Source of the DNA: Sphingomonas sp. BGYR3
GTDB lineage: Bacteria; Pseudomonadota; Alphaproteobacteria; Sphingomonadales; Sphingomonadaceae
Length of the DNA stretch: 64,000 nucleotides
NCBI RefSeq assembly: GCF_025153455.1
Contig: NZ_JANZNT010000001.1
Span: 186,001 to 250,000, forward strand
Direction of reading: 5' to 3'
A program made the translations under genes and the position numbers. Shown one piece after another: positions 1-64,000 of this stretch. Within the stretch, counting starts at the first letter, position 1. Each line of letters begins with the position of its first letter. The notes under the pieces are model-generated. The model ran no database searches and was not told the DNA's origin. It worked only from the letters and a program-made list of their open reading frames with translations.

Positions 1-304
1 GAAGGGTGCATGGCTGGCCAGCATCGACCCGGAGACGTTCAGCGGCTTTGCCAGCGCCTATGAGGCACGCAATGGCGGCAATCCCGGCGCGCTGGCCGCG
101 CTGACCTATGACGCCACGACCATCGCCCTTCGCCTGCGGGCGACCGGCCCGATCAGCACGAACGCTCTGTTCGATCCCACCGGGTTCGATTGCATCACCG
201 GTCCGGTCCGGTTTCGTACCGATGGCAGCTGCGCGCGCCAGTTCGCGATCCTGGTCGGCACGGGCGATGGCTATGATAAGGCGGCGGTGAGCCAGGGAAC
301 ATGA
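1..304 (+). CDS. C-terminal fragment, probable type II secretion minor pseudopilin (gspI position)
   Basis: The reading frame is open from base 2 to the TGA at 302-304, and its start lies outside the window. About 100 residues are visible, with no transmembrane segment and two Cys residues near the C-terminus (FDCITG, GSCARQ). The stop overlaps the gspJ start as ATGA, so it belongs to the same operon. The gene before gspJ is normally gspI, which is why that role is proposed. The sequence itself does not show a hallmark: the N-terminal prepilin peptidase site that would prove the family is missing. It could instead be a GspH-like pseudopilin. Confidence 0.5.
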   Translation, partial: KGAWLASIDPETFSGFASAYEARNGGNPGALAALTYDATTIALRLRATGPISTNALFDPTGFDCITGPVRFRTDGSCARQFAILVGTGDGYDKAAVSQGT

Positions 305-855
305 TCGCCCCGCGGCCGTCCGAACAGGGCTTTACCCTGATCGAGCTGATGATTTCCCTTGGCCTGTTCGCACTGATTGCGGTGGCCGGGCTGGCGATGG
401 TCGACGGCATTTTGGGCGTGCAGGCGCGGACCGAGGTTCGGCTGGACCGGTTGTCCGATCTGCAACGGGCGATGCTGGTGATCGACGGCGATCTGGATGC
501 GGTGGCCAATGGGGATGTGAACGGCACGGCCGACGCCCTGTCCTTTGTCCGCAGCGCGCCGGGCATGGGCGGCCCGGCGCTGCCGATCCGTTATGCGCTG
601 ACCGACGGCGTTTTGATGCGGATGGCGGGGCCGCAGCCGCAGATGCTGTTGCGCGGGGTTACCGGCGTCCGCTTTCGCTATCTGGGCGAGGGATGGTCCG
701 AACGCTGGCCGGTCGAGGGGGGGCAAACGCCGTCCTGGCCGCGGGCGGTGGAGGTGGTGATGACGCTGGCCCCCGGTTCCGGCCCGCAGGGGAGCCTGCG
801 CCGGCTGGTCGAACTGCCGGAACGGCCACCGGTGACCGAGACGAGGCAGCCATGA
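301..855 (+). CDS. gspJ: Type II secretion minor pseudopilin GspJ
   Basis: This 184-aa protein is a minor pseudopilin that joins GspI and GspK at the tip of the type II secretion pseudopilus. The N-terminus carries a classic prepilin peptidase site, SEQGFTLIELMISLGLFAL, at residues 7-25: cleavage is expected after Gly, followed by Phe, the conserved Glu at +5 and a hydrophobic helix. The rest is a soluble domain of typical GspJ length. It starts with the ATG that overlaps the preceding stop, and its own stop overlaps the gspK ATG, so the three genes are translationally coupled. The call rests on the prepilin motif plus gene order; GspJ itself has few invariant residues. Confidence 0.85.
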   Translation: MIAPRPSEQGFTLIELMISLGLFALIAVAGLAMVDGILGVQARTEVRLDRLSDLQRAMLVIDGDLDAVANGDVNGTADALSFVRSAPGMGGPALPIRYALTDGVLMRMAGPQPQMLLRGVTGVRFRYLGEGWSERWPVEGGQTPSWPRAVEVVMTLAPGSGPQGSLRRLVELPERPPVTETRQP

Positions 856-1769
856 CGTCATCTTCGCCGCCATCCGCCGGGTCGCCCCCCACCGAACCGC
901 CAGCGTCCGAACAGGGCATGATCCTGGTCAACGTCCTGATGTTCGTGGCGATCGCGTCGGGGCTGGTCCTGCTAATGATCAACCGTGAGGAGCTGGCGCT
1001 CGACAGGGCGCTTCGGGTCAGCGAGGCGGCGCGCGCAATGGCGGTGGTGCGCGGCGGGGAGGGGTCGGCCATTTCGGCGCTGCAACGCGATCTGGCGGCG
1101 GGGGCGGACGTGGATCATCGCGGCGAACCCTGGGCGGCGATTGCCGAAACCGGGGTGTCGATCGACGGCGGGACGTTTGACCTGGCGGTGTCCGATGCGG
1201 AGGGGCGGTTCAACCTCAACAACCTGATGTCCGGCGACGTCATCGAAACGATCCGGTTCCAGGATATCGGCAAGGCAGCGGGCCTGACCGAGGATCAGAT
1301 CGTGCAGGCGATCGGGCTGGTCCGCACATATGGCCCCATCACCGATGTCCGTCCGTTGCGACAGGCGCAGATCGACCCGGCCACGCTGACGCGGCTGGAG
1401 GCGATGGTGACGGCATTGCCCGGCCGGACGACGATCAACGCCAATGCGGTATCGCCGGAATTGCTGAGCGTGCTGCTGAACAATCCCGACATTGCTTCGC
1501 GAATGATTGCCCTTCGCGAAGGGGACGGCCAGTTGTCGGTCGACGATGTGGCGGCCGCCGGCGCATCGCTGCCAACGGGCGTCGGCCTCAATTCCTCGAC
1601 CTTCTGGGTGCGCACGCGCGTCCGGATCGGGGATACGGTGCAACAGGGCGCGACCCTGCTGAAACGCCGGCGTGACGGACCGGAACAGACGCCGATCGTC
1701 CGCGCCGTGGCGCGCTGGCGGGGCGCTAGTCTGCCGCCCGGCGTGCCGGAATTTCCCCCGCCGCGCTGA
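852..1769 (+). CDS. gspK: Type II secretion minor pseudopilin GspK
   Basis: This 305-aa protein caps the type II secretion pseudopilus. After an acidic, Pro-rich N-terminus comes SEQGMILVNVLMFVAIASG, a GspK-type prepilin site in which the usual +5 Glu is replaced; loss of this Glu is characteristic of GspK. The middle holds the alpha-domain region with DAEGRFNLNNL, a conserved GspK signature. The start was set at the ATG overlapping the gspJ stop, not at the upstream ATG at 693, which would run through gspJ. It is the last gene of the visible secretion cluster: a hairpin follows and the next genes are tryptophan catabolism. Confidence 0.88.
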   Translation: MTSSSPPSAGSPPTEPPASEQGMILVNVLMFVAIASGLVLLMINREELALDRALRVSEAARAMAVVRGGEGSAISALQRDLAAGADVDHRGEPWAAIAETGVSIDGGTFDLAVSDAEGRFNLNNLMSGDVIETIRFQDIGKAAGLTEDQIVQAIGLVRTYGPITDVRPLRQAQIDPATLTRLEAMVTALPGRTTINANAVSPELLSVLLNNPDIASRMIALREGDGQLSVDDVAAAGASLPTGVGLNSSTFWVRTRVRIGDTVQQGATLLKRRRDGPEQTPIVRAVARWRGASLPPGVPEFPPPR

Positions 1770-1781
1770 TCCTGCCGCTTG

Positions 1782-1816
1782 CCGGTTTCCCCCGTGCGGC
1801 GCACCGGCTAAACCGG
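1782..1816. terminator. Short inverted repeat after gspK
   Basis: CCGGTTT (1782-1788) pairs with AAACCGG (1810-1816) across a GC-rich loop just after gspK. There is no T-tract, so it is a weak terminator or processing site. It ends 3 nt before the kynA ATG and could also affect kynA translation. Confidence 0.35.
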
Positions 1817-1819
1817 GGC

Positions 1820-2578
1820 ATGACCGAACCCATGACCTATGGGCGCTATCTCGCCCTTGATGCGATCCTATCGGCGCAGCATCCGCTGTCCGACCGGCAT
1901 GACGAGCTGTTGTTCGTCATCATTCACCAGACCAAGGAATTGTGGCTGAAGCAGATCATTGCAGAGCTGACGGCCGCCATCCCGCTGATCGATCAGGACC
2001 AGTTGACGCAGGCGTATAAATCGCTCGCCCGCATCTCGCGCATTCAGGCGGTGATGACGCTGAGCTGGGATGTGCTGGCGACCATGACACCCAGCGACTA
2101 TTCCCGGTTCCGGCACGTCCTGGGCGGCAGTTCCGGGTTTCAGTCGGATCAGTTCCGCACGGTGGAAGTGATGCTGGGCATCCGCGACGGCGTTCGCCAT
2201 GGCCCGATGACGGCAGACGCGGCGACCCGGCCTAGCCTGTGGGATGCGGCCAATGCTGCGCTGGGGCGGGCCGGGTTCGACCTGCCACCGCCCCGCGCCG
2301 ACTGGTCGGCAGCCTATCGCCCCGATCCGCTGGTCGAGGCAGGCTGGGCCGCGGTCTATCGGGATCCGGAACGGTACTGGAACCTCTATCAGCTTGCGGA
2401 AAAGCTGGTCGATGTCGACGATGCCATGGCAAGCTGGCGGCACAAGCATGTGATGACCGTGAGCCGGGTGATCGGCGGCAAGCGCGGGACGGGCGGCACG
2501 GCGGGCGTCGCCTATCTGGAATCCACCCTGACCAAACGCGCCTTTCCCGAACTCTGGACGCTGAGGACCGGCCTGTGA
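1820..2578 (+). CDS. kynA: Tryptophan 2,3-dioxygenase
   Basis: This 252-aa haem dioxygenase opens the indole ring of L-tryptophan to give N-formylkynurenine, the first step of the kynurenine pathway. The family signature lies near the N-terminus (MTYGRYLALDAIL, then HDELLFVIIHQTKELWLKQI at about residues 28-47), including the conserved distal His and the Trp/Lys run. The length is slightly short for bacterial TDO (about 260-280 aa) but the protein looks complete. It is followed without a gap by the kynureninase-like gene, whose GTG start overlaps the TGA stop. No formamidase (kynB) is seen nearby. Confidence 0.93.
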   Translation: MTEPMTYGRYLALDAILSAQHPLSDRHDELLFVIIHQTKELWLKQIIAELTAAIPLIDQDQLTQAYKSLARISRIQAVMTLSWDVLATMTPSDYSRFRHVLGGSSGFQSDQFRTVEVMLGIRDGVRHGPMTADAATRPSLWDAANAALGRAGFDLPPPRADWSAAYRPDPLVEAGWAAVYRDPERYWNLYQLAEKLVDVDDAMASWRHKHVMTVSRVIGGKRGTGGTAGVAYLESTLTKRAFPELWTLRTGL

Positions 2579-3717
2579 CCGATTACAAACGACTGTTCCA
2601 GCGCAGCATCGCGGCCGCGCCGGACCGGCTGCATTTCGCCGCGCATAGCCACCATCTGTGGCCGGATGCCAGCTATGTCGGACAGCTTGCCTGCTGGCAG
2701 GATGCGGCCCGGCTGGCGGATCGCAAATGGGGCAGGGTGATGGACGAGCTGTGGCCCGCCGCGCAGCGCCATGTGGCGGATGAATTGCGCCTGCCCGACC
2801 CGTCGACGGTGATGTTTGCCGGAAACACGCATGATTTCCTGATCCGCATCCGCTCGGCGCTGCCCGCACGGCCGCTGCGCATCCTGACGACCGAAGGGGA
2901 ATTTCACAGCTTTCGCCGTCAGACGGCGCGATGGGCGGAATCGGGCGATGTGACGCTGCACCGTGAACCCGTTGGCCCCGATCTGATCGATCGGCTGATC
3001 GCCCGCGCCCGCGCCGAACGGTTCGACCTGATCTGGGTAAGCCAGGTGATGTTCGGCACCGGGTTCGTCGTGCCGGGGTGGGAAAGGCTGGCCGACCTCG
3101 CTGACCCTGATGGGCCATGGGTGGTGATCGACGGCTATCACGGCTTCATGGCGATGCCGACCGACCTGTCGGGCGTGGCCGACCGCCTGTTCTACCTGTC
3201 CGGCGGGTATAAATATGCGATGTCGGGGGAGGGCGTGGCGTTGATGCACGCGCCGCACGGCTTTGGGGCGCGCCCGATGCTGACCGGTTGGTATGCGGAG
3301 TTCGAGGATCTGAGCCTGCCGCCGGGCAGCGTCGGCTATGCCCCGGATGCGCGGCGGTTCATGGGGGCGACGTTCGATCCGTCGGGCATTTACCGGTTTG
3401 TGGCGGTGCGCGACATGCTGCGGGACGCGGCGCTCGATACTGCGGCGATTTCCGCCCATGCGGCCGGGTTGCGCGATGCGTTTCTGGCGGGGCGGGGGCG
3501 GACGGTGCTGGCCGATGCCGAATTGCTCAATCCGCCGTCGGCTGGCGCGTCGGCACGGTTCCTTGCCCTGCGCACGGCCGATGCCGCCCGGATCCAGGCC
3601 GGTCTGGCCGAACGGGATGTGATTACCGACGTTCGCGGCGATGTGCTGCGCATCGGATTCGGCCTTTATCAGTCCGATCGCGATGTCGGATCGTTGCTGG
3701 ACCACCTTGCCGCCTGA
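2575..3717 (+). CDS. kynU: Kynureninase-like class V PLP enzyme
   Basis: This 380-aa fold-type I PLP enzyme probably cleaves kynurenine to anthranilate and alanine. The visible signature is LSGGYKYAMSGEGV around residues 205-218, whose Lys should form the Schiff base, as in the SYKYL motif of kynureninases. VIDGYHGFM upstream supplies the cofactor-binding Asp. The GTG start at 2575 was chosen because it overlaps the kynA stop and has TGAGGA about 8 nt upstream; a longer open frame from 2239 would lie inside kynA. The protein is shorter than canonical KynU (about 415 aa), so another class V activity is possible, but the coupling to kynA supports kynureninase. Confidence 0.75.
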   Translation: MTDYKRLFQRSIAAAPDRLHFAAHSHHLWPDASYVGQLACWQDAARLADRKWGRVMDELWPAAQRHVADELRLPDPSTVMFAGNTHDFLIRIRSALPARPLRILTTEGEFHSFRRQTARWAESGDVTLHREPVGPDLIDRLIARARAERFDLIWVSQVMFGTGFVVPGWERLADLADPDGPWVVIDGYHGFMAMPTDLSGVADRLFYLSGGYKYAMSGEGVALMHAPHGFGARPMLTGWYAEFEDLSLPPGSVGYAPDARRFMGATFDPSGIYRFVAVRDMLRDAALDTAAISAHAAGLRDAFLAGRGRTVLADAELLNPPSAGASARFLALRTADAARIQAGLAERDVITDVRGDVLRIGFGLYQSDRDVGSLLDHLAA

Positions 3718-3749
3718 GCCGTCATGGCATCGATCCATCATCTTTTGGA

Positions 3750-3777
3750 TTGCATCATCCATTTTGTCTGATTTATG
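3750..3777 (+). promoter_or_regulatory. Promoter with candidate AraR-type (FadR/GntR) operator
   Basis: A weak -35 TTGCAT (3750-3755) and -10 TTTATG (3772-3777) are separated by 16 nt. Inside lies TTGTCTGATTTAT (3764-3776). It matches 11 of 13 positions of the motif in the promoter of the AraD1/arabinofuranosidase operon (minus strand, 8242-8254). TGTCTGA resembles the half-palindromic operators of FCD-domain GntR regulators, one of which is encoded nearby. Confidence 0.5.
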
Positions 3778-3807
3778 GGCTGACCCAATCAAAAGAGCGG
3801 AGAAGAC

Positions 3808-5613
3808 ATGACGGATACACCAGCAGCGGGGCCGCGACGGCTGCGTTCACGCGCATGGTTCGACGATCCCGACAATGTCGACATGACCGCGCTGTATCTT
3901 GAGCGGTACATGAATTTCGGCCTGTCGCTGGAAGAGCTTCAGTCCGGCCGTCCGATCATCGGCATCGCCCAGACGGGTAGCGACCTGTCGCCGTGCAACC
4001 GCCACCACCTTGTCCTGGCCGAACGGGTGCGGGAAGGGGTGCGCGAGGCCGGCGGGATCGTGATCGAATTTCCCGTCCATCCGATTCAGGAAACCGGCAA
4101 GCGGCCGACGGCGGGGCTGGACCGCAATCTGGCCTATCTGGGGCTGGTCGAGGTGCTGTTCGGTTATCCCATCGACGGCGTGGTGCTGACCACCGGATGC
4201 GACAAGACGACGCCCGCGCTGCTGATGGCGGCCGCGACGGTGAACATCCCGGCCATCGCCCTGCCCGTCGGCCCGATGCTGAACGGCTGGCACAAGGGCG
4301 AACGGACTGGATCGGGCACCATCGTTTGGAAGGCGCGGCAGATGCTTGCGGCCGGCGAAATCGACCGCACGGGCTTTATCAAGCTGGTGGCCAGCTCCGC
4401 TCCCTCGACCGGCTGGTGCAACACCATGGGCACCGCCACGACGATGAACTCGCTGGCCGAGGCGCTGGGCATGACGCTGCCCGGTGCGGCGGCGATCCCG
4501 GCGCCCTATCGCGACCGGCAGGAGTGCGCGTATCGCACCGGCATGCAGATCGTCGAGATGGTGCACGCCGATCGCAAGCCGTCCGACATCCTGACCAAGG
4601 CCGCGTTCCTGAACGCCATCCGCGTCAATTCGGCCATCGGCGGATCGACCAACGCCCCCATTCATATCAACGCCATCGCCCGTCATATCGGCGTCGAACT
4701 GGACATTGACGAATGGCAGAGCGAGGGGCGCGACGTGCCGCTGCTGGTCAACCTGCAGCCCGCGGGCGAATATCTGGGTGAGGATTATTACCGTGCCGGG
4801 GGCGTTCCGGCGGTCATCGGCGAACTGATCCGGCATGGCCTGATCGAAACGGATGCCCTGACCGCCAATGGCAAGTCGATGGGCGAGAATTGCCGGGATG
4901 CCATGATCGAGGACGATCGCGTCATCCGGACGATGGATCAGGCGCTCAATCCCAAAGGCGGGTTCGTCGTGCTGCGCGGCAACCTGTTCGACAGTGCGAT
5001 CATGAAGCTGTCGGTGATTTCCGACGATTTCCGCAAGCGGTACCTGTCCAATCCGGACGACCCTGATGCGTTCGAGGGGCCGGTTGTCGTGTTCGACGGG
5101 CCGGAGGATTACCACCACCGCATCGACGATCCGTCGCTGGGCATTACCGAGGAAACGCTGCTCGTCATTCGCGGCACCGGGCCGATCGGCTATCCGGGCG
5201 CGGCAGAGGTGGTGAACATGCGGCCGCCCGCCGAACTCATCAAGCGCGGCATTCAGGCGCTGCCGTGCATCGGCGATGGTCGCCAGTCGGGGACCAGCGG
5301 CAGCCCGTCGATCCTGAACGCGTCGCCTGAGGCGGCGGCGGGCGGGGGCCTTGCCCTGCTGCGTACCGGCGACCGGGTTCGGGTCGATATCGGCCGGGGC
5401 ACGGCCGACATGCTGATTTCTGCGGAGGAACTGGCCGAGCGCCGGGCGGCATTCGATGCAGCGGGCGGATACAAATATCCGCCGCATCAGACGCCGTGGC
5501 AACAGATCCAGCGCGCTCTTGTCGGTCAGATGGAGACGGGCGCGGTGCTGGAACCGGCGGTCGATTACCAGAAGCTGGCCCAGACGATCGGCGTGCCGCG
5601 GCACAACCACTGA
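3808..5613 (+). CDS. IlvD/Edd-family sugar-acid dehydratase, probable L-arabinonate dehydratase
   Basis: This 601-aa enzyme removes water from an aldonic acid to give a 2-keto-3-deoxy acid. The family's three iron-sulphur cysteines are visible in [21 protein letters not shown] and [17 protein letters not shown]; the last also holds the catalytic Ser. Length and motifs match the sugar-acid branch (arabinonate/xylonate dehydratases), not the branched-chain amino-acid IlvD branch. The substrate is inferred from context: it sits convergent to an arabinofuranosidase and AraD1-family operon and shares a promoter motif with it. The start ATG has GCGGAGAAG upstream. Galactonate or xylonate as substrate cannot be excluded from sequence alone. 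Confidence 0.82.
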
Positions 5614-5633
5614 TCGGTTCTGCACGTGATCGG

Positions 5634-5663
5634 CCTGCCCGGACGGTTTCCCGCCCGGGCAGG
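5634..5663. terminator. Hairpin between convergent genes
   Basis: CCTGCCCGG (5634-5642) pairs perfectly with CCGGGCAGG (5655-5663) over a 12-nt loop. It lies between the 3' ends of the dehydratase and arabinofuranosidase genes. It lacks a T-tract but is positioned to end transcripts from both sides. Confidence 0.55.
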
Positions 5664-5671
5664 ACCGGCGA

Positions 5672-7219
5672 TCATTCGACGGCGACGACCGCAACCGCCT
5701 TTGCCGGCAATTCGAATACCAGCTTGCCGCCTTCCGTCTTGCCGGAATAGGGCGCGGGCTTCAGCGTGTCCGGCTTGTCGAACGTATTATGGGTGTCCAT
5801 CGCCGGTGCGGTCAGGATGCGCCCCGTCGCCCGGCCGGTCAGGGTGGTGCGAACCTTTACCGGGCGGTTCGGGTCAAGGTTGACCAGCGAGACATAAAGC
5901 TTGCCATCGGTGCCCCGCGCCACCGAACTGTCCACCATCGGCAGGTCGATGCTGCCCAGCACATAGCGGGGGCCATCCACCTTTGCCTCGATCGGCGTCG
6001 CACCCTGGAACGGCTTGTACAGGTCAAAGGCGTGATAGGTCGGGGTCAGGAGCATCTTCTCCTTGTCCGTCAGGATCATCGCCTGAAGCACGTTCACCAT
6101 CTGCGCGATCGCGGCCAGCTTTACGCGGCGCGTGTGCCGGTGAAAGATGTTGAGCGTGAGCGCCGCGACATGGACGTCGCGCAGTGAGTTCTGCTGATAC
6201 AGGAACCCCGGATTGGTGCCGGGGTCCGGATCGTACCAAGTGCCCCATTCATCGGGGTACAGCGCCACTCGGCCCTTCGGATCATATTTGTCCATGATGG
6301 CGGTATGCCGGGTCAAAATATCGTCCATGTGCATCGCGTTGCGCAGCGTCGATGCCCATTCGCTTTCCGGGAACCCCGTCGCCTGACCCTTTTTGGTCCA
6401 GTTACCGGTGGGCAGGGTGTAATAATGGATGCTCAGCGCCTGAACTTCCTTCGTCGCGTCGCGCATCAGCGCCTCGGTGAACTTTTCATCATCGCCGTTC
6501 GCGCCCGTTGCCACTTCGATCGTCGGTTCGACGCCGGGGGGCGATTTGACGAAGGTCTGATACCGGCGGTGGAGCACGGCGGACTGTTCGCCGGTCATGT
6601 TGCCGCCGCATCCCCAGCTTTCGTTGCCGATGCCGAAATACTTGACCTTCCACGGCTTGTCCCGGCCATTGGCCTTGCGCTGCTCGACCAGTGTCGAGGG
6701 CACGCTGCCGGTCATATATTCCATCCACCGGGCCATCTCGATCGGCGGCATCGACCCCATGTTGCCGGCGACATAGGCTTCGGACCCGATCATTTCGGCA
6801 AAGTTCAGGAATTCGTGGGTGCCGAAACTATTGTCTTCGGTGACCCATCCCCAATGGGTGTTGATCCGCTTTGGCCGTTTGTCGCGCGGGCCGATCCCGT
6901 CCTTCCAGTCATATTCGTCGGCAAAACAGCCGCCCGGCCAGCGGACGACGGGGACCTTCAGTGCCTTCAGCGCGGCCAGGACGTCGTTGCGATATCCGTT
7001 GGTGTTGGGGATGGGGCTGTTTTCGCCGACCCAGATGCCTTCATAGACGCTGCGCCCCAGATGCTCGGCAAACTGGCCCTGAATCGCCGGTTCGATGCGT
7101 GGCCCCTGTTTGGCCATGTCGATGGTCAGCACGGCCTCTGCCACCCGCTGAGCCTGAGCCGGTGCGGCGATTGCCACGCTGGCAACCCCCGCCAACGCGA
7201 TGCGGGTCGTCCATTTCAT
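5672..7219 (-). CDS. Exported GH51 alpha-L-arabinofuranosidase
   Basis: This 515-aa glycoside hydrolase releases terminal L-arabinofuranose from arabinan or arabinoxylan oligosaccharides. The first 24 residues form a Sec signal peptide ending APAQAQ, so it works in the periplasm or outside. GH51 landmarks are VVRWPGGCFADEYDW, FGIGNESWGCGG (acid/base Glu in GNE) and LYPDEWGTWYD (nucleophile Glu). The C-terminal 100 residues form the small beta-domain usual in the family. It is the second gene of a two-gene operon, 21 bp after the AraD1-family gene, with no separate promoter visible. Confidence 0.92.
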   Translation of the reverse strand: MKWTTRIALAGVASVAIAAPAQAQRVAEAVLTIDMAKQGPRIEPAIQGQFAEHLGRSVYEGIWVGENSPIPNTNGYRNDVLAALKALKVPVVRWPGGCFADEYDWKDGIGPRDKRPKRINTHWGWVTEDNSFGTHEFLNFAEMIGSEAYVAGNMGSMPPIEMARWMEYMTGSVPSTLVEQRKANGRDKPWKVKYFGIGNESWGCGGNMTGEQSAVLHRRYQTFVKSPPGVEPTIEVATGANGDDEKFTEALMRDATKEVQALSIHYYTLPTGNWTKKGQATGFPESEWASTLRNAMHMDDILTRHTAIMDKYDPKGRVALYPDEWGTWYDPDPGTNPGFLYQQNSLRDVHVAALTLNIFHRHTRRVKLAAIAQMVNVLQAMILTDKEKMLLTPTYHAFDLYKPFQGATPIEAKVDGPRYVLGSIDLPMVDSSVARGTDGKLYVSLVNLDPNRPVKVRTTLTGRATGRILTAPAMDTHNTFDKPDTLKPAPYSGKTEGGKLVFELPAKAVAVVAVE

Positions 7220-7240
7220 GCAAGCTCTCCCTGTTTATCG

Positions 7241-8221
7241 TTACAGCGCGCTGACGGTTACGCCCACGGCATCCGCAACGGTCATTGTGTTGCGAAGGGG
7301 CAGCGTGAACGGCGCCGCCTCGATCTCGAACTGGTCGCCGGGCTGGACGGCAAAGCCATCGGAAAAGCTGAGCGTGGCCGTTCCGAAAAAATGGACATGG
7401 ACATCGCCGGGCCGCCGGAACTGCGCATATTTGAAGTGGTGATGTTCCAGATTGGCGATGGAATGGGACATGTTCGCCTCTCCCGACAGGAACGGCTTTT
7501 CCCAGACAGTCTGTCCGTCGCGGACGATACGGCTGCTGCCCCGAACATCGGCGGGCAATGGGCCGGTCAGCAACTCCGCCCCAAGCGCCGCGTGCCGCAG
7601 CTTGGAATGGGCGAGCCACAGGTAATTGCCCCGCTCCGTCACATGATCCGAAAACTCGTTCGCAAGGCAAAAGCCCAGCCGATGCGGCGTGCCGTCCGGG
7701 CCGATCAGATAGATGCCTGCGATCTCCGGCTCCTCGCCGCCATCCAGCGCGAATGCGGGGGAGGGGATGGGCCGGCCCGTCGGCACGATGGAATCGCCAT
7801 CGCCCTTATAAAACCATTCCGGTTGAACGCCGACATCGCCCGCGGCCGGCTTTCCGCCGTCCACGCCCATCAGGAACATGCGCATCGAATCGGTCAGGTC
7901 GCCGCTCGCCGCCGCCTTGTGCATCTTGTCGCGCCCCTCGGCCGAGCCGAGATGGGTGAGGCCAGTGCCGGTCAGGTGGCAGTGCGCCGGATCGGCATGG
8001 TCGATCGGGGCGAGCAGCCGTCCATCGGCCGAAAGCCGGTCCAGGTCCGCGTCCGCGCCCAGCCGCTGGCTGGCCAGATCGGCCAGCGAACGGCCCGCCG
8101 CAATGGCATCGCTGGCCAGCGCATAGACTGACGATGTGCCGGTCAGCCAGTTTGCCCTACCGTCCGACGCGGCAATCACGCCCCGTGTCCCGTCATCGCC
8201 CACAGCCTGAATCAGTCGCAT
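7241..8221 (-). CDS. AraD1/GguC-family protein (FAH-like fold), sugar-acid catabolism
   Basis: This 326-aa cytoplasmic protein resembles the AraD1/GguC family, distant relatives of fumarylacetoacetate hydrolase found in arabinose and galactose catabolic clusters. It has no signal peptide. Motifs typical of the fold are visible: EPEIAGIYLIGPDG (metal-binding Glu), GFCLANEFSDHVTE and GDVHVHFFGTATLSF. In arabinose clusters such proteins are thought to act on the keto-deoxy acid made by the dehydratase. The exact reaction is not fixed by sequence. It is first in an operon with the GH51 gene, and its promoter carries the TGTCTGA motif. Confidence 0.75.
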   Translation of the reverse strand: MRLIQAVGDDGTRGVIAASDGRANWLTGTSSVYALASDAIAAGRSLADLASQRLGADADLDRLSADGRLLAPIDHADPAHCHLTGTGLTHLGSAEGRDKMHKAAASGDLTDSMRMFLMGVDGGKPAAGDVGVQPEWFYKGDGDSIVPTGRPIPSPAFALDGGEEPEIAGIYLIGPDGTPHRLGFCLANEFSDHVTERGNYLWLAHSKLRHAALGAELLTGPLPADVRGSSRIVRDGQTVWEKPFLSGEANMSHSIANLEHHHFKYAQFRRPGDVHVHFFGTATLSFSDGFAVQPGDQFEIEAAPFTLPLRNTMTVADAVGVTVSAL

Positions 8222-8239
8222 GAAACTCTCCCTTGCGAC

Positions 8240-8269
8240 CTATTAGTCAGACATAAGGACGGTTCGCAA
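8240..8269 (-). promoter_or_regulatory. Promoter of the AraD1-arabinofuranosidase operon with embedded operator
   Basis: On the minus strand, -35 TTGCGA (8264-8269) and -10 TAATAG (8240-8245) are 18 nt apart. ATGTCTGACTAAT (8242-8254) overlaps the -10 and the spacer, as a repressor site should. It matches the site before the dehydratase gene. Confidence 0.55.
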
Positions 8270-8367
8270 ATGGTAATCGTGCGATCGCCAGCGTTCGCGC
8301 CAATGGGTCGAATGCTGCGATCTGGGATTTCGGACGAAATAGTCTTGCCGGCTTCCGCGCCGACCGT

Positions 8368-9087
8368 TCAGCTGGGCGGCAGGACGGATGTCGTGTCAAG
8401 AAACGCCAGGTCGACCAGTTCGGTCATTGCCTGGTGCGCCTGTGCTGCATCGCCCGCGGCGACCGCATCGAACACCGCCCAGTGTTCGGGCATCGGATCG
8501 CGGCGCAGGGGTGTCTTGCGCTGCTTGTAAACGGTGGTCCACGCCACGGCGGCACCTACGCCGCTGGTCAGGGTGATCAGGAACGGATTGGCCGATGCGT
8601 TCAGCAATGCGGCATGAAACCGCTGATCGGCCAGGCGGCCTTCCGGCGACGTCAGGCTGTGGCGCGCCATATCCTCCAGCGCCGTTTTCATTTCCCGGAT
8701 CTGGTCGGGCGTGCGGCGCCTCGCGGCCAGCGATGCAGCCTCCGGCTCGACGATCCGGCGCAATTCGAACAGGCTGACCAGCAGCGATTCGTCCGGCTCC
8801 TCGGCAAAGATCCATGACAGGATGTCGGGATCCAGCATCTGCCAGCGTTGCCGGTCGCTGACCCGCGTGCCTGTTTTCGGGCGCGATTCGACCAGACCCT
8901 TGGCTGCCAGCATGCGCAATGCTTCGCGATAGGCGGTGCGGGAGACGTTGAGCTGGTCACTGGCCACCACCTCGCCGCTCAGCACATCGCCGGGCGCATA
9001 GCCGCCATTGACGATCTTCATGCCCAGATCGCGGGCGATCGTGCCGTGAATGCGCAGCGCGCGATGATCCGGATCGACCTTGGCCAT
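8368..9087 (-). CDS. FadR-type (FCD domain) GntR transcriptional regulator of the arabinose block
   Basis: This 239-aa regulator has an N-terminal winged HTH (about residues 10-80; VVASDQLNVSRTAYREALRMLAAKG is the recognition region) and an all-helical C-terminal FCD ligand domain. It contains FCD metal-site features such as ELRRIVEPEAASLAA and ADQRFHAALLNAS. The start was placed at the ATG at 9087, which gives MAKVDPDHRALRIHG. The frame stays open to 9306, but that extension would run through the tRNA-Pro gene. It is probably a repressor released by an arabinose pathway acid. Its targets are inferred to be the two flanking TGTCTGA promoters. Confidence 0.85.
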   Translation of the reverse strand: MAKVDPDHRALRIHGTIARDLGMKIVNGGYAPGDVLSGEVVASDQLNVSRTAYREALRMLAAKGLVESRPKTGTRVSDRQRWQMLDPDILSWIFAEEPDESLLVSLFELRRIVEPEAASLAARRRTPDQIREMKTALEDMARHSLTSPEGRLADQRFHAALLNASANPFLITLTSGVGAAVAWTTVYKQRKTPLRRDPMPEHWAVFDAVAAGDAAQAHQAMTELVDLAFLDTTSVLPPS

Positions 9088-9160
9088 GCCGCTCTGTGTA
9101 GCGCGAAACAACGGGGCCGCAACAATCTGCGGCAACGGAAAACTCGCGATGTAAGGAAAT

Positions 9161-9237
9161 TGGTCGGGGAAAGAGGATTCGAACCTCCGGCCCCTGCCTC
9201 CCGAAGGCAGTGCTCTACCAGGCTGAGCTATTCCCCG
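9161..9237 (-). tRNA. tRNA-Pro (anticodon CGG)
   Basis: The minus strand folds into a full 77-nt cloverleaf. The acceptor stem is CGGGGAA/TTCCCCG, followed by A and an encoded CCA. The D-arm is GCTC..GAGC, the anticodon arm CTGCC-TTCGGGA-GGCAG with CGG at 34-36, and the T-arm contains GGTTCGAATCC. The C1 start is typical of bacterial tRNA-Pro. Confidence 0.96.
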
Positions 9238-9278
9238 ACCATGGGGTCCGCCGGGGCCAGCCCCGGTGGAGAGCGGCG

Positions 9279-9306
9279 CATATATCAGCGCGCGTGAGGG
9301 ATTCAA
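9279..9306 (-). promoter_or_regulatory. Probable tRNA-Pro promoter
   Basis: On the minus strand, -35 TTGAAT (9301-9306) and -10 TATATG (9279-9284) have a 16-nt spacer. They lie about 42 nt upstream of the tRNA 5' end. A GC-rich inverted repeat (9250-9270) separates promoter and tRNA. Confidence 0.6.
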
Positions 9307-9337
9307 GCGCTAGTTGTTGCCGATATTCCGGTCCTGC

Positions 9338-10120
9338 TCATTCCAGCGTGTCCATTTCGACACAGGCGGTGACTTTTCCGGCGTCGCACAGCGGTTTCAG
9401 CTTCGCGCGCTTCGCGTCAATCTCCGCCTTCCGTTCTGCTGCGGCCGCGGCAGCGACGCGTTTGTCGGCCGCCGCCCGGGCGTTGCGATCGGCGACATCG
9501 ACGAACTTTGTCGCAGCGGCGCTGAAATTGCCGTTCAGGCTCAACCGGTAATTGTCCGTGCCCGAAATCACGCCCGAAAATTCGTTGCTGGTGCACTTGC
9601 CCTCAAACACCACCGCTCCGCGCGCATCGGCCAGCCGGCAAACCCCGTTTGCGATCAGACCCGACAGGTTGTGCTGCGCAATGCCGCCCGTTCCGGTGAC
9701 CTGGGCCGTCACCGACTGGCCGTCAAAGGTCGCCTTGATGGTCAGCGCGCCCTGATATTCCGTGCCCTTTGGCGTCGCGGGGGCCGACATTGCCGCGTTG
9801 AGCAGCGTGTTCAAGCTGAGCCGATTGGGCACGCGCGGCGCACGTGCGGGGCGCGGCTTGGGGCCTTCGACAAACCGATAGGTACCGGCATAGGTGATTT
9901 CCGCCTGGGCCGGGATCCCGGTGGAGGCGGGTGTTGCCGCCGGTTCGGCCGCAACCGAGCGCCAGGTTCCGTCCGCATTCCGGCACATCCGCGCCGACGA
10001 TCCGTCCGGCATGGTCACGGCGCGGCATTGGTCGCCAGTCTGTGCGTCCGCAATGCCAGCCACGCCGCCAAGGGTCAGGATGGCAATCAAGCGCGTCCAG
10101 TGCATCCGTCGTCCTTTCAT
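9338..10120 (-). CDS. Exported protein of unknown function
   Basis: This 260-aa protein starts MKGRRMHWTRLIAILTLGG and has a signal peptide ending near ADAQ. The mature part begins with a small Cys-containing segment (DQCRAVTMPDGSSARMCRNADGTW). A Pro/Arg-rich linker follows, then a beta-rich domain around residues 100-200 with two Cys. The C-terminus is a charged Ala/Lys helix (AAADKRVAAAAAAERKAE) ending in CDAGKVTACVEM, which resembles the last helix of a Sel1 unit. It overlaps the Sel1-repeat gene upstream by ATGA, so the two are probably made together. I do not recognise a function. Confidence 0.7.
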   Translation of the reverse strand: MKGRRMHWTRLIAILTLGGVAGIADAQTGDQCRAVTMPDGSSARMCRNADGTWRSVAAEPAATPASTGIPAQAEITYAGTYRFVEGPKPRPARAPRVPNRLSLNTLLNAAMSAPATPKGTEYQGALTIKATFDGQSVTAQVTGTGGIAQHNLSGLIANGVCRLADARGAVVFEGKCTSNEFSGVISGTDNYRLSLNGNFSAAATKFVDVADRNARAAADKRVAAAAAAERKAEIDAKRAKLKPLCDAGKVTACVEMDTLE

Positions 10121-10956
10121 CAGCACACCTGTCCGAAACAGCCATACAAGCCGCCCCATCCGCCAATCGGCGTCACCGGCGGTGGCGGGGGCGGGGGTGG
10201 CGCGGAATAGCCGCCCCGCAGTTCAAAGTCGTCGGGATAGTCGTTGCGCCCACCCCCGGAACCGCCGGTGTCATAGCCAGAGGCCGCGTATCGAACCGGC
10301 GGGCGATCCAGTATGTCCCTGTTGTCGCATCCCGGTTGATGCCCCATGGTACAGGCCCGAACGAAATAGGCTCTCGCTTTGGCGCGGTTCTTTTCCACGC
10401 CATAGGCATCAAGATGGCTTAGACCCATGTTTACGCATGCAATCGGCTCCTTCAGATCGCAGGCGAGGCGATAATAAGCGACCGCTTTGGTCGGACTGAC
10501 CGCCACGTCCTCACCATTCTGATACATGACGCCCAGATTGTTGCACGACGCAGCGTCCTTGCGCGCGCAATTTTCGGCATAGAGTTTTCGAGCAACCGGA
10601 TAGTTGACCGACAGCCCGTCGCCGTTCTGGTACATGTATCCCAGTTGGTAACAGGCGTCCTTGTTGTTGCGATCGCAGAACATGGCAAAGATGCGCGCGG
10701 CCGATTTTTTCTCGCCCATGTCGAACAGGATGCTGCCGGCATTGTAACAGGCGGCCATCAATCCCCTGTCACATGCGTTGGCGTACAGGGCGGCGGCACG
10801 TTTTCGGTCCTGACGAACGCCTTCGCCCTTGTCGTACATCTGGGCAAGGTCAGCGCAGGAATCGGGTAATCCCGCCTCGCACGCTGCGGCCAACGTCATT
10901 GCGTCCTTTGGCGGTGTGCCGCCAATCGAGAGCGCAAGCACCAGCATGAGAATCAC
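10120..10956 (-). CDS. Exported Sel1-repeat protein
   Basis: This protein of about 278 aa has an N-terminal hydrophobic export signal, then five or six Cys-containing Sel1-like repeats (CADLAQMYDKGEGV, CYQLGYMYQNGDGL, CNNLGVMYQNGEDV, CVNMGLSHLDAYGV). The C-terminus is Gly/Pro-rich with a run of eight prolines and a final Cys. Sel1 repeats mediate protein-protein contacts; the paired Cys suggest disulphide-stabilised helices in the periplasm. A GTG start at 10956 was preferred because it has TGGGGG upstream; the frame is open to an ATG at 11046, close to lepA. Its partner may be the overlapping exported protein. Confidence 0.72.
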   Translation of the reverse strand: MILMLVLALSIGGTPPKDAMTLAAACEAGLPDSCADLAQMYDKGEGVRQDRKRAAALYANACDRGLMAACYNAGSILFDMGEKKSAARIFAMFCDRNNKDACYQLGYMYQNGDGLSVNYPVARKLYAENCARKDAASCNNLGVMYQNGEDVAVSPTKAVAYYRLACDLKEPIACVNMGLSHLDAYGVEKNRAKARAYFVRACTMGHQPGCDNRDILDRPPVRYAASGYDTGGSGGGRNDYPDDFELRGGYSAPPPPPPPPVTPIGGWGGLYGCFGQVC

Positions 10957-11099
10957 AAGGCACCCCCATTTTTGCCCGAGCGCGATCCTGCCGATAAGGT
11001 TGCGTTGGTGAAATAGAATTCTTGTGCGGGACAACGCCGGCAACACCGCCTTTTGTCCCGCTTCCCCGGCGGGCGGGTCCCTGCTATCGCGCGCTTGTT

Positions 11100-12896
11100 A
11101 TGGCTACTGACCTGTCCAAAATCCGCAATTTCTCGATCATCGCGCATATCGATCACGGCAAGTCCACGCTTGCCGACCGGCTGATCCAACGCACCGGCGG
11201 CCTTACGGAGCGCGAGATGAGCGCGCAGGTGCTCGACAATATGGAGATCGAGAAGGAACGCGGCATCACCATCAAGGCGCAGACCGTGCGCCTGGAATGG
11301 AAGGGCCACGTCCTCAATCTGATGGACACGCCGGGCCATGTCGATTTCGCCTATGAGGTGAGCCGCAGCCTGGCGGCGTGCGAGGGCGCGTTGCTGGTCG
11401 TCGATGCGGCGCAGGGCGTCGAGGCGCAGACGCTGGCCAATGTCTATCAGTCGATCGAGCATGACCACGAGATCGTGCCCGTCATCAACAAGATCGATCT
11501 GCCCGCCGCCGAGCCGGACAAGGTGAAGGCCGAGATCGAGGATATCATCGGCCTGGATGCCTCCAATGCCATTCTGGCCAGCGCCAAGTCGGGCATTGGC
11601 ATCGACGAGATTCTGGATGCGATCGTCGAGCGGATTCCGGCACCCAAGGGGGATCCGGACGCGCCGCTGAAGGCGATGCTGGTCGACAGCTGGTACGACC
11701 CGTATCTGGGCGTCGTCATCCTGGTCCGCGTGATGCAGGGCACGCTGAAAAAAGGGCAGCAGGTCAAGTTCATGCAGGCCGGGACCACCCACCTGATCGA
11801 CCGGGTCGGCTGTTTCCGGCCCAAGATCGAGCAGCTGACCGACCTTGGCCCCGGCGAGATCGGGTTCATCACCGCACAGATCAAGGAAGTGGCGCAGACG
11901 ATGGTCGGCGACACGATCACCGACGCCAAAAAGCCCGCTGCCGAGGCGCTGCCGGGGTTCAAGGAAGTCCAGTCGGTCGTGTTCTGCGGCCTGTTCCCGG
12001 TCGATGCCAACGACTTTGAAAAGCTGCGCGAAAGCATCTCGAAACTGCGGCTGAACGATGCCAGCTTTACGTTCGAGATGGAAACGAGCGCGGCGCTCGG
12101 CTTTGGCTATCGCTGCGGCTTCCTGGGGCTGCTGCATCTTGAGATCATTCAGGAGCGGCTGACCCGCGAATATGACCTGGACCTCATCACCACCGCGCCG
12201 TCGGTGGTCTACAAGCTGACGCTGACCCATGGCGGCGGCGAGATCGAGCTGCACAATCCCGCCGACATGCCCGATCCCAACAAGATCGAGGAAATCAGCG
12301 AGCCGTGGATCAACGCGGTCATCTATGTCCCAGACGAATATCTGGGCAGCGTTCTGAAGCTGTGTCAGGACCGGCGGGGCATCCAGAAAAACCTGACCTA
12401 TGTCGGCGGCCGGGCGCAGATGACCTATGAGCTGCCGCTCAACGAAGTGGTGTTCGATTTCTATGACCGGCTGAAATCGATCAGCCGCGGCTATGCCAGC
12501 TTCGACTATGAACAGATCGGGCACCGGCCGGGCGATCTCGTCAAGATGAACATTCTGGTGAACAACGAACCGGTCGATGCGCTGAGCATGATCGTTCACC
12601 GCGATGCCGCGGAATCGCGCGGGCGGCATATGTGCGAGCGGCTGAAGGACCTGATCCCGCGCCACATGTTCAAGATCCCGATTCAGGCGGCGATCGGCGG
12701 CAAGGTGATCGCGCGCGAGACGATTGCCGCGCTGCGCAAGGACGTGACCGCCAAATGCTATGGCGGCGACGCGACGCGAAAGCGGAAACTTCTGGAAAAG
12801 CAGAAGGAAGGCAAGAAGCGGATGCGCGAATATGGTTCGGTCAGCATCCCGCAGGAGGCCTTCATCGCCGCCCTGCGCATGGGCGACGACAAGTAA
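11100..12896 (+). CDS. lepA: Elongation factor 4 (back-translocating GTPase LepA)
   Basis: This 598-aa ribosomal GTPase can reverse translocation and affects initiation and elongation under stress. The G1 motif is [15 protein letters not shown] (residues 13-27), G3 is DTPGHVDF and G4 is NKIDLPAA. The EF-4-specific C-terminal domain ends with [24 protein letters not shown]. The ATG at 11100 gives [19 protein letters not shown], the normal LepA start; the earlier ATG at 11022 adds an unconserved tail. A short hairpin follows and the next gene is convergent. Confidence 0.98.
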
Positions 12897-12901
12897 GCCG
12901 G

Positions 12902-12926
12902 TGCCCCTCCCCAAGGGTGAGGGGCA
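12902..12926. terminator. Hairpin between lepA and the siderophore receptor
   Basis: TGCCCCTC (12902-12909) and GAGGGGCA (12919-12926) form a perfect 8-bp stem with a 9-nt loop between two convergent genes. There is no T-tract. Confidence 0.5.
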
Positions 12927-12934
12927 AGCCCAAA

Positions 12935-15085
12935 TCAGAACTCGACGCTGGCCGATGCCTTGACCGTGCGCGGCTGACCCTGAAGCAGCTGCGGGGCAAA
13001 GCTGTCAAAGGCGGAGGCCCAATAGCGTTCGTTGGCGACATTATCGACCTGAACCCGCAGGGTCAGCGCCTGCTGTCCCACGCGGGCGACATAGCGCGCG
13101 CCAAGATCGAACCGAGTCCAGTCGGGCAGCTCCAGCGTGTTGGCGACATTCACCGCCTGCGGGCCGGTATGCACCACCCGCCCGGTCAGGGTCAGCGCGG
13201 GCAGGAACGGCACGTCCCATTCGACATTGGCATTGGCGGTATAGTCGGGCACGCCCGCCGCCTTGTTCCCCTCATTCACGCCGCCCTGGGTTTCGCGAAG
13301 GACCGCATCGGTGATGGCAACGCCCGAAATGATCCGCAGGCCCGGCGTCACTTCCCCATCCAGCGACAGTTCGATGCCGCGGTTGCGCTGCGTTCCGTAC
13401 ACGCCAAAGCGGTTCAGGCCCGAACCCTGCGGATCGGCGATCGCATAGGCGCTGGGCAATTCGATCTGATACAGCGCGGCGCTGGCATTGACCGGGCCGA
13501 GCGACAGTTTCGCCCCCACCTCATACTGGGTGGACACGAACGGCGCGAACACCTCGCCCGAATTGACCAGCGTGACGTCGATGGGCGCGGTCGGCCCCTG
13601 ACGCAGCCCCTCGATCCGGTTGGCATAGAGGGACAATCCCTCGACCGGCTTGATGACCAGGCCGACGACGGGCGTTACCGCATCCTCGGAATAGGTGCCC
13701 GCCGGCGCGCCGTCGGTATAGCTGTAGCTCTTGACCGTGATCGACTGGAGCCGCAGCCCGCCGGTCAGCAGCACGCGGCCGTCGAACAGGCCGATCGTGT
13801 CGCTGGCAAAGGCGCTGCCCTGCCGGACGCGCGTGATCGGATAGGGATTGTCGAGGTCGCCGCCGACAAAACCGGTGCCGGGCAGGGCAACGTCCTGCGG
13901 CGCGTACAGATTGGTCGCAAAGCCGGCAAAGCCGCCGAGGAAGTCGAACGCGTTGCGGTTCACCTGCCACAGATGGTCGCCGCCGACATTGATCTCGTGC
14001 GTCACTGCCTCGCCCAGCCGGACGCGGAGACCGGCCTGCACCGCCTCGTTATTGTCGGTGCGCGGAATGAAGCTGGCCCCGCCCAGCGCCGCGCCGGTCG
14101 TGGCATCGGTCAGGGTGATCGAATTGTAGATACCGGTTTCCGAACCGTCGCGTGCGCCGAAACGGGCATAGAGCATGGCGTTATCGGACAGGTCATATTC
14201 CAGCTTGGCGATGCCGAACACGTCCTCCAGCGTCGTCGTCGCCCAATCCTGCGCATAATTGGCATCGGCGCGCGGCACGGCGGGCAGGCGGGTCAGCCCG
14301 GCGCCCAGCTGAACCTTGGGACGCAGGCGGTCCACCTGAACCCGCTGATAGGCAAGGTCGAGCGATGCGCGAAATGCGCCGGAATCCACATCGAACGCAG
14401 CGCCGATCACGCGGGTATCGCGGTCCTCGCCATTCACGGCCAGTTCGCCCGATCGCCACGCCCCGTTGATCCGGACGCCGAAGGTGCCGCTGGAAAAGCG
14501 GCGGGCGGCATCGAATGCGCCGCCGAAATGGCCGGATTCGGTATAGTTTGCCGTGACGCGGAAGAGGTCGCCGCTCGCCCGCTTGGGCAGCACGTTGACA
14601 CTGCCGCCGATGCCGGAACCGCCGGGCGCCGCACCGTTCAGGAACGCGCTGGCCCCGTTCAGGACCTGAACCTGGTCATACAGCTCGGGCGCGACGATCT
14701 GGCGCGGGGCGATACCATACAGGCCGTCAATGCCAACATCGTCGCCGAACAGCGGAAAACCGCGAATGACGAACAGCTCGGCCGCATTGCCAAAGGCATA
14801 GGTGGTGCGCACCGCCGGATCGTTTTCCAGCACTTGGCCCAGCGACTGGGGCTGCTGATTGCGGATCAGCGCCTCGTTATAGCTGCGGATGCTGAACGGC
14901 ACGTCCTCGGCAGACTTGTCGCCCAGCACGCCCAGGCTGCCGCTGCGGCTGACCTGGGTTTCATTCGCCTTTTGCGCGGTGACGACAATGTCCTCGCCCT
15001 CCGCTTCCTGAGCGATGGCGGTGCCCGCACTGACAAGGGCTAGGGTGGAAACGGCAAGGCGGACAGCGGCCCGAACGGCGGTCAT
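12935..15085 (-). CDS. TonB-dependent siderophore receptor
   Basis: This 716-aa outer-membrane receptor has a signal peptide (cut near GTAIAQ), a TonB-box-like EDIVVTAQK, an N-terminal plug (SLGQVLENDPAVRTTY, ELFVIRGFPLFGDDVGIDGLYG) and a 22-strand barrel ending with Phe (ASVEF). Plug motifs match the ferric-siderophore class. The ATG at 15085 was chosen because it starts the signal peptide and has GGAG 8 nt upstream. It is last in an operon with a PepSY protein and a 54-aa membrane protein behind a Fur-like box. The ligand is not identified; the acidic loops and context fit a hydroxamate or catecholate ferric siderophore. Confidence 0.92.
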   Translation of the reverse strand: MTAVRAAVRLAVSTLALVSAGTAIAQEAEGEDIVVTAQKANETQVSRSGSLGVLGDKSAEDVPFSIRSYNEALIRNQQPQSLGQVLENDPAVRTTYAFGNAAELFVIRGFPLFGDDVGIDGLYGIAPRQIVAPELYDQVQVLNGASAFLNGAAPGGSGIGGSVNVLPKRASGDLFRVTANYTESGHFGGAFDAARRFSSGTFGVRINGAWRSGELAVNGEDRDTRVIGAAFDVDSGAFRASLDLAYQRVQVDRLRPKVQLGAGLTRLPAVPRADANYAQDWATTTLEDVFGIAKLEYDLSDNAMLYARFGARDGSETGIYNSITLTDATTGAALGGASFIPRTDNNEAVQAGLRVRLGEAVTHEINVGGDHLWQVNRNAFDFLGGFAGFATNLYAPQDVALPGTGFVGGDLDNPYPITRVRQGSAFASDTIGLFDGRVLLTGGLRLQSITVKSYSYTDGAPAGTYSEDAVTPVVGLVIKPVEGLSLYANRIEGLRQGPTAPIDVTLVNSGEVFAPFVSTQYEVGAKLSLGPVNASAALYQIELPSAYAIADPQGSGLNRFGVYGTQRNRGIELSLDGEVTPGLRIISGVAITDAVLRETQGGVNEGNKAAGVPDYTANANVEWDVPFLPALTLTGRVVHTGPQAVNVANTLELPDWTRFDLGARYVARVGQQALTLRVQVDNVANERYWASAFDSFAPQLLQGQPRTVKASASVEF

Positions 15086-15126
15086 GACAGGAACTCCATG
15101 GGATGATGTTGTTGTTGTGAAAAAGG

Positions 15127-15291
15127 TCAGCGTTGGCGGCTGCGCACGGCCATGGCGGCGGCGGCAACCGGCGTGGCGAGCGCCGCCGCGGCGATCAGGT
15201 CCGACACGCCGTCCCCAGCCAGCGCCAGCACCAACCCGCCCAGGCTGAGCACGCCGATCAGGACGGGCAGGGCAAAGGTGGAGCGGATCAT
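15127..15291 (-). CDS. 54-aa hydrophobic membrane protein in iron operon
   Basis: This small protein begins MIRSTFALPVLIGVLSLGG and contains two hydrophobic segments (about residues 5-26 and 31-47), ending in a basic tail (AVRSRQR). The ATG overlaps the stop of the PepSY gene as ATGA, which is the main evidence that it is real. The siderophore receptor follows 41 bp later. It is likely an inner-membrane partner of the PepSY protein in ferric-siderophore reduction or release. That function is inferred from position alone; no catalytic residue is visible. Confidence 0.72.
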   Translation of the reverse strand: MIRSTFALPVLIGVLSLGGLVLALAGDGVSDLIAAAALATPVAAAAMAVRSRQR

Positions 15292-16472
15292 TCCGCCGGT
15301 TCCGGCAACATGGCGGTGGCGGGCACGATCCCGCCCGTCTCCACTTCCCGCACCGGCGCATCGGCCCCGCGCCGACGACCCAGCCAGAGGTACAGGCCAG
15401 AGCCAAGGACGAGGATCGTGAACACGTCCAGGATGGCCCACAGGATCTTGAGCGGCAGACCGCCATAATCCCCGAAATGCAGCGGCTGCGAGTAAAGCAG
15501 GGCCTGCACGTACCAGGGCAGCGGGCGGGCGTCGGTCAGCGTGCCGGTTTCGCCGTCGATCAGGGCGGGGGTCAGCAACCGCTGGGTCAGCGGGCTGTTC
15601 CCCTGCATGAACACCGCCATGTGATGCGCTGAGCTGTACGACCCGCCGGGAAAGGCGATGAATTGGGGATTGGTGCCGGGCAGTGCGGCGCGCGCGGCGG
15701 CCATCGCCCTGTCGATCGATCCATATCGCGCGGGGGGCAGCGGCGCCCGCCCGGCATAGGCGGCGGTCATGTCCGCCAGCTCGCTTTGCTGCCAACCCTG
15801 AATGATCGGTGTGGCGAGCGTGTGGATGATACCCGTGACGCCGACGACGCTGGCCCAGACCAGCGCCGTGATGCCGAGCAGGTTGTGGGTATCCAGCCAC
15901 TTGACCCGGCGGCTGCGCCGGGTGCGCAGCGTGCCGAAATCCAGCTTTCGCATGAACGGCGCGTACAGGACCACGCCGGACACCAGCGCAATGACGAACA
16001 ACAGGCCCATGGCGCCCAGGAACAGCATCCCCGGCAGGCCAAGGAACATGTCGGTATGCAGCTGCAGGATAAAATGCATCACGCCATCCTCGCTGGCCGC
16101 CCCCGCCGGCTCACCGGTCGTGCGGTTGAACAGCAGGACGGTCATGTCGCTGGCTGGCGAATCCGGGCGCGGTGCCGTGGTGACGGTCAGCACCGGGCTG
16201 GCATTGTCGAACGCCATGAAAACGGGAACTTCGCCGGGGCGCTGCGCCAACCCCTTTGCAAGCATGTCGTCCAGCGACCGCTGGCCCGGCGCGTCGCTGG
16301 ATGACGGCACGCCCTGCATCGCCGAAATGGGGTCATGGCCCGTCAGCGCATCGATTTCGTCGTGAAAGATCAGGGGCAGGCCGGTGACGCATAGCATCAG
16401 CAGAAATGCCGTGCAGAGGATGCTCGACCATTTGTGGACGAGAAACCAGACCCGGATCGACTCGCGCGTCAT
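15288..16472 (-). CDS. PepSY-associated transmembrane protein, probable siderophore-iron reductase
   Basis: This 394-aa inner-membrane protein has four main transmembrane helices (near residues 12-35, 143-170, 198-222 and 343-365) and periplasmic PepSY-type regions. His residues in or near membrane segments (VHKWSS, LQLHTDMFLG, LDTHNLLG, SQPLHFGDYGG) match the pattern of the PiuB/FhuF-like iron-regulated family, thought to bind haem and reduce ferric siderophores. It leads the operon and lies directly behind a Fur-like box. The stop overlaps the start of the 54-aa gene. Confidence 0.87.
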   Translation of the reverse strand: MTRESIRVWFLVHKWSSILCTAFLLMLCVTGLPLIFHDEIDALTGHDPISAMQGVPSSSDAPGQRSLDDMLAKGLAQRPGEVPVFMAFDNASPVLTVTTAPRPDSPASDMTVLLFNRTTGEPAGAASEDGVMHFILQLHTDMFLGLPGMLFLGAMGLLFVIALVSGVVLYAPFMRKLDFGTLRTRRSRRVKWLDTHNLLGITALVWASVVGVTGIIHTLATPIIQGWQQSELADMTAAYAGRAPLPPARYGSIDRAMAAARAALPGTNPQFIAFPGGSYSSAHHMAVFMQGNSPLTQRLLTPALIDGETGTLTDARPLPWYVQALLYSQPLHFGDYGGLPLKILWAILDVFTILVLGSGLYLWLGRRRGADAPVREVETGGIVPATAMLPEPAE

Positions 16473-16493
16473 TCCGCCTGCCCGAAGGTACTA

Positions 16494-16514
16494 ATGCAAA
16501 CCATTATCATTCGC
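16494..16514 (-). promoter_or_regulatory. Fur-like box upstream of the iron operon
   Basis: Read on the minus strand, GCGAATGATAATGGTTTGCAT resembles the Fur hexamer array (AATGAT-AATGGT-TTGCAT), 22 nt before the PepSY start. Iron-regulated expression is therefore expected. Confidence 0.65.
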
Positions 16515-16540
16515 GCCTAGCGAATGGTTCGCATCTAGGC
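16515..16540. repeat. Inverted repeat beside the Fur box
   Basis: GCCTAG (16515-16520) and CTAGGC (16535-16540) flank CGAATGGTTCGCAT, which repeats part of the neighbouring Fur-like sequence. It may extend the regulator site. Apart from these two sites, nothing else gene-like is seen in 16473-16736. Confidence 0.4.
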
Positions 16541-16736
16541 AATAGGTTGAAGCGACCTGTTCAACGGACGAGATGTGGGGAAAGGCGGACGTCACGAAAG
16601 CTGGGCTTTGGACAAGGAGAATGGGCGGGATCGGAGGAGGGGATGCCGATCTGCGCCCGGATGCCTTCGTAACGTCCTGTGCCCTAGGTACCGGAATATG
16701 TGGATAGCGCCGATACGGTCCTTCGCCTGTACCGCC

Positions 16737-17369
16737 TTACAACCCTGCTTCGACCGCCACCCGGATCATGTCCGCCGTCGTCGGCGTGCCCAACCGGTCC
16801 ATCAGGATCGCACGGTGCATCTTCACGGTTTTCTCGGAAAGCCCGAGGACATTGGCGATCTGTTTGTTGAGCAGTCCATCCGATGCCAGCTTGAGCACCT
16901 GGCGCTGTCGTTCGGACAGGCGCTTCACCCGCTCCGCCGCATAGATGCGCCGCGCCGTCGACGGGCCGCGACTGTCGTCCGGCAATTCGACCTGCGACCC
17001 CAGGAAATAGGCCAGCGCGCCATCATCGTCATAAATGGGCGCGACCAGCACCGCGTTGCGGAACGGGGTGCCGTCCCGTTTGTAGTTCAGGATTTCCACC
17101 AGCACCGGCCGCCGCTCGCGCACGCCCTCGCGAATCGATTCGGACAGCCAGGGTTCGGTGCCGGGGCCTGACAGAAAGCGGCAGTTCCGGCCGACCACCA
17201 TCTCCTCCGGATACAGGGTCAGTTCGCAAAAAGCACGGTTACAGGCCACGATCGGGTTGTCGGGCATCCGTGGATTGCTGATGACAGACGCGACCGGGCT
17301 GTCGGCAATCAATCCCAGCATCTTCGGATCAATCGGTAAAAGTGTCTCGATCACTTGACGGTCCATCAT
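16737..17369 (-). CDS. LOV-HTH blue-light photoreceptor transcription factor (EL222-like)
   Basis: This 210-aa regulator has an N-terminal LOV (PAS) domain and a C-terminal LuxR-type HTH. The LOV flavin-adduct motif GRNCRFL is intact at residues 60-66, with Cys63 as the expected FMN-binding nucleophile. The conserved [12 protein letters not shown] and YFLGSQVEL (flavin-contacting Asn and Gln) follow. The residue after GRNCRFL is Ser, where most LOV proteins have Gln. The HTH is [35 protein letters not shown] (about 149-189). Length and order match EL222, in which blue light frees the HTH to dimerise and activate transcription. The start at 17369 was chosen because upstream sequence is unconserved. 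It is divergent from the type III PKS gene, with about 236 bp between. Confidence 0.9.
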
Positions 17370-17488
17370 GTCAAGCAAGCTATAACGCTGTGCAAACAAT
17401 ATCCAGCAAAAGCGTGGATGACGGTTCCAAAACACGATGAGGGGCGAGACTTCAATGCACCGACTCGCAGCGCGGACGCGCGCGGTAA

Positions 17489-17501
17489 CGGTCCGGGACC
17501 G
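17489..17501. promoter_or_regulatory. Palindrome in the LOV/PKS divergent region
   Basis: CGGTCC-G-GGACCG is a perfect 13-nt palindrome between the divergent LOV-HTH and PKS genes. It is a candidate operator, but chance is not negligible at this GC content. No clear sigma-70 promoter was found for either gene here. Confidence 0.3.
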
Positions 17502-17605
17502 CTCCGGCCCATCCTGTCGGCCGCAGCGAGGATGCGCCCTTGCCTTTTCACCGCGATGCGCCAACCTTAGCGGGGCGGGCAGGGGACGTGACCGATGGAG
17601 CGTGG

Positions 17606-18673
17606 GTGAAGCCTGACCGAGCCTATTTGAACGCCATCGCCACTGCGACGCCGGATCACGATATTCACGCGGCCTTTGTCCGCTGGGCATCCGGCCGGAT
17701 GGAGGGTCGGGACCGAAAGCTGTTCGACCGGATGGCCGCGCGATCGGGCATCGATCATCGCTGGTCCGTCCTTCCCGCAACACGGCCGCAGGACGGATCG
17801 CCGATCGACCCCGATGGCTTTTACGCGCATGGCCATATGCCCGGCACCGCCGACCGCATGACGATTTATGCGGAGGCCGCTCCGGCGCTGGCCTTGAGCG
17901 CCATCCGACGGCTGCCGGTCGCGGTGGACACGGCGACCCATATCGTGGTGGCAAGCTGTACCGGGTTCGTCGCGCCGGGCATCGATCAGATCCTAGCCCG
18001 CCGCCTGGGCCTCTCGCCGCGGGTGGAGCGCACGCTGATCGGGTTCATGGGCTGTTATGCCGCGGTGGTGGCCCTTCGAACCGCACGCCAGATCGTCCGG
18101 TCGGAACCGGAGGCGCGCGTGCTGGTGGTGACGGTTGAGCTGTCGACCCTGCATCTGCAACCGGATAGCGAGATCGAGCCGTTGCTGGCCATGCTGCAGT
18201 TCGGTGATGGAGCAGCCGCCGCCTGGGTAACGGGCGAGCCAGCAGGATTGAGCCTTGGCGCGCCCTTTGCCCTGACGCTGCCGGACAGCGAGCATCTGAT
18301 CCAGTGGCATGTCGGGGATACCGGATTTGCCATGCACCTGTCGGGCGAAGTGCCGGGCCGCATCGGCGCCGCGCTGGCGGACCCGGCCGTGCGGGCGGAT
18401 ATCCTGGGCAATGATGCTGCCGATGCCCTGGTCTGGGCGGTTCATGCGGGCGGTCGATCCATTCTGGATGCGGTTGTCGCTGGACTTGGGCTGCCAGAGG
18501 ATGCGCTCGACCGGTCACGTGCGGTCCTTGCCCGATCCGGCAACATGTCGTCCGCGACGCTGATGTTCGTGCTGGCCGATGTGCTGGCGGCGCGGGAGCA
18601 GCGGCCGGGCATTGCCATCGCCTTTGGTCCCGGGCTTGCGGCCGAGGGGTTCCGGTTCGGACCCGCCGCATGA
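17606..18673 (+). CDS. Type III polyketide synthase
   Basis: This 355-aa chalcone/stilbene synthase-fold enzyme condenses malonyl-CoA units onto an acyl-CoA starter. The Cys-His-Asn triad is intact: Cys118 in [14 protein letters not shown], His280 in [14 protein letters not shown] (Ala replaces the common Pro) and Asn313 in [10 protein letters not shown]. The C-terminal [11 protein letters not shown] is the family's GFGPG-type loop. The GTG at 17606 (GGAG 5 nt upstream) gives a normal N-terminus, [16 protein letters not shown]; the frame remains open to a TTG at 17540. A methyltransferase gene overlaps its stop (ATGA). The product is not predictable; bacterial three-gene sets of this type make alkylresorcinols, pyrones or quinones. 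Confidence 0.9.
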
Positions 18674-19362
18674 CCCTGGCGAAGCGAAGCCTTGCCGCCG
18701 AGCAGATGGACGATCCGGCCATGTCGCCGGAACTGTTCAAGGCGGTGCTGACCGATCTGGCCCGGATCAATCGCTGGACGATGACCGTGCGGCCGATCCT
18801 GGCATTCCTGAACCGGCATATTCCGCCCGGTCAGCCATTTTCGCTGCTGGACGTCGGCTTTGGGCACGGCGATGCCCTGCGCGTCATCGCTGCCTGGGCG
18901 GACAAGCGCGGAAGTGCGGCACGGCTGACGGGCATCGACCTTGATCCGCGCAGCGAACCGGTGGCGCGGGCAGCAACGCCAGACGGCAGCGTCATCGACT
19001 ATCGCACCGGGGATGCAGCAGCGGTGGCCGAACCGCACGATTTCTGGATCGCGTCCCAAGTGACGCACCATATGACCGATGCAGAGGCGGTCGCGTTCCT
19101 TCAGCTGTGCGAGCGGCGGGCCACCCGTGGGTGGATGATCGGCGACCTGCATCGCCATGCCGTCGCCTATCGTGGATATCCCCTGCTGGCGCGGTTGCTG
19201 CGCGTCCATCCCGTGGTGCGGCAGGACGGGACGCTTTCCATTGCCCGGTCATTCCGGCCGGAAGAGTGGCGCGTCCTGCTGAACGATGCGGGGATCCCTT
19301 CAGAAGATACGAAGATCCGATGGTATCTTCCGTTCCGGCTATGCGTCGAACGGGCGCGCTGA
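18670..19362 (+). CDS. Class I SAM-dependent methyltransferase of the polyketide cluster
   Basis: This 230-aa protein has a Rossmann methyltransferase core: motif I is LLDVGFGHGDALR (about residues 59-71), then TGIDLDPRSE (SAM ribose-binding acidic residue) and the HDFWIASQVTHHM region. No signal or membrane segment is seen. It overlaps the PKS stop by 4 nt and the FAD oxidoreductase start by about 43 nt, so the three are one translational unit. By analogy with other type III PKS operons it probably methylates the phenolic product. The substrate is inferred from context only. Confidence 0.85.
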   Translation: MTLAKRSLAAEQMDDPAMSPELFKAVLTDLARINRWTMTVRPILAFLNRHIPPGQPFSLLDVGFGHGDALRVIAAWADKRGSAARLTGIDLDPRSEPVARAATPDGSVIDYRTGDAAAVAEPHDFWIASQVTHHMTDAEAVAFLQLCERRATRGWMIGDLHRHAVAYRGYPLLARLLRVHPVVRQDGTLSIARSFRPEEWRVLLNDAGIPSEDTKIRWYLPFRLCVERAR

Positions 19363-20438
19363 TCCTGGGGGGCGGGCCGGCCGGATGCGCGGCCGCGATC
19401 CGGCTGGCGACGGCCGATCATGCCGTCACGGTCGTCGAGCGGCGCCGGACGATGGACGATGGTGTGTGCGGCGGCTTTCTAGGGCCGGACGGCATGGCCG
19501 CGCTCGCGGAACTGGGCATCAGACCGGCGGATATCGATGCGCGTCCGATCCGGGCGGTGCGCGTGTCGGATGGCCGCCACAACAGGTCGATTGCGCTGCC
19601 CTTTACCGCGCACGGGATTTCGCGGGCCGTGATGGACACCCTGCTGATGGATCGTGCCCGTCTGGCCGGGGCTGAGGTCCGGGCGGGCGTTGTCCGATCG
19701 CTGGATGCGTCGGGCGCACGGCTGGCCAGCGGTGAGCAACTGGCCGCCGATGCGATCATGCTGGCCACCGGCAAGCATGGCCTGCGCGGATCGCCCCGAC
19801 GGGCGGATGCAGCCGGCAGGGGGGCGGTGGGGCTTCGCTGGACAATCCGGCCGGACCGCACCCTTCTGGCCGCGCTGGATGGCATGGTTGACCTGATCCC
19901 GTTTCGGCATGGCTATGCCGGGGTTCTGCTGCGCGGTGACGGCACGGCGAATGTCTGTCTGTCCGTGGCCCAGGACCGGCTGCGCGATGCCGGCGGCACG
20001 GACGCGCTGCTGAGCGAACTGGCATCGGAACAGCCCGGCTTTGCGGCACTGCTTGACCGGGAACGGCTGGGGCCGGTGAACAGCGTGGCGGACGTGCCCT
20101 ATGGCTGGCGCGCCCGCCGCCCGGCGCATGGGGCCTATCGCCTGGGCGATCAGGCCGCGGTGATCGCATCCATTGTGGGCGACGGCATGGCGATTGCCCT
20201 CAATAGCGGGGTGATGGCCGCCAATGCGCTGATTGGGGGCGGGGATAGCGCGACATTCCAGTCCGGCTTTGCCCGAACGGCGCAGCGTCCGCTGGCCATT
20301 GCCCAGGCCCTGCGCTGGGGGACGGAGCGGCCCATTGCCCGGCGCGCCCTGTTCGCGCTGGCCGGGATTGCGCCCGGATGGGTCGCGCGTGCGGCCGCAG
20401 CAACGCGGATCGTTGCCACGCCGGGTTCGAACGACTAG
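19320..20438 (+). CDS. FAD-dependent oxidoreductase (geranylgeranyl-reductase/hydroxylase-like)
   Basis: This protein of about 372 aa has an N-terminal FAD-binding fold: ALILGGGPAGCAAAIRLA, then TVVERRR with the ribose-binding Glu, and a later YRLGDQAAVIASIVGDGMAIAL motif that contacts FAD pyrophosphate. This layout fits the flavin monooxygenase / geranylgeranyl reductase superfamily. A second ATG at 19341 gives MRRTGALILGG and is equally possible; no strong ribosome site decides. It overlaps the methyltransferase gene. It may hydroxylate or oxidise the polyketide (for example resorcinol to quinone). Seeing both a methyltransferase and a FAD enzyme recalls the Streptomyces srsABC phenolic-lipid operon. 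Confidence 0.83.
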   Translation: MVSSVPAMRRTGALILGGGPAGCAAAIRLATADHAVTVVERRRTMDDGVCGGFLGPDGMAALAELGIRPADIDARPIRAVRVSDGRHNRSIALPFTAHGISRAVMDTLLMDRARLAGAEVRAGVVRSLDASGARLASGEQLAADAIMLATGKHGLRGSPRRADAAGRGAVGLRWTIRPDRTLLAALDGMVDLIPFRHGYAGVLLRGDGTANVCLSVAQDRLRDAGGTDALLSELASEQPGFAALLDRERLGPVNSVADVPYGWRARRPAHGAYRLGDQAAVIASIVGDGMAIALNSGVMAANALIGGGDSATFQSGFARTAQRPLAIAQALRWGTERPIARRALFALAGIAPGWVARAAAATRIVATPGSND

Positions 20439-20457
20439 GCTGCGCATCGTGGCAAGC

Positions 20458-21018
20458 ATGAGCGACCCTGACGATGCGCGGAGCGCCCTTGCCATGGCAT
20501 TGTCGCGCGTGGGGGCGGGAGACCGCGCGGCGCTGCGCGAAGTCTATGACCGGACCGTTTCGAAACTATTCGGCATCTGCCTGCGTATCTGCGGAGAGCG
20601 GGAAGCGGCCGAGGATGTTGTGCAGGACGTTTTTGTAAAGGTGTGGCACTCGGCCGGGCGGTTCGATCCGTCGCGGGCAAGCCCGATTACCTGGCTGGCG
20701 ACCATTGCCCGCAATACGGCGATCGATCGGGTCCGCTCGACACGCACGCGCGTCCTGTTGCCCGAAACAGCCGCAGCGAACATTGCCGATGCTGCACCGC
20801 TTGCCCCCGACCGGATTGTCGAGGCGCAGATGTCGAGCCGCATTCATGCGTGTCTGGACGAACTGGACGAACGATCGCGCGACCTGATCCGCACGGCCTA
20901 TTTCGATGGCGTCACCTATGCCGCGCTGGCCGAACGGACCGATACCCCGCTGGGCACCGTCAAAAGCCTGGTCCGACGCGGGCTGATGCGGCTGAGGGGC
21001 TGTGTCGGCGATGACTGA
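20458..21018 (+). CDS. ECF-family RNA polymerase sigma factor
   Basis: This 186-aa sigma-70 family protein has only regions 2 and 4. Region 2 holds EAAEDVVQDVFVKVWH and ITWLATIARNTAIDRVR; region 4 holds LDELDERSRDLIRTAY and TPLGTVKSLVRRGLMRLR, the -35 binding helix. It starts 20 bp after the FAD gene, so it may be read through from the polyketide operon. A GTG at 20449 is an alternative start. The next gene overlaps its stop and encodes its likely anti-sigma factor. The pairing with a RskA-type anti-sigma factor and a fasciclin protein is a recurring arrangement. Confidence 0.92.
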   Translation: MSDPDDARSALAMALSRVGAGDRAALREVYDRTVSKLFGICLRICGEREAAEDVVQDVFVKVWHSAGRFDPSRASPITWLATIARNTAIDRVRSTRTRVLLPETAAANIADAAPLAPDRIVEAQMSSRIHACLDELDERSRDLIRTAYFDGVTYAALAERTDTPLGTVKSLVRRGLMRLRGCVGDD

Positions 21019-21730
21019 GGAACTGGACCTGCTGGCCGGGGAACTGGCGCTGGGTGTCCTGGACGGGGCAGAGCGGGCCGAGGCGTTGCGTCTGCGCCTG
21101 TCCGACCCGGAATTCGCGGCGGCCGTGGAACGCTGGGAATCCGTGCTTGCGCCGCTGAGCGAAGCGGCGAGTGCCGCCGATCCCGCCGATCTTTGGCAAC
21201 GGGTGGAACCGCGGCTGACCGACCGGGGCGCATCGGCAACGGTCAGCGACCTGTCGCTGCGGCGGTCCGTTGCGCGCTGGCGGGCGGGTACGGTTGCAGC
21301 AGCCAGCGTCGCTGCCGCCCTTGCCCTTGTCATGGTCACGCGGCCCGCGCCCGCACCGGTCGGGCCGCCTCAGGTTGCGACCCAAACCGCTCGCGCCATT
21401 GCCGTGGCCCAGTTGAGCGGCGAGGAGGAGGGACCGGTACTGACCGTCCGCTACGAACCGGGCGACGGTGCGCTGGCCATCCGTGCCGAAAATGTTCAGG
21501 CGGGCGCGGCGCTTGCGCCCGAACTCTGGGTCATCCCGGATGGCGCCGCGCCGCAGTCGCTGGGCCAGATTGCGGCCGATGGGACGTCGCGGATTGTCGT
21601 GCCCATCGACCTGCGCCGCCTGATGCAGGATGGGGCCGTGCTGGCCATCACCATCGAAAAGCAATCGGCGACCCCGCATCCGGCACCCAGCAGCAGCCCC
21701 GTTGCGGTTGGCCGGATGGCGACGATCTGA
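21011..21730 (+). CDS. RskA-type membrane anti-sigma factor
   Basis: This 239-aa protein has a cytoplasmic N-terminal domain (MTEELDLLAGELALGVL, the sigma-binding helix region), one transmembrane segment at about residues 94-114 (AGTVAAASVAAALALVMV) and an extracytoplasmic C-terminal domain of the anti-sigma-K factor type. It has no Cys or HxxxCxxC zinc site, so it is not a redox-sensing zinc anti-sigma factor. Release is more likely by regulated proteolysis. The ATG at 21011 overlaps the sigma stop; a GTG at 21002 is possible. Confidence 0.88.
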   Translation: MTEELDLLAGELALGVLDGAERAEALRLRLSDPEFAAAVERWESVLAPLSEAASAADPADLWQRVEPRLTDRGASATVSDLSLRRSVARWRAGTVAAASVAAALALVMVTRPAPAPVGPPQVATQTARAIAVAQLSGEEEGPVLTVRYEPGDGALAIRAENVQAGAALAPELWVIPDGAAPQSLGQIAADGTSRIVVPIDLRRLMQDGAVLAITIEKQSATPHPAPSSSPVAVGRMATI

Positions 21731-21842
21731 TTTTCCGGCCTGACCCCCGAAAAAATTCTGCATCCGTTTCGACGGTCGTTTCGTAGCTGGTCCGCACCCA
21801 AATTCCCCCATCTTATCGGGTGCGTTTCAGGAAGGATGACCA

Positions 21843-22412
21843 ATGCCGAATGCACGTATGCGTTTGATGCTTCCCGTTGCCGCCACGCTGATGGCGGTTG
21901 CCGGAACGGCTGCCGTGGCCAACCATCACCAGTCGAACCCGACCGTCGGCGGCGCCGCCATGTACGCCACCAAGACGATTGCGGAAAATGCCTCGGCCGC
22001 GCCGAACCTGACCACCCTGGTCGCCGCCGTGAAGGCCGCCGGTCTGGTCGAAACGCTGGCCAGCCCTGGCCCGTTCACCGTGTTCGCGCCGACCAACGAC
22101 GCCTTTGCCAAGCTGCCCGCCGGCACCGTCGAAACGCTGGTGAAGCCGGAGAACAAGGGCACGCTGACCACTGTCCTGACCTATCATGTGGTGCCGGGCA
22201 CCTATACCGCTGACAAGATCGTTGCGGCGATCAAGGCTGGCGGTGGCAAGGCCGAGCTGACCACCGTTCAGGGTGGCAAGCTGACCGCGTCGCTCAAGGG
22301 CAAGTCGGTCATCCTGACCGATGCCAAGGGTGGAACGTCGACCGTGACGACAGCCGACGTGCTTCAGTCGAACGGCGTTGTGCACGTCATCGACACGGTC
22401 GTGATGCCGTAA
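21843..22412 (+). CDS. Exported fasciclin (FAS1) domain protein
   Basis: This 189-aa protein has a Sec signal peptide (MRLMLPVAATLMAVAGTAAVA) and a single FAS1 domain. The H1 box is PFTVFAPTNDAFAKLP (about residues 79-94), then LTYHVVPGTY, and the H2 box VVHVIDTVVMP ends the protein. FAS1 proteins act in adhesion or cell-surface interaction. A strong ribosome site (GGAAGG) precedes the ATG. The 112-nt gap from the anti-sigma gene could hold its own promoter, plausibly read by the adjacent ECF factor. I saw no confidently matching ECF motif. Confidence 0.93.
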   Translation: MPNARMRLMLPVAATLMAVAGTAAVANHHQSNPTVGGAAMYATKTIAENASAAPNLTTLVAAVKAAGLVETLASPGPFTVFAPTNDAFAKLPAGTVETLVKPENKGTLTTVLTYHVVPGTYTADKIVAAIKAGGGKAELTTVQGGKLTASLKGKSVILTDAKGGTSTVTTADVLQSNGVVHVIDTVVMP

Positions 22413-22422
22413 TCCGTTCAGG

Positions 22423-22456
22423 CCGGGCGTCGTCCATCCCATTGCCTGACGCCCGG
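22423..22456. terminator. First of two tandem hairpins after the fasciclin gene
   Basis: CCGGGCGTC (22423-22431) pairs with GACGCCCGG (22448-22456), loop 16 nt. It starts 10 nt after the fasciclin stop. There is no T-tract. Confidence 0.5.
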
Positions 22457-22460
22457 TCGG

Positions 22461-22503
22461 CACGCCTGCCGGCTTTACCCCCCCCTCCTGGCCGGCAGGC
22501 GTG
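22461..22503. terminator. Second tandem hairpin, 12-bp perfect stem
   Basis: CACGCCTGCCGG (22461-22472) pairs perfectly with CCGGCAGGCGTG (22492-22503); the loop is pyrimidine-rich with a C8 run. It lies between convergent genes and probably blocks read-through from both sides. Confidence 0.6.
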
Positions 22504-22516
22504 TTCGGAAGCGGAC

Positions 22517-23275
22517 TCAGAATCGCCGCTGGCCTGCGCTCCAGTTGCCGATGTCGCACTGGCCTTCAAAATTGGTGATCGCCTGAATCGTGATGCGGCC
22601 GCTGCGCCGATCAACCGTCAGGCGGGGTTTATTCATGCCGTTCAGCCGATAGCTGGCGCTGATCCGGTCGCCGCTGACCACCAGATTATCGAGATCCCAC
22701 CAGCCATTGGCACCGCCCGAATGGATCGGCGGGACCAGATTGGGACCAAGATGGATGCGGCCGTGATCGCCATATAGTTCGATCTGGACGTCGGATCCGA
22801 ACCCTTGCGTCGTCCCGACGACATCGTTGCTCCATTCCCATTTGTGCTTGCTGCTGTTCCACGAATAGCGTGGCTGGGTGGTGACACTGGGTTTAGTTCC
22901 CGCACCATAACACACCAGGACCAGGGATCCGGCATCCGATCTAGGTTCAGGATAGGTCGGCCGCGCCGCCTGGCTTTGCGCTGGTGAAGCATCACAGTTG
23001 CCCGGCGGAATACGCTGGATCGACGCATAGCGCCCATCGACCGTCGAGACAGACACGCATTCCTGCTTGCGATCGTTCCACCAGAAGGTGAAGCGCTGAT
23101 CCCGCACAGTGTTGCCGCCAGTGACGCGGTATCCACGTGCCTCCATCTGCGTTTCGCCACCAGCAGCGCGTGCGCCGATAAGGTCGCTGAGTTCGGAAAC
23201 TTGCTTGGCCAGCACGACACCGCCGCACACCGAGCCCATCAGCGCGGCCAGTAACAGTTTATGGGCCGAATACAT
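22517..23275 (-). CDS. Exported protein of unknown function
   Basis: This 252-aa protein begins MYSAHKLLLAALMGSVCGGVVLA, a signal peptide. An upstream ATG at 23332 adds unconserved residues. The first half contains RGYRVTGGNTVRDQRFTFWWNDRKQECVSVSTVDGRYASI, a segment like the small exported modules in which a Cys-containing strand pair binds ligand or inhibits lysozyme. After a Pro-rich linker the second half (about 125-252) is a beta-rich domain with Gly/Asp turns, ending in CDIGNWSAGQRRF. No enzyme motif is recognised. It stands alone, divergent from the membrane protein gene. Confidence 0.72.
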   Translation of the reverse strand: MYSAHKLLLAALMGSVCGGVVLAKQVSELSDLIGARAAGGETQMEARGYRVTGGNTVRDQRFTFWWNDRKQECVSVSTVDGRYASIQRIPPGNCDASPAQSQAARPTYPEPRSDAGSLVLVCYGAGTKPSVTTQPRYSWNSSKHKWEWSNDVVGTTQGFGSDVQIELYGDHGRIHLGPNLVPPIHSGGANGWWDLDNLVVSGDRISASYRLNGMNKPRLTVDRRSGRITIQAITNFEGQCDIGNWSAGQRRF

Positions 23276-23411
23276 GATGATTGTCCCGCGAATTATTGGC
23301 TGTGTGGGCAAGGCTATCATGAAATGCACCATGCGCGAATGATGGATGGCATATTATCCGTTTTTTCTGGAATAGATTGAGCTTTGGGTCAGAACCTGCT
23401 GTTCTTGGTCT

Positions 23412-24089
23412 ATGGTCTTTCTTCAATTCCTGAAGTCGCTCGACGACCTGCTTTATGAATTGATGAGCTGGCTTGTGTTTTACCCGGTCACGCTGTGGCG
23501 GGCGCTGACCCGTCCGTTGGGCACGATGGCCTATGCCGACCGGGAACTGGGCGAGACCGTCGAGCGGCAGTATAATGACGCGCTCAGTCCGCCGCAGTTC
23601 CTGCTGGTCACGCTGCTGATTTCCCATTCGATCGAACTGATGGTCGTGGGGCAGAGCGAGATCGTGACGCGCACGACGGGCCTTGCCGGACTGGTCAGCG
23701 ACAACACGACGCTGTTGCTGCTGCGCCTGCTGCTGTTCAGCCTGTGTCCCCTGATCCTCGCGGTCCATGCCATCAATCGGCAGCATATCCGGCTGACGCG
23801 CGACACGTTGCGCGTTCCCTTTTATGCCCAATGCTATCCGGCCGGCCTGCTGGCGCTTGGCCTTGGCGTCGGTACCCTTTTGCCGGAAGCACCGGGCCGG
23901 CCATGGCTGGCCGCGCTGGGTTATGCTCTGGTCTGCGCGACCTTGCTGTGGTTCGCGGTGGTGCAGTGGCGCTGGTATCGCCAGCGATTGAAGATCGGCC
24001 CTGTTCGGGGGGCGCTGGTCACCATGGTGGGACTGCTTGGCTGCCTGATCGCGTTCACCGTCGTCGCCGTTCTGCTCCTTGGCATCTGA
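23412..24089 (+). CDS. Integral membrane protein, permease-like, unknown function
   Basis: This 225-aa protein has five probable transmembrane helices (near residues 72-90, 103-120, 143-163, 168-188 and 202-224) after a 60-residue N-terminal part with an amphipathic start (MVFLQFLKSLDDLLYELMSWLVFYPVTLWRAL). It has no transporter signature that I can name; the layout resembles Yip1-type or permease proteins of unknown role. It is convergent with rpoC and ends just before the rpoC terminator. Confidence 0.75.
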   Translation: MVFLQFLKSLDDLLYELMSWLVFYPVTLWRALTRPLGTMAYADRELGETVERQYNDALSPPQFLLVTLLISHSIELMVVGQSEIVTRTTGLAGLVSDNTTLLLLRLLLFSLCPLILAVHAINRQHIRLTRDTLRVPFYAQCYPAGLLALGLGVGTLLPEAPGRPWLAALGYALVCATLLWFAVVQWRWYRQRLKIGPVRGALVTMVGLLGCLIAFTVVAVLLLGI

Positions 24090-24091
24090 AG

Positions 24092-24126
24092 CACAAAAAA
24101 ACCGCCGCCCGGATCGCTCCGGACGG
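24092..24126 (-). terminator. Intrinsic terminator of rpoBC
   Basis: On the minus strand a 12-bp stem (one mismatch) with a 4-nt loop (24099-24110 with 24115-24126) is followed by seven T (plus-strand A run 24092-24098). It ends the rpoBC transcript and lies against the convergent membrane-protein gene. Confidence 0.88.
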
Positions 24127-24152
24127 CGGCATTTCTTGATCCGTTATCGGGA

Positions 24153-28433
<4,281 letters not shown>

Positions 28434-28516
28434 TTTTTCAGTCCCTCAGGAGGGTCAAATTCTTGGGTCGGCAGGGGAGGAAGGGGACCACGACCGATGT
28501 GCCGTGGTCCCTTCGA

Positions 28517-32668
<4,152 letters not shown>

Positions 32669-32750
32669 AGCTGAGGATTGCCCTTGTTCTATCAAAAGGT
32701 AGTTCAATCAGAATTCGTACCCGGTGACCCACCGGATCGGGCACGCAAAA

Positions 32751-32809
32751 GACGCCAAAAAAGCCGCGCGTCCATCGCCCCGTGGCGAGGATGGCGGCTT
32801 TGCGGCGTC
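32751..32809 (-). promoter_or_regulatory. Terminator-like hairpin in the rpoB leader (candidate attenuator)
   Basis: On the minus strand, between the rpoB promoter and ATG, a stem AAGCCGC/GCGGCTT (32761-32767 with 32794-32800) with inner pairing is followed directly by a run of six T (plus A 32757-32762). GACGCC/GGCGTC (32751-32756 with 32804-32809) could extend or compete with the stem. No upstream gene on this strand needs terminating here. Confidence 0.55.
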
Positions 32810-32879
32810 ATGAGCCCGGCTGATCCATTCATTGGCACGCTGCGCGACGGCGAACCTTTCCCGATCGGACGGTGTTGGC

Positions 32880-32908
32880 GATATAGGCGCAGCGCCGGGT
32901 CATGTCAA
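32880..32908 (-). promoter_or_regulatory. rpoBC promoter
   Basis: On the minus strand a consensus -35 TTGACA (32903-32908) and -10 TATATC (32880-32885) are exactly 17 nt apart, about 210 nt before the rpoB ATG. The rest of 32669-33077 holds the leader, the attenuator-like hairpin and the upstream region of the Pro-rich gene; no other gene is seen. Confidence 0.8.
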
Positions 32909-33077
32909 ACGGCATGGCGGATACCCGGCGAGCGGCGGCGGATACATGAACGCGGGATAAATGCCTGATGAACCTCAGATAAACGGCATCGCCCCGTCGT
33001 CCTGCTCTGTCATCCCGTCGCTGATTCCGGGTTCGCAATGAAACCGGATGGGCGGGTCGGGGCGTTGGCGTCCTGCT

Positions 33078-34238
33078 ATGAAGAAAAATCGCCTCATCGC
33101 TCGCACGGCCACCCTGGCGCTGATTGCCACGCTGGCTGCCCCCGCAATTGCTCAGGACATCGCACCCGCGCCCGCTCCGGTCCAGCCGGTTCAGGCCCCG
33201 TCCGCACCGACGACGTCCGCACCGACGACGACCGCGCCGGTCATCATTCGTCAGGCCGCGCCCGCGCCGACCCAGACGACGGCCGCCCCGTCCATTCCCG
33301 CCGCGACCCCCCAATCCGGCCCGAGCGCAGCCCAGTCCGCGCCGAGCGCCACTGTCGCGCCGGAAGCACTGGCTCAGGTCGAACAGGAACAGGCAGCAGC
33401 GCGTGAGGCCGCACAGCGCAATCGGGAGGCTCAGGCCCGCCGGTCTGCCGCCAACACCGCAGCGAGCGACGAACCTGCACGGGCAGAAGCGGCTCCGGCA
33501 GCCGAGGTTGCGCCGCCTCCCACGTTGAATGAGGCCCCGGCGGTCGATCCCGCGGTCCAGTCGCCCCCGCCCGTCGCGGCAACGCCCGCGCCGGAAGCTG
33601 CACCGCCCGCCGATAGCGGCTTCGACGCGCCGGCAACGGCAGAGAGTTCGACCGACTGGACGCCGTGGATCGTTGGCGTGGCCGGCATCGGTGCCGCCTT
33701 TGCGCTGCTTGCATGGGCCGCGACCCGGCGCCGCCGCGCTGCCCCGGATCCGGTCGTGGCCAATCGAGAGGTCAATCGCCCGATTGAGCCGAAGCCTCGC
33801 CCGATCGAGCCCCGCCCGATGACGGTCGCCACGCCGCAGGCTGCGACGGTCGAGCCGGTTCAGCACGCGCCAGCGATGGCGGCGACCGCCACACCGCTGG
33901 TCGCGCACGGCGTTTCGCCTGCGACGCATCACGAGCATTCGGCGGTGCTGAAGCCGGGTCATGAGGGCATGGGCCGTCACGAACGGGCTGCGCTTGCCGG
34001 TCCGACGGCGGACAATCCGTTCCTGACTCGCCGGGCCCGGCTGAAGCGCGCGCGCTTCTATGACGAGCGTGAGCGGATGGGCCTGGTGGATGCGGCGGCG
34101 GCTGCGCCGGCCCGGACCCCGGCCGCCCCTGCGGCTCAGCCGGTCGGTGCCGCGCCGCGACAGGAGGTCGAACGGCCGCGGGTGATCAAGCAGGTCGGAT
34201 GGCCCGGCAGCTTCAAGCCCGCCTTTGGCCAGAGCTGA
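33078..34238 (+). CDS. Exported Pro/Ala-rich protein with one membrane anchor
   Basis: This 386-aa protein has a signal peptide (MKKNRLIARTATLALIATLAAPAIAQ). A low-complexity Pro/Ala/Thr region with a Gln/Ala/Glu-rich helix (EALAQVEQEQAAAREAAQRNREAQARR) follows, then one transmembrane helix near residues 198-217 (WIVGVAGIGAAFALLAWAA). A basic Pro-rich segment and a short C-terminal domain (NPFLTRRARLKRARFYDERERMGL) end it. The last part is the most conserved-looking. No enzyme motif is seen; a periplasm-spanning or envelope scaffold role is possible. It is inserted, on the opposite strand, between rplL and rpoB. Confidence 0.75.
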   Translation: MKKNRLIARTATLALIATLAAPAIAQDIAPAPAPVQPVQAPSAPTTSAPTTTAPVIIRQAAPAPTQTTAAPSIPAATPQSGPSAAQSAPSATVAPEALAQVEQEQAAAREAAQRNREAQARRSAANTAASDEPARAEAAPAAEVAPPPTLNEAPAVDPAVQSPPPVAATPAPEAAPPADSGFDAPATAESSTDWTPWIVGVAGIGAAFALLAWAATRRRRAAPDPVVANREVNRPIEPKPRPIEPRPMTVATPQAATVEPVQHAPAMAATATPLVAHGVSPATHHEHSAVLKPGHEGMGRHERAALAGPTADNPFLTRRARLKRARFYDERERMGLVDAAAAAPARTPAAPAAQPVGAAPRQEVERPRVIKQVGWPGSFKPAFGQS

Positions 34239-34257
34239 TCCGGCCGGCCGGTAAATG

Positions 34258-34299
34258 AAAAAAAAGGCGGCGTTCCCGATGGGGAGCGCCGCCCTTTTT
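34258..34299. terminator. Bidirectional intrinsic terminator
   Basis: GGCGGCG (34266-34272) pairs with CGCCGCC (34287-34293) and is flanked by an A-tract (34258-34265) and a T-tract (34295-34299). It therefore serves both the Pro-rich gene (plus) and rplL (minus), and isolates rplJL from rpoBC. Confidence 0.88.
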
Positions 34300-34347
34300 C
34301 TTGCAGAAGCAAGGGTCGGGAACCGGGCGAACCGGTTCCCGCGCCGA

Positions 34348-34728
34348 TTACTTGACCTCGACGGTCGCGCCAGCTTCTTCGAGCTGCTTCTTGATCTTCT
34401 CGGCTTCGTCCTTGTTGACGCCTTCCTTGACCGGCTTCGGAGCGCCTTCGACCAGCGCCTTGGCTTCGGTCAGGCCCAGGCCGGTGATGGCGCGGACTTC
34501 CTTGATGACGTTGATCTTCTTGCCACCGTCGCCGGTCAGGATCACGTCGAACTCGGTCTTTTCTTCAACCGCAGCAGCGGCAGCGCCACCGCCGGCGGGG
34601 CCAGCAGCAACGGCAACGGCAGCGGCGGCCGAAACGCCCCACTTTTCTTCGAGCAGCTTCGACAGCTCAGCCGCTTCCAGGACGGTCAGTTCGGACAGCT
34701 GGTCAACCAGCGCGTTCAGGTCAGCCAT
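34348..34728 (-). CDS. rplL: 50S ribosomal protein L7/L12
   Basis: This 126-aa stalk protein has the N-terminal dimerisation helices ([31 protein letters not shown]), an Ala/Gly-rich hinge (residues 34-53) and a C-terminal factor-binding domain ([39 protein letters not shown]). It recruits translational GTPases to the ribosome. The ATG at 34728 was taken, not the one at 34740. It follows rplJ after 59 nt and is closed by a strong terminator. Confidence 0.99.
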
Positions 34729-34787
34729 GATAAACTCCAATCAATCGGGTTAAAGTCGGTATATTCCGGTATCGAAGGCCGCGTGGA

Positions 34788-35303
34788 TTACGCGGCTTCC
34801 TTCTCGCTATAGGCCTTGAAGACACGGGCGAGCTGCCCGGCCGGCGCCTGGGTGATGCTTGCGAGCTTCTGTGCCGGGGCCTGGATCAGGCCGATCAGCT
34901 TGGCGCGCAGTTCATCCAGCGACGGCATCGAGGCAAGCGCCTTGATGCCTTCCGCGTCGAGCACCGTGCTGCCCATCGCGCCGCCGACGATTTCGAGCTT
35001 GTCGTTCGTCTTGGCGAAATCCACGGCCACCTTGGCGGCGGCAACGGGATCGGTCGATGTGGCCAGCGCGGTCGGGCCGGTGAGCAGGTCGGCAATGCCG
35101 GCATACTCGGTGCCCTCGAGCGCGATCTTGGCGAGACGGTTCTTCGAGACCTTGTAGCTCGCGCCGGCGTCACGCATCTTGTTGCGGAGGTTCGTCGACT
35201 GCGCGACGGTCATGCCCAGATTGCGGGTGACCACCACGACGCCGACCTCCGAAAAGGTGCGGTTCAGCTCGGCAACGGCATCGGCCTTCTGCGAACGATC
35301 CAT
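34788..35303 (-). CDS. rplJ: 50S ribosomal protein L10
   Basis: This 171-aa protein anchors L7/L12 to 23S rRNA. N-terminal RNA-binding features are visible ([57 protein letters not shown]), and the C-terminal helix that binds L12 dimers ends [13 protein letters not shown]. The ATG at 35303 has GAGGAGA just upstream; the frame stays open to 35435 without conserved sequence. It begins a two-gene rplJL unit with its own promoter and long leader, where L10 is expected to repress translation. Confidence 0.99.
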
Positions 35304-35567
35304 GCCATTCTCCTCAAAACTGCGCCATGGCAATGGGGCCATGACGCGGGGAAATCCCGGTTCCGCAAAGCGGGCCGGGGGTGTTCGTCCAAAGGGGGCA
35401 GGGGGTTCGCGGCCAGCACAACCGACTGGCTGCACCCGACGCGCCGCATGGGCGGGCCGAGCGGTATTTTCTGTCCCCGTCTTGGCGGGAGATTAAGGTG
35501 GGCAAACCCCACCACCCGCTGTCTCGGACGGTTTCCGGTTCGGGCAAGCCCGTGCCGGAGTGGCAGG
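35304..35567 (-). promoter_or_regulatory. rplJ: rplJL leader, probable L10 autoregulatory region
   Basis: About 250 nt of untranslated leader separates the promoter from the rplJ ATG. It contains several GC-rich inverted repeats, such as GCCATGGCAATGGGGCCATG near 35320. L10 leaders normally carry the L10-L12 binding site that shuts down rplJ translation. The kink-turn itself was not identified by eye, so this is inference from position and length. Confidence 0.45.
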
Positions 35568-35595
35568 TCCATAGCGAAACCGGACGATGTGTCAA
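35568..35595 (-). promoter_or_regulatory. rplJL promoter
   Basis: On the minus strand, -35 TTGACA (35590-35595) and -10 TATGGA (35568-35573) are separated by 16 nt, with TTGCT preceding. It is the same -35 hexamer as in the rpoB promoter. Upstream to 35742 are two GTTAAC palindromes (35643-35648, 35659-35664) and the start region of the divergent transpeptidase gene. Confidence 0.7.
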
Positions 35596-35742
35596 GCAAG
35601 CATGGCCGGGCATCCCGTGTCCGAACGCGGCTGCCTGACCCCGTTAACCCTGTTCATCGTTAACGCTGCGGCTTTTGTCCCGACGCGGAACACGCCGAAA
35701 TCCTGGCTTTTCCTGATGGCCAAAGCGTAAGATATAGCGCCC

Positions 35743-36393
35743 ATGGCACAGCAACTGATCACCCGCATTAACCAATTGCCCCGGGGCACATTCGTGCGTT
35801 GGGTCCTGCTGGCGCTAAGTGTCGCGCTGCTGACCGCACCCGTGCTGGCCCGGGCCAGCGAGCCGGTGTCGATGGTGATGGAGCTGGACGCCCCGCTCAA
35901 TCCGGGTGAGTTCGCCTGGGACGAAAGCGGCACCGATGCCGCTGCCGCCCGCTGGGTGGTCGTCGATATCGCGGCCCAGATGCTGTACGTCTATCAGGGC
36001 GGTGTCGAAATCGGCCGTTCGACCCTGGTTTATGGCTCGGATGAAAAGCCGACGCCGATGGGCACGTTTCCGGTGCTGGCAAAGGTCGCGAACAAGCATT
36101 CGATCAAATATGACGCGCCGATGCCCTGGTCGCTTCAGCTGACGCGCAGCTGGGTTGCGATCCACAGCAGCGACGTTGATCCGCGCTATGCCACCCATGG
36201 CTGCATCGGCGTGCCGGACGAGTTCGCCCAGACCCTGTTCAACAAAATGCGCGTGGGCGACCGGGTAACGGTGACGCGCAACTGGATGCGGCAGGTTTAT
36301 GCCGCGCAGGAACATGGCGCCGAATTGCCGCCGCCCCCCAGCGACGAAACGCTGACCATTGACGGGACGGACCTCGCCTCCCTGACGCGCTGA
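35743..36393 (+). CDS. L,D-transpeptidase (YkuD/ErfK type)
   Basis: This 216-aa exported protein carries a YkuD catalytic domain that makes or remodels 3-3 peptidoglycan cross-links, or attaches proteins to peptidoglycan. It has an N-terminal hydrophobic segment (WVLLALSVALLTAPVLARA) and the domain from about residue 70 (RWVVVDIAAQMLYVYQGG). The active site is IHSSDVDPRYATHGCIGVP with the nucleophilic Cys in HGC. The GTNTMG-like segment is PTPMGTFPVLAK. It is divergent from rplJ and convergent with an AsmA gene. Confidence 0.9.
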   Translation: MAQQLITRINQLPRGTFVRWVLLALSVALLTAPVLARASEPVSMVMELDAPLNPGEFAWDESGTDAAAARWVVVDIAAQMLYVYQGGVEIGRSTLVYGSDEKPTPMGTFPVLAKVANKHSIKYDAPMPWSLQLTRSWVAIHSSDVDPRYATHGCIGVPDEFAQTLFNKMRVGDRVTVTRNWMRQVYAAQEHGAELPPPPSDETLTIDGTDLASLTR

Positions 36394-36396
36394 TCC

Positions 36397-38355
36397 TTAT
36401 TTCGTGGCGCGCAGGATGGACCGCGCCATGCCGGAACAATCGACCGCGCCGGTCCCGTTGACCACCGGGCCTTCCTTCTTGCGCAGGCCAAGCGCACCGC
36501 CGATCGACCCCACGACCGCGCCGATCACGTCGCCCGTATTCGGCGGATTGTTGAACCCCGCCACGCTGACCGACGGCCGGCTCATGGTGCCGTTGATCCG
36601 GATCGGCTCCATGATGCGCAGCCCGCCCTTGCGCTTGGATGCGCCGCCGATGGTCAACGCGATCCGCTCGCTTTCCAGGTCGATGATGCCGACGCCCCGA
36701 CTGCGGCTGATGTCGGTGTCGATGACAAAGGGCGTGGCGGTCAGGCGGCCCTCGTCCGCCTCGAACCCCACCGCGATACAGCGCAGCGGCACCTGTGCAT
36801 CCGGGTCGCTGACCACCGCCTTCACCGTCCGGCCCAGATCCTGGCCCAGCACGGCGGCGACCACCCGGTCCACCTTGCCGTTGACCGCGACGATCCCGGC
36901 ATGGCCATCGGCACGGGACAGCGCCTCGCGGATGGTATCGCCGCGCCCGCCCAGCACGATCCGCGCGCGATAGGGCGCATCGAACCGGTCGGCGGCATTG
37001 ACCAGCGGCCCCAGCCGGCCGCCCTGAACCATCAGGTCGATGTTCAGCATCGGCTTTGCCCCGGTGCGATGATCGACGGTCATGCGCCCGGTCATTACCC
37101 CCTGCACCAGTTCCGACCGGATATCGCTGATCGTCAGCTTCTTGCCCTCCAGCGTGATGGTGCCCGCAAGGGTCCGGAACGTGGTGGTCTGACCGAACAG
37201 CAGCCGCTGCGCCTTGACGCGCAGCGTGCCGTCGGTGGGGCCGATCTTGGCAAGGTTGATCCGCGTTTCGGGCAGGACACGTTCACCGGTCTGCGCCTCG
37301 CGCGCCGCCGCACGCGCCTTGCCCCTTGCATCGGACAGGTCGTCGAAATCGAACTGCGAAAACCGGATATCGCCGTCGATCTTGGTCCGGCCATCGCGCT
37401 TCAACACGTCCATCCGCCCGACCAGCTGCGACCGACCAATCGAACCGGACATCCGCTCGATGAACCAGTCGCGCCCATCGCGGCGCACTTCTGCCTTCAG
37501 GTCGATGGGCGCCGTGCCGAACAGGCCTGCCTGGATAAGGTCATCCAGCCGGGCGAGCGATGGCGCCTTAGCCGCCATCGCCAGCCGCATGTCCCGCACG
37601 TTCAGCGCACCGCGCATCGTGCCCTTTGCCGTCATGGTCAGCAGCGGCGATGCGAAATCCAGCGTGAAGGGGTAAGGCGCGTCGCCGCCCGTGCTGGTCA
37701 CCGGCGCGCCGTTCAGTTGCAGCCGCGCAGGCGCACCGTCGAACGTCCCCGTGCCGCCGATCCGCACCCCTTGGCGCGCATCCGCCGACATCGCACCGGC
37801 CAGCACCAGCTTGCGCTTGGCTTCCTTCAGCGTGAAGCGGCTATCCTCGATCGTCAGGCCGGCAATGCCCATGCCGCGATCATTGTCCTGCCCCTCGTCC
37901 GGCGCCTTGGTTTCCCGGCGCCAGTTCCACTGCCCTTCCGCTGTCCGCACCAGATTGGCGGTCATGCCGCGGATCACGATGCCGCCCGGCTCGATCGATT
38001 GCCGGAAGATAGCGGGCAGAACCGGCACCCGCATCCGCACCTCGCGAACGGTCAGCAGATCTCCGGGCCCGGCCCAGTCCGGCTGAGCCATACGCAGGTT
38101 GCGCAGCACGATGGTGGGGGTGTATGAAAAGACCTCCACCCGCTCCACGCTGCCAAGGTTCACGGGTGCGCCGACGCGCTCGCTTAGTGCAGCCTCGATC
38201 CGCTCGCGCGCCCAGCCGACAGGTGACATCGCCGCAGCTACAGCCAGCATGGCGAGCAGGACAATCAGCACAGCCGCCATGATGACGGCAATGCGCAGCG
38301 CCCGTCCCGGCCGACGAACGGCTGGGACGGTGGCGGTGGAAGTATCGGCGTTCAT
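36397..38355 (-). CDS. AsmA-family envelope protein
   Basis: This 652-aa protein has one N-terminal transmembrane helix (about residues 20-43, IAVIMAAVLIVLLAMLAVAAAM) and a large periplasmic part of repeated beta-strands. The AsmA signature is at the start of the mature part (SPVGWARERIEAALSERVGAPVNLGSVERVEVFS) and again in the C-terminal third (KLTISDIRSELVQGVMTGRMTVDHRTGA). AsmA-type proteins are proposed lipid-transport bridges to the outer membrane. Its stop is 3 nt from the stop of the convergent transpeptidase gene, so the two share no terminator. Confidence 0.85.
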   Translation of the reverse strand: MNADTSTATVPAVRRPGRALRIAVIMAAVLIVLLAMLAVAAAMSPVGWARERIEAALSERVGAPVNLGSVERVEVFSYTPTIVLRNLRMAQPDWAGPGDLLTVREVRMRVPVLPAIFRQSIEPGGIVIRGMTANLVRTAEGQWNWRRETKAPDEGQDNDRGMGIAGLTIEDSRFTLKEAKRKLVLAGAMSADARQGVRIGGTGTFDGAPARLQLNGAPVTSTGGDAPYPFTLDFASPLLTMTAKGTMRGALNVRDMRLAMAAKAPSLARLDDLIQAGLFGTAPIDLKAEVRRDGRDWFIERMSGSIGRSQLVGRMDVLKRDGRTKIDGDIRFSQFDFDDLSDARGKARAAAREAQTGERVLPETRINLAKIGPTDGTLRVKAQRLLFGQTTTFRTLAGTITLEGKKLTISDIRSELVQGVMTGRMTVDHRTGAKPMLNIDLMVQGGRLGPLVNAADRFDAPYRARIVLGGRGDTIREALSRADGHAGIVAVNGKVDRVVAAVLGQDLGRTVKAVVSDPDAQVPLRCIAVGFEADEGRLTATPFVIDTDISRSRGVGIIDLESERIALTIGGASKRKGGLRIMEPIRINGTMSRPSVSVAGFNNPPNTGDVIGAVVGSIGGALGLRKKEGPVVNGTGAVDCSGMARSILRATK

Positions 38356-38409
38356 GCCCCTTGAACGTTGCGCTGCCGTTCCGGTTCCTGAATGGCAGCG
38401 ACGATGGCG

Positions 38410-38766
38410 TTACTGATCCTTGGGCTCGGCATCGTCGACGACCGGCGGTTCTCCCTCGCCCGGGGGCGGCGCGGTCCGGTCGATCCGGCTGGTCATCCCC
38501 GTCGCCTCGGCATCTTCCTGAACCTGCTGGGAATCGCGGAAATCCGATTCCGGCGCAACCGGCGGCGGCGCTGGCTCGGCGGTCGGTGCCGGGGCGGGTT
38601 CCTCGACCGGCGGCGGCGCAGGCTCGTTGATCAATTCCATGTCATAATCGTTGGCCGGTTCCGGCGGCGGAGGCTCATCCCCGCCGGAGCAGCCGGCGAT
38701 CAGCGCCATCGGTGCGACCAGCGCAAGCACCCGGCTGCGCATCATCATTGCCTTCATGTCCCTCAT
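38410..38766 (-). CDS. Small Pro-rich lipoprotein
   Basis: This 118-aa protein has a type II signal with the lipobox LIAGC (Cys at about residue 26), so it is lipid-anchored. The mature part is acidic and Pro/Glu-rich (PPPPEPANDYDMELINEP, PPPVEEPAPAPTAEP) with no folded domain apparent. It lies 6 nt after the YcbB-like transpeptidase and is probably in its operon. ATG codons at 38757 and 38748 are alternative starts. Function is unknown; an envelope spacer is possible. Confidence 0.75.
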   Translation of the reverse strand: MRDMKAMMMRSRVLALVAPMALIAGCSGGDEPPPPEPANDYDMELINEPAPPPVEEPAPAPTAEPAPPPVAPESDFRDSQQVQEDAEATGMTSRIDRTAPPPGEGEPPVVDDAEPKDQ

Positions 38767-38772
38767 CCCCGC

Positions 38773-40251
38773 TCAACGCGCTGCAAACTGGGCCTTGTCG
38801 GCCCGTGTCTCGATCTTTTCCGCCAGCTGCTTGTCCCAGCCATAGGGATCGCCGCGAAAGCTGACGCTGCCATCGCTGGACGCAAAAGCGGTCCAGTACA
38901 GCAGATAGACCGCCACCGGCTCGGGCAGGGCGGCGCGCACCGTCTTGCCGCTGGCCAGCGTTTCGTCGATCTTTTCCTGCGTCCATTCCGGGCTGGTGGC
39001 CAGCAACAGGTCGGCCAGCTCGCGCGGTTTGGCCAACCGGACGCAGCCATGGCTGGCCAGCCGGTCAAACCGGGTGAAGGTCGACTGGCTGGGCGTATCG
39101 TGCAGGTACACCGCATATTGATTGTCGAAATCGAACTTGAACCGGCCAAGCGCGCTTTGCGGGCCCGCGGCCTGTTGCAGCCGCTTGCCGCCGCCTTCCG
39201 TCTCGATCACCCTGAACCCGTTGCGCCGCAGATAGCCGGGGCTGGACCGTTCCTTGGGCCATAATTCGCCGTTCGCGATGCTGGACGGCACGTTCCATGG
39301 CGGATTGAGCACGATCGAATGAATGGTCGATGACAGCATCGGCGTCGCCGTGGTCGGCGCGCCCGTGACGACCTTCATGGACGCGACGGGGCTGTCCCCT
39401 TCGAACACGGTCAGCTGAGCCGTCGCCACATTCACCTGAATGCGCTTTGGCGGCAACTGCGCGGGCAGCCAGCGCCACCGCTCCATATTCGCCATGATCT
39501 GGCGGATCCGGTCACGCACGGGAACGTTCAGCGCCGCCAGCGTCTGCGTCGACACCAGCCCGCTCTGGTTCAGGCCATAGCGTTTCTGCGCCCGCTTGAC
39601 CGCGGCCTGCAGCTCGGCATCGAACTTGTTGCCCTCCAGCTTGACCAGCATGTCCTCTGCCGCCAGCCGCTTGCGCAGCGCGACGACGCGCGGGCCGGTG
39701 GCACCGATCCCCAAGTCCGGCCCCGCCGCCAGCGTGGCCCAGCCGCCCAGCGCTTCGATCTGCCGGTATTTTTCCAATCCCTCGCGCAGGGATTCATACC
39801 CCGTCCATGGCGGCGGCAGCGTTGCGATCCACGCGCTCAGGCGATTGTCGGCAACGGCCTTCTTGAACGCGGGAAAGGGGTCATAGGCCGGGGGCCGCAT
39901 CCCCCAGTCGCCGGCAAAATCCTCCTCCGCCAACCGGCCGTTATTCACCGCACGCGCGTAATCCAGCGCGGCACGCACCAGCCCGTCATTGTCCGTCGGC
40001 AGCGGCATTTCGCTGTCGATACGGCGAAGGCCCTGTGCCGACGATGCCTGACGCAGCAGCTGTCCCAGCTGCTTTTTCTGGGCATCGGACAGGACGGGCA
40101 GCGGCTCGTTGATCTGACCGGGCAATGGCTGCACGACGGGCGCGGGCACTGGTGTGGTGCGGACAACGGGTGGGGGCGTTACCTGCGCCATGGCGGGCGC
40201 GGCAATGCCGGTCGCGGCAATGCAGAATATCAGTCGTTCAATCGAGGTCAT
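38773..40251 (-). CDS. YcbB/LdtD-like L,D-transpeptidase
   Basis: This protein of about 492 aa has a signal peptide (MTSIERLIFCIAATGIAAPAMAQ), a Pro-rich linker, a central peptidoglycan-binding region (residues 170-245, ending RVVALRKRLAAEDMLV) and a YkuD domain (about 270-450). The catalytic motif is RLASHGCVRLAKP. The YcbB-type insertion or lid lies between NPPWNVPSSIANGELW and the catalytic loop. Such enzymes make 3-3 cross-links and resist most penicillins. The ATG at 40251 best starts the signal peptide; a GTG at 40266 is an alternative. It is transcribed with the lipoprotein behind it. Confidence 0.9.
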   Translation of the reverse strand: MTSIERLIFCIAATGIAAPAMAQVTPPPVVRTTPVPAPVVQPLPGQINEPLPVLSDAQKKQLGQLLRQASSAQGLRRIDSEMPLPTDNDGLVRAALDYARAVNNGRLAEEDFAGDWGMRPPAYDPFPAFKKAVADNRLSAWIATLPPPWTGYESLREGLEKYRQIEALGGWATLAAGPDLGIGATGPRVVALRKRLAAEDMLVKLEGNKFDAELQAAVKRAQKRYGLNQSGLVSTQTLAALNVPVRDRIRQIMANMERWRWLPAQLPPKRIQVNVATAQLTVFEGDSPVASMKVVTGAPTTATPMLSSTIHSIVLNPPWNVPSSIANGELWPKERSSPGYLRRNGFRVIETEGGGKRLQQAAGPQSALGRFKFDFDNQYAVYLHDTPSQSTFTRFDRLASHGCVRLAKPRELADLLLATSPEWTQEKIDETLASGKTVRAALPEPVAVYLLYWTAFASSDGSVSFRGDPYGWDKQLAEKIETRADKAQFAAR

Positions 40252-40415
40252 GCCAATACGCTTCACCAGCTACCACCCTTCCAAGCCGCAGTTATAACGG
40301 CGCAATGCCTGCCGCTAAAGAGGCAGACGCCGTGTATCCGCAATTAACGCACAGGCAAGGGTAGTGCTCCGGGAATAATCCGGATGACGCGTTTATATCT
40401 GGAGGGTGCAGCGGG

Positions 40416-42239
40416 TCAGCGGGCGCCCGTCGTCCCGCCGATCCGGTCGATCAACGCCTTCGCCTTTGGCTGTTCGGGCGTGACATAGGCGCCGTTCGCC
40501 ACGGGTTGCAGCATCAGCCGCGCGGCATCGCCCTGACCCCGGTTGGCCAGCGCCTCGCCCAGCATCAGCTTGATCTCCGGCGATTGCGGCACGCGGCTGT
40601 TCGCCTTGACCAGGCCAAGCAGCGCGATTTCCGGGGCTTCTACACCCAGTTCGGCATAGCTGCGATAATAGCCCAGCAGCGGCAGGGTATCTTCGGTCGA
40701 TGCCTTGTTGGCGCGAACGATGGTGCGGCGCGCTTCTTCGGCCAGCTGTTCGCGCTGCTCCGCGGGGGCAATGCTTGCCTGGCCGTTCAGGGCCATGCCC
40801 TTCCACCCCAGCGCGTGAGCGTTGTTGGGCGCAATGGCCAGCGCGCGGTCTGCGGCCGCGGTGCAGCCGGGGGCGGATGCGTCAATCCGGCATTCCCCCT
40901 CTGCCAGCAACAGCTGTGCGACCAGCTGTTTGGGATATCGCTCGGCGGTTGCGCGCGCATCCTTCAGCCAGGCATTGCGCCGGGCCATGGCCTTTTCCCG
41001 CGCTCGGTTCATGTCGGCTGCGGTTTCCGGGTCCAGGCCGGGGGCGGGCGGCGGGGGCAGGGTGATGTCCGCGCCCATTTTGAGGCGACCCAGAATGGAT
41101 GCGGCCTCATCCTGGGTCAGCCGCCATGCCTTTGCCGGCTGAAACTGTCCGGCGGGAACGGATACCTTTTCATAAGGGACCTTGGATCCCCTGTATTCGG
41201 CCAGTGCCTTGCGCAGCGCGTCTTCATCGCCCAGCGCGCGTGCCGCCTCGGCATGATCCTGTCCGCGCTGATAGGCGGCCAGGTAATTGAGTAGCGGTGC
41301 CTTCCACTGTTCGTTGAAAAACAGCATGTGCGACAGCGCCCAGGCCCGGTACGGCGACCAGCGCGTCTTTCGGTCGGTCAGATAGCTTCCGTCCAGCACC
41401 TTGCCGAGCGGATAGGGGCCAAGCTCCTCGATCACCTCCCGATAATTTGGCGGGCGCTGGCCATAAACCAGCGCGCCATCGGCGGCGACGTGAAAGTCGG
41501 CGAAAATCTCGCCGAACCCGTCCAGATACCATCGCGGATAGGCGACCGGGAAATAGGTCATCAGGAAGTGGCGGGCATAGGCGGCATAGACGCGCCCTTC
41601 GACCGTCATCGCGCTCGATACCTCGCCGACACTGGTCTGCGTCGCTGCGCCGCCTTGATCGGCGAACCGGTTACCGACCTGTGCCTGCTGGCCGGGGGCC
41701 GTCGGCTCCGATGCCGCCAGGCCGCCCAGCGATTGAAGCTGCACGCCGGGCCGGACCATCACGACCTGATTGGCACCGGTCGTGGCCAGCACCGCGCCAT
41801 CATCGCGCGGGTCATAGTATAGGGCAGACGGGAATGCCCGGGCATAGGGCCCCTGCTGCCAACGGTGACTGACCAGATCAAGGTTTTTGAAATCCGCCTC
41901 GTCCCCGTACAGCGTGATGGCCAGCGGGACGGGTTCCTGATCGGTGTCGAACCGGTTGAACGTCAGCGAGAGCAGGAAATGCAGGCGCTCCAGGTTTTCG
42001 GCCAGACCCTTCAACTTGGCCTCCTCGACCCTTGAAAAGATCGCGAAATGCCGGCTGCGGGCGACCCGCCAGTCGCTCATCTGAACCTCGGCACGGCGCT
42101 TGGCCTGCCCGCTGACGCCCTCGACCACAATGTCATCGGGATGCGGGACGGTATCGGGTATCCCGGCCTGGGCATAGGCAACGCTGGGAAGCGCAAGCGC
42201 GGAAAGGCCAAGCAGCAGGCGAAGGGACAGGCGCATCAC
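40416..42239 (-). CDS. Exported TPR protein with peptidase-like (DUF1570-like) domain
   Basis: This 607-aa protein has a signal peptide (cut near SVAYAQ). A peptidase-like domain follows: RSRHFAIFSRVEEAKLKGLAENLERL, then ARHFLMTYFPVAYPRWYLDGFGEIFADF. The last part has the shape of a gluzincin region, but the usual HExxH is not present (ARHFL), so it is probably non-catalytic. The second half (about 400-607) is helical and repeat-like (TPR: PNNAHALGWKGMALNGQ, SPEIKLMLGEALANRGQGDAA). The function is not known. It stands alone between the transpeptidase and rplA. Confidence 0.72.
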   Translation of the reverse strand: MMRLSLRLLLGLSALALPSVAYAQAGIPDTVPHPDDIVVEGVSGQAKRRAEVQMSDWRVARSRHFAIFSRVEEAKLKGLAENLERLHFLLSLTFNRFDTDQEPVPLAITLYGDEADFKNLDLVSHRWQQGPYARAFPSALYYDPRDDGAVLATTGANQVVMVRPGVQLQSLGGLAASEPTAPGQQAQVGNRFADQGGAATQTSVGEVSSAMTVEGRVYAAYARHFLMTYFPVAYPRWYLDGFGEIFADFHVAADGALVYGQRPPNYREVIEELGPYPLGKVLDGSYLTDRKTRWSPYRAWALSHMLFFNEQWKAPLLNYLAAYQRGQDHAEAARALGDEDALRKALAEYRGSKVPYEKVSVPAGQFQPAKAWRLTQDEAASILGRLKMGADITLPPPPAPGLDPETAADMNRAREKAMARRNAWLKDARATAERYPKQLVAQLLLAEGECRIDASAPGCTAAADRALAIAPNNAHALGWKGMALNGQASIAPAEQREQLAEEARRTIVRANKASTEDTLPLLGYYRSYAELGVEAPEIALLGLVKANSRVPQSPEIKLMLGEALANRGQGDAARLMLQPVANGAYVTPEQPKAKALIDRIGGTTGAR

Positions 42240-42362
42240 GGGCTCTCCACGCTTTATCGTTGTTAGCGATATCGTATCACTGCATTTGCGCCCGGCAAAT
42301 AGCCATGGCCTATCCGGTCAATAGCTGCGGCACGGATCCGGGCCAGCGCGGCAGCGTGCAAC

Positions 42363-42390
42363 AAAAAAGGCCGGGCGTTGACCCGGCCTT
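42363..42390 (-). terminator. Intrinsic terminator of rplKA
   Basis: AAGGCCGGG (42367-42375) and CCCGGCCTT (42382-42390) form a 9-bp stem. On the minus strand six T (plus A 42363-42368) follow. It closes the rplK-rplA transcript and separates it from downstream genes. Confidence 0.85.
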
Positions 42391-42415
42391 TCCTGAATTG
42401 GTGATCGCTGAACGA

Positions 42416-43108
42416 TCAGGCGGTGGCGACTTCGGCCACGTCCACCTTCACGCCCGGGCCCATCGACGACGACAGGGCGATCTTGCGGACATACTTGCCC
42501 TTCGCGCCCGACGGCTTCGACTTGACCAGCGCATCGACCAGCGCGTCGAAATTGGCGCGCAGGTCTTCCGCGGGGAAGCTCGCCTTGCCGATGCCGCTGT
42601 GGATGATGCCGGCCTTTTCGACGCGATATTCGACCTGACCCGACTTGGCGTCGGTCACGGCCTTGGTCACGTCCATGGTCACGGTGCCCAGCTTGGGGTT
42701 CGGCATCAGGCCCTTGGGGCCGAGCACCTTGCCCAGGCGACCGACGATGCCCATCATGTCGGGCGTCGCGATGCAGCGGTCGAACTCGATCGTGCCGCCC
42801 TGAACCAGCTCCATCAGGTCTTCGGCACCGACCACGTCGGCACCGGCGGCCTTGGCTTCCTCGGCCTTCGCGCCGCGGGCGAACACGCCGACGCGGACGG
42901 TCTTGCCGGTGCCCTTGGGCAGGTTCACGACGCCGCGGACCATCTGGTCGGCGTGGCGCGGATCGACGCCCAGGTTGATGGCGACTTCGATGGTTTCGTC
43001 GAACTTGGCGGTCGCGTTGGACTTCACCAGCGCAATCGCTTCGTCAACGCCATGCAGCTTTTCAGCGTCGATCGACAGAGCCTTCTGCTTCTTGCTCAGC
43101 TTTGCCAT
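42416..43108 (-). CDS. rplA: 50S ribosomal protein L1
   Basis: This 230-aa protein of the L1 stalk binds 23S rRNA and, in many bacteria, represses its own operon. The signature [20 protein letters not shown] lies near residues 122-141. The ATG at 43108 gives [17 protein letters not shown]; longer frames are unconserved. It lies 4 nt after rplK, and the two end at their own terminator. rplJ is not next, unlike the common arrangement. Confidence 0.99.
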
Positions 43109-43112
43109 CGGA

Positions 43113-43544
43113 TCAGCCCTCCACCACTTCGACGCCCATCGCGCGGGCACTGCCTTCGATGATGCGGGTTGCCGCATCGATGTCGTTGGCGTTCAGATCC
43201 TTCATCTTCACCTGGGCAATCTCGCTCAGCTGGCTGCGCTTGATCGTGCCGGCGCGGACCTTGCCGGGTTCCTTGGAACCGGACTTCAGGTTCAGCGCCT
43301 TCTTGATGAGGAAGGTCGCGGGCGGGGTCTTGGTTTCGAAGCTGAACGACCGGTCGGCATAGACGGTGATGATCGTCGGGATCGGCATGCCCTTTTCCAG
43401 GTCGCCGGTCGCCGCGTTGAACGCCTTGCAGAATTCCATGATGTTCACGCCGCGCTGACCCAGGGCAGGGCCGATCGGCGGCGACGGGTTGGCGGCACCG
43501 GCCGCCACCTGCAGCTTGATATAGCCAGTAATCTTCTTGGCCAT
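43113..43544 (-). CDS. rplK: 50S ribosomal protein L11
   Basis: This 143-aa protein binds the GTPase centre of 23S rRNA. The N-terminal domain has [31 protein letters not shown] and the C-terminal RNA-binding domain ends [13 protein letters not shown]. secE and nusG, which often precede rplK, are not upstream; the next gene there is a PhoD phosphatase. The 176 nt before the start (43545-43720) should hold its promoter; a candidate -35 TTGCGC is present but the -10 is poor, so none is called. Confidence 0.99.
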
Positions 43545-43720
43545 TCTCTCTCACTCTGTTGCGGGGCACGCCGCGAACGGACGCGCCCGGTTCAAGTTTA
43601 GCGGTATTCGCGGCCCCGGTTGCCCGGATGCCTCCCGCACGGATTTCCAGCGGGGTTGCCCCTGCGGAAAGGGGCGCGCCTAGCGCAAATGCCCCTGGCG
43701 CGCAAGGGGATTGGCCGAAA

Positions 43721-45316
43721 TTAGGCGATGGACAGCCGCGGATTGCCGCGTTCCACGGTGATGCTGGTCCGCACGCGCGCCGCACCGCCGGCCACGCTCA
43801 CCTTGTCCAGCACCATGTAATCGGTGCGCCAGGTGTCGGGCGTCACGTCGCAAAGCAGGAACCCGCGCTGATCGTTGTGGAACTTGAGCTGCGGGTCGGC
43901 GGCCTGGATCGCGCTGGTTTCCGCGCGCTGATCCTGCCCGTCGCCGCCGCTGGTGATCGAGGTGGCGACGAATTCGACCGCCACCGGATCGTTCGCCGGC
44001 CGCTTTCCGTCGACCTGAACCTCTCCGGCATAATTCTGATGCTCGTCGCCGGTCAGGATCACCGTGTTCCGTCGGCCAAGCGCCTTGATGCCCGAAAGCA
44101 GCCGTTCGCGCGGCACGCGATATCCGGCCCAGGTGTCGAGGTTATAGACGGTGTCCGCCCCCGGATTGCGATCCAGGTCCATCACCATCACCTGCTGCGC
44201 CAGCACCTGCCACCGCGCATCCGACCCGCGCATATTGGCCATCAGCCAGTCGTGCTGCCGCCGACCCAGCACCTCTGCATCCCGCAGGTTCACCTGATCG
44301 CAGGGCGTGTTCCACCGGTCGTTGCACGGCTGATCGCTGCGGAACTGGCGGGTGTCGAGCAGGTTGAGGTCAAGCAGATTGCCATAGGCGGCGCGGCGGA
44401 AAATCTGCATCTGCACGCCCACCGGCAGCGACGCGGCACGCAGCGGCATATGTTCGTAATAGGCCTGAGCCGCGGCCTGACGACGCAGGGCAAAGATGCG
44501 CGGGTCGGTGCCGTCCTGATCGACGTCGGCGACCCAGTTATTGTCGATTTCGTGGTCGTCCCAGGTGACGAACCAAGGGGCGGCGGCGTGCGCCGTCTGA
44601 AGATCCGGGTCCATCTTGTACTGGGCATAGCGGCGGCGATAATCATCGAGGGAATAGATTTCCTGGCCCATATGCTGACGGACATTTTCGTAGATGCCGT
44701 CCGGCCCGTTGCGCAGGCGATTGCCGCGCCCTTCGTAGATATAGTCGCCATAGCAGAACACGAAATCGGGGCTGGTTTCGACCATGCGGCGATGGGCGGT
44801 GAAATACCCTGCCTCGTAACTCTGGCAACCGACCACGGCGAAACGCGCGCGGGCCAGCGGCGCGCCTGCCGCCGGGGTGGTCCGCGCCATGCCCGTGCCG
44901 CTGCGCTCCCGCCCGGCCGCGAAGCGGTACCAATAGGGACGGTCTGGCTTCAACCCGGTCAGTTCGACATGCACCGAATGGCCAATTTCGGGCCGGGCAA
45001 CGGCCGTGCCCTTTTGCGCGACGGTGGCAAAGCCGCGATCTTCGGCCACTTCCCACGTCACCTCGACCGGTGCGCCGGGCATGCCATGGCCGATTTCCAT
45101 CGGTTCCGGTGCAAGCCGGGTCCAGATGACGAACCCGTCCGCCGCAGGATCGCCGGATGCAACGCCAAGCTGGAACGGGTTGGTGGCGAACACCGCCTGC
45201 GCCAGGGCAGGCCGCGTTGCGGGCAGGAACCCGGCGGCGATGGCCGCCCCGCCAAACCCGCGCAGGATATGGCGGCGGGACAGGTCCAGGCGATGGCTGC
45301 GGATACGATCGGACAT
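43721..45316 (-). CDS. phoD: PhoD-type alkaline phosphatase/phosphodiesterase, Tat-exported
   Basis: This 531-aa enzyme has a Tat signal (SRRHILRGFGGAAIAAGFLPA), an N-terminal beta-domain starting FQLGVASGDPAADGFVIWTRLAP, and a PhoD phosphatase domain. Metal-ligand motifs include VVGCQSYEAGYFTAHRR, FCYGDYIYEGRG (Asp), WFVTWDDHEIDNNW and LTGDEHQNY. PhoD enzymes need Fe and Ca and release phosphate from mono- and diesters. The ATG at 45316 was chosen as the start of the Tat signal. No Pho box was recognised upstream. Confidence 0.93.
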   Translation of the reverse strand: MSDRIRSHRLDLSRRHILRGFGGAAIAAGFLPATRPALAQAVFATNPFQLGVASGDPAADGFVIWTRLAPEPMEIGHGMPGAPVEVTWEVAEDRGFATVAQKGTAVARPEIGHSVHVELTGLKPDRPYWYRFAAGRERSGTGMARTTPAAGAPLARARFAVVGCQSYEAGYFTAHRRMVETSPDFVFCYGDYIYEGRGNRLRNGPDGIYENVRQHMGQEIYSLDDYRRRYAQYKMDPDLQTAHAAAPWFVTWDDHEIDNNWVADVDQDGTDPRIFALRRQAAAQAYYEHMPLRAASLPVGVQMQIFRRAAYGNLLDLNLLDTRQFRSDQPCNDRWNTPCDQVNLRDAEVLGRRQHDWLMANMRGSDARWQVLAQQVMVMDLDRNPGADTVYNLDTWAGYRVPRERLLSGIKALGRRNTVILTGDEHQNYAGEVQVDGKRPANDPVAVEFVATSITSGGDGQDQRAETSAIQAADPQLKFHNDQRGFLLCDVTPDTWRTDYMVLDKVSVAGGAARVRTSITVERGNPRLSIA

Positions 45317-45425
45317 GGTACAGGCTCCGAAAAGCGGGAATCGGTCGCAGACGGCTAGCCCGGCTGTGCGACGGATTAAAGACGGTTGCGGCACTCCGGG
45401 GCGAAGGGGCGTGGTTCGACCGGGA

Positions 45426-46739
45426 TCAGGGCAGGATCAGGCGCAGCGTGGTCGGTTCCGGAATGTCGGGGCTGGCCATGTCGCGGCGGGGCGGCCGGGT
45501 CGGCCAGGCAATGGCCGCCCCATCGCCCTCGACCGTGTGCAGGATCATTCCCGGCGGTGTCTGGATCATCGGCGCCAACCGGTCGGCCAGCGCAGAGGCG
45601 GGCCGCTCGGCGATGCGGGTCAGCATGGCCTCGTCGACGATCAGGTCGAGCGGTTTGTCGTCGCGGCGGACGCGGATGCGCAGCTGGTCGGGATCGCCTG
45701 GCACCGCGCCCTCCACGAACAGGCGGCTGTCCAGCGATCCGCCGCCGCCGAAATCCCATCGAAAACCCCGCCAGTCGCTGGCCTGGGCGATCCGCCACCG
45801 GCTACCCTCGAACCGGGCAAGGAAGATCTGCGTCGAGCCATCGGCGATGAATTTGTGATAGGTGATGATCGGCCGGCCCAGTCGGTCGAATCCGATGACC
45901 GTGTTGTTGTTGATCATGCCGCCGCGTTCGGGAACCGGATCGACGATTTCGGCCCTATTCAGCGTGATCGGCAGCGCCAGCGGCGATCCGTCGGCGCGGG
46001 TCCAGTGGATCAAATCGCGGCTGACGGCATAGGACAGATCGTGATTGGTTGCTGCATCGGGCGTCTCCCGCCAGACCCAGGCGAGGTGGAACCGCCCGTC
46101 CGGGCCAGGCGTCGGGCCGACGAAATACGCGTTACGCCGCCCCTCGCCGTCGGCCAGCGGGCTTGTCAGCAGCGCGGTCCAGCGCCCCGTCACCGCATCG
46201 TAGCGGTTGTAGAGTTCATTGCCGTTGCCGCTGCCCCCGTCCCGATATTTGAAGACCAGGCCGCCCAGCGCATCGGTCAGGAACACCGGATAGGTCATGC
46301 GCCGTTCGCGCGCCGCGTCGACCATCGTCGCCCTGCGGACCAGGGTGCGCGGGTCGCCCGGCCGGTCGGACCGGTAATAGACGAGGGGGTCGTTGTGCAG
46401 ATTGGCGACGATATGGATATGGCCCGCCGCGTCGATGGCGGCCGCGATGAAATTGTGACTGTCCCATCCGGTCCAGCTGTCCAGCCGGTGATAGACCCAG
46501 CTTGCCCCGTCGGTTCGTGACCGGGTCGCCACGCTGAGTTGCCGGTTGGCATCGTAATAGGCGACCAGGATCTGCCGCTGCGTCGTCACCAGGGCAAACC
46601 GGCTATAATGCCCCGACCAGACCCGGTCGATCGCCTCCAGCCGGGGTGACGCAGCGGGGGTCTCTGTCGGGATCTGCGCCGAATTGGCCGGGACAACCAT
46701 GGTCGCGGTCAGGATTGCGATCAGGAACGACATTGCCAT
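45426..46739 (-). CDS. BNR_4-repeat polysaccharide-degrading enzyme, exported
   Basis: This protein of about 437 aa has a signal peptide (MAMSFLIAILTATMVVPANSAQ) and a seven-bladed propeller of the BNR_4 type. The hallmark is GWDSHNFIAAAIDAAGHIHI followed by NLHNDPLVYYRS (about residues 90-123), with the conserved His found in related ulvan lyases (PL24/PL25) and GH145 enzymes. Other landmarks are MTYPVF and NNNTVIGFDRLGRPIITYHK. It may act on a uronic-acid or rhamnose polysaccharide, but the substrate is not readable. The upstream frame runs on to 46856. It is the only carbohydrate enzyme in this stretch. Confidence 0.78.
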   Translation of the reverse strand: MAMSFLIAILTATMVVPANSAQIPTETPAASPRLEAIDRVWSGHYSRFALVTTQRQILVAYYDANRQLSVATRSRTDGASWVYHRLDSWTGWDSHNFIAAAIDAAGHIHIVANLHNDPLVYYRSDRPGDPRTLVRRATMVDAARERRMTYPVFLTDALGGLVFKYRDGGSGNGNELYNRYDAVTGRWTALLTSPLADGEGRRNAYFVGPTPGPDGRFHLAWVWRETPDAATNHDLSYAVSRDLIHWTRADGSPLALPITLNRAEIVDPVPERGGMINNNTVIGFDRLGRPIITYHKFIADGSTQIFLARFEGSRWRIAQASDWRGFRWDFGGGGSLDSRLFVEGAVPGDPDQLRIRVRRDDKPLDLIVDEAMLTRIAERPASALADRLAPMIQTPPGMILHTVEGDGAAIAWPTRPPRRDMASPDIPEPTTLRLILP

Positions 46740-47232
46740 CCGGGCGGCGATTACTGCCCGGCGGCCGGTCCACCGGGCACTGGAAACGATCCTTCGCTTA
46801 TGACCGGATATGCGCTGCATGAACCGCTGTCTGACCCAATCGGCCCAGGACCGCAATCGGGCGACGCGTGGATGCGGGAACAGGCCCGGCGGACGGCCGC
46901 GTCCGGCGCACAGGCTGGACCTGCTGCCGGCTGCTCCGGGCGGCTATCAATGCAGGATTTTCGGTGCTTCAATCCCCCGCATGGCCCCTTGCCTCTGCCT
47001 GGCCGCCCCATGCGCCCCGGTTCGTTGCCACAATCTATCCACTGGTCGCAGTTTAAGCGGGACGTGCCGTCACCTTCGCCACGTTCCGATCGCCACCGCG
47101 CCCCTTTTCGGCTCGCAAAGGGCGCGGACGAACAGGGGCGCGTTCCGCCGTTCCGTCCGTGGCACGATTTCCTCTTTTCACCGGCGACCGCATGGCTACG
47201 CTGCGGGCCAGATCATCGCATGGGAGTAACAC
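46740..47232. other. Divergent intergenic region without a recognised gene
   Basis: About 490 nt lie between the BNR gene (minus) and the DUF305 gene (plus). No conserved frame, tRNA or repeat array was seen. The plus-strand ribosome site GGGAGT lies just before 47233. Promoters for both genes should be here, but none is clear. Confidence 0.5.
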
Positions 47233-49497
47233 ATGAAGAGCATTGCCACGCTGCTGCGCACCGGCAGCCTGACGGTCCTTGCCCTGACAGGGACCGGGGC
47301 AGCGATGGCGCAGGATGCGCGGATCGTTCAACCCGGCGCGCCCGGCAAGCCGACCCGTGCGCTGTCCGCCAGTGAAGCAACGAAGATCGCGGCCACTACC
47401 TTTTCCCCCGCGGACGTCGCGTTCATGCAGGGCATGATCCCGCATCACCAGCAGGCGGGTGAGATGGCCGCACTGGTCGAGGGGCGGACCAACAATCCCG
47501 ATGTGCGCAAGGCCGCCGACCGCATCCGCGCATCGCAGGCGGACGAGATCAGCTTCATGCGCGACTGGCTGAAGGCGCGGGGCGTCGACGCGGCAGCAGG
47601 CGGCGGGATGGATCACAGCGCGCACGCCGGACACAACATGGCCGGCCACACCATGGGCAACCACAACATGGCCGGGCATGGGGCCATGAAGGGGATGGCC
47701 ACGCCGGAACAGATGAAGGCGCTGGCCGCGGCAAAGGGGACGGAGTTCGACCGCCAGTTCCTGACGCTGATGATCGCGCATCATGAAGGCGCGGTGGCGA
47801 TGGTCCGTGAGCTGCTGGACCAGCCCGGCTCTGCCTATGATCCGGCGCTGTTCGAATTCGTCAACGATGTGCGCGGCGAACAGCAGAGCGAGATCAACCG
47901 GATGGGCGGGATGCTGGCCAAGCTGTCCGACGATCCGCGCGCGACGCTGAGCGCCGGGCTGACCGATGCCGGGGTGGCGGCAAAGAACATCCGGCTGGTG
48001 GCATCGCTGCCCAAGCCTGCGGGATTTTTCGATCCCGCCAATCCGGCGGCGCTTGCCCCGCCCGTGCCGTCGGCCAAGCCGAAGGACGCCAAGCCGGGCG
48101 AGGGCGAGGAGGGACAGGAGAGCACGCAGTTCGGATCGCGGTCCTCGCTGCTCAGCTTCTGGAACACCGATATCGCCTTTTCCGGCGACCTGATGGTGAC
48201 CGGCAATTATCACGGGTTCAACGTCTATCGCCTGGCCAAGGACGGCAAGCCGGCGCTGCTCAGTTCGGTGGTGTGTCCGGGCGGACAGGGGGACATTTCG
48301 ATCGTCGGCAAACTGCTGGTCATGTCGGTCGAACAGACCCGCGGCCGGGTGGATTGCGGGCTGCAGGGGGTGGAGGGCGATGCAAGCCCGGAACGGTTCC
48401 GGGGCCTTCGCATCTTTGACATCGCGAACCCCGCCCAGCCGGTTCAGGTGGGTCAGGTGCAAACCTGTCGCGGCAGTCACACCCATTCCATCGTATCGGC
48501 CGATGACAAGCGGATCATCGTCTATAACAGCGGCACGGCATCTGTCCGGGACGAGCGCGAACTGGCGGGATGCATCGGTGATGTGCCGGGGGACAACCGC
48601 ACCGCATTGTTCAGCATCGACGTCGTCGAAATCCCGGTCGCCAATCCGGCGGCGGCGCGGATCGTCGATCGGCCGCGCGTCTTTGCCGATGAGGGCACAG
48701 GCCAGATTGCGGGACTGTGGCGCGGCGGCGACCATGGCGACGGGACACAGGATACCAGCCGCACCGACCAGTGCCATGACATCACCGTGTTCCCGTCGCG
48801 CAAGATCGCGGCCGGCGCCTGTTCGGGCAACGGCATCCTCCTCGACATCTCCGATCCGATGAAGCCGAAGCGGATCGACGCGGTGACCGATCCGGGCTTT
48901 GCCTATTGGCATTCCGCGACGTTCAACAATGACGGGACAAAAGTGATCTTTACCGATGAATGGGGCGGGGGCGCACGGCCGCGCTGCCGCACCTATGATC
49001 CCGTCAATTACGGTGCCGACGCGATCTACGACATCATCGACAACAAGCTGGTCCGGCGGGGCACGTTCAAGCTGCCCGCTCCGCAGGGCGAGAAGGAGAA
49101 TTGCGTCGCCCATAACGGATCGATCGTGCCGGTGCCGGGCCGCGATATCTTTGTCCAGGCATGGTATCAGGGCGGGATTTCGGTGATCGATTTCACCGAC
49201 AGCACCGCGCCAAAGGAAATCGCCTATTTCGACCGGGGTGCGATCGACAAGCAGCAGCTGGTGCTGGGCGGATTCTGGTCCGCCTACTGGTATAACGGCC
49301 ATATCTATGGGACCGAGATCACGCGCGGTCTGGACGTGCTGGAGCTGCAGCCGAGCGAGGCGCTGACCGCGGCGGAAATCGCTGCGGCCAAGGCGGCGCA
49401 ATATCCGGGCGGGGTGTTCAACCCGCAGACGCAGCAGCCGGTGACCTGGCCCAGCGCGGTGGTAAAGGCTGCGACGGCATCGCGCGGGGCGCGCTGA
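47233..49497 (+). CDS. Exported DUF305-DUF305-LVIVD fusion protein with His/Met-rich linker
   Basis: This 754-aa protein has a signal peptide (residues 1-26, AAMAQ). DUF305 unit 1 is FSPADVAFMQGMIPHHQQAGEMAALV. A linker rich in His, Met and Gly follows (residues 124-156: MDHSAHAGHNMAGHTMGNHN). DUF305 unit 2 is FDRQFLTLMIAHHEGAVAMVREL. Both DUF305 copies keep the paired His. From about residue 250 the protein continues as LVIVD beta-propeller repeats (VYRLAKDGKPALLSSV, LRIFDIANPAQPVQVGQV, GISVIDFTDSTAPKEIAYF). The linker and His pairs suggest copper or other metal binding outside the cytoplasm, by analogy with DUF305 proteins near copper genes. No catalytic site is identified. Confidence 0.88.
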   Translation: MKSIATLLRTGSLTVLALTGTGAAMAQDARIVQPGAPGKPTRALSASEATKIAATTFSPADVAFMQGMIPHHQQAGEMAALVEGRTNNPDVRKAADRIRASQADEISFMRDWLKARGVDAAAGGGMDHSAHAGHNMAGHTMGNHNMAGHGAMKGMATPEQMKALAAAKGTEFDRQFLTLMIAHHEGAVAMVRELLDQPGSAYDPALFEFVNDVRGEQQSEINRMGGMLAKLSDDPRATLSAGLTDAGVAAKNIRLVASLPKPAGFFDPANPAALAPPVPSAKPKDAKPGEGEEGQESTQFGSRSSLLSFWNTDIAFSGDLMVTGNYHGFNVYRLAKDGKPALLSSVVCPGGQGDISIVGKLLVMSVEQTRGRVDCGLQGVEGDASPERFRGLRIFDIANPAQPVQVGQVQTCRGSHTHSIVSADDKRIIVYNSGTASVRDERELAGCIGDVPGDNRTALFSIDVVEIPVANPAAARIVDRPRVFADEGTGQIAGLWRGGDHGDGTQDTSRTDQCHDITVFPSRKIAAGACSGNGILLDISDPMKPKRIDAVTDPGFAYWHSATFNNDGTKVIFTDEWGGGARPRCRTYDPVNYGADAIYDIIDNKLVRRGTFKLPAPQGEKENCVAHNGSIVPVPGRDIFVQAWYQGGISVIDFTDSTAPKEIAYFDRGAIDKQQLVLGGFWSAYWYNGHIYGTEITRGLDVLELQPSEALTAAEIAAAKAAQYPGGVFNPQTQQPVTWPSAVVKAATASRGAR

Positions 49498-49536
49498 TCC
49501 CGCAGGCTGACCGGCCGGTCCGTCGGGGTCGGCCGG

Positions 49537-50076
49537 TCAGCGCAGCTGCCGCTTTTCCAGTTTCCGGGCAAGCGTCCGGCGGTGCATCCCCAGCCGCCGG
49601 GCCGCCTCTGAAATATTGAAGTCGGTTTCCACCAGCGTCTGGTGGATATGTTCCCATTCCACCGTCTTGATCGACGATTGCCGGCCATCGACCGGTGCGT
49701 CGGCATCCCCCGATGTTCGGGCAAAGGCGGCCTCGATATCGTCGGTGTTGGAGGGTTTGGCGAGGTAATGATCGGCCCCCAGCTTGATCGCCTCTACCGC
49801 CGTGGCGATGCTGGCAAAGCCGGTCAGGACAACGATCCGCGCATCGGGCAGGGCGGTGCGCAGTGTCTGGACACAAGCAAGGCCGGATGCGCCGCCCGCC
49901 AGCTTCAGGTCGACCACCGCATGGCTGGGCCGCTCCCCGTCATCCAGCAGCGCCGCCAGCGCATCATGCCCATCGGCTGACAGCACGCGATAGCCGCGCC
50001 GCTCGAACGACCGGCGCAGCGTGCGGGCAAAATCGGGATCGTCCTCGACAATCAACAGGGTCCGTTCGGCGCTCAT
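49537..50076 (-). CDS. regA: RegA/ActR-type redox response regulator
   Basis: This 179-aa response regulator has a receiver domain (phospho-acceptor Asp56 in VVDLKLAGG, Lys107 in YLAKPSN, acidic pocket EDDPD) and a C-terminal Fis-type HTH (EWEHIHQTLVETDFNISEAARRLGMHRRTLARKL). Length and HTH match RegA/PrrA/ActR, which control respiration, nitrogen and carbon genes in response to redox. Its ATG overlaps the RegB stop, so the pair is cotranscribed. Confidence 0.93.
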   Translation of the reverse strand: MSAERTLLIVEDDPDFARTLRRSFERRGYRVLSADGHDALAALLDDGERPSHAVVDLKLAGGASGLACVQTLRTALPDARIVVLTGFASIATAVEAIKLGADHYLAKPSNTDDIEAAFARTSGDADAPVDGRQSSIKTVEWEHIHQTLVETDFNISEAARRLGMHRRTLARKLEKRQLR

Positions 50077-51428
50077 CCGCCCGCGCTCCGGTCTGGCGGG
50101 GCAAGCGCGGCCAGCGGCAGGCGCACCGTCACCTGTGCGCCCCCGCCGGGCGGATTGTCGCCCATCGCCTCTCCGCCCAGCTTGCGCACCACATTGACCA
50201 GCAGGAACAGGCCAAGCCCCGCGCCGGGGCGTTCCTTGGTCGAACGATATGGTCGCCCGAACCCTTGGATCATGTCAGCGGGTAAGCCCGGGCCACGATC
50301 CCGGACGGTCAGGACCAGGGTGTCGCCATCGCGGTCTGCCCGGACGCCGACCCAATGCGGCGATACCTCCGCTGCATTGTCGATGACCGTGCCGATCACC
50401 TGACGCAGCGCCGGATCGGCCAGAATCGCCATGTCCGGCCCGAAGCGATTGTCGAAATCGAGCTGTTCAAGGCCGCGCGTCCCCTGCCAGTCGGCGATGA
50501 TCCCGGCCAAAAAGGCATGGACGGTGGTTCGCTCAACCGCCTCTCCCCGGGCTTCTCCGGCCGACATCAGGATCCCGCTGACGATCGCCTTGCACCGCTG
50601 AACCGCCGATTCCATGTCATCCAGATCGTCCCGGATCTCGTGTTCCTCATTCAGTCGGGGCATCGACTTAAGGTCGCCGAGCAGAACCGAAAGCGTAGCC
50701 AGCGGCGTGCCGAGTTCATGCGCCGCGCCCGAAGCGAGCAGGCCCATGCGGACGATATGATCCTCCTCTGCCGCGCGCTGGCGGATCGCGGCCAGCGCGG
50801 CATCCCGCTGGCGCAGATTGCGGGCGATGCGGGTCACGAACGCGGTCAGCAGGACGGCGATGAGCACGAAGCAGACGAAACTGCCCGCCAGATACAGGGC
50901 CAGCGGATCGCTGGCATAGGGCGCAGGCAGAGCCAGCGGCACCGCATCGATGGTGAGCAGACCAAGCGCGATCAGGGTAGCGGCCACCAGCGCCCATGAG
51001 GATGCCGGACGAAGGATCATCGCGCCGATCACCACCTGAAGCAGGAACAGCGAGGCGAACGGGTTGGCAAGGCCGCCAGTGAATTGAAGTTGCCAGGTCA
51101 GCGCCGCGACATCGAAGAGAAGCACGCCGAACAGTTCGAGCTGCGACACCGTCTGTCGCCGGCGCAGAACGGCCATCGTCACCAGGTTGATGGCGACCAG
51201 CCAGCCAAGCGCGGCGATCAGCGGGACGAGCGGCAGGGGAACGCCCATGCCCCGATGTACCGCGATGATCGTCGCAAGCTGTCCCCCGACGGCCAGCCAG
51301 CGCAACTGCACCAGCAGCACCATGTTGCGCCGCCCAGCATCCGCCGCTGGCGGGACCCCGATATCCGGCCCGTCATCCATCAAGGTCGCAAGCGTGTTCA
51401 CCACCCCATAGTGGGGATCGCCGCGCAT
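50073..51428 (-). CDS. regB: RegB/ActS-type redox sensor histidine kinase
   Basis: This 451-aa kinase has six transmembrane helices in its first 200 residues. It includes GGLANPF (residues 118-124), the ubiquinone-associated signature of RegB, and the H-box GAAHELGTPLATL with His237. Cys279 in AVQRCKAIVSGIL corresponds to the redox-active Cys of RegB. The ATPase domain has DNAAEVSP, RDRGPGLP and PGAGLGLFL (N, G1, G2). Together these features make it a redox/quinone sensor that phosphorylates the downstream RegA. The upstream PTS gene ends 27 nt before, so the pair may be read from there or from its own start region. Confidence 0.93.
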   Translation of the reverse strand: MRGDPHYGVVNTLATLMDDGPDIGVPPAADAGRRNMVLLVQLRWLAVGGQLATIIAVHRGMGVPLPLVPLIAALGWLVAINLVTMAVLRRRQTVSQLELFGVLLFDVAALTWQLQFTGGLANPFASLFLLQVVIGAMILRPASSWALVAATLIALGLLTIDAVPLALPAPYASDPLALYLAGSFVCFVLIAVLLTAFVTRIARNLRQRDAALAAIRQRAAEEDHIVRMGLLASGAAHELGTPLATLSVLLGDLKSMPRLNEEHEIRDDLDDMESAVQRCKAIVSGILMSAGEARGEAVERTTVHAFLAGIIADWQGTRGLEQLDFDNRFGPDMAILADPALRQVIGTVIDNAAEVSPHWVGVRADRDGDTLVLTVRDRGPGLPADMIQGFGRPYRSTKERPGAGLGLFLLVNVVRKLGGEAMGDNPPGGGAQVTVRLPLAALAPPDRSAGG

Positions 51429-51455
51429 TCTGGAAATAGCGGAATTGCCGATCGA

Positions 51456-53168
51456 TCAGTCGATCAGCGCCGACCGCGCGCCAAGCAGGTGCCAGACGCC
51501 GCCACCGGCGCTGAACGAACCGCGCACGCCCTCGACCCGGTCAAAAGCGGGCTGTGCGGCCGGATCGGCCAGGACGAGGCGCAAGCGCCCGGCAACCATC
51601 TGGGCATCGCGGATCGCATCGGAGCCGCCAGCCGCGGCGACGATGCCGGGCCGGGGCGCGATGGCTGGAGCCGGTTCAATGGGTGCTGTTCTGACGGGCT
51701 GGGTCGCGGCTGGCGCTGGCCCAGCCTCCAGCCGGGCATTGATTTCGACGGCGATCAGATCGGCGACCGGACCCATCACGACCTGAAGCGCAGTGTCCGA
51801 CGGGCGGACCAGGCCCAGGGCGCCAAGCTGTCGCAGCGCCGCTTCGTCCACTGCGCCGCCATCGACCAGCACGATGCGCAGCCGGGTGGTGCAGGCACCG
51901 ATGCGGGTGATGTTCCCCGCACCGCCAAGGGCAAGGATGAAGCCATCGGCTCGGTCGGCCGCGGCTGCCGATGGGGCAGCGCCCGTCGCTCCGGCCGCAG
52001 CCTTGTCCCGTCCCGGCGTCGGCAGGTTGAACCGCCGGATCGCAATGTCGAACACCAGGAAATAGACAACGAAGAACGCAGCGCCGACCGGCAACAGCAT
52101 CAGCGGCCGGGTGGCCGCGCCGTAGTTCAGGACATAATCGAACAGACCCGCCGAAAAGCCGAAGCCCATTCGGACGTTCAAGAGGTCCATGACCACCATC
52201 GCAACGCCGGTCAGCAACGCGTGGACGACATAGAGCAGCGGCGCGACGAACATGAACGTGAATTCGATCGGTTCGGTCACGCCGGTCAGGAACGAGGTTG
52301 CGGCAAGGCTGGCAAGCAGGCCGCCGACTTCCCGGCGACGCTCGGGCAGGGCGTTGCGGTACATGGCCAGACACGCGGCGGGCAGGCCGAACATCATGAT
52401 CGGAAAGAACCCCGCCATGAACGCCCCCGCCGTCGGATCCCCGGCAAAGAAGCGCCGCAGGTCGCCAGTGGTGCCCGAAAAGTCGCCGAGCATGAACCAG
52501 GCGACGTTGTTGAGGATGTGATGCAGGCCGGTGACGAGCAGCAGCCGGTTGAACACGCCGAACAGGAACAGGCCGACCGGCCCGGCGGTGGTCATGGCAT
52601 TGCCCGCAACATCAAGGCCGTGGTCCAGCCCGACATAGCCAAGCCCGGTAACACCGCCCATGGCAAGACCGGCCAGCCCGGAAATGATCGGCACGAAGCG
52701 GCGCCCGCCGAAAAAGGACAGATAGGCGGGCAGGCTGAACCCCGAATAGCGGTTGTACAGGAAGCCGGCGATGACGCCGGACAGGATGCCCAGGGGAACG
52801 TCGAGCCGCCCGATCGCCTTTGCCCGATAGGCATCGCTGACCGTTGCGACCAGCGCCTCCGGTACGCCGGCGATCACATCGGGGGGGATCGTGAGCAGGA
52901 CGCGCCCGCCATGCACCGCCACCAGATAGGCCGTGACCCCGGCCAGCGCCGCCGCGCCATTGCCGTCGCGGGCAAGGCCGGTGGCGACACCGATGGCGAA
53001 CAAGAGCCCCAGGCTGGAGAACAGGGCATTACCCCCCGCCGCCAGCAACGGCACGTCGAGCAGATCGGGTTGCCCCAGCCGCAACAGCAAACCCGCCACC
53101 GGCAGGACGGCGATGGGCAGCATCAGCGCCCGGCCGATCGGCTGCAATGCCCCGACGATCTGTTTCAT
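51456..53168 (-). CDS. nagE: PTS N-acetylglucosamine permease EIICB (NagE-type) with a second, degenerate EIIB-like tail
   Basis: This 570-aa protein imports and phosphorylates N-acetylglucosamine. Residues 1-365 form the EIIC membrane domain, with hallmark FLTGVTEPIEFTFMFVAP. An Ala-rich linker (about 388-410) leads to an EIIB domain with the phospho-Cys at 426 in ITRIGACTTRLRIVL. After another linker a second EIIB-like segment (residues 515-570, RDAQMVAGRLRLVLADPAAQ) lacks the Cys. The usual EIIA is absent here but supplied by the preceding gene. The ATG at 53168 overlaps the stop of that gene; the frame runs open to 53258. Confidence 0.9.
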   Translation of the reverse strand: MKQIVGALQPIGRALMLPIAVLPVAGLLLRLGQPDLLDVPLLAAGGNALFSSLGLLFAIGVATGLARDGNGAAALAGVTAYLVAVHGGRVLLTIPPDVIAGVPEALVATVSDAYRAKAIGRLDVPLGILSGVIAGFLYNRYSGFSLPAYLSFFGGRRFVPIISGLAGLAMGGVTGLGYVGLDHGLDVAGNAMTTAGPVGLFLFGVFNRLLLVTGLHHILNNVAWFMLGDFSGTTGDLRRFFAGDPTAGAFMAGFFPIMMFGLPAACLAMYRNALPERRREVGGLLASLAATSFLTGVTEPIEFTFMFVAPLLYVVHALLTGVAMVVMDLLNVRMGFGFSAGLFDYVLNYGAATRPLMLLPVGAAFFVVYFLVFDIAIRRFNLPTPGRDKAAAGATGAAPSAAAADRADGFILALGGAGNITRIGACTTRLRIVLVDGGAVDEAALRQLGALGLVRPSDTALQVVMGPVADLIAVEINARLEAGPAPAATQPVRTAPIEPAPAIAPRPGIVAAAGGSDAIRDAQMVAGRLRLVLADPAAQPAFDRVEGVRGSFSAGGGVWHLLGARSALID

Positions 53169-55666
53169 TCGCCCAGTTCCTTGTGAAATGCAGTGGCCAG
53201 CGCGCGCACTTCGGCCGGGGAGGCGGCGGCAAGCGCGGCTTCGGCAAGCGTGCGGCATCCGCTAAGGCTTAGCCGGCGAACCAGTGCCTTGACCTCCGGC
53301 ACCAGGCGCGGCGAACAGGACAATTCATCGACGCCAAGACCGATCAGGATGGGCACCGCCATCGGATCGCCACCCAGACCGCCGCACAGGCCCACAAAGC
53401 GGCCGTGATTCGCCGCACCGCGCACGGTAGCGGCAATGAGGGCAAGCACGGCAGGGTGCAGACCGTCGATCTTGCCAGCAATGGCCGGATTGCCGCGATC
53501 CATGGCCAGCGCGTACTGCGTGAGGTCGTTGGTACCGATCGAGAAGAAATCGGCCGCCGTGCCAAGCTGTGCCGCCGTCATCGCCGCCGCCGGTGTTTCA
53601 ACCATGATGCCGACGGGGATCGCCCGGCCGACGCCCTGTTCCCGCCGCTGTACGTCAACCAGTTCCCGGACGGCGATCAGCTCATCCAGATGCGCGACCA
53701 TCGGCACCATGATGCGCAGATCATGGTCCGCCGCCGCCGCGACGATGCCCGCGACCTGTTCGGTCAAAAGGTCGGGATGCGCCAAGCCCACGCGGATGCC
53801 GCGCAGGCCCAGGGCGGGATTCTCCTCGGCCGGCAGGTCGACATAGCTGGCGGGCTTGTCTCCGCCGATATCGAGCAGGCGGATGATGACCGCGCGGCCG
53901 GGCATTGCCGCCGCGATGGCGCGGTACAGGGCGGCCTGTTCGTGACGGTCGGGCGGCGATGCCCGGTCGAGGAACAAAAATTCGGTGCGCAGCAATCCGC
54001 ATCCCTCGGCCCCGGCATCCGTCGCCGCGTGGGCATCGTCCACCGATCCCAGATTGGCGAAAACCTCGACATGGCGGCCATCGCGCGTGATGGCGGGTGC
54101 GCTTCCCTGCCGAGCGGCGGCAGCGCGAAGGGTAGCGCGCCGATCGGCGTCGGCCGACGCCTCTGCCCAGCGGGCATCGTTCGGGCGATACTCGATCGTG
54201 CCATTTCCTGCATCCAGGATCAGGCGATCGCCATCCCCGATCGCATCGAGGCCATCCCCGACGGCGACCAGCGCGGGAAGGCCGCGATTGGCCGCGATGA
54301 CGGCGATATGCGCGGTCGGGCCGCTGCCGCGCACGGCAAGGCCGACAACGGCATCATCCAGCGCAGCGACTTGAGACGGCAGGAGATCATCCGCAATCAG
54401 GATGGTATTGGGTGGGAAGGCATGGCTTTCCGGCTCCGTCCCCATCAGCAGCGCAATCATCTGACGCTCAAGGTCCAGATAATCGTCGGCGCGTTCGGCC
54501 ATGCGGCGGTCGCCCATGGCCCGCAGCCGCGCCGCCATCGCCCGGCACGCGGTGCGCCAGCCAAGTTCGGCGGACCCGCCGTCAACGAGCACCGGATCTG
54601 CCGCCGCCATCAGAGCGGGGTCGCCCAGCATTTCCCGGTGCGCGGCGGCAACGGGATTGCTGGCCGTCGCTGCGAGCAGCCGATCGCCCAGCGCGGCAAG
54701 GCCGGTTGCCAGGCGCTGCCGCTCGATCGCCTCGCCTGCACCCGCTTCATGGATCATGGCGTCGCGGACGCGCAGCCATTGCGCGGTGCCGACGCAAAGG
54801 CCGGGGGCGGCAGGCACGCCGGGGATCACGCCTTCGCCGGGTGCGCCTTGCGGGACAGGGGCAGGCTCGGCCACTGGCGGATGGGCAGGGCCGTCAGCGG
54901 CGCTTTCGCCCATGCCGCCCGCGATGAGATCGGTCAGCGCGCGGATCGCAGCATCGGCGTCCGGCCCGGAGGCGCGCACGCGAACGGGATCGCCCATGCG
55001 GACGCCCAGGCCCATCAGTTCGATGACGCTGCGGCAACTGGCGCGCAGATCGTCCTTTTCCAACCAGCATTCGGACAGAAAGGCGCGTGCAGCCTCTCCG
55101 ATGCGCGCCGAAGGGCGGGCGTGAAGACCATGGACCATCGGCAGGGGAAATGGATCGGAGACGAGTTCGCCGCCATCATCCGCTGCGATCCGCAGCGGTT
55201 CCGCCTTTGCCTTCAGGAACAGGACCGCCTCGCCCATGCCCAGCATCCGTCCGGTTTCGGTGCGGACCACCGCGAAACGATCGGCATTGGTCACGATCAT
55301 CGGCGTGACGGCCGATGCGGCGCCAAGGGCGATGCGATCAAGGTCGAAGCGGATCAGCGGCTGACCGCGCTCCACCATTTCGCCGGGCGCAACCAGCGGG
55401 GTAAAGGGCGTGCCGCCGAGCGCAACCGTCTCGATCCCGATATGGATGAGCAGTTCGACGCCGCCCTCGCCGCGCATGGTCAGGGCATGGCGGCTGTCAT
55501 GGATGGTCAGCACTTCGCCGTCGCAGGGCGCGTGCAGGCAATCGCCGACCGGATCCAGCGCGACCCCGTCACCCATCATCCGCTGGGCAAACACAGCGTC
55601 CGGCACGTCATCCAGGGGCGTGGCCCATCCGGAAAAGGGTGCCGTCAGGATGATGGTATCGCTCAT
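53165..55666 (-). CDS. Triple-domain PTS protein EIIA(Glc/Nag)-HPr-EI
   Basis: This 833-aa soluble phosphoryl carrier has EIIA at residues 1-155 (His75 in ELLIHIGIETVALGG), HPr at about 170-260 (His182 in VHGLHARPSARI, Ser213 in SCRSVIELMGLG) and EI at about 280-830. EI has phospho-His453 in GSGPTAHIAVIAANRG, VIIRLLDIGGDKPASY and the C-terminal GLCGGLGGDP. All phosphate-transfer steps except EIIB/EIIC are in this chain, so it is dedicated to the GlcNAc system. The ATG at 55666 (AGGA 7 nt upstream) starts the mature EIIA; ATG 55672 is an alternative. It lies 75 nt after nagA and overlaps nagE. Confidence 0.95.
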   Translation of the reverse strand: MSDTIILTAPFSGWATPLDDVPDAVFAQRMMGDGVALDPVGDCLHAPCDGEVLTIHDSRHALTMRGEGGVELLIHIGIETVALGGTPFTPLVAPGEMVERGQPLIRFDLDRIALGAASAVTPMIVTNADRFAVVRTETGRMLGMGEAVLFLKAKAEPLRIAADDGGELVSDPFPLPMVHGLHARPSARIGEAARAFLSECWLEKDDLRASCRSVIELMGLGVRMGDPVRVRASGPDADAAIRALTDLIAGGMGESAADGPAHPPVAEPAPVPQGAPGEGVIPGVPAAPGLCVGTAQWLRVRDAMIHEAGAGEAIERQRLATGLAALGDRLLAATASNPVAAAHREMLGDPALMAAADPVLVDGGSAELGWRTACRAMAARLRAMGDRRMAERADDYLDLERQMIALLMGTEPESHAFPPNTILIADDLLPSQVAALDDAVVGLAVRGSGPTAHIAVIAANRGLPALVAVGDGLDAIGDGDRLILDAGNGTIEYRPNDARWAEASADADRRATLRAAAARQGSAPAITRDGRHVEVFANLGSVDDAHAATDAGAEGCGLLRTEFLFLDRASPPDRHEQAALYRAIAAAMPGRAVIIRLLDIGGDKPASYVDLPAEENPALGLRGIRVGLAHPDLLTEQVAGIVAAAADHDLRIMVPMVAHLDELIAVRELVDVQRREQGVGRAIPVGIMVETPAAAMTAAQLGTAADFFSIGTNDLTQYALAMDRGNPAIAGKIDGLHPAVLALIAATVRGAANHGRFVGLCGGLGGDPMAVPILIGLGVDELSCSPRLVPEVKALVRRLSLSGCRTLAEAALAAASPAEVRALATAFHKELGE

Positions 55667-55740
55667 GGTCATTCCTGCACGGAGGCAATCACAAGGGTCT
55701 GTCCGGCGCGCCGGGTGACGGCACCGGACCGGGAACGGGT

Positions 55741-56874
55741 TCAGTTGACCTGACGGCCACCGATCCAGGTGCCGCGGACCTTCAGGTCCGGGCCAAGCCA
55801 TACCAGATCGGCCCGCTTGCCCACGGCGATGGCACCATAGCGGTCGTCAATGCCGAGGAACGCGGCGGGATTGGCGCTCGCCATGGCGGCGGCAACACCC
55901 AGCGGCACGCCGATATCGACGGTGTTGGCCACGGCCTTCGCCATGTCGAGATCGCATCCGGCCAGCGTGCCGTCGGCACTGAAGCAGGCACCGTTTTCGA
56001 CGCGGATCACCTCGCCATTCAACATGAAGCTGTGGCAGCCATTGCCGACGCTGGGCATTGCATCGGTCACCAGCATCATGCGGTCGGCCGGCCGGGTTTT
56101 CAGCGCCATGCGGATCGCGGCGGGATGGACATGGATCTTGTCGACGATCAGCCCGCAATAGACCGTTTCGTCCTCCAGCGCCGCACCGACCATGCCGGGT
56201 GCGCGGTGCAGCAGGGGCGACATGGCGTTGAACAGATGCGTGACGCCGCGCGCCCCCGCCTCGAACGCCTGACGCGCCTGTTCGTAGGTCGCATCGCTGT
56301 GGCCGAGCGACACGATGACACCGGCATCGACCAGCGCCCGGATGGCGTCCAGATCATTCTGTTCCGGGGCCACCGTCACCATCACCTTGCCGCGCGAAGG
56401 ACGGGTGAGAAGGCGAATCGCACGGTCGTCGAGCGCGCGGAAATGTTGTTTGTCGTGGATGCCCCGGCGCACGGGATTGAGGAACGGCCCCTCCACATGC
56501 ACGCCGATACAGCCGTCGACGCCCGCATCAATGGCGGCATCGGTGGCATCGAGCGCGGCCTCGATCACGTCGAGCGTATCGCTGATCAGGGTCGGCAGGA
56601 ACGCGGTGGTGCCGAAGCGGCGATGCGCCTCTCCGATCCTGGCAATCGTGGCGACGTCCGGCGTGTCGTTGAACAGGACGCCGCCGCCGCCATTCACCTG
56701 AGTGTCGATGAACCCCGGCACCAGAAAGCCGCCGTCCAGGTCGATGGCGTCGGGTGCGGGCGAATCCGGCGTGATGGCACCGATGGTCCCGTCAGGATCG
56801 ACCGACAGCGCCAGGCCAGTCAGATCACGGCCCGCCGCCAGGACCGTGCCGTTGCGAAAGGAAAGGCCGGTCAT
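55741..56874 (-). CDS. nagA: N-acetylglucosamine-6-phosphate deacetylase
   Basis: This 377-aa amidohydrolase removes the acetyl group from GlcNAc-6-P. Landmarks are VPGFIDTQVNGGGGV, GVHVEGPFLNPVRRGIH (metal-binding Glu), VSLGHSDATYEQA (His), VTHLFNAMSP (His), VTDAMPSVG (catalytic Asp) and the C-terminal GAIAVGKRADLVWL. Its start overlaps the deaminase stop by ATGA. It works between the PTS import and the SIS deaminase, making glucosamine-6-P. Confidence 0.97.
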   Translation of the reverse strand: MTGLSFRNGTVLAAGRDLTGLALSVDPDGTIGAITPDSPAPDAIDLDGGFLVPGFIDTQVNGGGGVLFNDTPDVATIARIGEAHRRFGTTAFLPTLISDTLDVIEAALDATDAAIDAGVDGCIGVHVEGPFLNPVRRGIHDKQHFRALDDRAIRLLTRPSRGKVMVTVAPEQNDLDAIRALVDAGVIVSLGHSDATYEQARQAFEAGARGVTHLFNAMSPLLHRAPGMVGAALEDETVYCGLIVDKIHVHPAAIRMALKTRPADRMMLVTDAMPSVGNGCHSFMLNGEVIRVENGACFSADGTLAGCDLDMAKAVANTVDIGVPLGVAAAMASANPAAFLGIDDRYGAIAVGKRADLVWLGPDLKVRGTWIGGRQVN

Positions 56875-57929
56875 CGCGTTTCCGTGACCTTGCGCAGGAA
56901 CGGAGGTTGATCGGGATTGAAGCCGCGCCGCCGGGACAGCGCCTCTGCCGCGGCATAGAAGCTCTGCACCATCAGCAGGGGTTCGATGGCCGGATGCGCG
57001 CGCAATGTCGGAAGCTGACCCGACAGGCCGGCGCGTCCGTCGGCAAGGATCATCCGGGCATCGCGCGCGTCGAACTCGCTCGCCACCTGGCGCACATCGT
57101 CGCCGTCGCTGGCCGACCCGGCAAAGGCAATGACGGGAAAGCCATGACCCACAATCGCCATCGGGCCGTGGCGGACCTCCGCACTGCTGAACGCTTCGGC
57201 GTGAAGGCCGCAGGTTTCCTTGAGCTTCAGCGCCGCTTCCTGCGCGATGCCCAGGCCATAGCCCCGGCTGAGCACGAACAGGTTGTTCGCATCGGCCAGC
57301 AGGTCGACCATTGCAGACCAGTCCAGATCATGGGCACCCCGCAGCAGCACGGGCAGATGCTTCACCCCGTCCTTGAGCGCCGCATCGTCGCGCCATTCGG
57401 ACACGATGAAAGCGAGCATCGCCAGCGACAGGATGAAGGACTTGGTTGCGGCAACCGATTTTTCCGGGCCGGCATTGAGCGGGATCAGCCAGTCGGCGAT
57501 CTCGGCCAGCGGCGACTGTTCGTCATTGACCAGCGCCACCACCGTTGCCCCGGCCGCGGCATAGCGCCGCACGGTTGCCAGCAGGTCGGGACTGCGCCCG
57601 GATTGGGAAATCGCGATCAGCAGCATCCCCTCGGCCGCCATGTCCGCACCATAGACGGAGGACACCGAAGGCGCGGCAGAGGAAACGGGGGTGCCGATCA
57701 GGGTTTCGATCAGATATTTGGCATAGGTTGCGGCATGATCCGACGATCCGCGCGCGCAGGTGATGACCATGCGCGGCGGGGACTGGCGCAGATGACGGCT
57801 GAGCCGCGACACCGCGCCGGCGTTGATCTTCAGCGCCTGAGCCAGCCGGTCGGCAGCCTCGCCCGCTTCGGTGGACATCAATGTGGGGGAGGGCGACGAT
57901 GCGGCTCCCATTTGCTCAACTTCGACCAT
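56871..57929 (-). CDS. nagB-II: SIS-type glucosamine-6-phosphate deaminase (NagB-II)
   Basis: This 352-aa protein has two sugar-isomerase (SIS) domains: CARGSSDHAATYAKYLIET with LIAISQSGRSPDLL in the first, and VLSRGYGLGIAQEAALKLKETCGLHAEAFSSAEVRHGP in the second. It is the isomerase half of glucosamine-6-P synthase without the glutaminase, the form known as NagB-II, which converts GlcN-6-P to fructose-6-P and ammonia. It lies between the regulator (28 nt away) and nagA (4-nt overlap). Confidence 0.93.
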   Translation of the reverse strand: MVEVEQMGAASSPSPTLMSTEAGEAADRLAQALKINAGAVSRLSRHLRQSPPRMVITCARGSSDHAATYAKYLIETLIGTPVSSAAPSVSSVYGADMAAEGMLLIAISQSGRSPDLLATVRRYAAAGATVVALVNDEQSPLAEIADWLIPLNAGPEKSVAATKSFILSLAMLAFIVSEWRDDAALKDGVKHLPVLLRGAHDLDWSAMVDLLADANNLFVLSRGYGLGIAQEAALKLKETCGLHAEAFSSAEVRHGPMAIVGHGFPVIAFAGSASDGDDVRQVASEFDARDARMILADGRAGLSGQLPTLRAHPAIEPLLMVQSFYAAAEALSRRRGFNPDQPPFLRKVTETR

Positions 57930-57956
57930 TTTCCCCCAGTTCGACTGTTCCGGATG

Positions 57957-58694
57957 CTAGACGACGCTCAGTTCGGCGACCACGTCATAGGCATCCCCAC
58001 GATAATAGGACTGCGTGAATTCGATGGTTTCGCCGTCGGCCGAATAGCCGCGACGTTCGATGAACAGACCGGCATGGCCGGTTTCGACCCCCAGTCGCTT
58101 GGCCTGTTCAGCCGGAAAGTGAATGGCCCGCAGCCGCTGCAGCGCGCGCACGGGACGGCAACCGGCGGCATCCAGTGCAGCATAGAGCGAATCGCTGACC
58201 GCATCTGCGCCTGGCAGGCAATGGCCGGCGATGGTCGCATATTCCATCGCCATCGGGACATTGTCGGCATAACGCACGCGCTGGAACCGATAGACCTTGG
58301 TGCCCGGCGACAGGCCCAGCGACAGCGCCTCTTCAGGGGTTACCAATCCCTCCGCGCGCAGCACGACGTCGCTGCTGGGCGAACGGCCACGCGAGATCAT
58401 GTCCTCGGAAAAGGAGGACAGCTTCGAAAAGCTTTTCTCGACGCGCGCCGCAACAAAGGTGCCTGCACCGCGGCGGCGGACCAGCAACCCTTCCTCGACC
58501 AGACCCTCGATCGCCTTGCGCACCGTGATGCGGGAGACGCCGAACTCCTCGGCCAGGTCGCGTTCCGGCGGGATCGCATCGTCCTGGCTCAGCAATTTTG
58601 ACTCGATGGCGCCGCGAACGATCTGCTGCAGTTGCAGGTACAGCGGCGAATGGCTGGCTGGGTCGAAGCGACCCACCCGATCGGAAAACCTCAT
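57957..58694 (-). CDS. GntR/HutC-family regulator of GlcNAc genes (NagR/NagQ-type)
   Basis: This 245-aa regulator has a winged HTH at residues 15-85 (IPPERDLAEEFGVSRITVRKAIEGLVEEGLLVRRRGAGTFV) and a C-terminal UTRA ligand domain (about 100-240, YRFQRVRYADNVPMAMEYATI, FIERRGYSADGETIEFTQSYYRGDAYD). UTRA regulators of this type bind phosphorylated amino sugars. The ATG at 58694 gives MRFSDRVGRFDPASHSPLY; the frame remains open to 58829. It heads the nag operon, so it is autoregulated. Confidence 0.92.
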   Translation of the reverse strand: MRFSDRVGRFDPASHSPLYLQLQQIVRGAIESKLLSQDDAIPPERDLAEEFGVSRITVRKAIEGLVEEGLLVRRRGAGTFVAARVEKSFSKLSSFSEDMISRGRSPSSDVVLRAEGLVTPEEALSLGLSPGTKVYRFQRVRYADNVPMAMEYATIAGHCLPGADAVSDSLYAALDAAGCRPVRALQRLRAIHFPAEQAKRLGVETGHAGLFIERRGYSADGETIEFTQSYYRGDAYDVVAELSVV

Positions 58695-58757
58695 CAAACG
58701 ACCTCGCGCACGGGGGGAGGTGAGAGAGTAAAGAGGCGATGTTTCCTGCACAACCTG

Positions 58758-58786
58758 TCGATAGGTTATATACTGGTATGGTTCAA
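58758..58786 (-). promoter_or_regulatory. nag operon promoter with operator-like spacer
   Basis: On the minus strand, -35 TTGAAC (58781-58786) and -10 TATCGA (58758-58763) have a 17-nt spacer, CATACCAGTATATAACC. The spacer contains ACCAGTATA (plus 58769-58777) and the near-palindrome GTTATATAC (plus 58765-58773), fitting a HutC-type site. A protein bound there would block the promoter. Confidence 0.6.
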
Positions 58787-59063
58787 GCGCGATTTTTGCT
58801 GCTGATGGACGGATCGGTCGGATTCTCATCGGTGCTGGCTGCTCGCCAATGACCCTTTTGGTCAGTCAGTGCCGACCGCTATCCACGCAAACCTAACGAT
58901 TCGGCTGCCCTGCAATGCCCTCCCTGCTTGGTGTGAGCTATTGGAAATGAGCTTACCCAAGGCCTTGTTGCACGGCTTCAGCGACACGCAACCGTATCAT
59001 TTTTCACAAAAATGTTACATTGCTGCGCCGCAGCGAACGATTTTGATGGATTTGGCGAAATAA

Positions 59064-59103
59064 ATTGGTCACTGTTAGGTAGGCTTTTGACGGGACCAAT
59101 ATA
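59064..59103. promoter_or_regulatory. Operator-like inverted repeat upstream of the sugar TonB receptor
   Basis: ATTGGTC (59064-59070) and GACCAAT (59094-59100) are inverted repeats. The second overlaps ACCAATATA (59095-59103), which matches ACCAGTATA in the nag promoter at 8 of 9 positions. The rest of 58695-59180 shows no gene. Confidence 0.45.
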
Positions 59104-59180
59104 ACTCCAACAAGAGCCCGATAGTGATGAGTAGGGGGGTCGTCCGCTCTGGCCGGCCAGTGAAAAGATGGGGAGCATCC

Positions 59181-61871
59181 ATGCTTGTTCGTAATTTTCT
59201 AATGGCTTCGACCGCGATCGTGTCGATGGGCGGCATTGCGCACGCCCAGGATGCGCAGGCAGTCGATCCCGGTCAGGATGACATTGTCGTCACCGGCATC
59301 CGCAAGTCCATCGCCGATTCGATCGAGCGCAAGCGCGAAGCCAATTCCATCGTCGATGTGATCAGCGCCGAAGATGTGGGCCGCTTCCCGGATTCGAACG
59401 TCGCCGATTCGCTGGCCCGCCTGCCGGGTGTTACCGTCGACCGCCAGTTCGGTGAAGGCGAGCAGCTGTCGATCGCCGGCGTCGAACCTGCGCTGAACCG
59501 CCTGACCATCAACGGTCACTCCGTCGCGTCAGCCGACTGGGGCGGCAACCCGTCCGACCGGTCGAGCCGCTCGTTCAACTATTCGCTGCTGTCGCCCACG
59601 ATCATCAGCCAGGCCGTTGTCTACAAGACGCCTGAGGCCCGGCTTCAGGAAGGCGCGATCGGCGCCAGCGTCGATGTGGTAACGCGCAAGCCGCTCGACC
59701 TTGATTCCGGCACGATCGCAGTCACCGCTGGCGGCGAATATAACGATCGCGCCGATCGCGGCAGCTTTCGTGGCTCTGCGCTCTATAGCTGGAAGAATGC
59801 GGATGACACGATCGGCATCCTGGCGTCCGTCAACTATGACAAGGAACAGCTGAGCCGCGCGGGTGTCGCCGTCTACTGGTATCGTACCGGCCAGGCGCTG
59901 CTGGACAACGCGCCCGCCACGGCGACCTTCAACGGCAAGACCGCAGCCAATCTGACCGCAGCCGAGCGCACCGAACTGTCAAACTCGCGCTTTGCATCGT
60001 TCCTGGCGCGCGAATTCTTCAAGCAGGAGCGCGAGCGCGTCGGCTTCAACGGGTCGATCCAGGTGCGCCCGAGCGACACGCTGACCCTGACCGCAAACGC
60101 CCTGATCATCCGCGGCAATTACGACAACGTCTCCAACTCGATGTACACCTATGGCTTCGAAGGATCGCGGCTGGTCAGCGCGCAGTTCGGCGATGGTCTG
60201 GTCACGAGCGCGACGTTCACCGGCATTCCCGCGGGACAGACCGGCGCAACCGGTCAGCTCGATACGCTGTATCGCCGCACCCGCGTCAAGAACGACACCT
60301 ATTCGCTGCTGTTCGACTGGCAGCCGGCCGAAGGCTGGGCGGTGACCGGCAATGCGGGCTACACCAAGGCGAGCGGCGGCAAGGACCCCGAATATCTGCT
60401 CGATTTCCGCACGCAGATGGGTTTCACCTCGGGCGCCAATGGCCGCAACACGACGGTCGACTGGACTTCGCCCGCGACCGATCCGACCAAGTGGTTGAGC
60501 AATTTCACTGCCGTGGGAGGCGAAAACATCACCGCCACCGACGGCCGCACCTTCTTTGGCCGACAGATCGGCGGCATTCCGCGCCAGTCTGGCTTTACCG
60601 AGGACAAGGAAGCGTTCGGCGAATTCAACGTGAAGCGGGACGTGTCGTTCGGCCCGTTCAACGAGCTGTTGTTCGGTGCGCGCTATGTTGCCCATGAAAA
60701 CAGCAACACGTCGTTCAGCAACGCGGTGTTCACCAACCAGAACTTCACGCTGGCCGACCTGGATTTCAACGTTCTGCCGAGCGGCCTGTACAATGGCCTC
60801 GGCACGTCCGGGAACGGCGCGCCCTATGTCGGCATGGACAAGGACGGCATCATCGATGCGCTGGAGCGGTTCGGCAATTTCACGGACGATCGCGGCTTCG
60901 TGCGCAACGAATACTGGCTGGTGAAGGAAAACATCGCCGCCGGCTATGTGCAGGCCAATTTCAGCTCCGGCAAGTTCCGCGGGAACGTGGGCGGACGACT
61001 GGTCAACACGGACACGGAATCGAACTTCTATGTCCAGTCGAACGGCACCTTTGCCCTCACTCAGGTCAACAATTCCGAAACGCGGTTCCTGCCTTCGGCC
61101 AACATCATCTATGATGCGGGCGAGGACGTCACGCTGCGTGCATCGGCGGCAAAGGTGATTGCCCGTGCGCGCTATTCGGACCTTGCCGGTTCGCTGTCGC
61201 TTGATGATGCCACCCGCAGCGGCGGTGGCGGCAACCCGGACCTGAAGCCCTATGCGGCGACCAATTTCGGCCTGTCCGCCGAATGGTATTTTGCACCGGG
61301 CAGCTTCCTGGCGGCCGAAGTCTTCTATCGCGACATCTCGAACTATGTCGGCAACCAGGTCGAGGACGGGGTTGAGTTTACCAACCCGATCACCGGCCAG
61401 ACGCTTGAATATTCGATCTCGCGGCCGATCAACGGTGGCAAGGCTCAGGTGACCGGCTTCTCGCTGTCGGGCAACACCGACCTGTTCGCCGGGTTCGGCA
61501 TCCAGGGCGCCTATACCTTTGCCGATGCGGAAACGCCGAGCTTCAACACCGGCCTGCCGTTCCTGTCGCGGCACACGCTGCAGATCTCGCCCTATTATGA
61601 GAGTGGGCCGTTCCAGGCGCGTCTGAGCTATAACCGCCGGTCGAAGTATTTCTATCGCTTCGGTCGTCAGCAGTCGCAGGATTACACCGACAGCTATCAG
61701 CAGGTGGACGCCCAGATCAGCTATGCGCTGAGCGAAAACTTCCAGGTCGTGGCAACCGCCGCCAACCTGCTGGACGAAACCTATTACCAGTACAGCTCGA
61801 CGCCGAACGCACCGACGTCGATCTACAAGAATGGCCGGGTCTTCTCGCTCAGCGCGCAGTTCCGGATGTAA
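59181..61871 (+). CDS. TonB-dependent receptor for chito-oligosaccharides/GlcNAc (inferred)
   Basis: This 896-aa outer-membrane receptor has a signal peptide (MLVRNFLMASTAIVSMGGIAHAQ), a TonB box-like DDIVVTGIRKSIADSIERKREAN, an N-terminal plug (SIVDVISAEDVGRFPDSNVADSLARLPGVTVDRQ) and a large barrel ending in SLSAQFRM. The plug motif is that of the sugar-type receptors common in Caulobacter, Xanthomonas and sphingomonads. The ATG at 59181 has GGGGAG upstream; ATG 59124 is an alternative. The substrate is inferred from the divergent nag operon and downstream hexosaminidase. Confidence 0.92.
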   Translation: MLVRNFLMASTAIVSMGGIAHAQDAQAVDPGQDDIVVTGIRKSIADSIERKREANSIVDVISAEDVGRFPDSNVADSLARLPGVTVDRQFGEGEQLSIAGVEPALNRLTINGHSVASADWGGNPSDRSSRSFNYSLLSPTIISQAVVYKTPEARLQEGAIGASVDVVTRKPLDLDSGTIAVTAGGEYNDRADRGSFRGSALYSWKNADDTIGILASVNYDKEQLSRAGVAVYWYRTGQALLDNAPATATFNGKTAANLTAAERTELSNSRFASFLAREFFKQERERVGFNGSIQVRPSDTLTLTANALIIRGNYDNVSNSMYTYGFEGSRLVSAQFGDGLVTSATFTGIPAGQTGATGQLDTLYRRTRVKNDTYSLLFDWQPAEGWAVTGNAGYTKASGGKDPEYLLDFRTQMGFTSGANGRNTTVDWTSPATDPTKWLSNFTAVGGENITATDGRTFFGRQIGGIPRQSGFTEDKEAFGEFNVKRDVSFGPFNELLFGARYVAHENSNTSFSNAVFTNQNFTLADLDFNVLPSGLYNGLGTSGNGAPYVGMDKDGIIDALERFGNFTDDRGFVRNEYWLVKENIAAGYVQANFSSGKFRGNVGGRLVNTDTESNFYVQSNGTFALTQVNNSETRFLPSANIIYDAGEDVTLRASAAKVIARARYSDLAGSLSLDDATRSGGGGNPDLKPYAATNFGLSAEWYFAPGSFLAAEVFYRDISNYVGNQVEDGVEFTNPITGQTLEYSISRPINGGKAQVTGFSLSGNTDLFAGFGIQGAYTFADAETPSFNTGLPFLSRHTLQISPYYESGPFQARLSYNRRSKYFYRFGRQQSQDYTDSYQQVDAQISYALSENFQVVATAANLLDETYYQYSSTPNAPTSIYKNGRVFSLSAQFRM

Positions 61872-61896
61872 GGCGTAGCATCGTACCCTCCCCTCG

Positions 61897-61932
61897 GCCG
61901 GGAACAGCATCCCTGTTCCCGGCCTCTTTTCA
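61897..61932 (+). terminator. Intrinsic terminator after the TonB receptor
   Basis: GGCCGGGAACAG (61897-61908) and CTGTTCCCGGCC (61914-61925) form a perfect 12-bp stem with a 5-nt loop, followed by TCTTTTC. The hexosaminidase downstream therefore needs its own promoter or read-through. Confidence 0.9.
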
Positions 61933-62041
61933 GGGAGCGGGGACGGTCGGTTGCGGTTCAGCCGCAGCCATGTTTCAGTCGCCCGGGGCACCGCCCAGCC
62001 GTTCCGGGCACCGCGTAACACTGACGGACAGGGGTTAGCAG

Positions 62042-64000
62042 ATGATGGTCAGAACCGCGTGGATGGTCTCGTTCCTCGCTCTGGCCATCGCCAGCGACCC
62101 CGCCTTTTCCCAAACCATTCCGGTCATTCCGATACCGGCCGATGTCGCACCGGCCGCCGGACGCTATCGGGTGACCGCAGCAACCGGCGTTGCCGTCGAT
62201 CCGGCAGATGCTGGCGCGGCGCGCGCGGCCGATCTGCTGATTGCCCAGGTGCGCACCGACCGCGGCCTGACGCTGAACCGCAAGGATGGCGGGGGCATCC
62301 GCATCGTACGCGATGATACGGTGACGGGTGAGGAGGCCTATCGCCTGACCATCTCGCGCAGCGGCGTGACGATTGCCGCCAGCGGGGATCGTGGCATGAT
62401 CTGGGGGGCGATGACGCTGGCCCAGCTACTCAGCCCCGATGCAAAGGCTGGCCAGCCGGTTTCCCTTGCCGCCGTAACGATTAGCGATGCGCCTCGCTTT
62501 TCCTGGCGCGGGCTGATGATGGACGTCAGCCGCCATTTCCAGCCGGTCGAAACGCTGTACCCGATCGTCGATGCGATGATGGCGCAAAAGCTGAATACCC
62601 TGCACCTGCACCTGTCGGACGATCAGGGATGGCGGGTGGAGATCAAACGCTATCCTGACCTGACGCGGATCGGCGGTTTTCGCACGCCGCCCTCGGCCGG
62701 GGAGCCGCCGCGCGAGAAGGTGGGCGGATTTTACACCCAGGACGAGCTGAAGAAACTGGTCGCCTATGCTGCCGAGCGCGGGATCGTGATTGTCCCCGAA
62801 ATCGATCTGCCCGGCCATGCGCAGGCGGCCGTCGCCGCCTATCCCCAGGAAATCGGCGTGCTGGGCGACCGGCCGCAAGTCGGCAACGAATGGGGCGTCA
62901 ATCCGTGGCTTTTCGCGCCGAACGAGCGCAGCATGACGTTCATCAAGAATGTTCTGGATGAACTGGTCGAGATTTTCCCGTCGCCGATCATCCATGTCGG
63001 CGGGGACGAGGCGGTCAAGGATCAGTGGAAGCGATCGCCCGCGGTGCAGGCGCAGATGAAGGCGCTGGGCCTGACGACCGAAAACCAGTTGCAGGGATGG
63101 ATGATCGCCGAACTGGGCAAGCATCTGGCGAGCAAGGGCCGCCGACTGATCGGATGGGACGAGATCCTGGAGGGCGATGTGCCGACCAGTGCGTCGGTGA
63201 TGTCGTGGCGCGGGGACAAGGGCGCGGTCGAGGCGGCGAACAAGGGGCATGACGTGGTGCTTTCGCCCGCACCCAACCTGTATTTCGACAATCTGCAATC
63301 GGATCGGTCGGACGAGCCGCCGGGGCGATTGGGCATCCAGACGCTGGAACAGGTCTATGGCTATGATCCGCAGCCGCCGGGGATCGACCCGGCAAAGCTG
63401 AAGCACGTGCTGGGCGCACAGGCCAATGCGTGGTCCGAATATCTGGTGACGCCGGAGCAGAAGCAGCACGCGATTTTCCCGCGCCTGTCCGCGCTGGCTG
63501 AACTGACCTGGTCGCCCAAGGAAAAGCGGGACTGGCGCGGGTTCGTCGCCCGGCTGGAACCGCAGATGGTCCGGTATCGGCGGGAGGGTGTGGGCGCTGC
63601 GGACAGTGCCTTTGCCGTCAATTTCCGGCCGGCGGGCGGGCGGGGCGATGCCCTGCGTCAGGGCATGGTCACGCTGGGCATGGACAACCAGACGAAGCGT
63701 GGCGTGATCCGCTATACGCTGGATGGCAAGCAGCCCACCGCCCGGTCGCCGGTGTTCAAGGCGCCGATTGAGGTGAAGGCGGGCGCAGTGGTGACGGCCG
63801 CGCCGTTTGCGGCCGATGGACGGGCCATGGCCGCGCCGCGCCAATATGCGGCAACGCGCGCGGCATGGCTTTCGGCGGGTCCGAGCGACCTTTCCGCCTG
63901 TCCGCAGGGCGCGCTTGGCCTTCGCGTCCCGCTGGCCGGGATGCAGACGGCGAACACCCCCGCGTTCAACGTCAACATCTTTGACACCTGCACCCAATGG
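62042..64000 (+). CDS. GH20 beta-N-acetylhexosaminidase (3' end outside the window)
   Basis: This exported enzyme cleaves terminal GlcNAc from chito-oligosaccharides. The frame is open from ATG 62042 to the window edge: 653 residues are visible and no stop is reached. It has a signal peptide (cut near FSQ) and a GH20 N-terminal domain. The TIM barrel carries RGLMMDVSRHFQPVETLY, LHLHLSDDQGWRVEIKRYPDL and the catalytic Asp322-Glu323 in HVGGDEAVKDQW. Next come a C-terminal hexosaminidase domain (RYTLDGKQPTARSPVF) and a further tail (GLRVPLAGMQTANTPAFNVN) cut off by the window. It completes the chitin route: GH20, receptor, PTS, NagA, NagB-II. Confidence 0.95.
   Translation, partial: MMVRTAWMVSFLALAIASDPAFSQTIPVIPIPADVAPAAGRYRVTAATGVAVDPADAGAARAADLLIAQVRTDRGLTLNRKDGGGIRIVRDDTVTGEEAYRLTISRSGVTIAASGDRGMIWGAMTLAQLLSPDAKAGQPVSLAAVTISDAPRFSWRGLMMDVSRHFQPVETLYPIVDAMMAQKLNTLHLHLSDDQGWRVEIKRYPDLTRIGGFRTPPSAGEPPREKVGGFYTQDELKKLVAYAAERGIVIVPEIDLPGHAQAAVAAYPQEIGVLGDRPQVGNEWGVNPWLFAPNERSMTFIKNVLDELVEIFPSPIIHVGGDEAVKDQWKRSPAVQAQMKALGLTTENQLQGWMIAELGKHLASKGRRLIGWDEILEGDVPTSASVMSWRGDKGAVEAANKGHDVVLSPAPNLYFDNLQSDRSDEPPGRLGIQTLEQVYGYDPQPPGIDPAKLKHVLGAQANAWSEYLVTPEQKQHAIFPRLSALAELTWSPKEKRDWRGFVARLEPQMVRYRREGVGAADSAFAVNFRPAGGRGDALRQGMVTLGMDNQTKRGVIRYTLDGKQPTARSPVFKAPIEVKAGAVVTAAPFAADGRAMAAPRQYAATRAAWLSAGPSDLSACPQGALGLRVPLAGMQTANTPAFNVNIFDTCTQW

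Follow-up and report, generated by a model that had tools for sequence, protein, structure and literature searches.

A conserved two-domain RNA leader upstream of rpoBC in Sphingomonadaceae that probably controls the amount of RNA polymerase

The window analysed here is a 64,000-nt stretch of Sphingomonas genome DNA, in which the element under study is read on the minus strand and lies upstream of rpoB. The rpoB gene served by this leader occupies positions 28517–32668 of the minus strand, with the first base of its ATG at 32668, and rpoC lies 3' of it on the same strand (28433–24153). The nearest minus-strand gene upstream of the leader is rplL (34728–34351), and the region of rplL and rplJ (34351–35303, minus strand) is located beyond a divergent gene. 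This open reading frame (33078–34238, plus strand) is the sole gene separating rplL from rpoB; it is Ala/Pro-rich and membrane-protein-like, with a partial match at one other locus compared (L040). A strong terminator-like hairpin with a T8 tail follows rplL (34300–34255, minus strand). Since rplL ends at 34351 and is followed by this hairpin and then by the divergent gene, the E. coli-type arrangement, in which rplL and rpoB share one transcription unit, is absent from the window. An earlier note on this DNA had stated that no upstream gene needs termination ahead of rpoB, and the layout agrees with it: rplL has its own T8 hairpin, and the intervening gene is divergent.

The rpoB promoter, on the minus strand like all features of the leader, consists of a -35 element TTGACA (32903–32908), kept in relatives, and a -10 element TATATC (32880–32885) at a spacing of 17 nt. 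The transcription start would be expected near 32873. This near-consensus promoter stands where the earlier note had placed it, and the pair is conserved among the leaders of relatives. Of the 130 leaders examined, 122 have a TTGACA/TATATC-like pair with a score of 9 or more out of 12, and in 113 of these 122 the spacing is 17 nt. Meanwhile, a strict scan of the window listed neither a promoter nor a terminator at the rpoB leader, and the leader of the window folds no better than its own shuffles (z -0.97). The single sequence alone is not above chance; the significance of the leader is comparative.

For the comparison, rpoB loci were gathered from 151 genomes of the genus, 80 named genomes, and a selection from the order and the class. 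The consensus fold from 60 aligned Sphingomonas leaders contains four helices, P1, P2, P3, and P4. Judged by sequence comparison, the rpoB leader in Sphingomonadaceae is a conserved two-domain RNA, composed of a 5' domain, a linker, and a P3-P4 hairpin.

The 5' domain (32872–32816) is the main conserved element; the earlier note spotted the hairpin but missed this domain. P1 is formed by the 5' strand CCGTCCGATC (32863–32872) and the 3' strand GATCAGCCGG (32816–32825); it covaries among relatives, and its pairing is imperfect in the window species. Inside P1 lies an internal loop, with GGGAAA on the 5' side (32857–32862; family consensus GGGAAAUG / GGGACAUG) and AATGAATG on the 3' side (32826–32833; family consensus ..ACGAATNG). 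The internal loop is sequence-conserved among leaders as GGGAAAUG / ACGAAUNG. P2, a covarying helix with the 5' strand GGTTCGC (32850–32856) and the 3' strand GCGTGCC (32834–32840), carries the nearly invariant apical loop CGTCGCGCA (32841–32849), found in 66 of 74 leaders. This loop, in the form (C)GUCGCGCA, is nearly invariant across Sphingomonadaceae leaders. The loop includes a GCGC palindrome (32849–32841), which is retained in most lineages seen and through which a loop-loop contact between two RNAs could be possible. We also notice an additional hairpin between the transcription start and the 5' domain at five loci (L100, L102, L104, L223, and L242).

The second domain is the terminator-like hairpin. 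As the earlier note had described, a stem with six U stands close ahead of rpoB, at 32798–32757 and 89 nt (about 90 in that note) from the ATG. P4 is composed of the 5' strand with its A tract, AAAGCCGC (32794–32801; stem part GCCGC, 32798–32794), and the 3' strand GCGGC (32763–32767). Between them extends an apical stem-loop (32768–32793), variable in sequence with its pairing kept. The U run that follows (32757–32762) has 6 nt in the window and 3–6 nt in 60 related leaders. The closing helix P3 pairs GACGCC (32804–32809) with GGCGTC (32751–32756), which lies past the U run, so that P4 and the U run both lie inside P3. The earlier note had read the GACGCC/GGCGTC pair as a competing structure; that reading fails, as the pair is nested outside P4 and extends the same hairpin across the U run. 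In 74 leaders, 38–96 nt separate the end of the hairpin from the start codon of rpoB. A possible third stem-loop (32713–32745) occurs in many relatives and is absent from others, and does not belong to the conserved part.

Both P1 and P2 show many compensatory changes in the alignment of 60 Sphingomonas leaders. In a pairing test, native strand pairs were compared with strands permuted among 74 leaders. Native pairing beat permuted pairing in P1 (z -15.6), P2 (z -15.2), P4 (z -5.9), and the apical stem (z -12.7). When 57 leaders were aligned by sequence only, paired cells made up 84.6% versus 76.1% after shuffling, and the covariation score was 0.329 versus 0.179, with none of 500 shuffles as high; structures slid along this alignment reached at most 0.125. 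Here, P2 has double changes in 6 of its 7 pairs, and the top pair of P4 shows a compensatory change from C-G to A-U in 8 of the 57 leaders. An alignment of 77 distinct sequences gives double-sided changes in 23 of 29 pairs, a count from a model-fitted alignment that leans towards the model. On the other hand, P3 has 93–96% of cells paired, and its changes are mostly single-sided, largely from G-C to G-U. P3 gives little covariation evidence because it is nearly invariant, and its conservation could stem from sequence reasons. From these alignments, P1, P2, P4, and the apical stem are backed by covariation, and P3 is conserved and hardly covaries. A lack of conservation of the stem was part of what would have refuted the earlier note's reading; the stem is conserved in relatives, with P4 and the apical stem covarying.

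Eight alternative pairings were tested in the same 74 leaders, including P1 strands with hairpin strands and the 5' domain or the hairpin with downstream RNA. None rose above permuted pairing (z -0.9 to +4.2). The 5' P1 strand with the 5' strand of the hairpin gave z +0.3, as did the 3' P1 strand with the 3' strand of the hairpin; the hairpin with downstream RNA gave z +2.6 and no covariation. Since no tested alternative pairing covaries, a terminator/antiterminator switch is unlikely, and a conserved pairing that would exclude the terminator, as expected of a switch attenuator, was not found among them. The attenuation proposed in the earlier note keeps its dedicated promoter and its terminator-like hairpin but loses its switch between competing structures.

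These results bear directly on a classical attenuator with mutually exclusive terminator and antiterminator, whether a riboswitch, a leader peptide, or an L10-type control as in B. subtilis rplJL. Such a device would account for the terminator-like hairpin in the leader, and an ATG precedes the P2 loop in frame in 56 of 74 leaders; however, its comparative prediction already fails, the alternative pairings being without covariation, and we consider it very improbable. The ATG often lies in the internal loop and would start a peptide M-x-R-R-R-A-A (e.g. L029). An ATG-initiated reading frame of at least 20 codons reaches the hairpin in 47 of 74 leaders. Against a leader peptide, the window species has no in-frame start (by eye), and the loop codons CGT CGC GCA vary little or not at all at their wobble positions, a sign that the RNA itself is constrained. 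Leader-peptide attenuation was set aside on these nearly invariant wobble positions and on the 14 of 74 leaders that have no start in that frame.

Whether the hairpin terminates transcription was approached through a terminator score. The score is based on a published formula, and only the comparison of scores counts; for each leader it takes the highest-scoring hairpin within the final 260 nt, in some cases one other than P4. The best hairpin with a T tail scores above zero in 81% of 145 leaders versus 2% of shuffled leaders. The median score is 17.6 for the leaders versus 56.2 for the hairpins after rplL in the same collection, and the hairpin of the window scores 35. Scores far below those of the rplL terminators suit a partial terminator or a pause. 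The U run has only 3–4 nt in 28 of 60 leaders, so termination there may be weak or absent. At L100 and L242, the best hairpin lies elsewhere, although the 5' domain is kept (5' domain by eye), and at L223 no terminator scores at all.

The position of P3 adds a further aspect. One arm of P3 is transcribed only once polymerase has passed the U run, so that read-through RNA is part of the conserved form; this hints at a function in the complete mRNA. The leader might then be a site for a protein (β/β', holoenzyme, or a ribosomal protein) through which the complete rpoBC mRNA is controlled in its translation or its stability, with the second hairpin as part of the folded mRNA and the U run incidental. 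The 93–96% pairing of P3 past the U run would fit selection on the read-through form, and so would the 10 of 60 leaders whose U run is only 3 nt long and the locus without a scored terminator (L223). Yet the hairpin and its T tail are retained far above chance. Moreover, the start site is not obviously sequestered, given that the hairpin ends 38–96 nt away and no downstream pairing covaries. We regard a protein site of this kind as rather unlikely.

A covariance model of the leader, R1, was built to describe its distribution. R1 has one strong match in its own genome (81.6 bits), and the next match, at 22 bits, is the reverse strand of the same place. A search of the genome with the P3-P4 pattern revealed no other such hairpin, only two other matches without fitting arms. 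Across the family, R1 found one match per genome in 107 of 250 genomes (E ≤ 0.01, strict filters). RpoB is directly downstream in 28 of 28 family loci checked, and the matches of about 20 further genomes, compared by eye, agree with rpoB positions. In one genome (G049), the rpoB match at the start region of the gene falls into four pieces in different frames, probably owing to sequencing errors in the assembly.

This linkage matters for the idea that a terminated transcript of about 115 nt is a trans-acting small RNA, sharing its promoter with rpoBC. The strong promoter, the conserved loops, and the terminator-like end are what such an RNA would show. Nevertheless, the element stands beside rpoB, and not on its own, wherever it was checked, and P3 can form only with the read-through RNA; we take a small RNA to be highly improbable.

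Many family loci carry a second leader type, GCUUCGAGCAAGG..AUGCGCGGGG..GGAAGGAAGC. In this type (Erythrobacter/Novosphingobium), P1 and P2 again beat permuted pairing (z -9.5 and -11.5), and the GCGC-containing loop and the P4 hairpin are kept. R1 recognises several of these leaders, weakly to clearly (40.8 bits at L222). Outside the family, 16 loci from sister families of the same order, with rplL 150–327 nt before rpoB, gave no significant R1 match, and R1 found no rpoB-leader match outside Sphingomonadaceae in a sample of the class. Two weak matches outside the family (G436 and G555) were rejected, since their neighbours, tRNA-Asp and rpmJ genes, mark them as ordinary alphaproteobacterial terminators. 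Both have the same form as the leader hairpin, AAAAGCCGCC..GGCGGCTTTTTCGCGT.

Among 28 other alphaproteobacteria, 26 have rplL and rpoB 95–334 nt apart; in the remaining two the gap measures 724 and 841 nt. In Sphingomonadaceae, rplJL is usually far from rpoBC, with variable genes between and sometimes on the opposite strand; in the Erythrobacter/Novosphingobium relatives, rplJL is on the strand opposite to rpoBC. By these gene orders, the lost linkage of rplJL and rpoB is characteristic of the family. The earlier note had suggested that the leader replaces the lost L10-L12 linkage. The loss is indeed usual in the family, but the leader also occurs where rplL is still linked: at L106 (347 nt; R1, 33 bits), at L243 (376 nt), where the 5' domain was parsed and R1 did not find the leader, and probably at L101 (280 nt), where the leader is weak (R1, 17 bits). 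As at least one linked locus and probably three carry it, the leader is not simply a replacement. At the deep branch L221, with rplL and rpoB 267 nt apart, R1 gave no match.

We notice other conserved hairpins between rplL and rpoB in the loci compared. Eight loci of a sister family (L107, L108, L205, and L208–L212) have a conserved hairpin GGTCGG..CCGGCCTTTCGGCGTC shortly past rplL, which looks like an E. coli-type rplL-rpoB attenuator. A different conserved hairpin, CCGTTTTCAGA..TCTGAAGCGGTTT, lies between rplL and rpoB at loci of the Emcibacter type (L109, L110, and L217–L219).

Rfam 15 gave no relevant match for the leader of the window and six relatives. The L10 leader family RF00557 did not match the rpoB leader even at E 5; this model also misses the rplJ leader of the window. 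A mobile or plasmid origin was rejected, as no similar DNA was found in plasmids. We found no description of a sphingomonad rpoB leader in the open literature; rpoB is absent from the main text of a Zymomonas transcript map (PMC7566282) and of Sphingopyxis dRNA-seq papers (PMC7713065, PMC6472365). Taken at the level of sequence, our comparisons show that rpoBC has a structured two-domain leader, specific to the family, present in a single copy, and outside the catalogue searched. It would be a new RNA as far as the searched catalogues and the open papers show.

Based on its conserved two-part structure, its single genomic copy, and the lack of a match in the RNA catalogue, the leader probably controls the amount of RNA polymerase made. 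With moderate confidence, we propose a cis-acting structured rpoBC leader, conserved in most Sphingomonadaceae, that would work as a partial transcription attenuator set by a factor. Some polymerases would stop or pause at the U run (32762–32757), and a trans-acting factor would recognise the 5' domain and set the fraction that reads through. The factor may touch the polymerase or stabilise the hairpin, with no switching between two base-pairing states. By analogy with L4 at the S10 leader, we infer that the 5' domain serves as the recognition site and the hairpin as the attenuator or pause, coupled by the bound factor. Should a polymerase subunit, a Nus factor, or a ribosomal protein play this part, the result would be feedback on the supply of RNA polymerase.

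Another reading, which we hold to be distinctly unlikely, is that RNA polymerase itself, as free subunits or as the elongating enzyme, is bound by the 5' domain, a cellular RNA that would directly sense polymerase supply on the nascent mRNA. If true, polymerase supply would be sensed via termination or antitermination at the P3-P4 hairpin.

The put antitermination RNA of phage HK022 is a promoter-proximal structured RNA that acts on its own polymerase. The rpoB leader is likewise promoter-proximal and structured and could act on its own polymerase; unlike put, it serves a cellular operon. In an antitermination of this kind, the nascent 5' domain would bind its own polymerase in cis and let it pass this terminator and later ones over the 8-kb rpoBC operon. 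The nearly invariant unpaired loops on a variable scaffold, without a pairing switch, would fit such a device, as would a 5' domain that is always promoter-proximal and ahead of polymerase genes. We judge this account to be quite improbable.

The leader offers a testable subject. This RNA, present in one copy, covaries strongly and accompanies rpoB family-wide, and its two separable domains and clear loops make the control of polymerase amount accessible to experiment. After a gene rearrangement that extends through the family, rpoBC stands behind a promoter and a probable RNA control region of its own. Even in E. coli, the setting of the amount of core RNA polymerase is incompletely understood (PMC4670729).

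Several known systems share parts of this design. In the B. subtilis rplJL leader, L10(L12)4 acts by attenuation through mutually exclusive anti-antiterminator, antiterminator, and terminator structures, and the L10 target has a kink-turn and a UAA (PMC4538822). The proposed rpoB leader would resemble it as a protein-controlled attenuator, at a gene cluster related to rpoBC; in contrast to rplJL, it shows no supported switch. The E. coli S10 leader is structured and has an intrinsic termination site, and L4 acts there on the polymerase paused at its attenuator hairpin; no pairing switch is obligatory (PMC10931766). In attenuation of this type, the cognate protein together with NusA raises termination. 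The rpoB leader is likewise structured, with a terminator-like hairpin and without a supported switch, and agrees only partly in terminator strength, whereas the gene family, the domain structure, and the loops differ. For E. coli rpoB itself, an attenuator in the rplL-rpoB intergenic region (Ishihama and Fukuda 1980; Dykxhoorn et al. 1996; cited in PMC4670729) and autogenous control of rpoBC are reported (PMC4670729, PMC10931766); by these reports, control ahead of rpoB is already a known kind. The E. coli attenuator is, like the Sphingomonas element, a terminator-like structure ahead of rpoB that would lower rpoBC transcription. The E. coli attenuator sits within the rplKAJL-rpoBC unit, whereas the Sphingomonas leader has its own promoter and an upstream structured domain, with rplJL located elsewhere.
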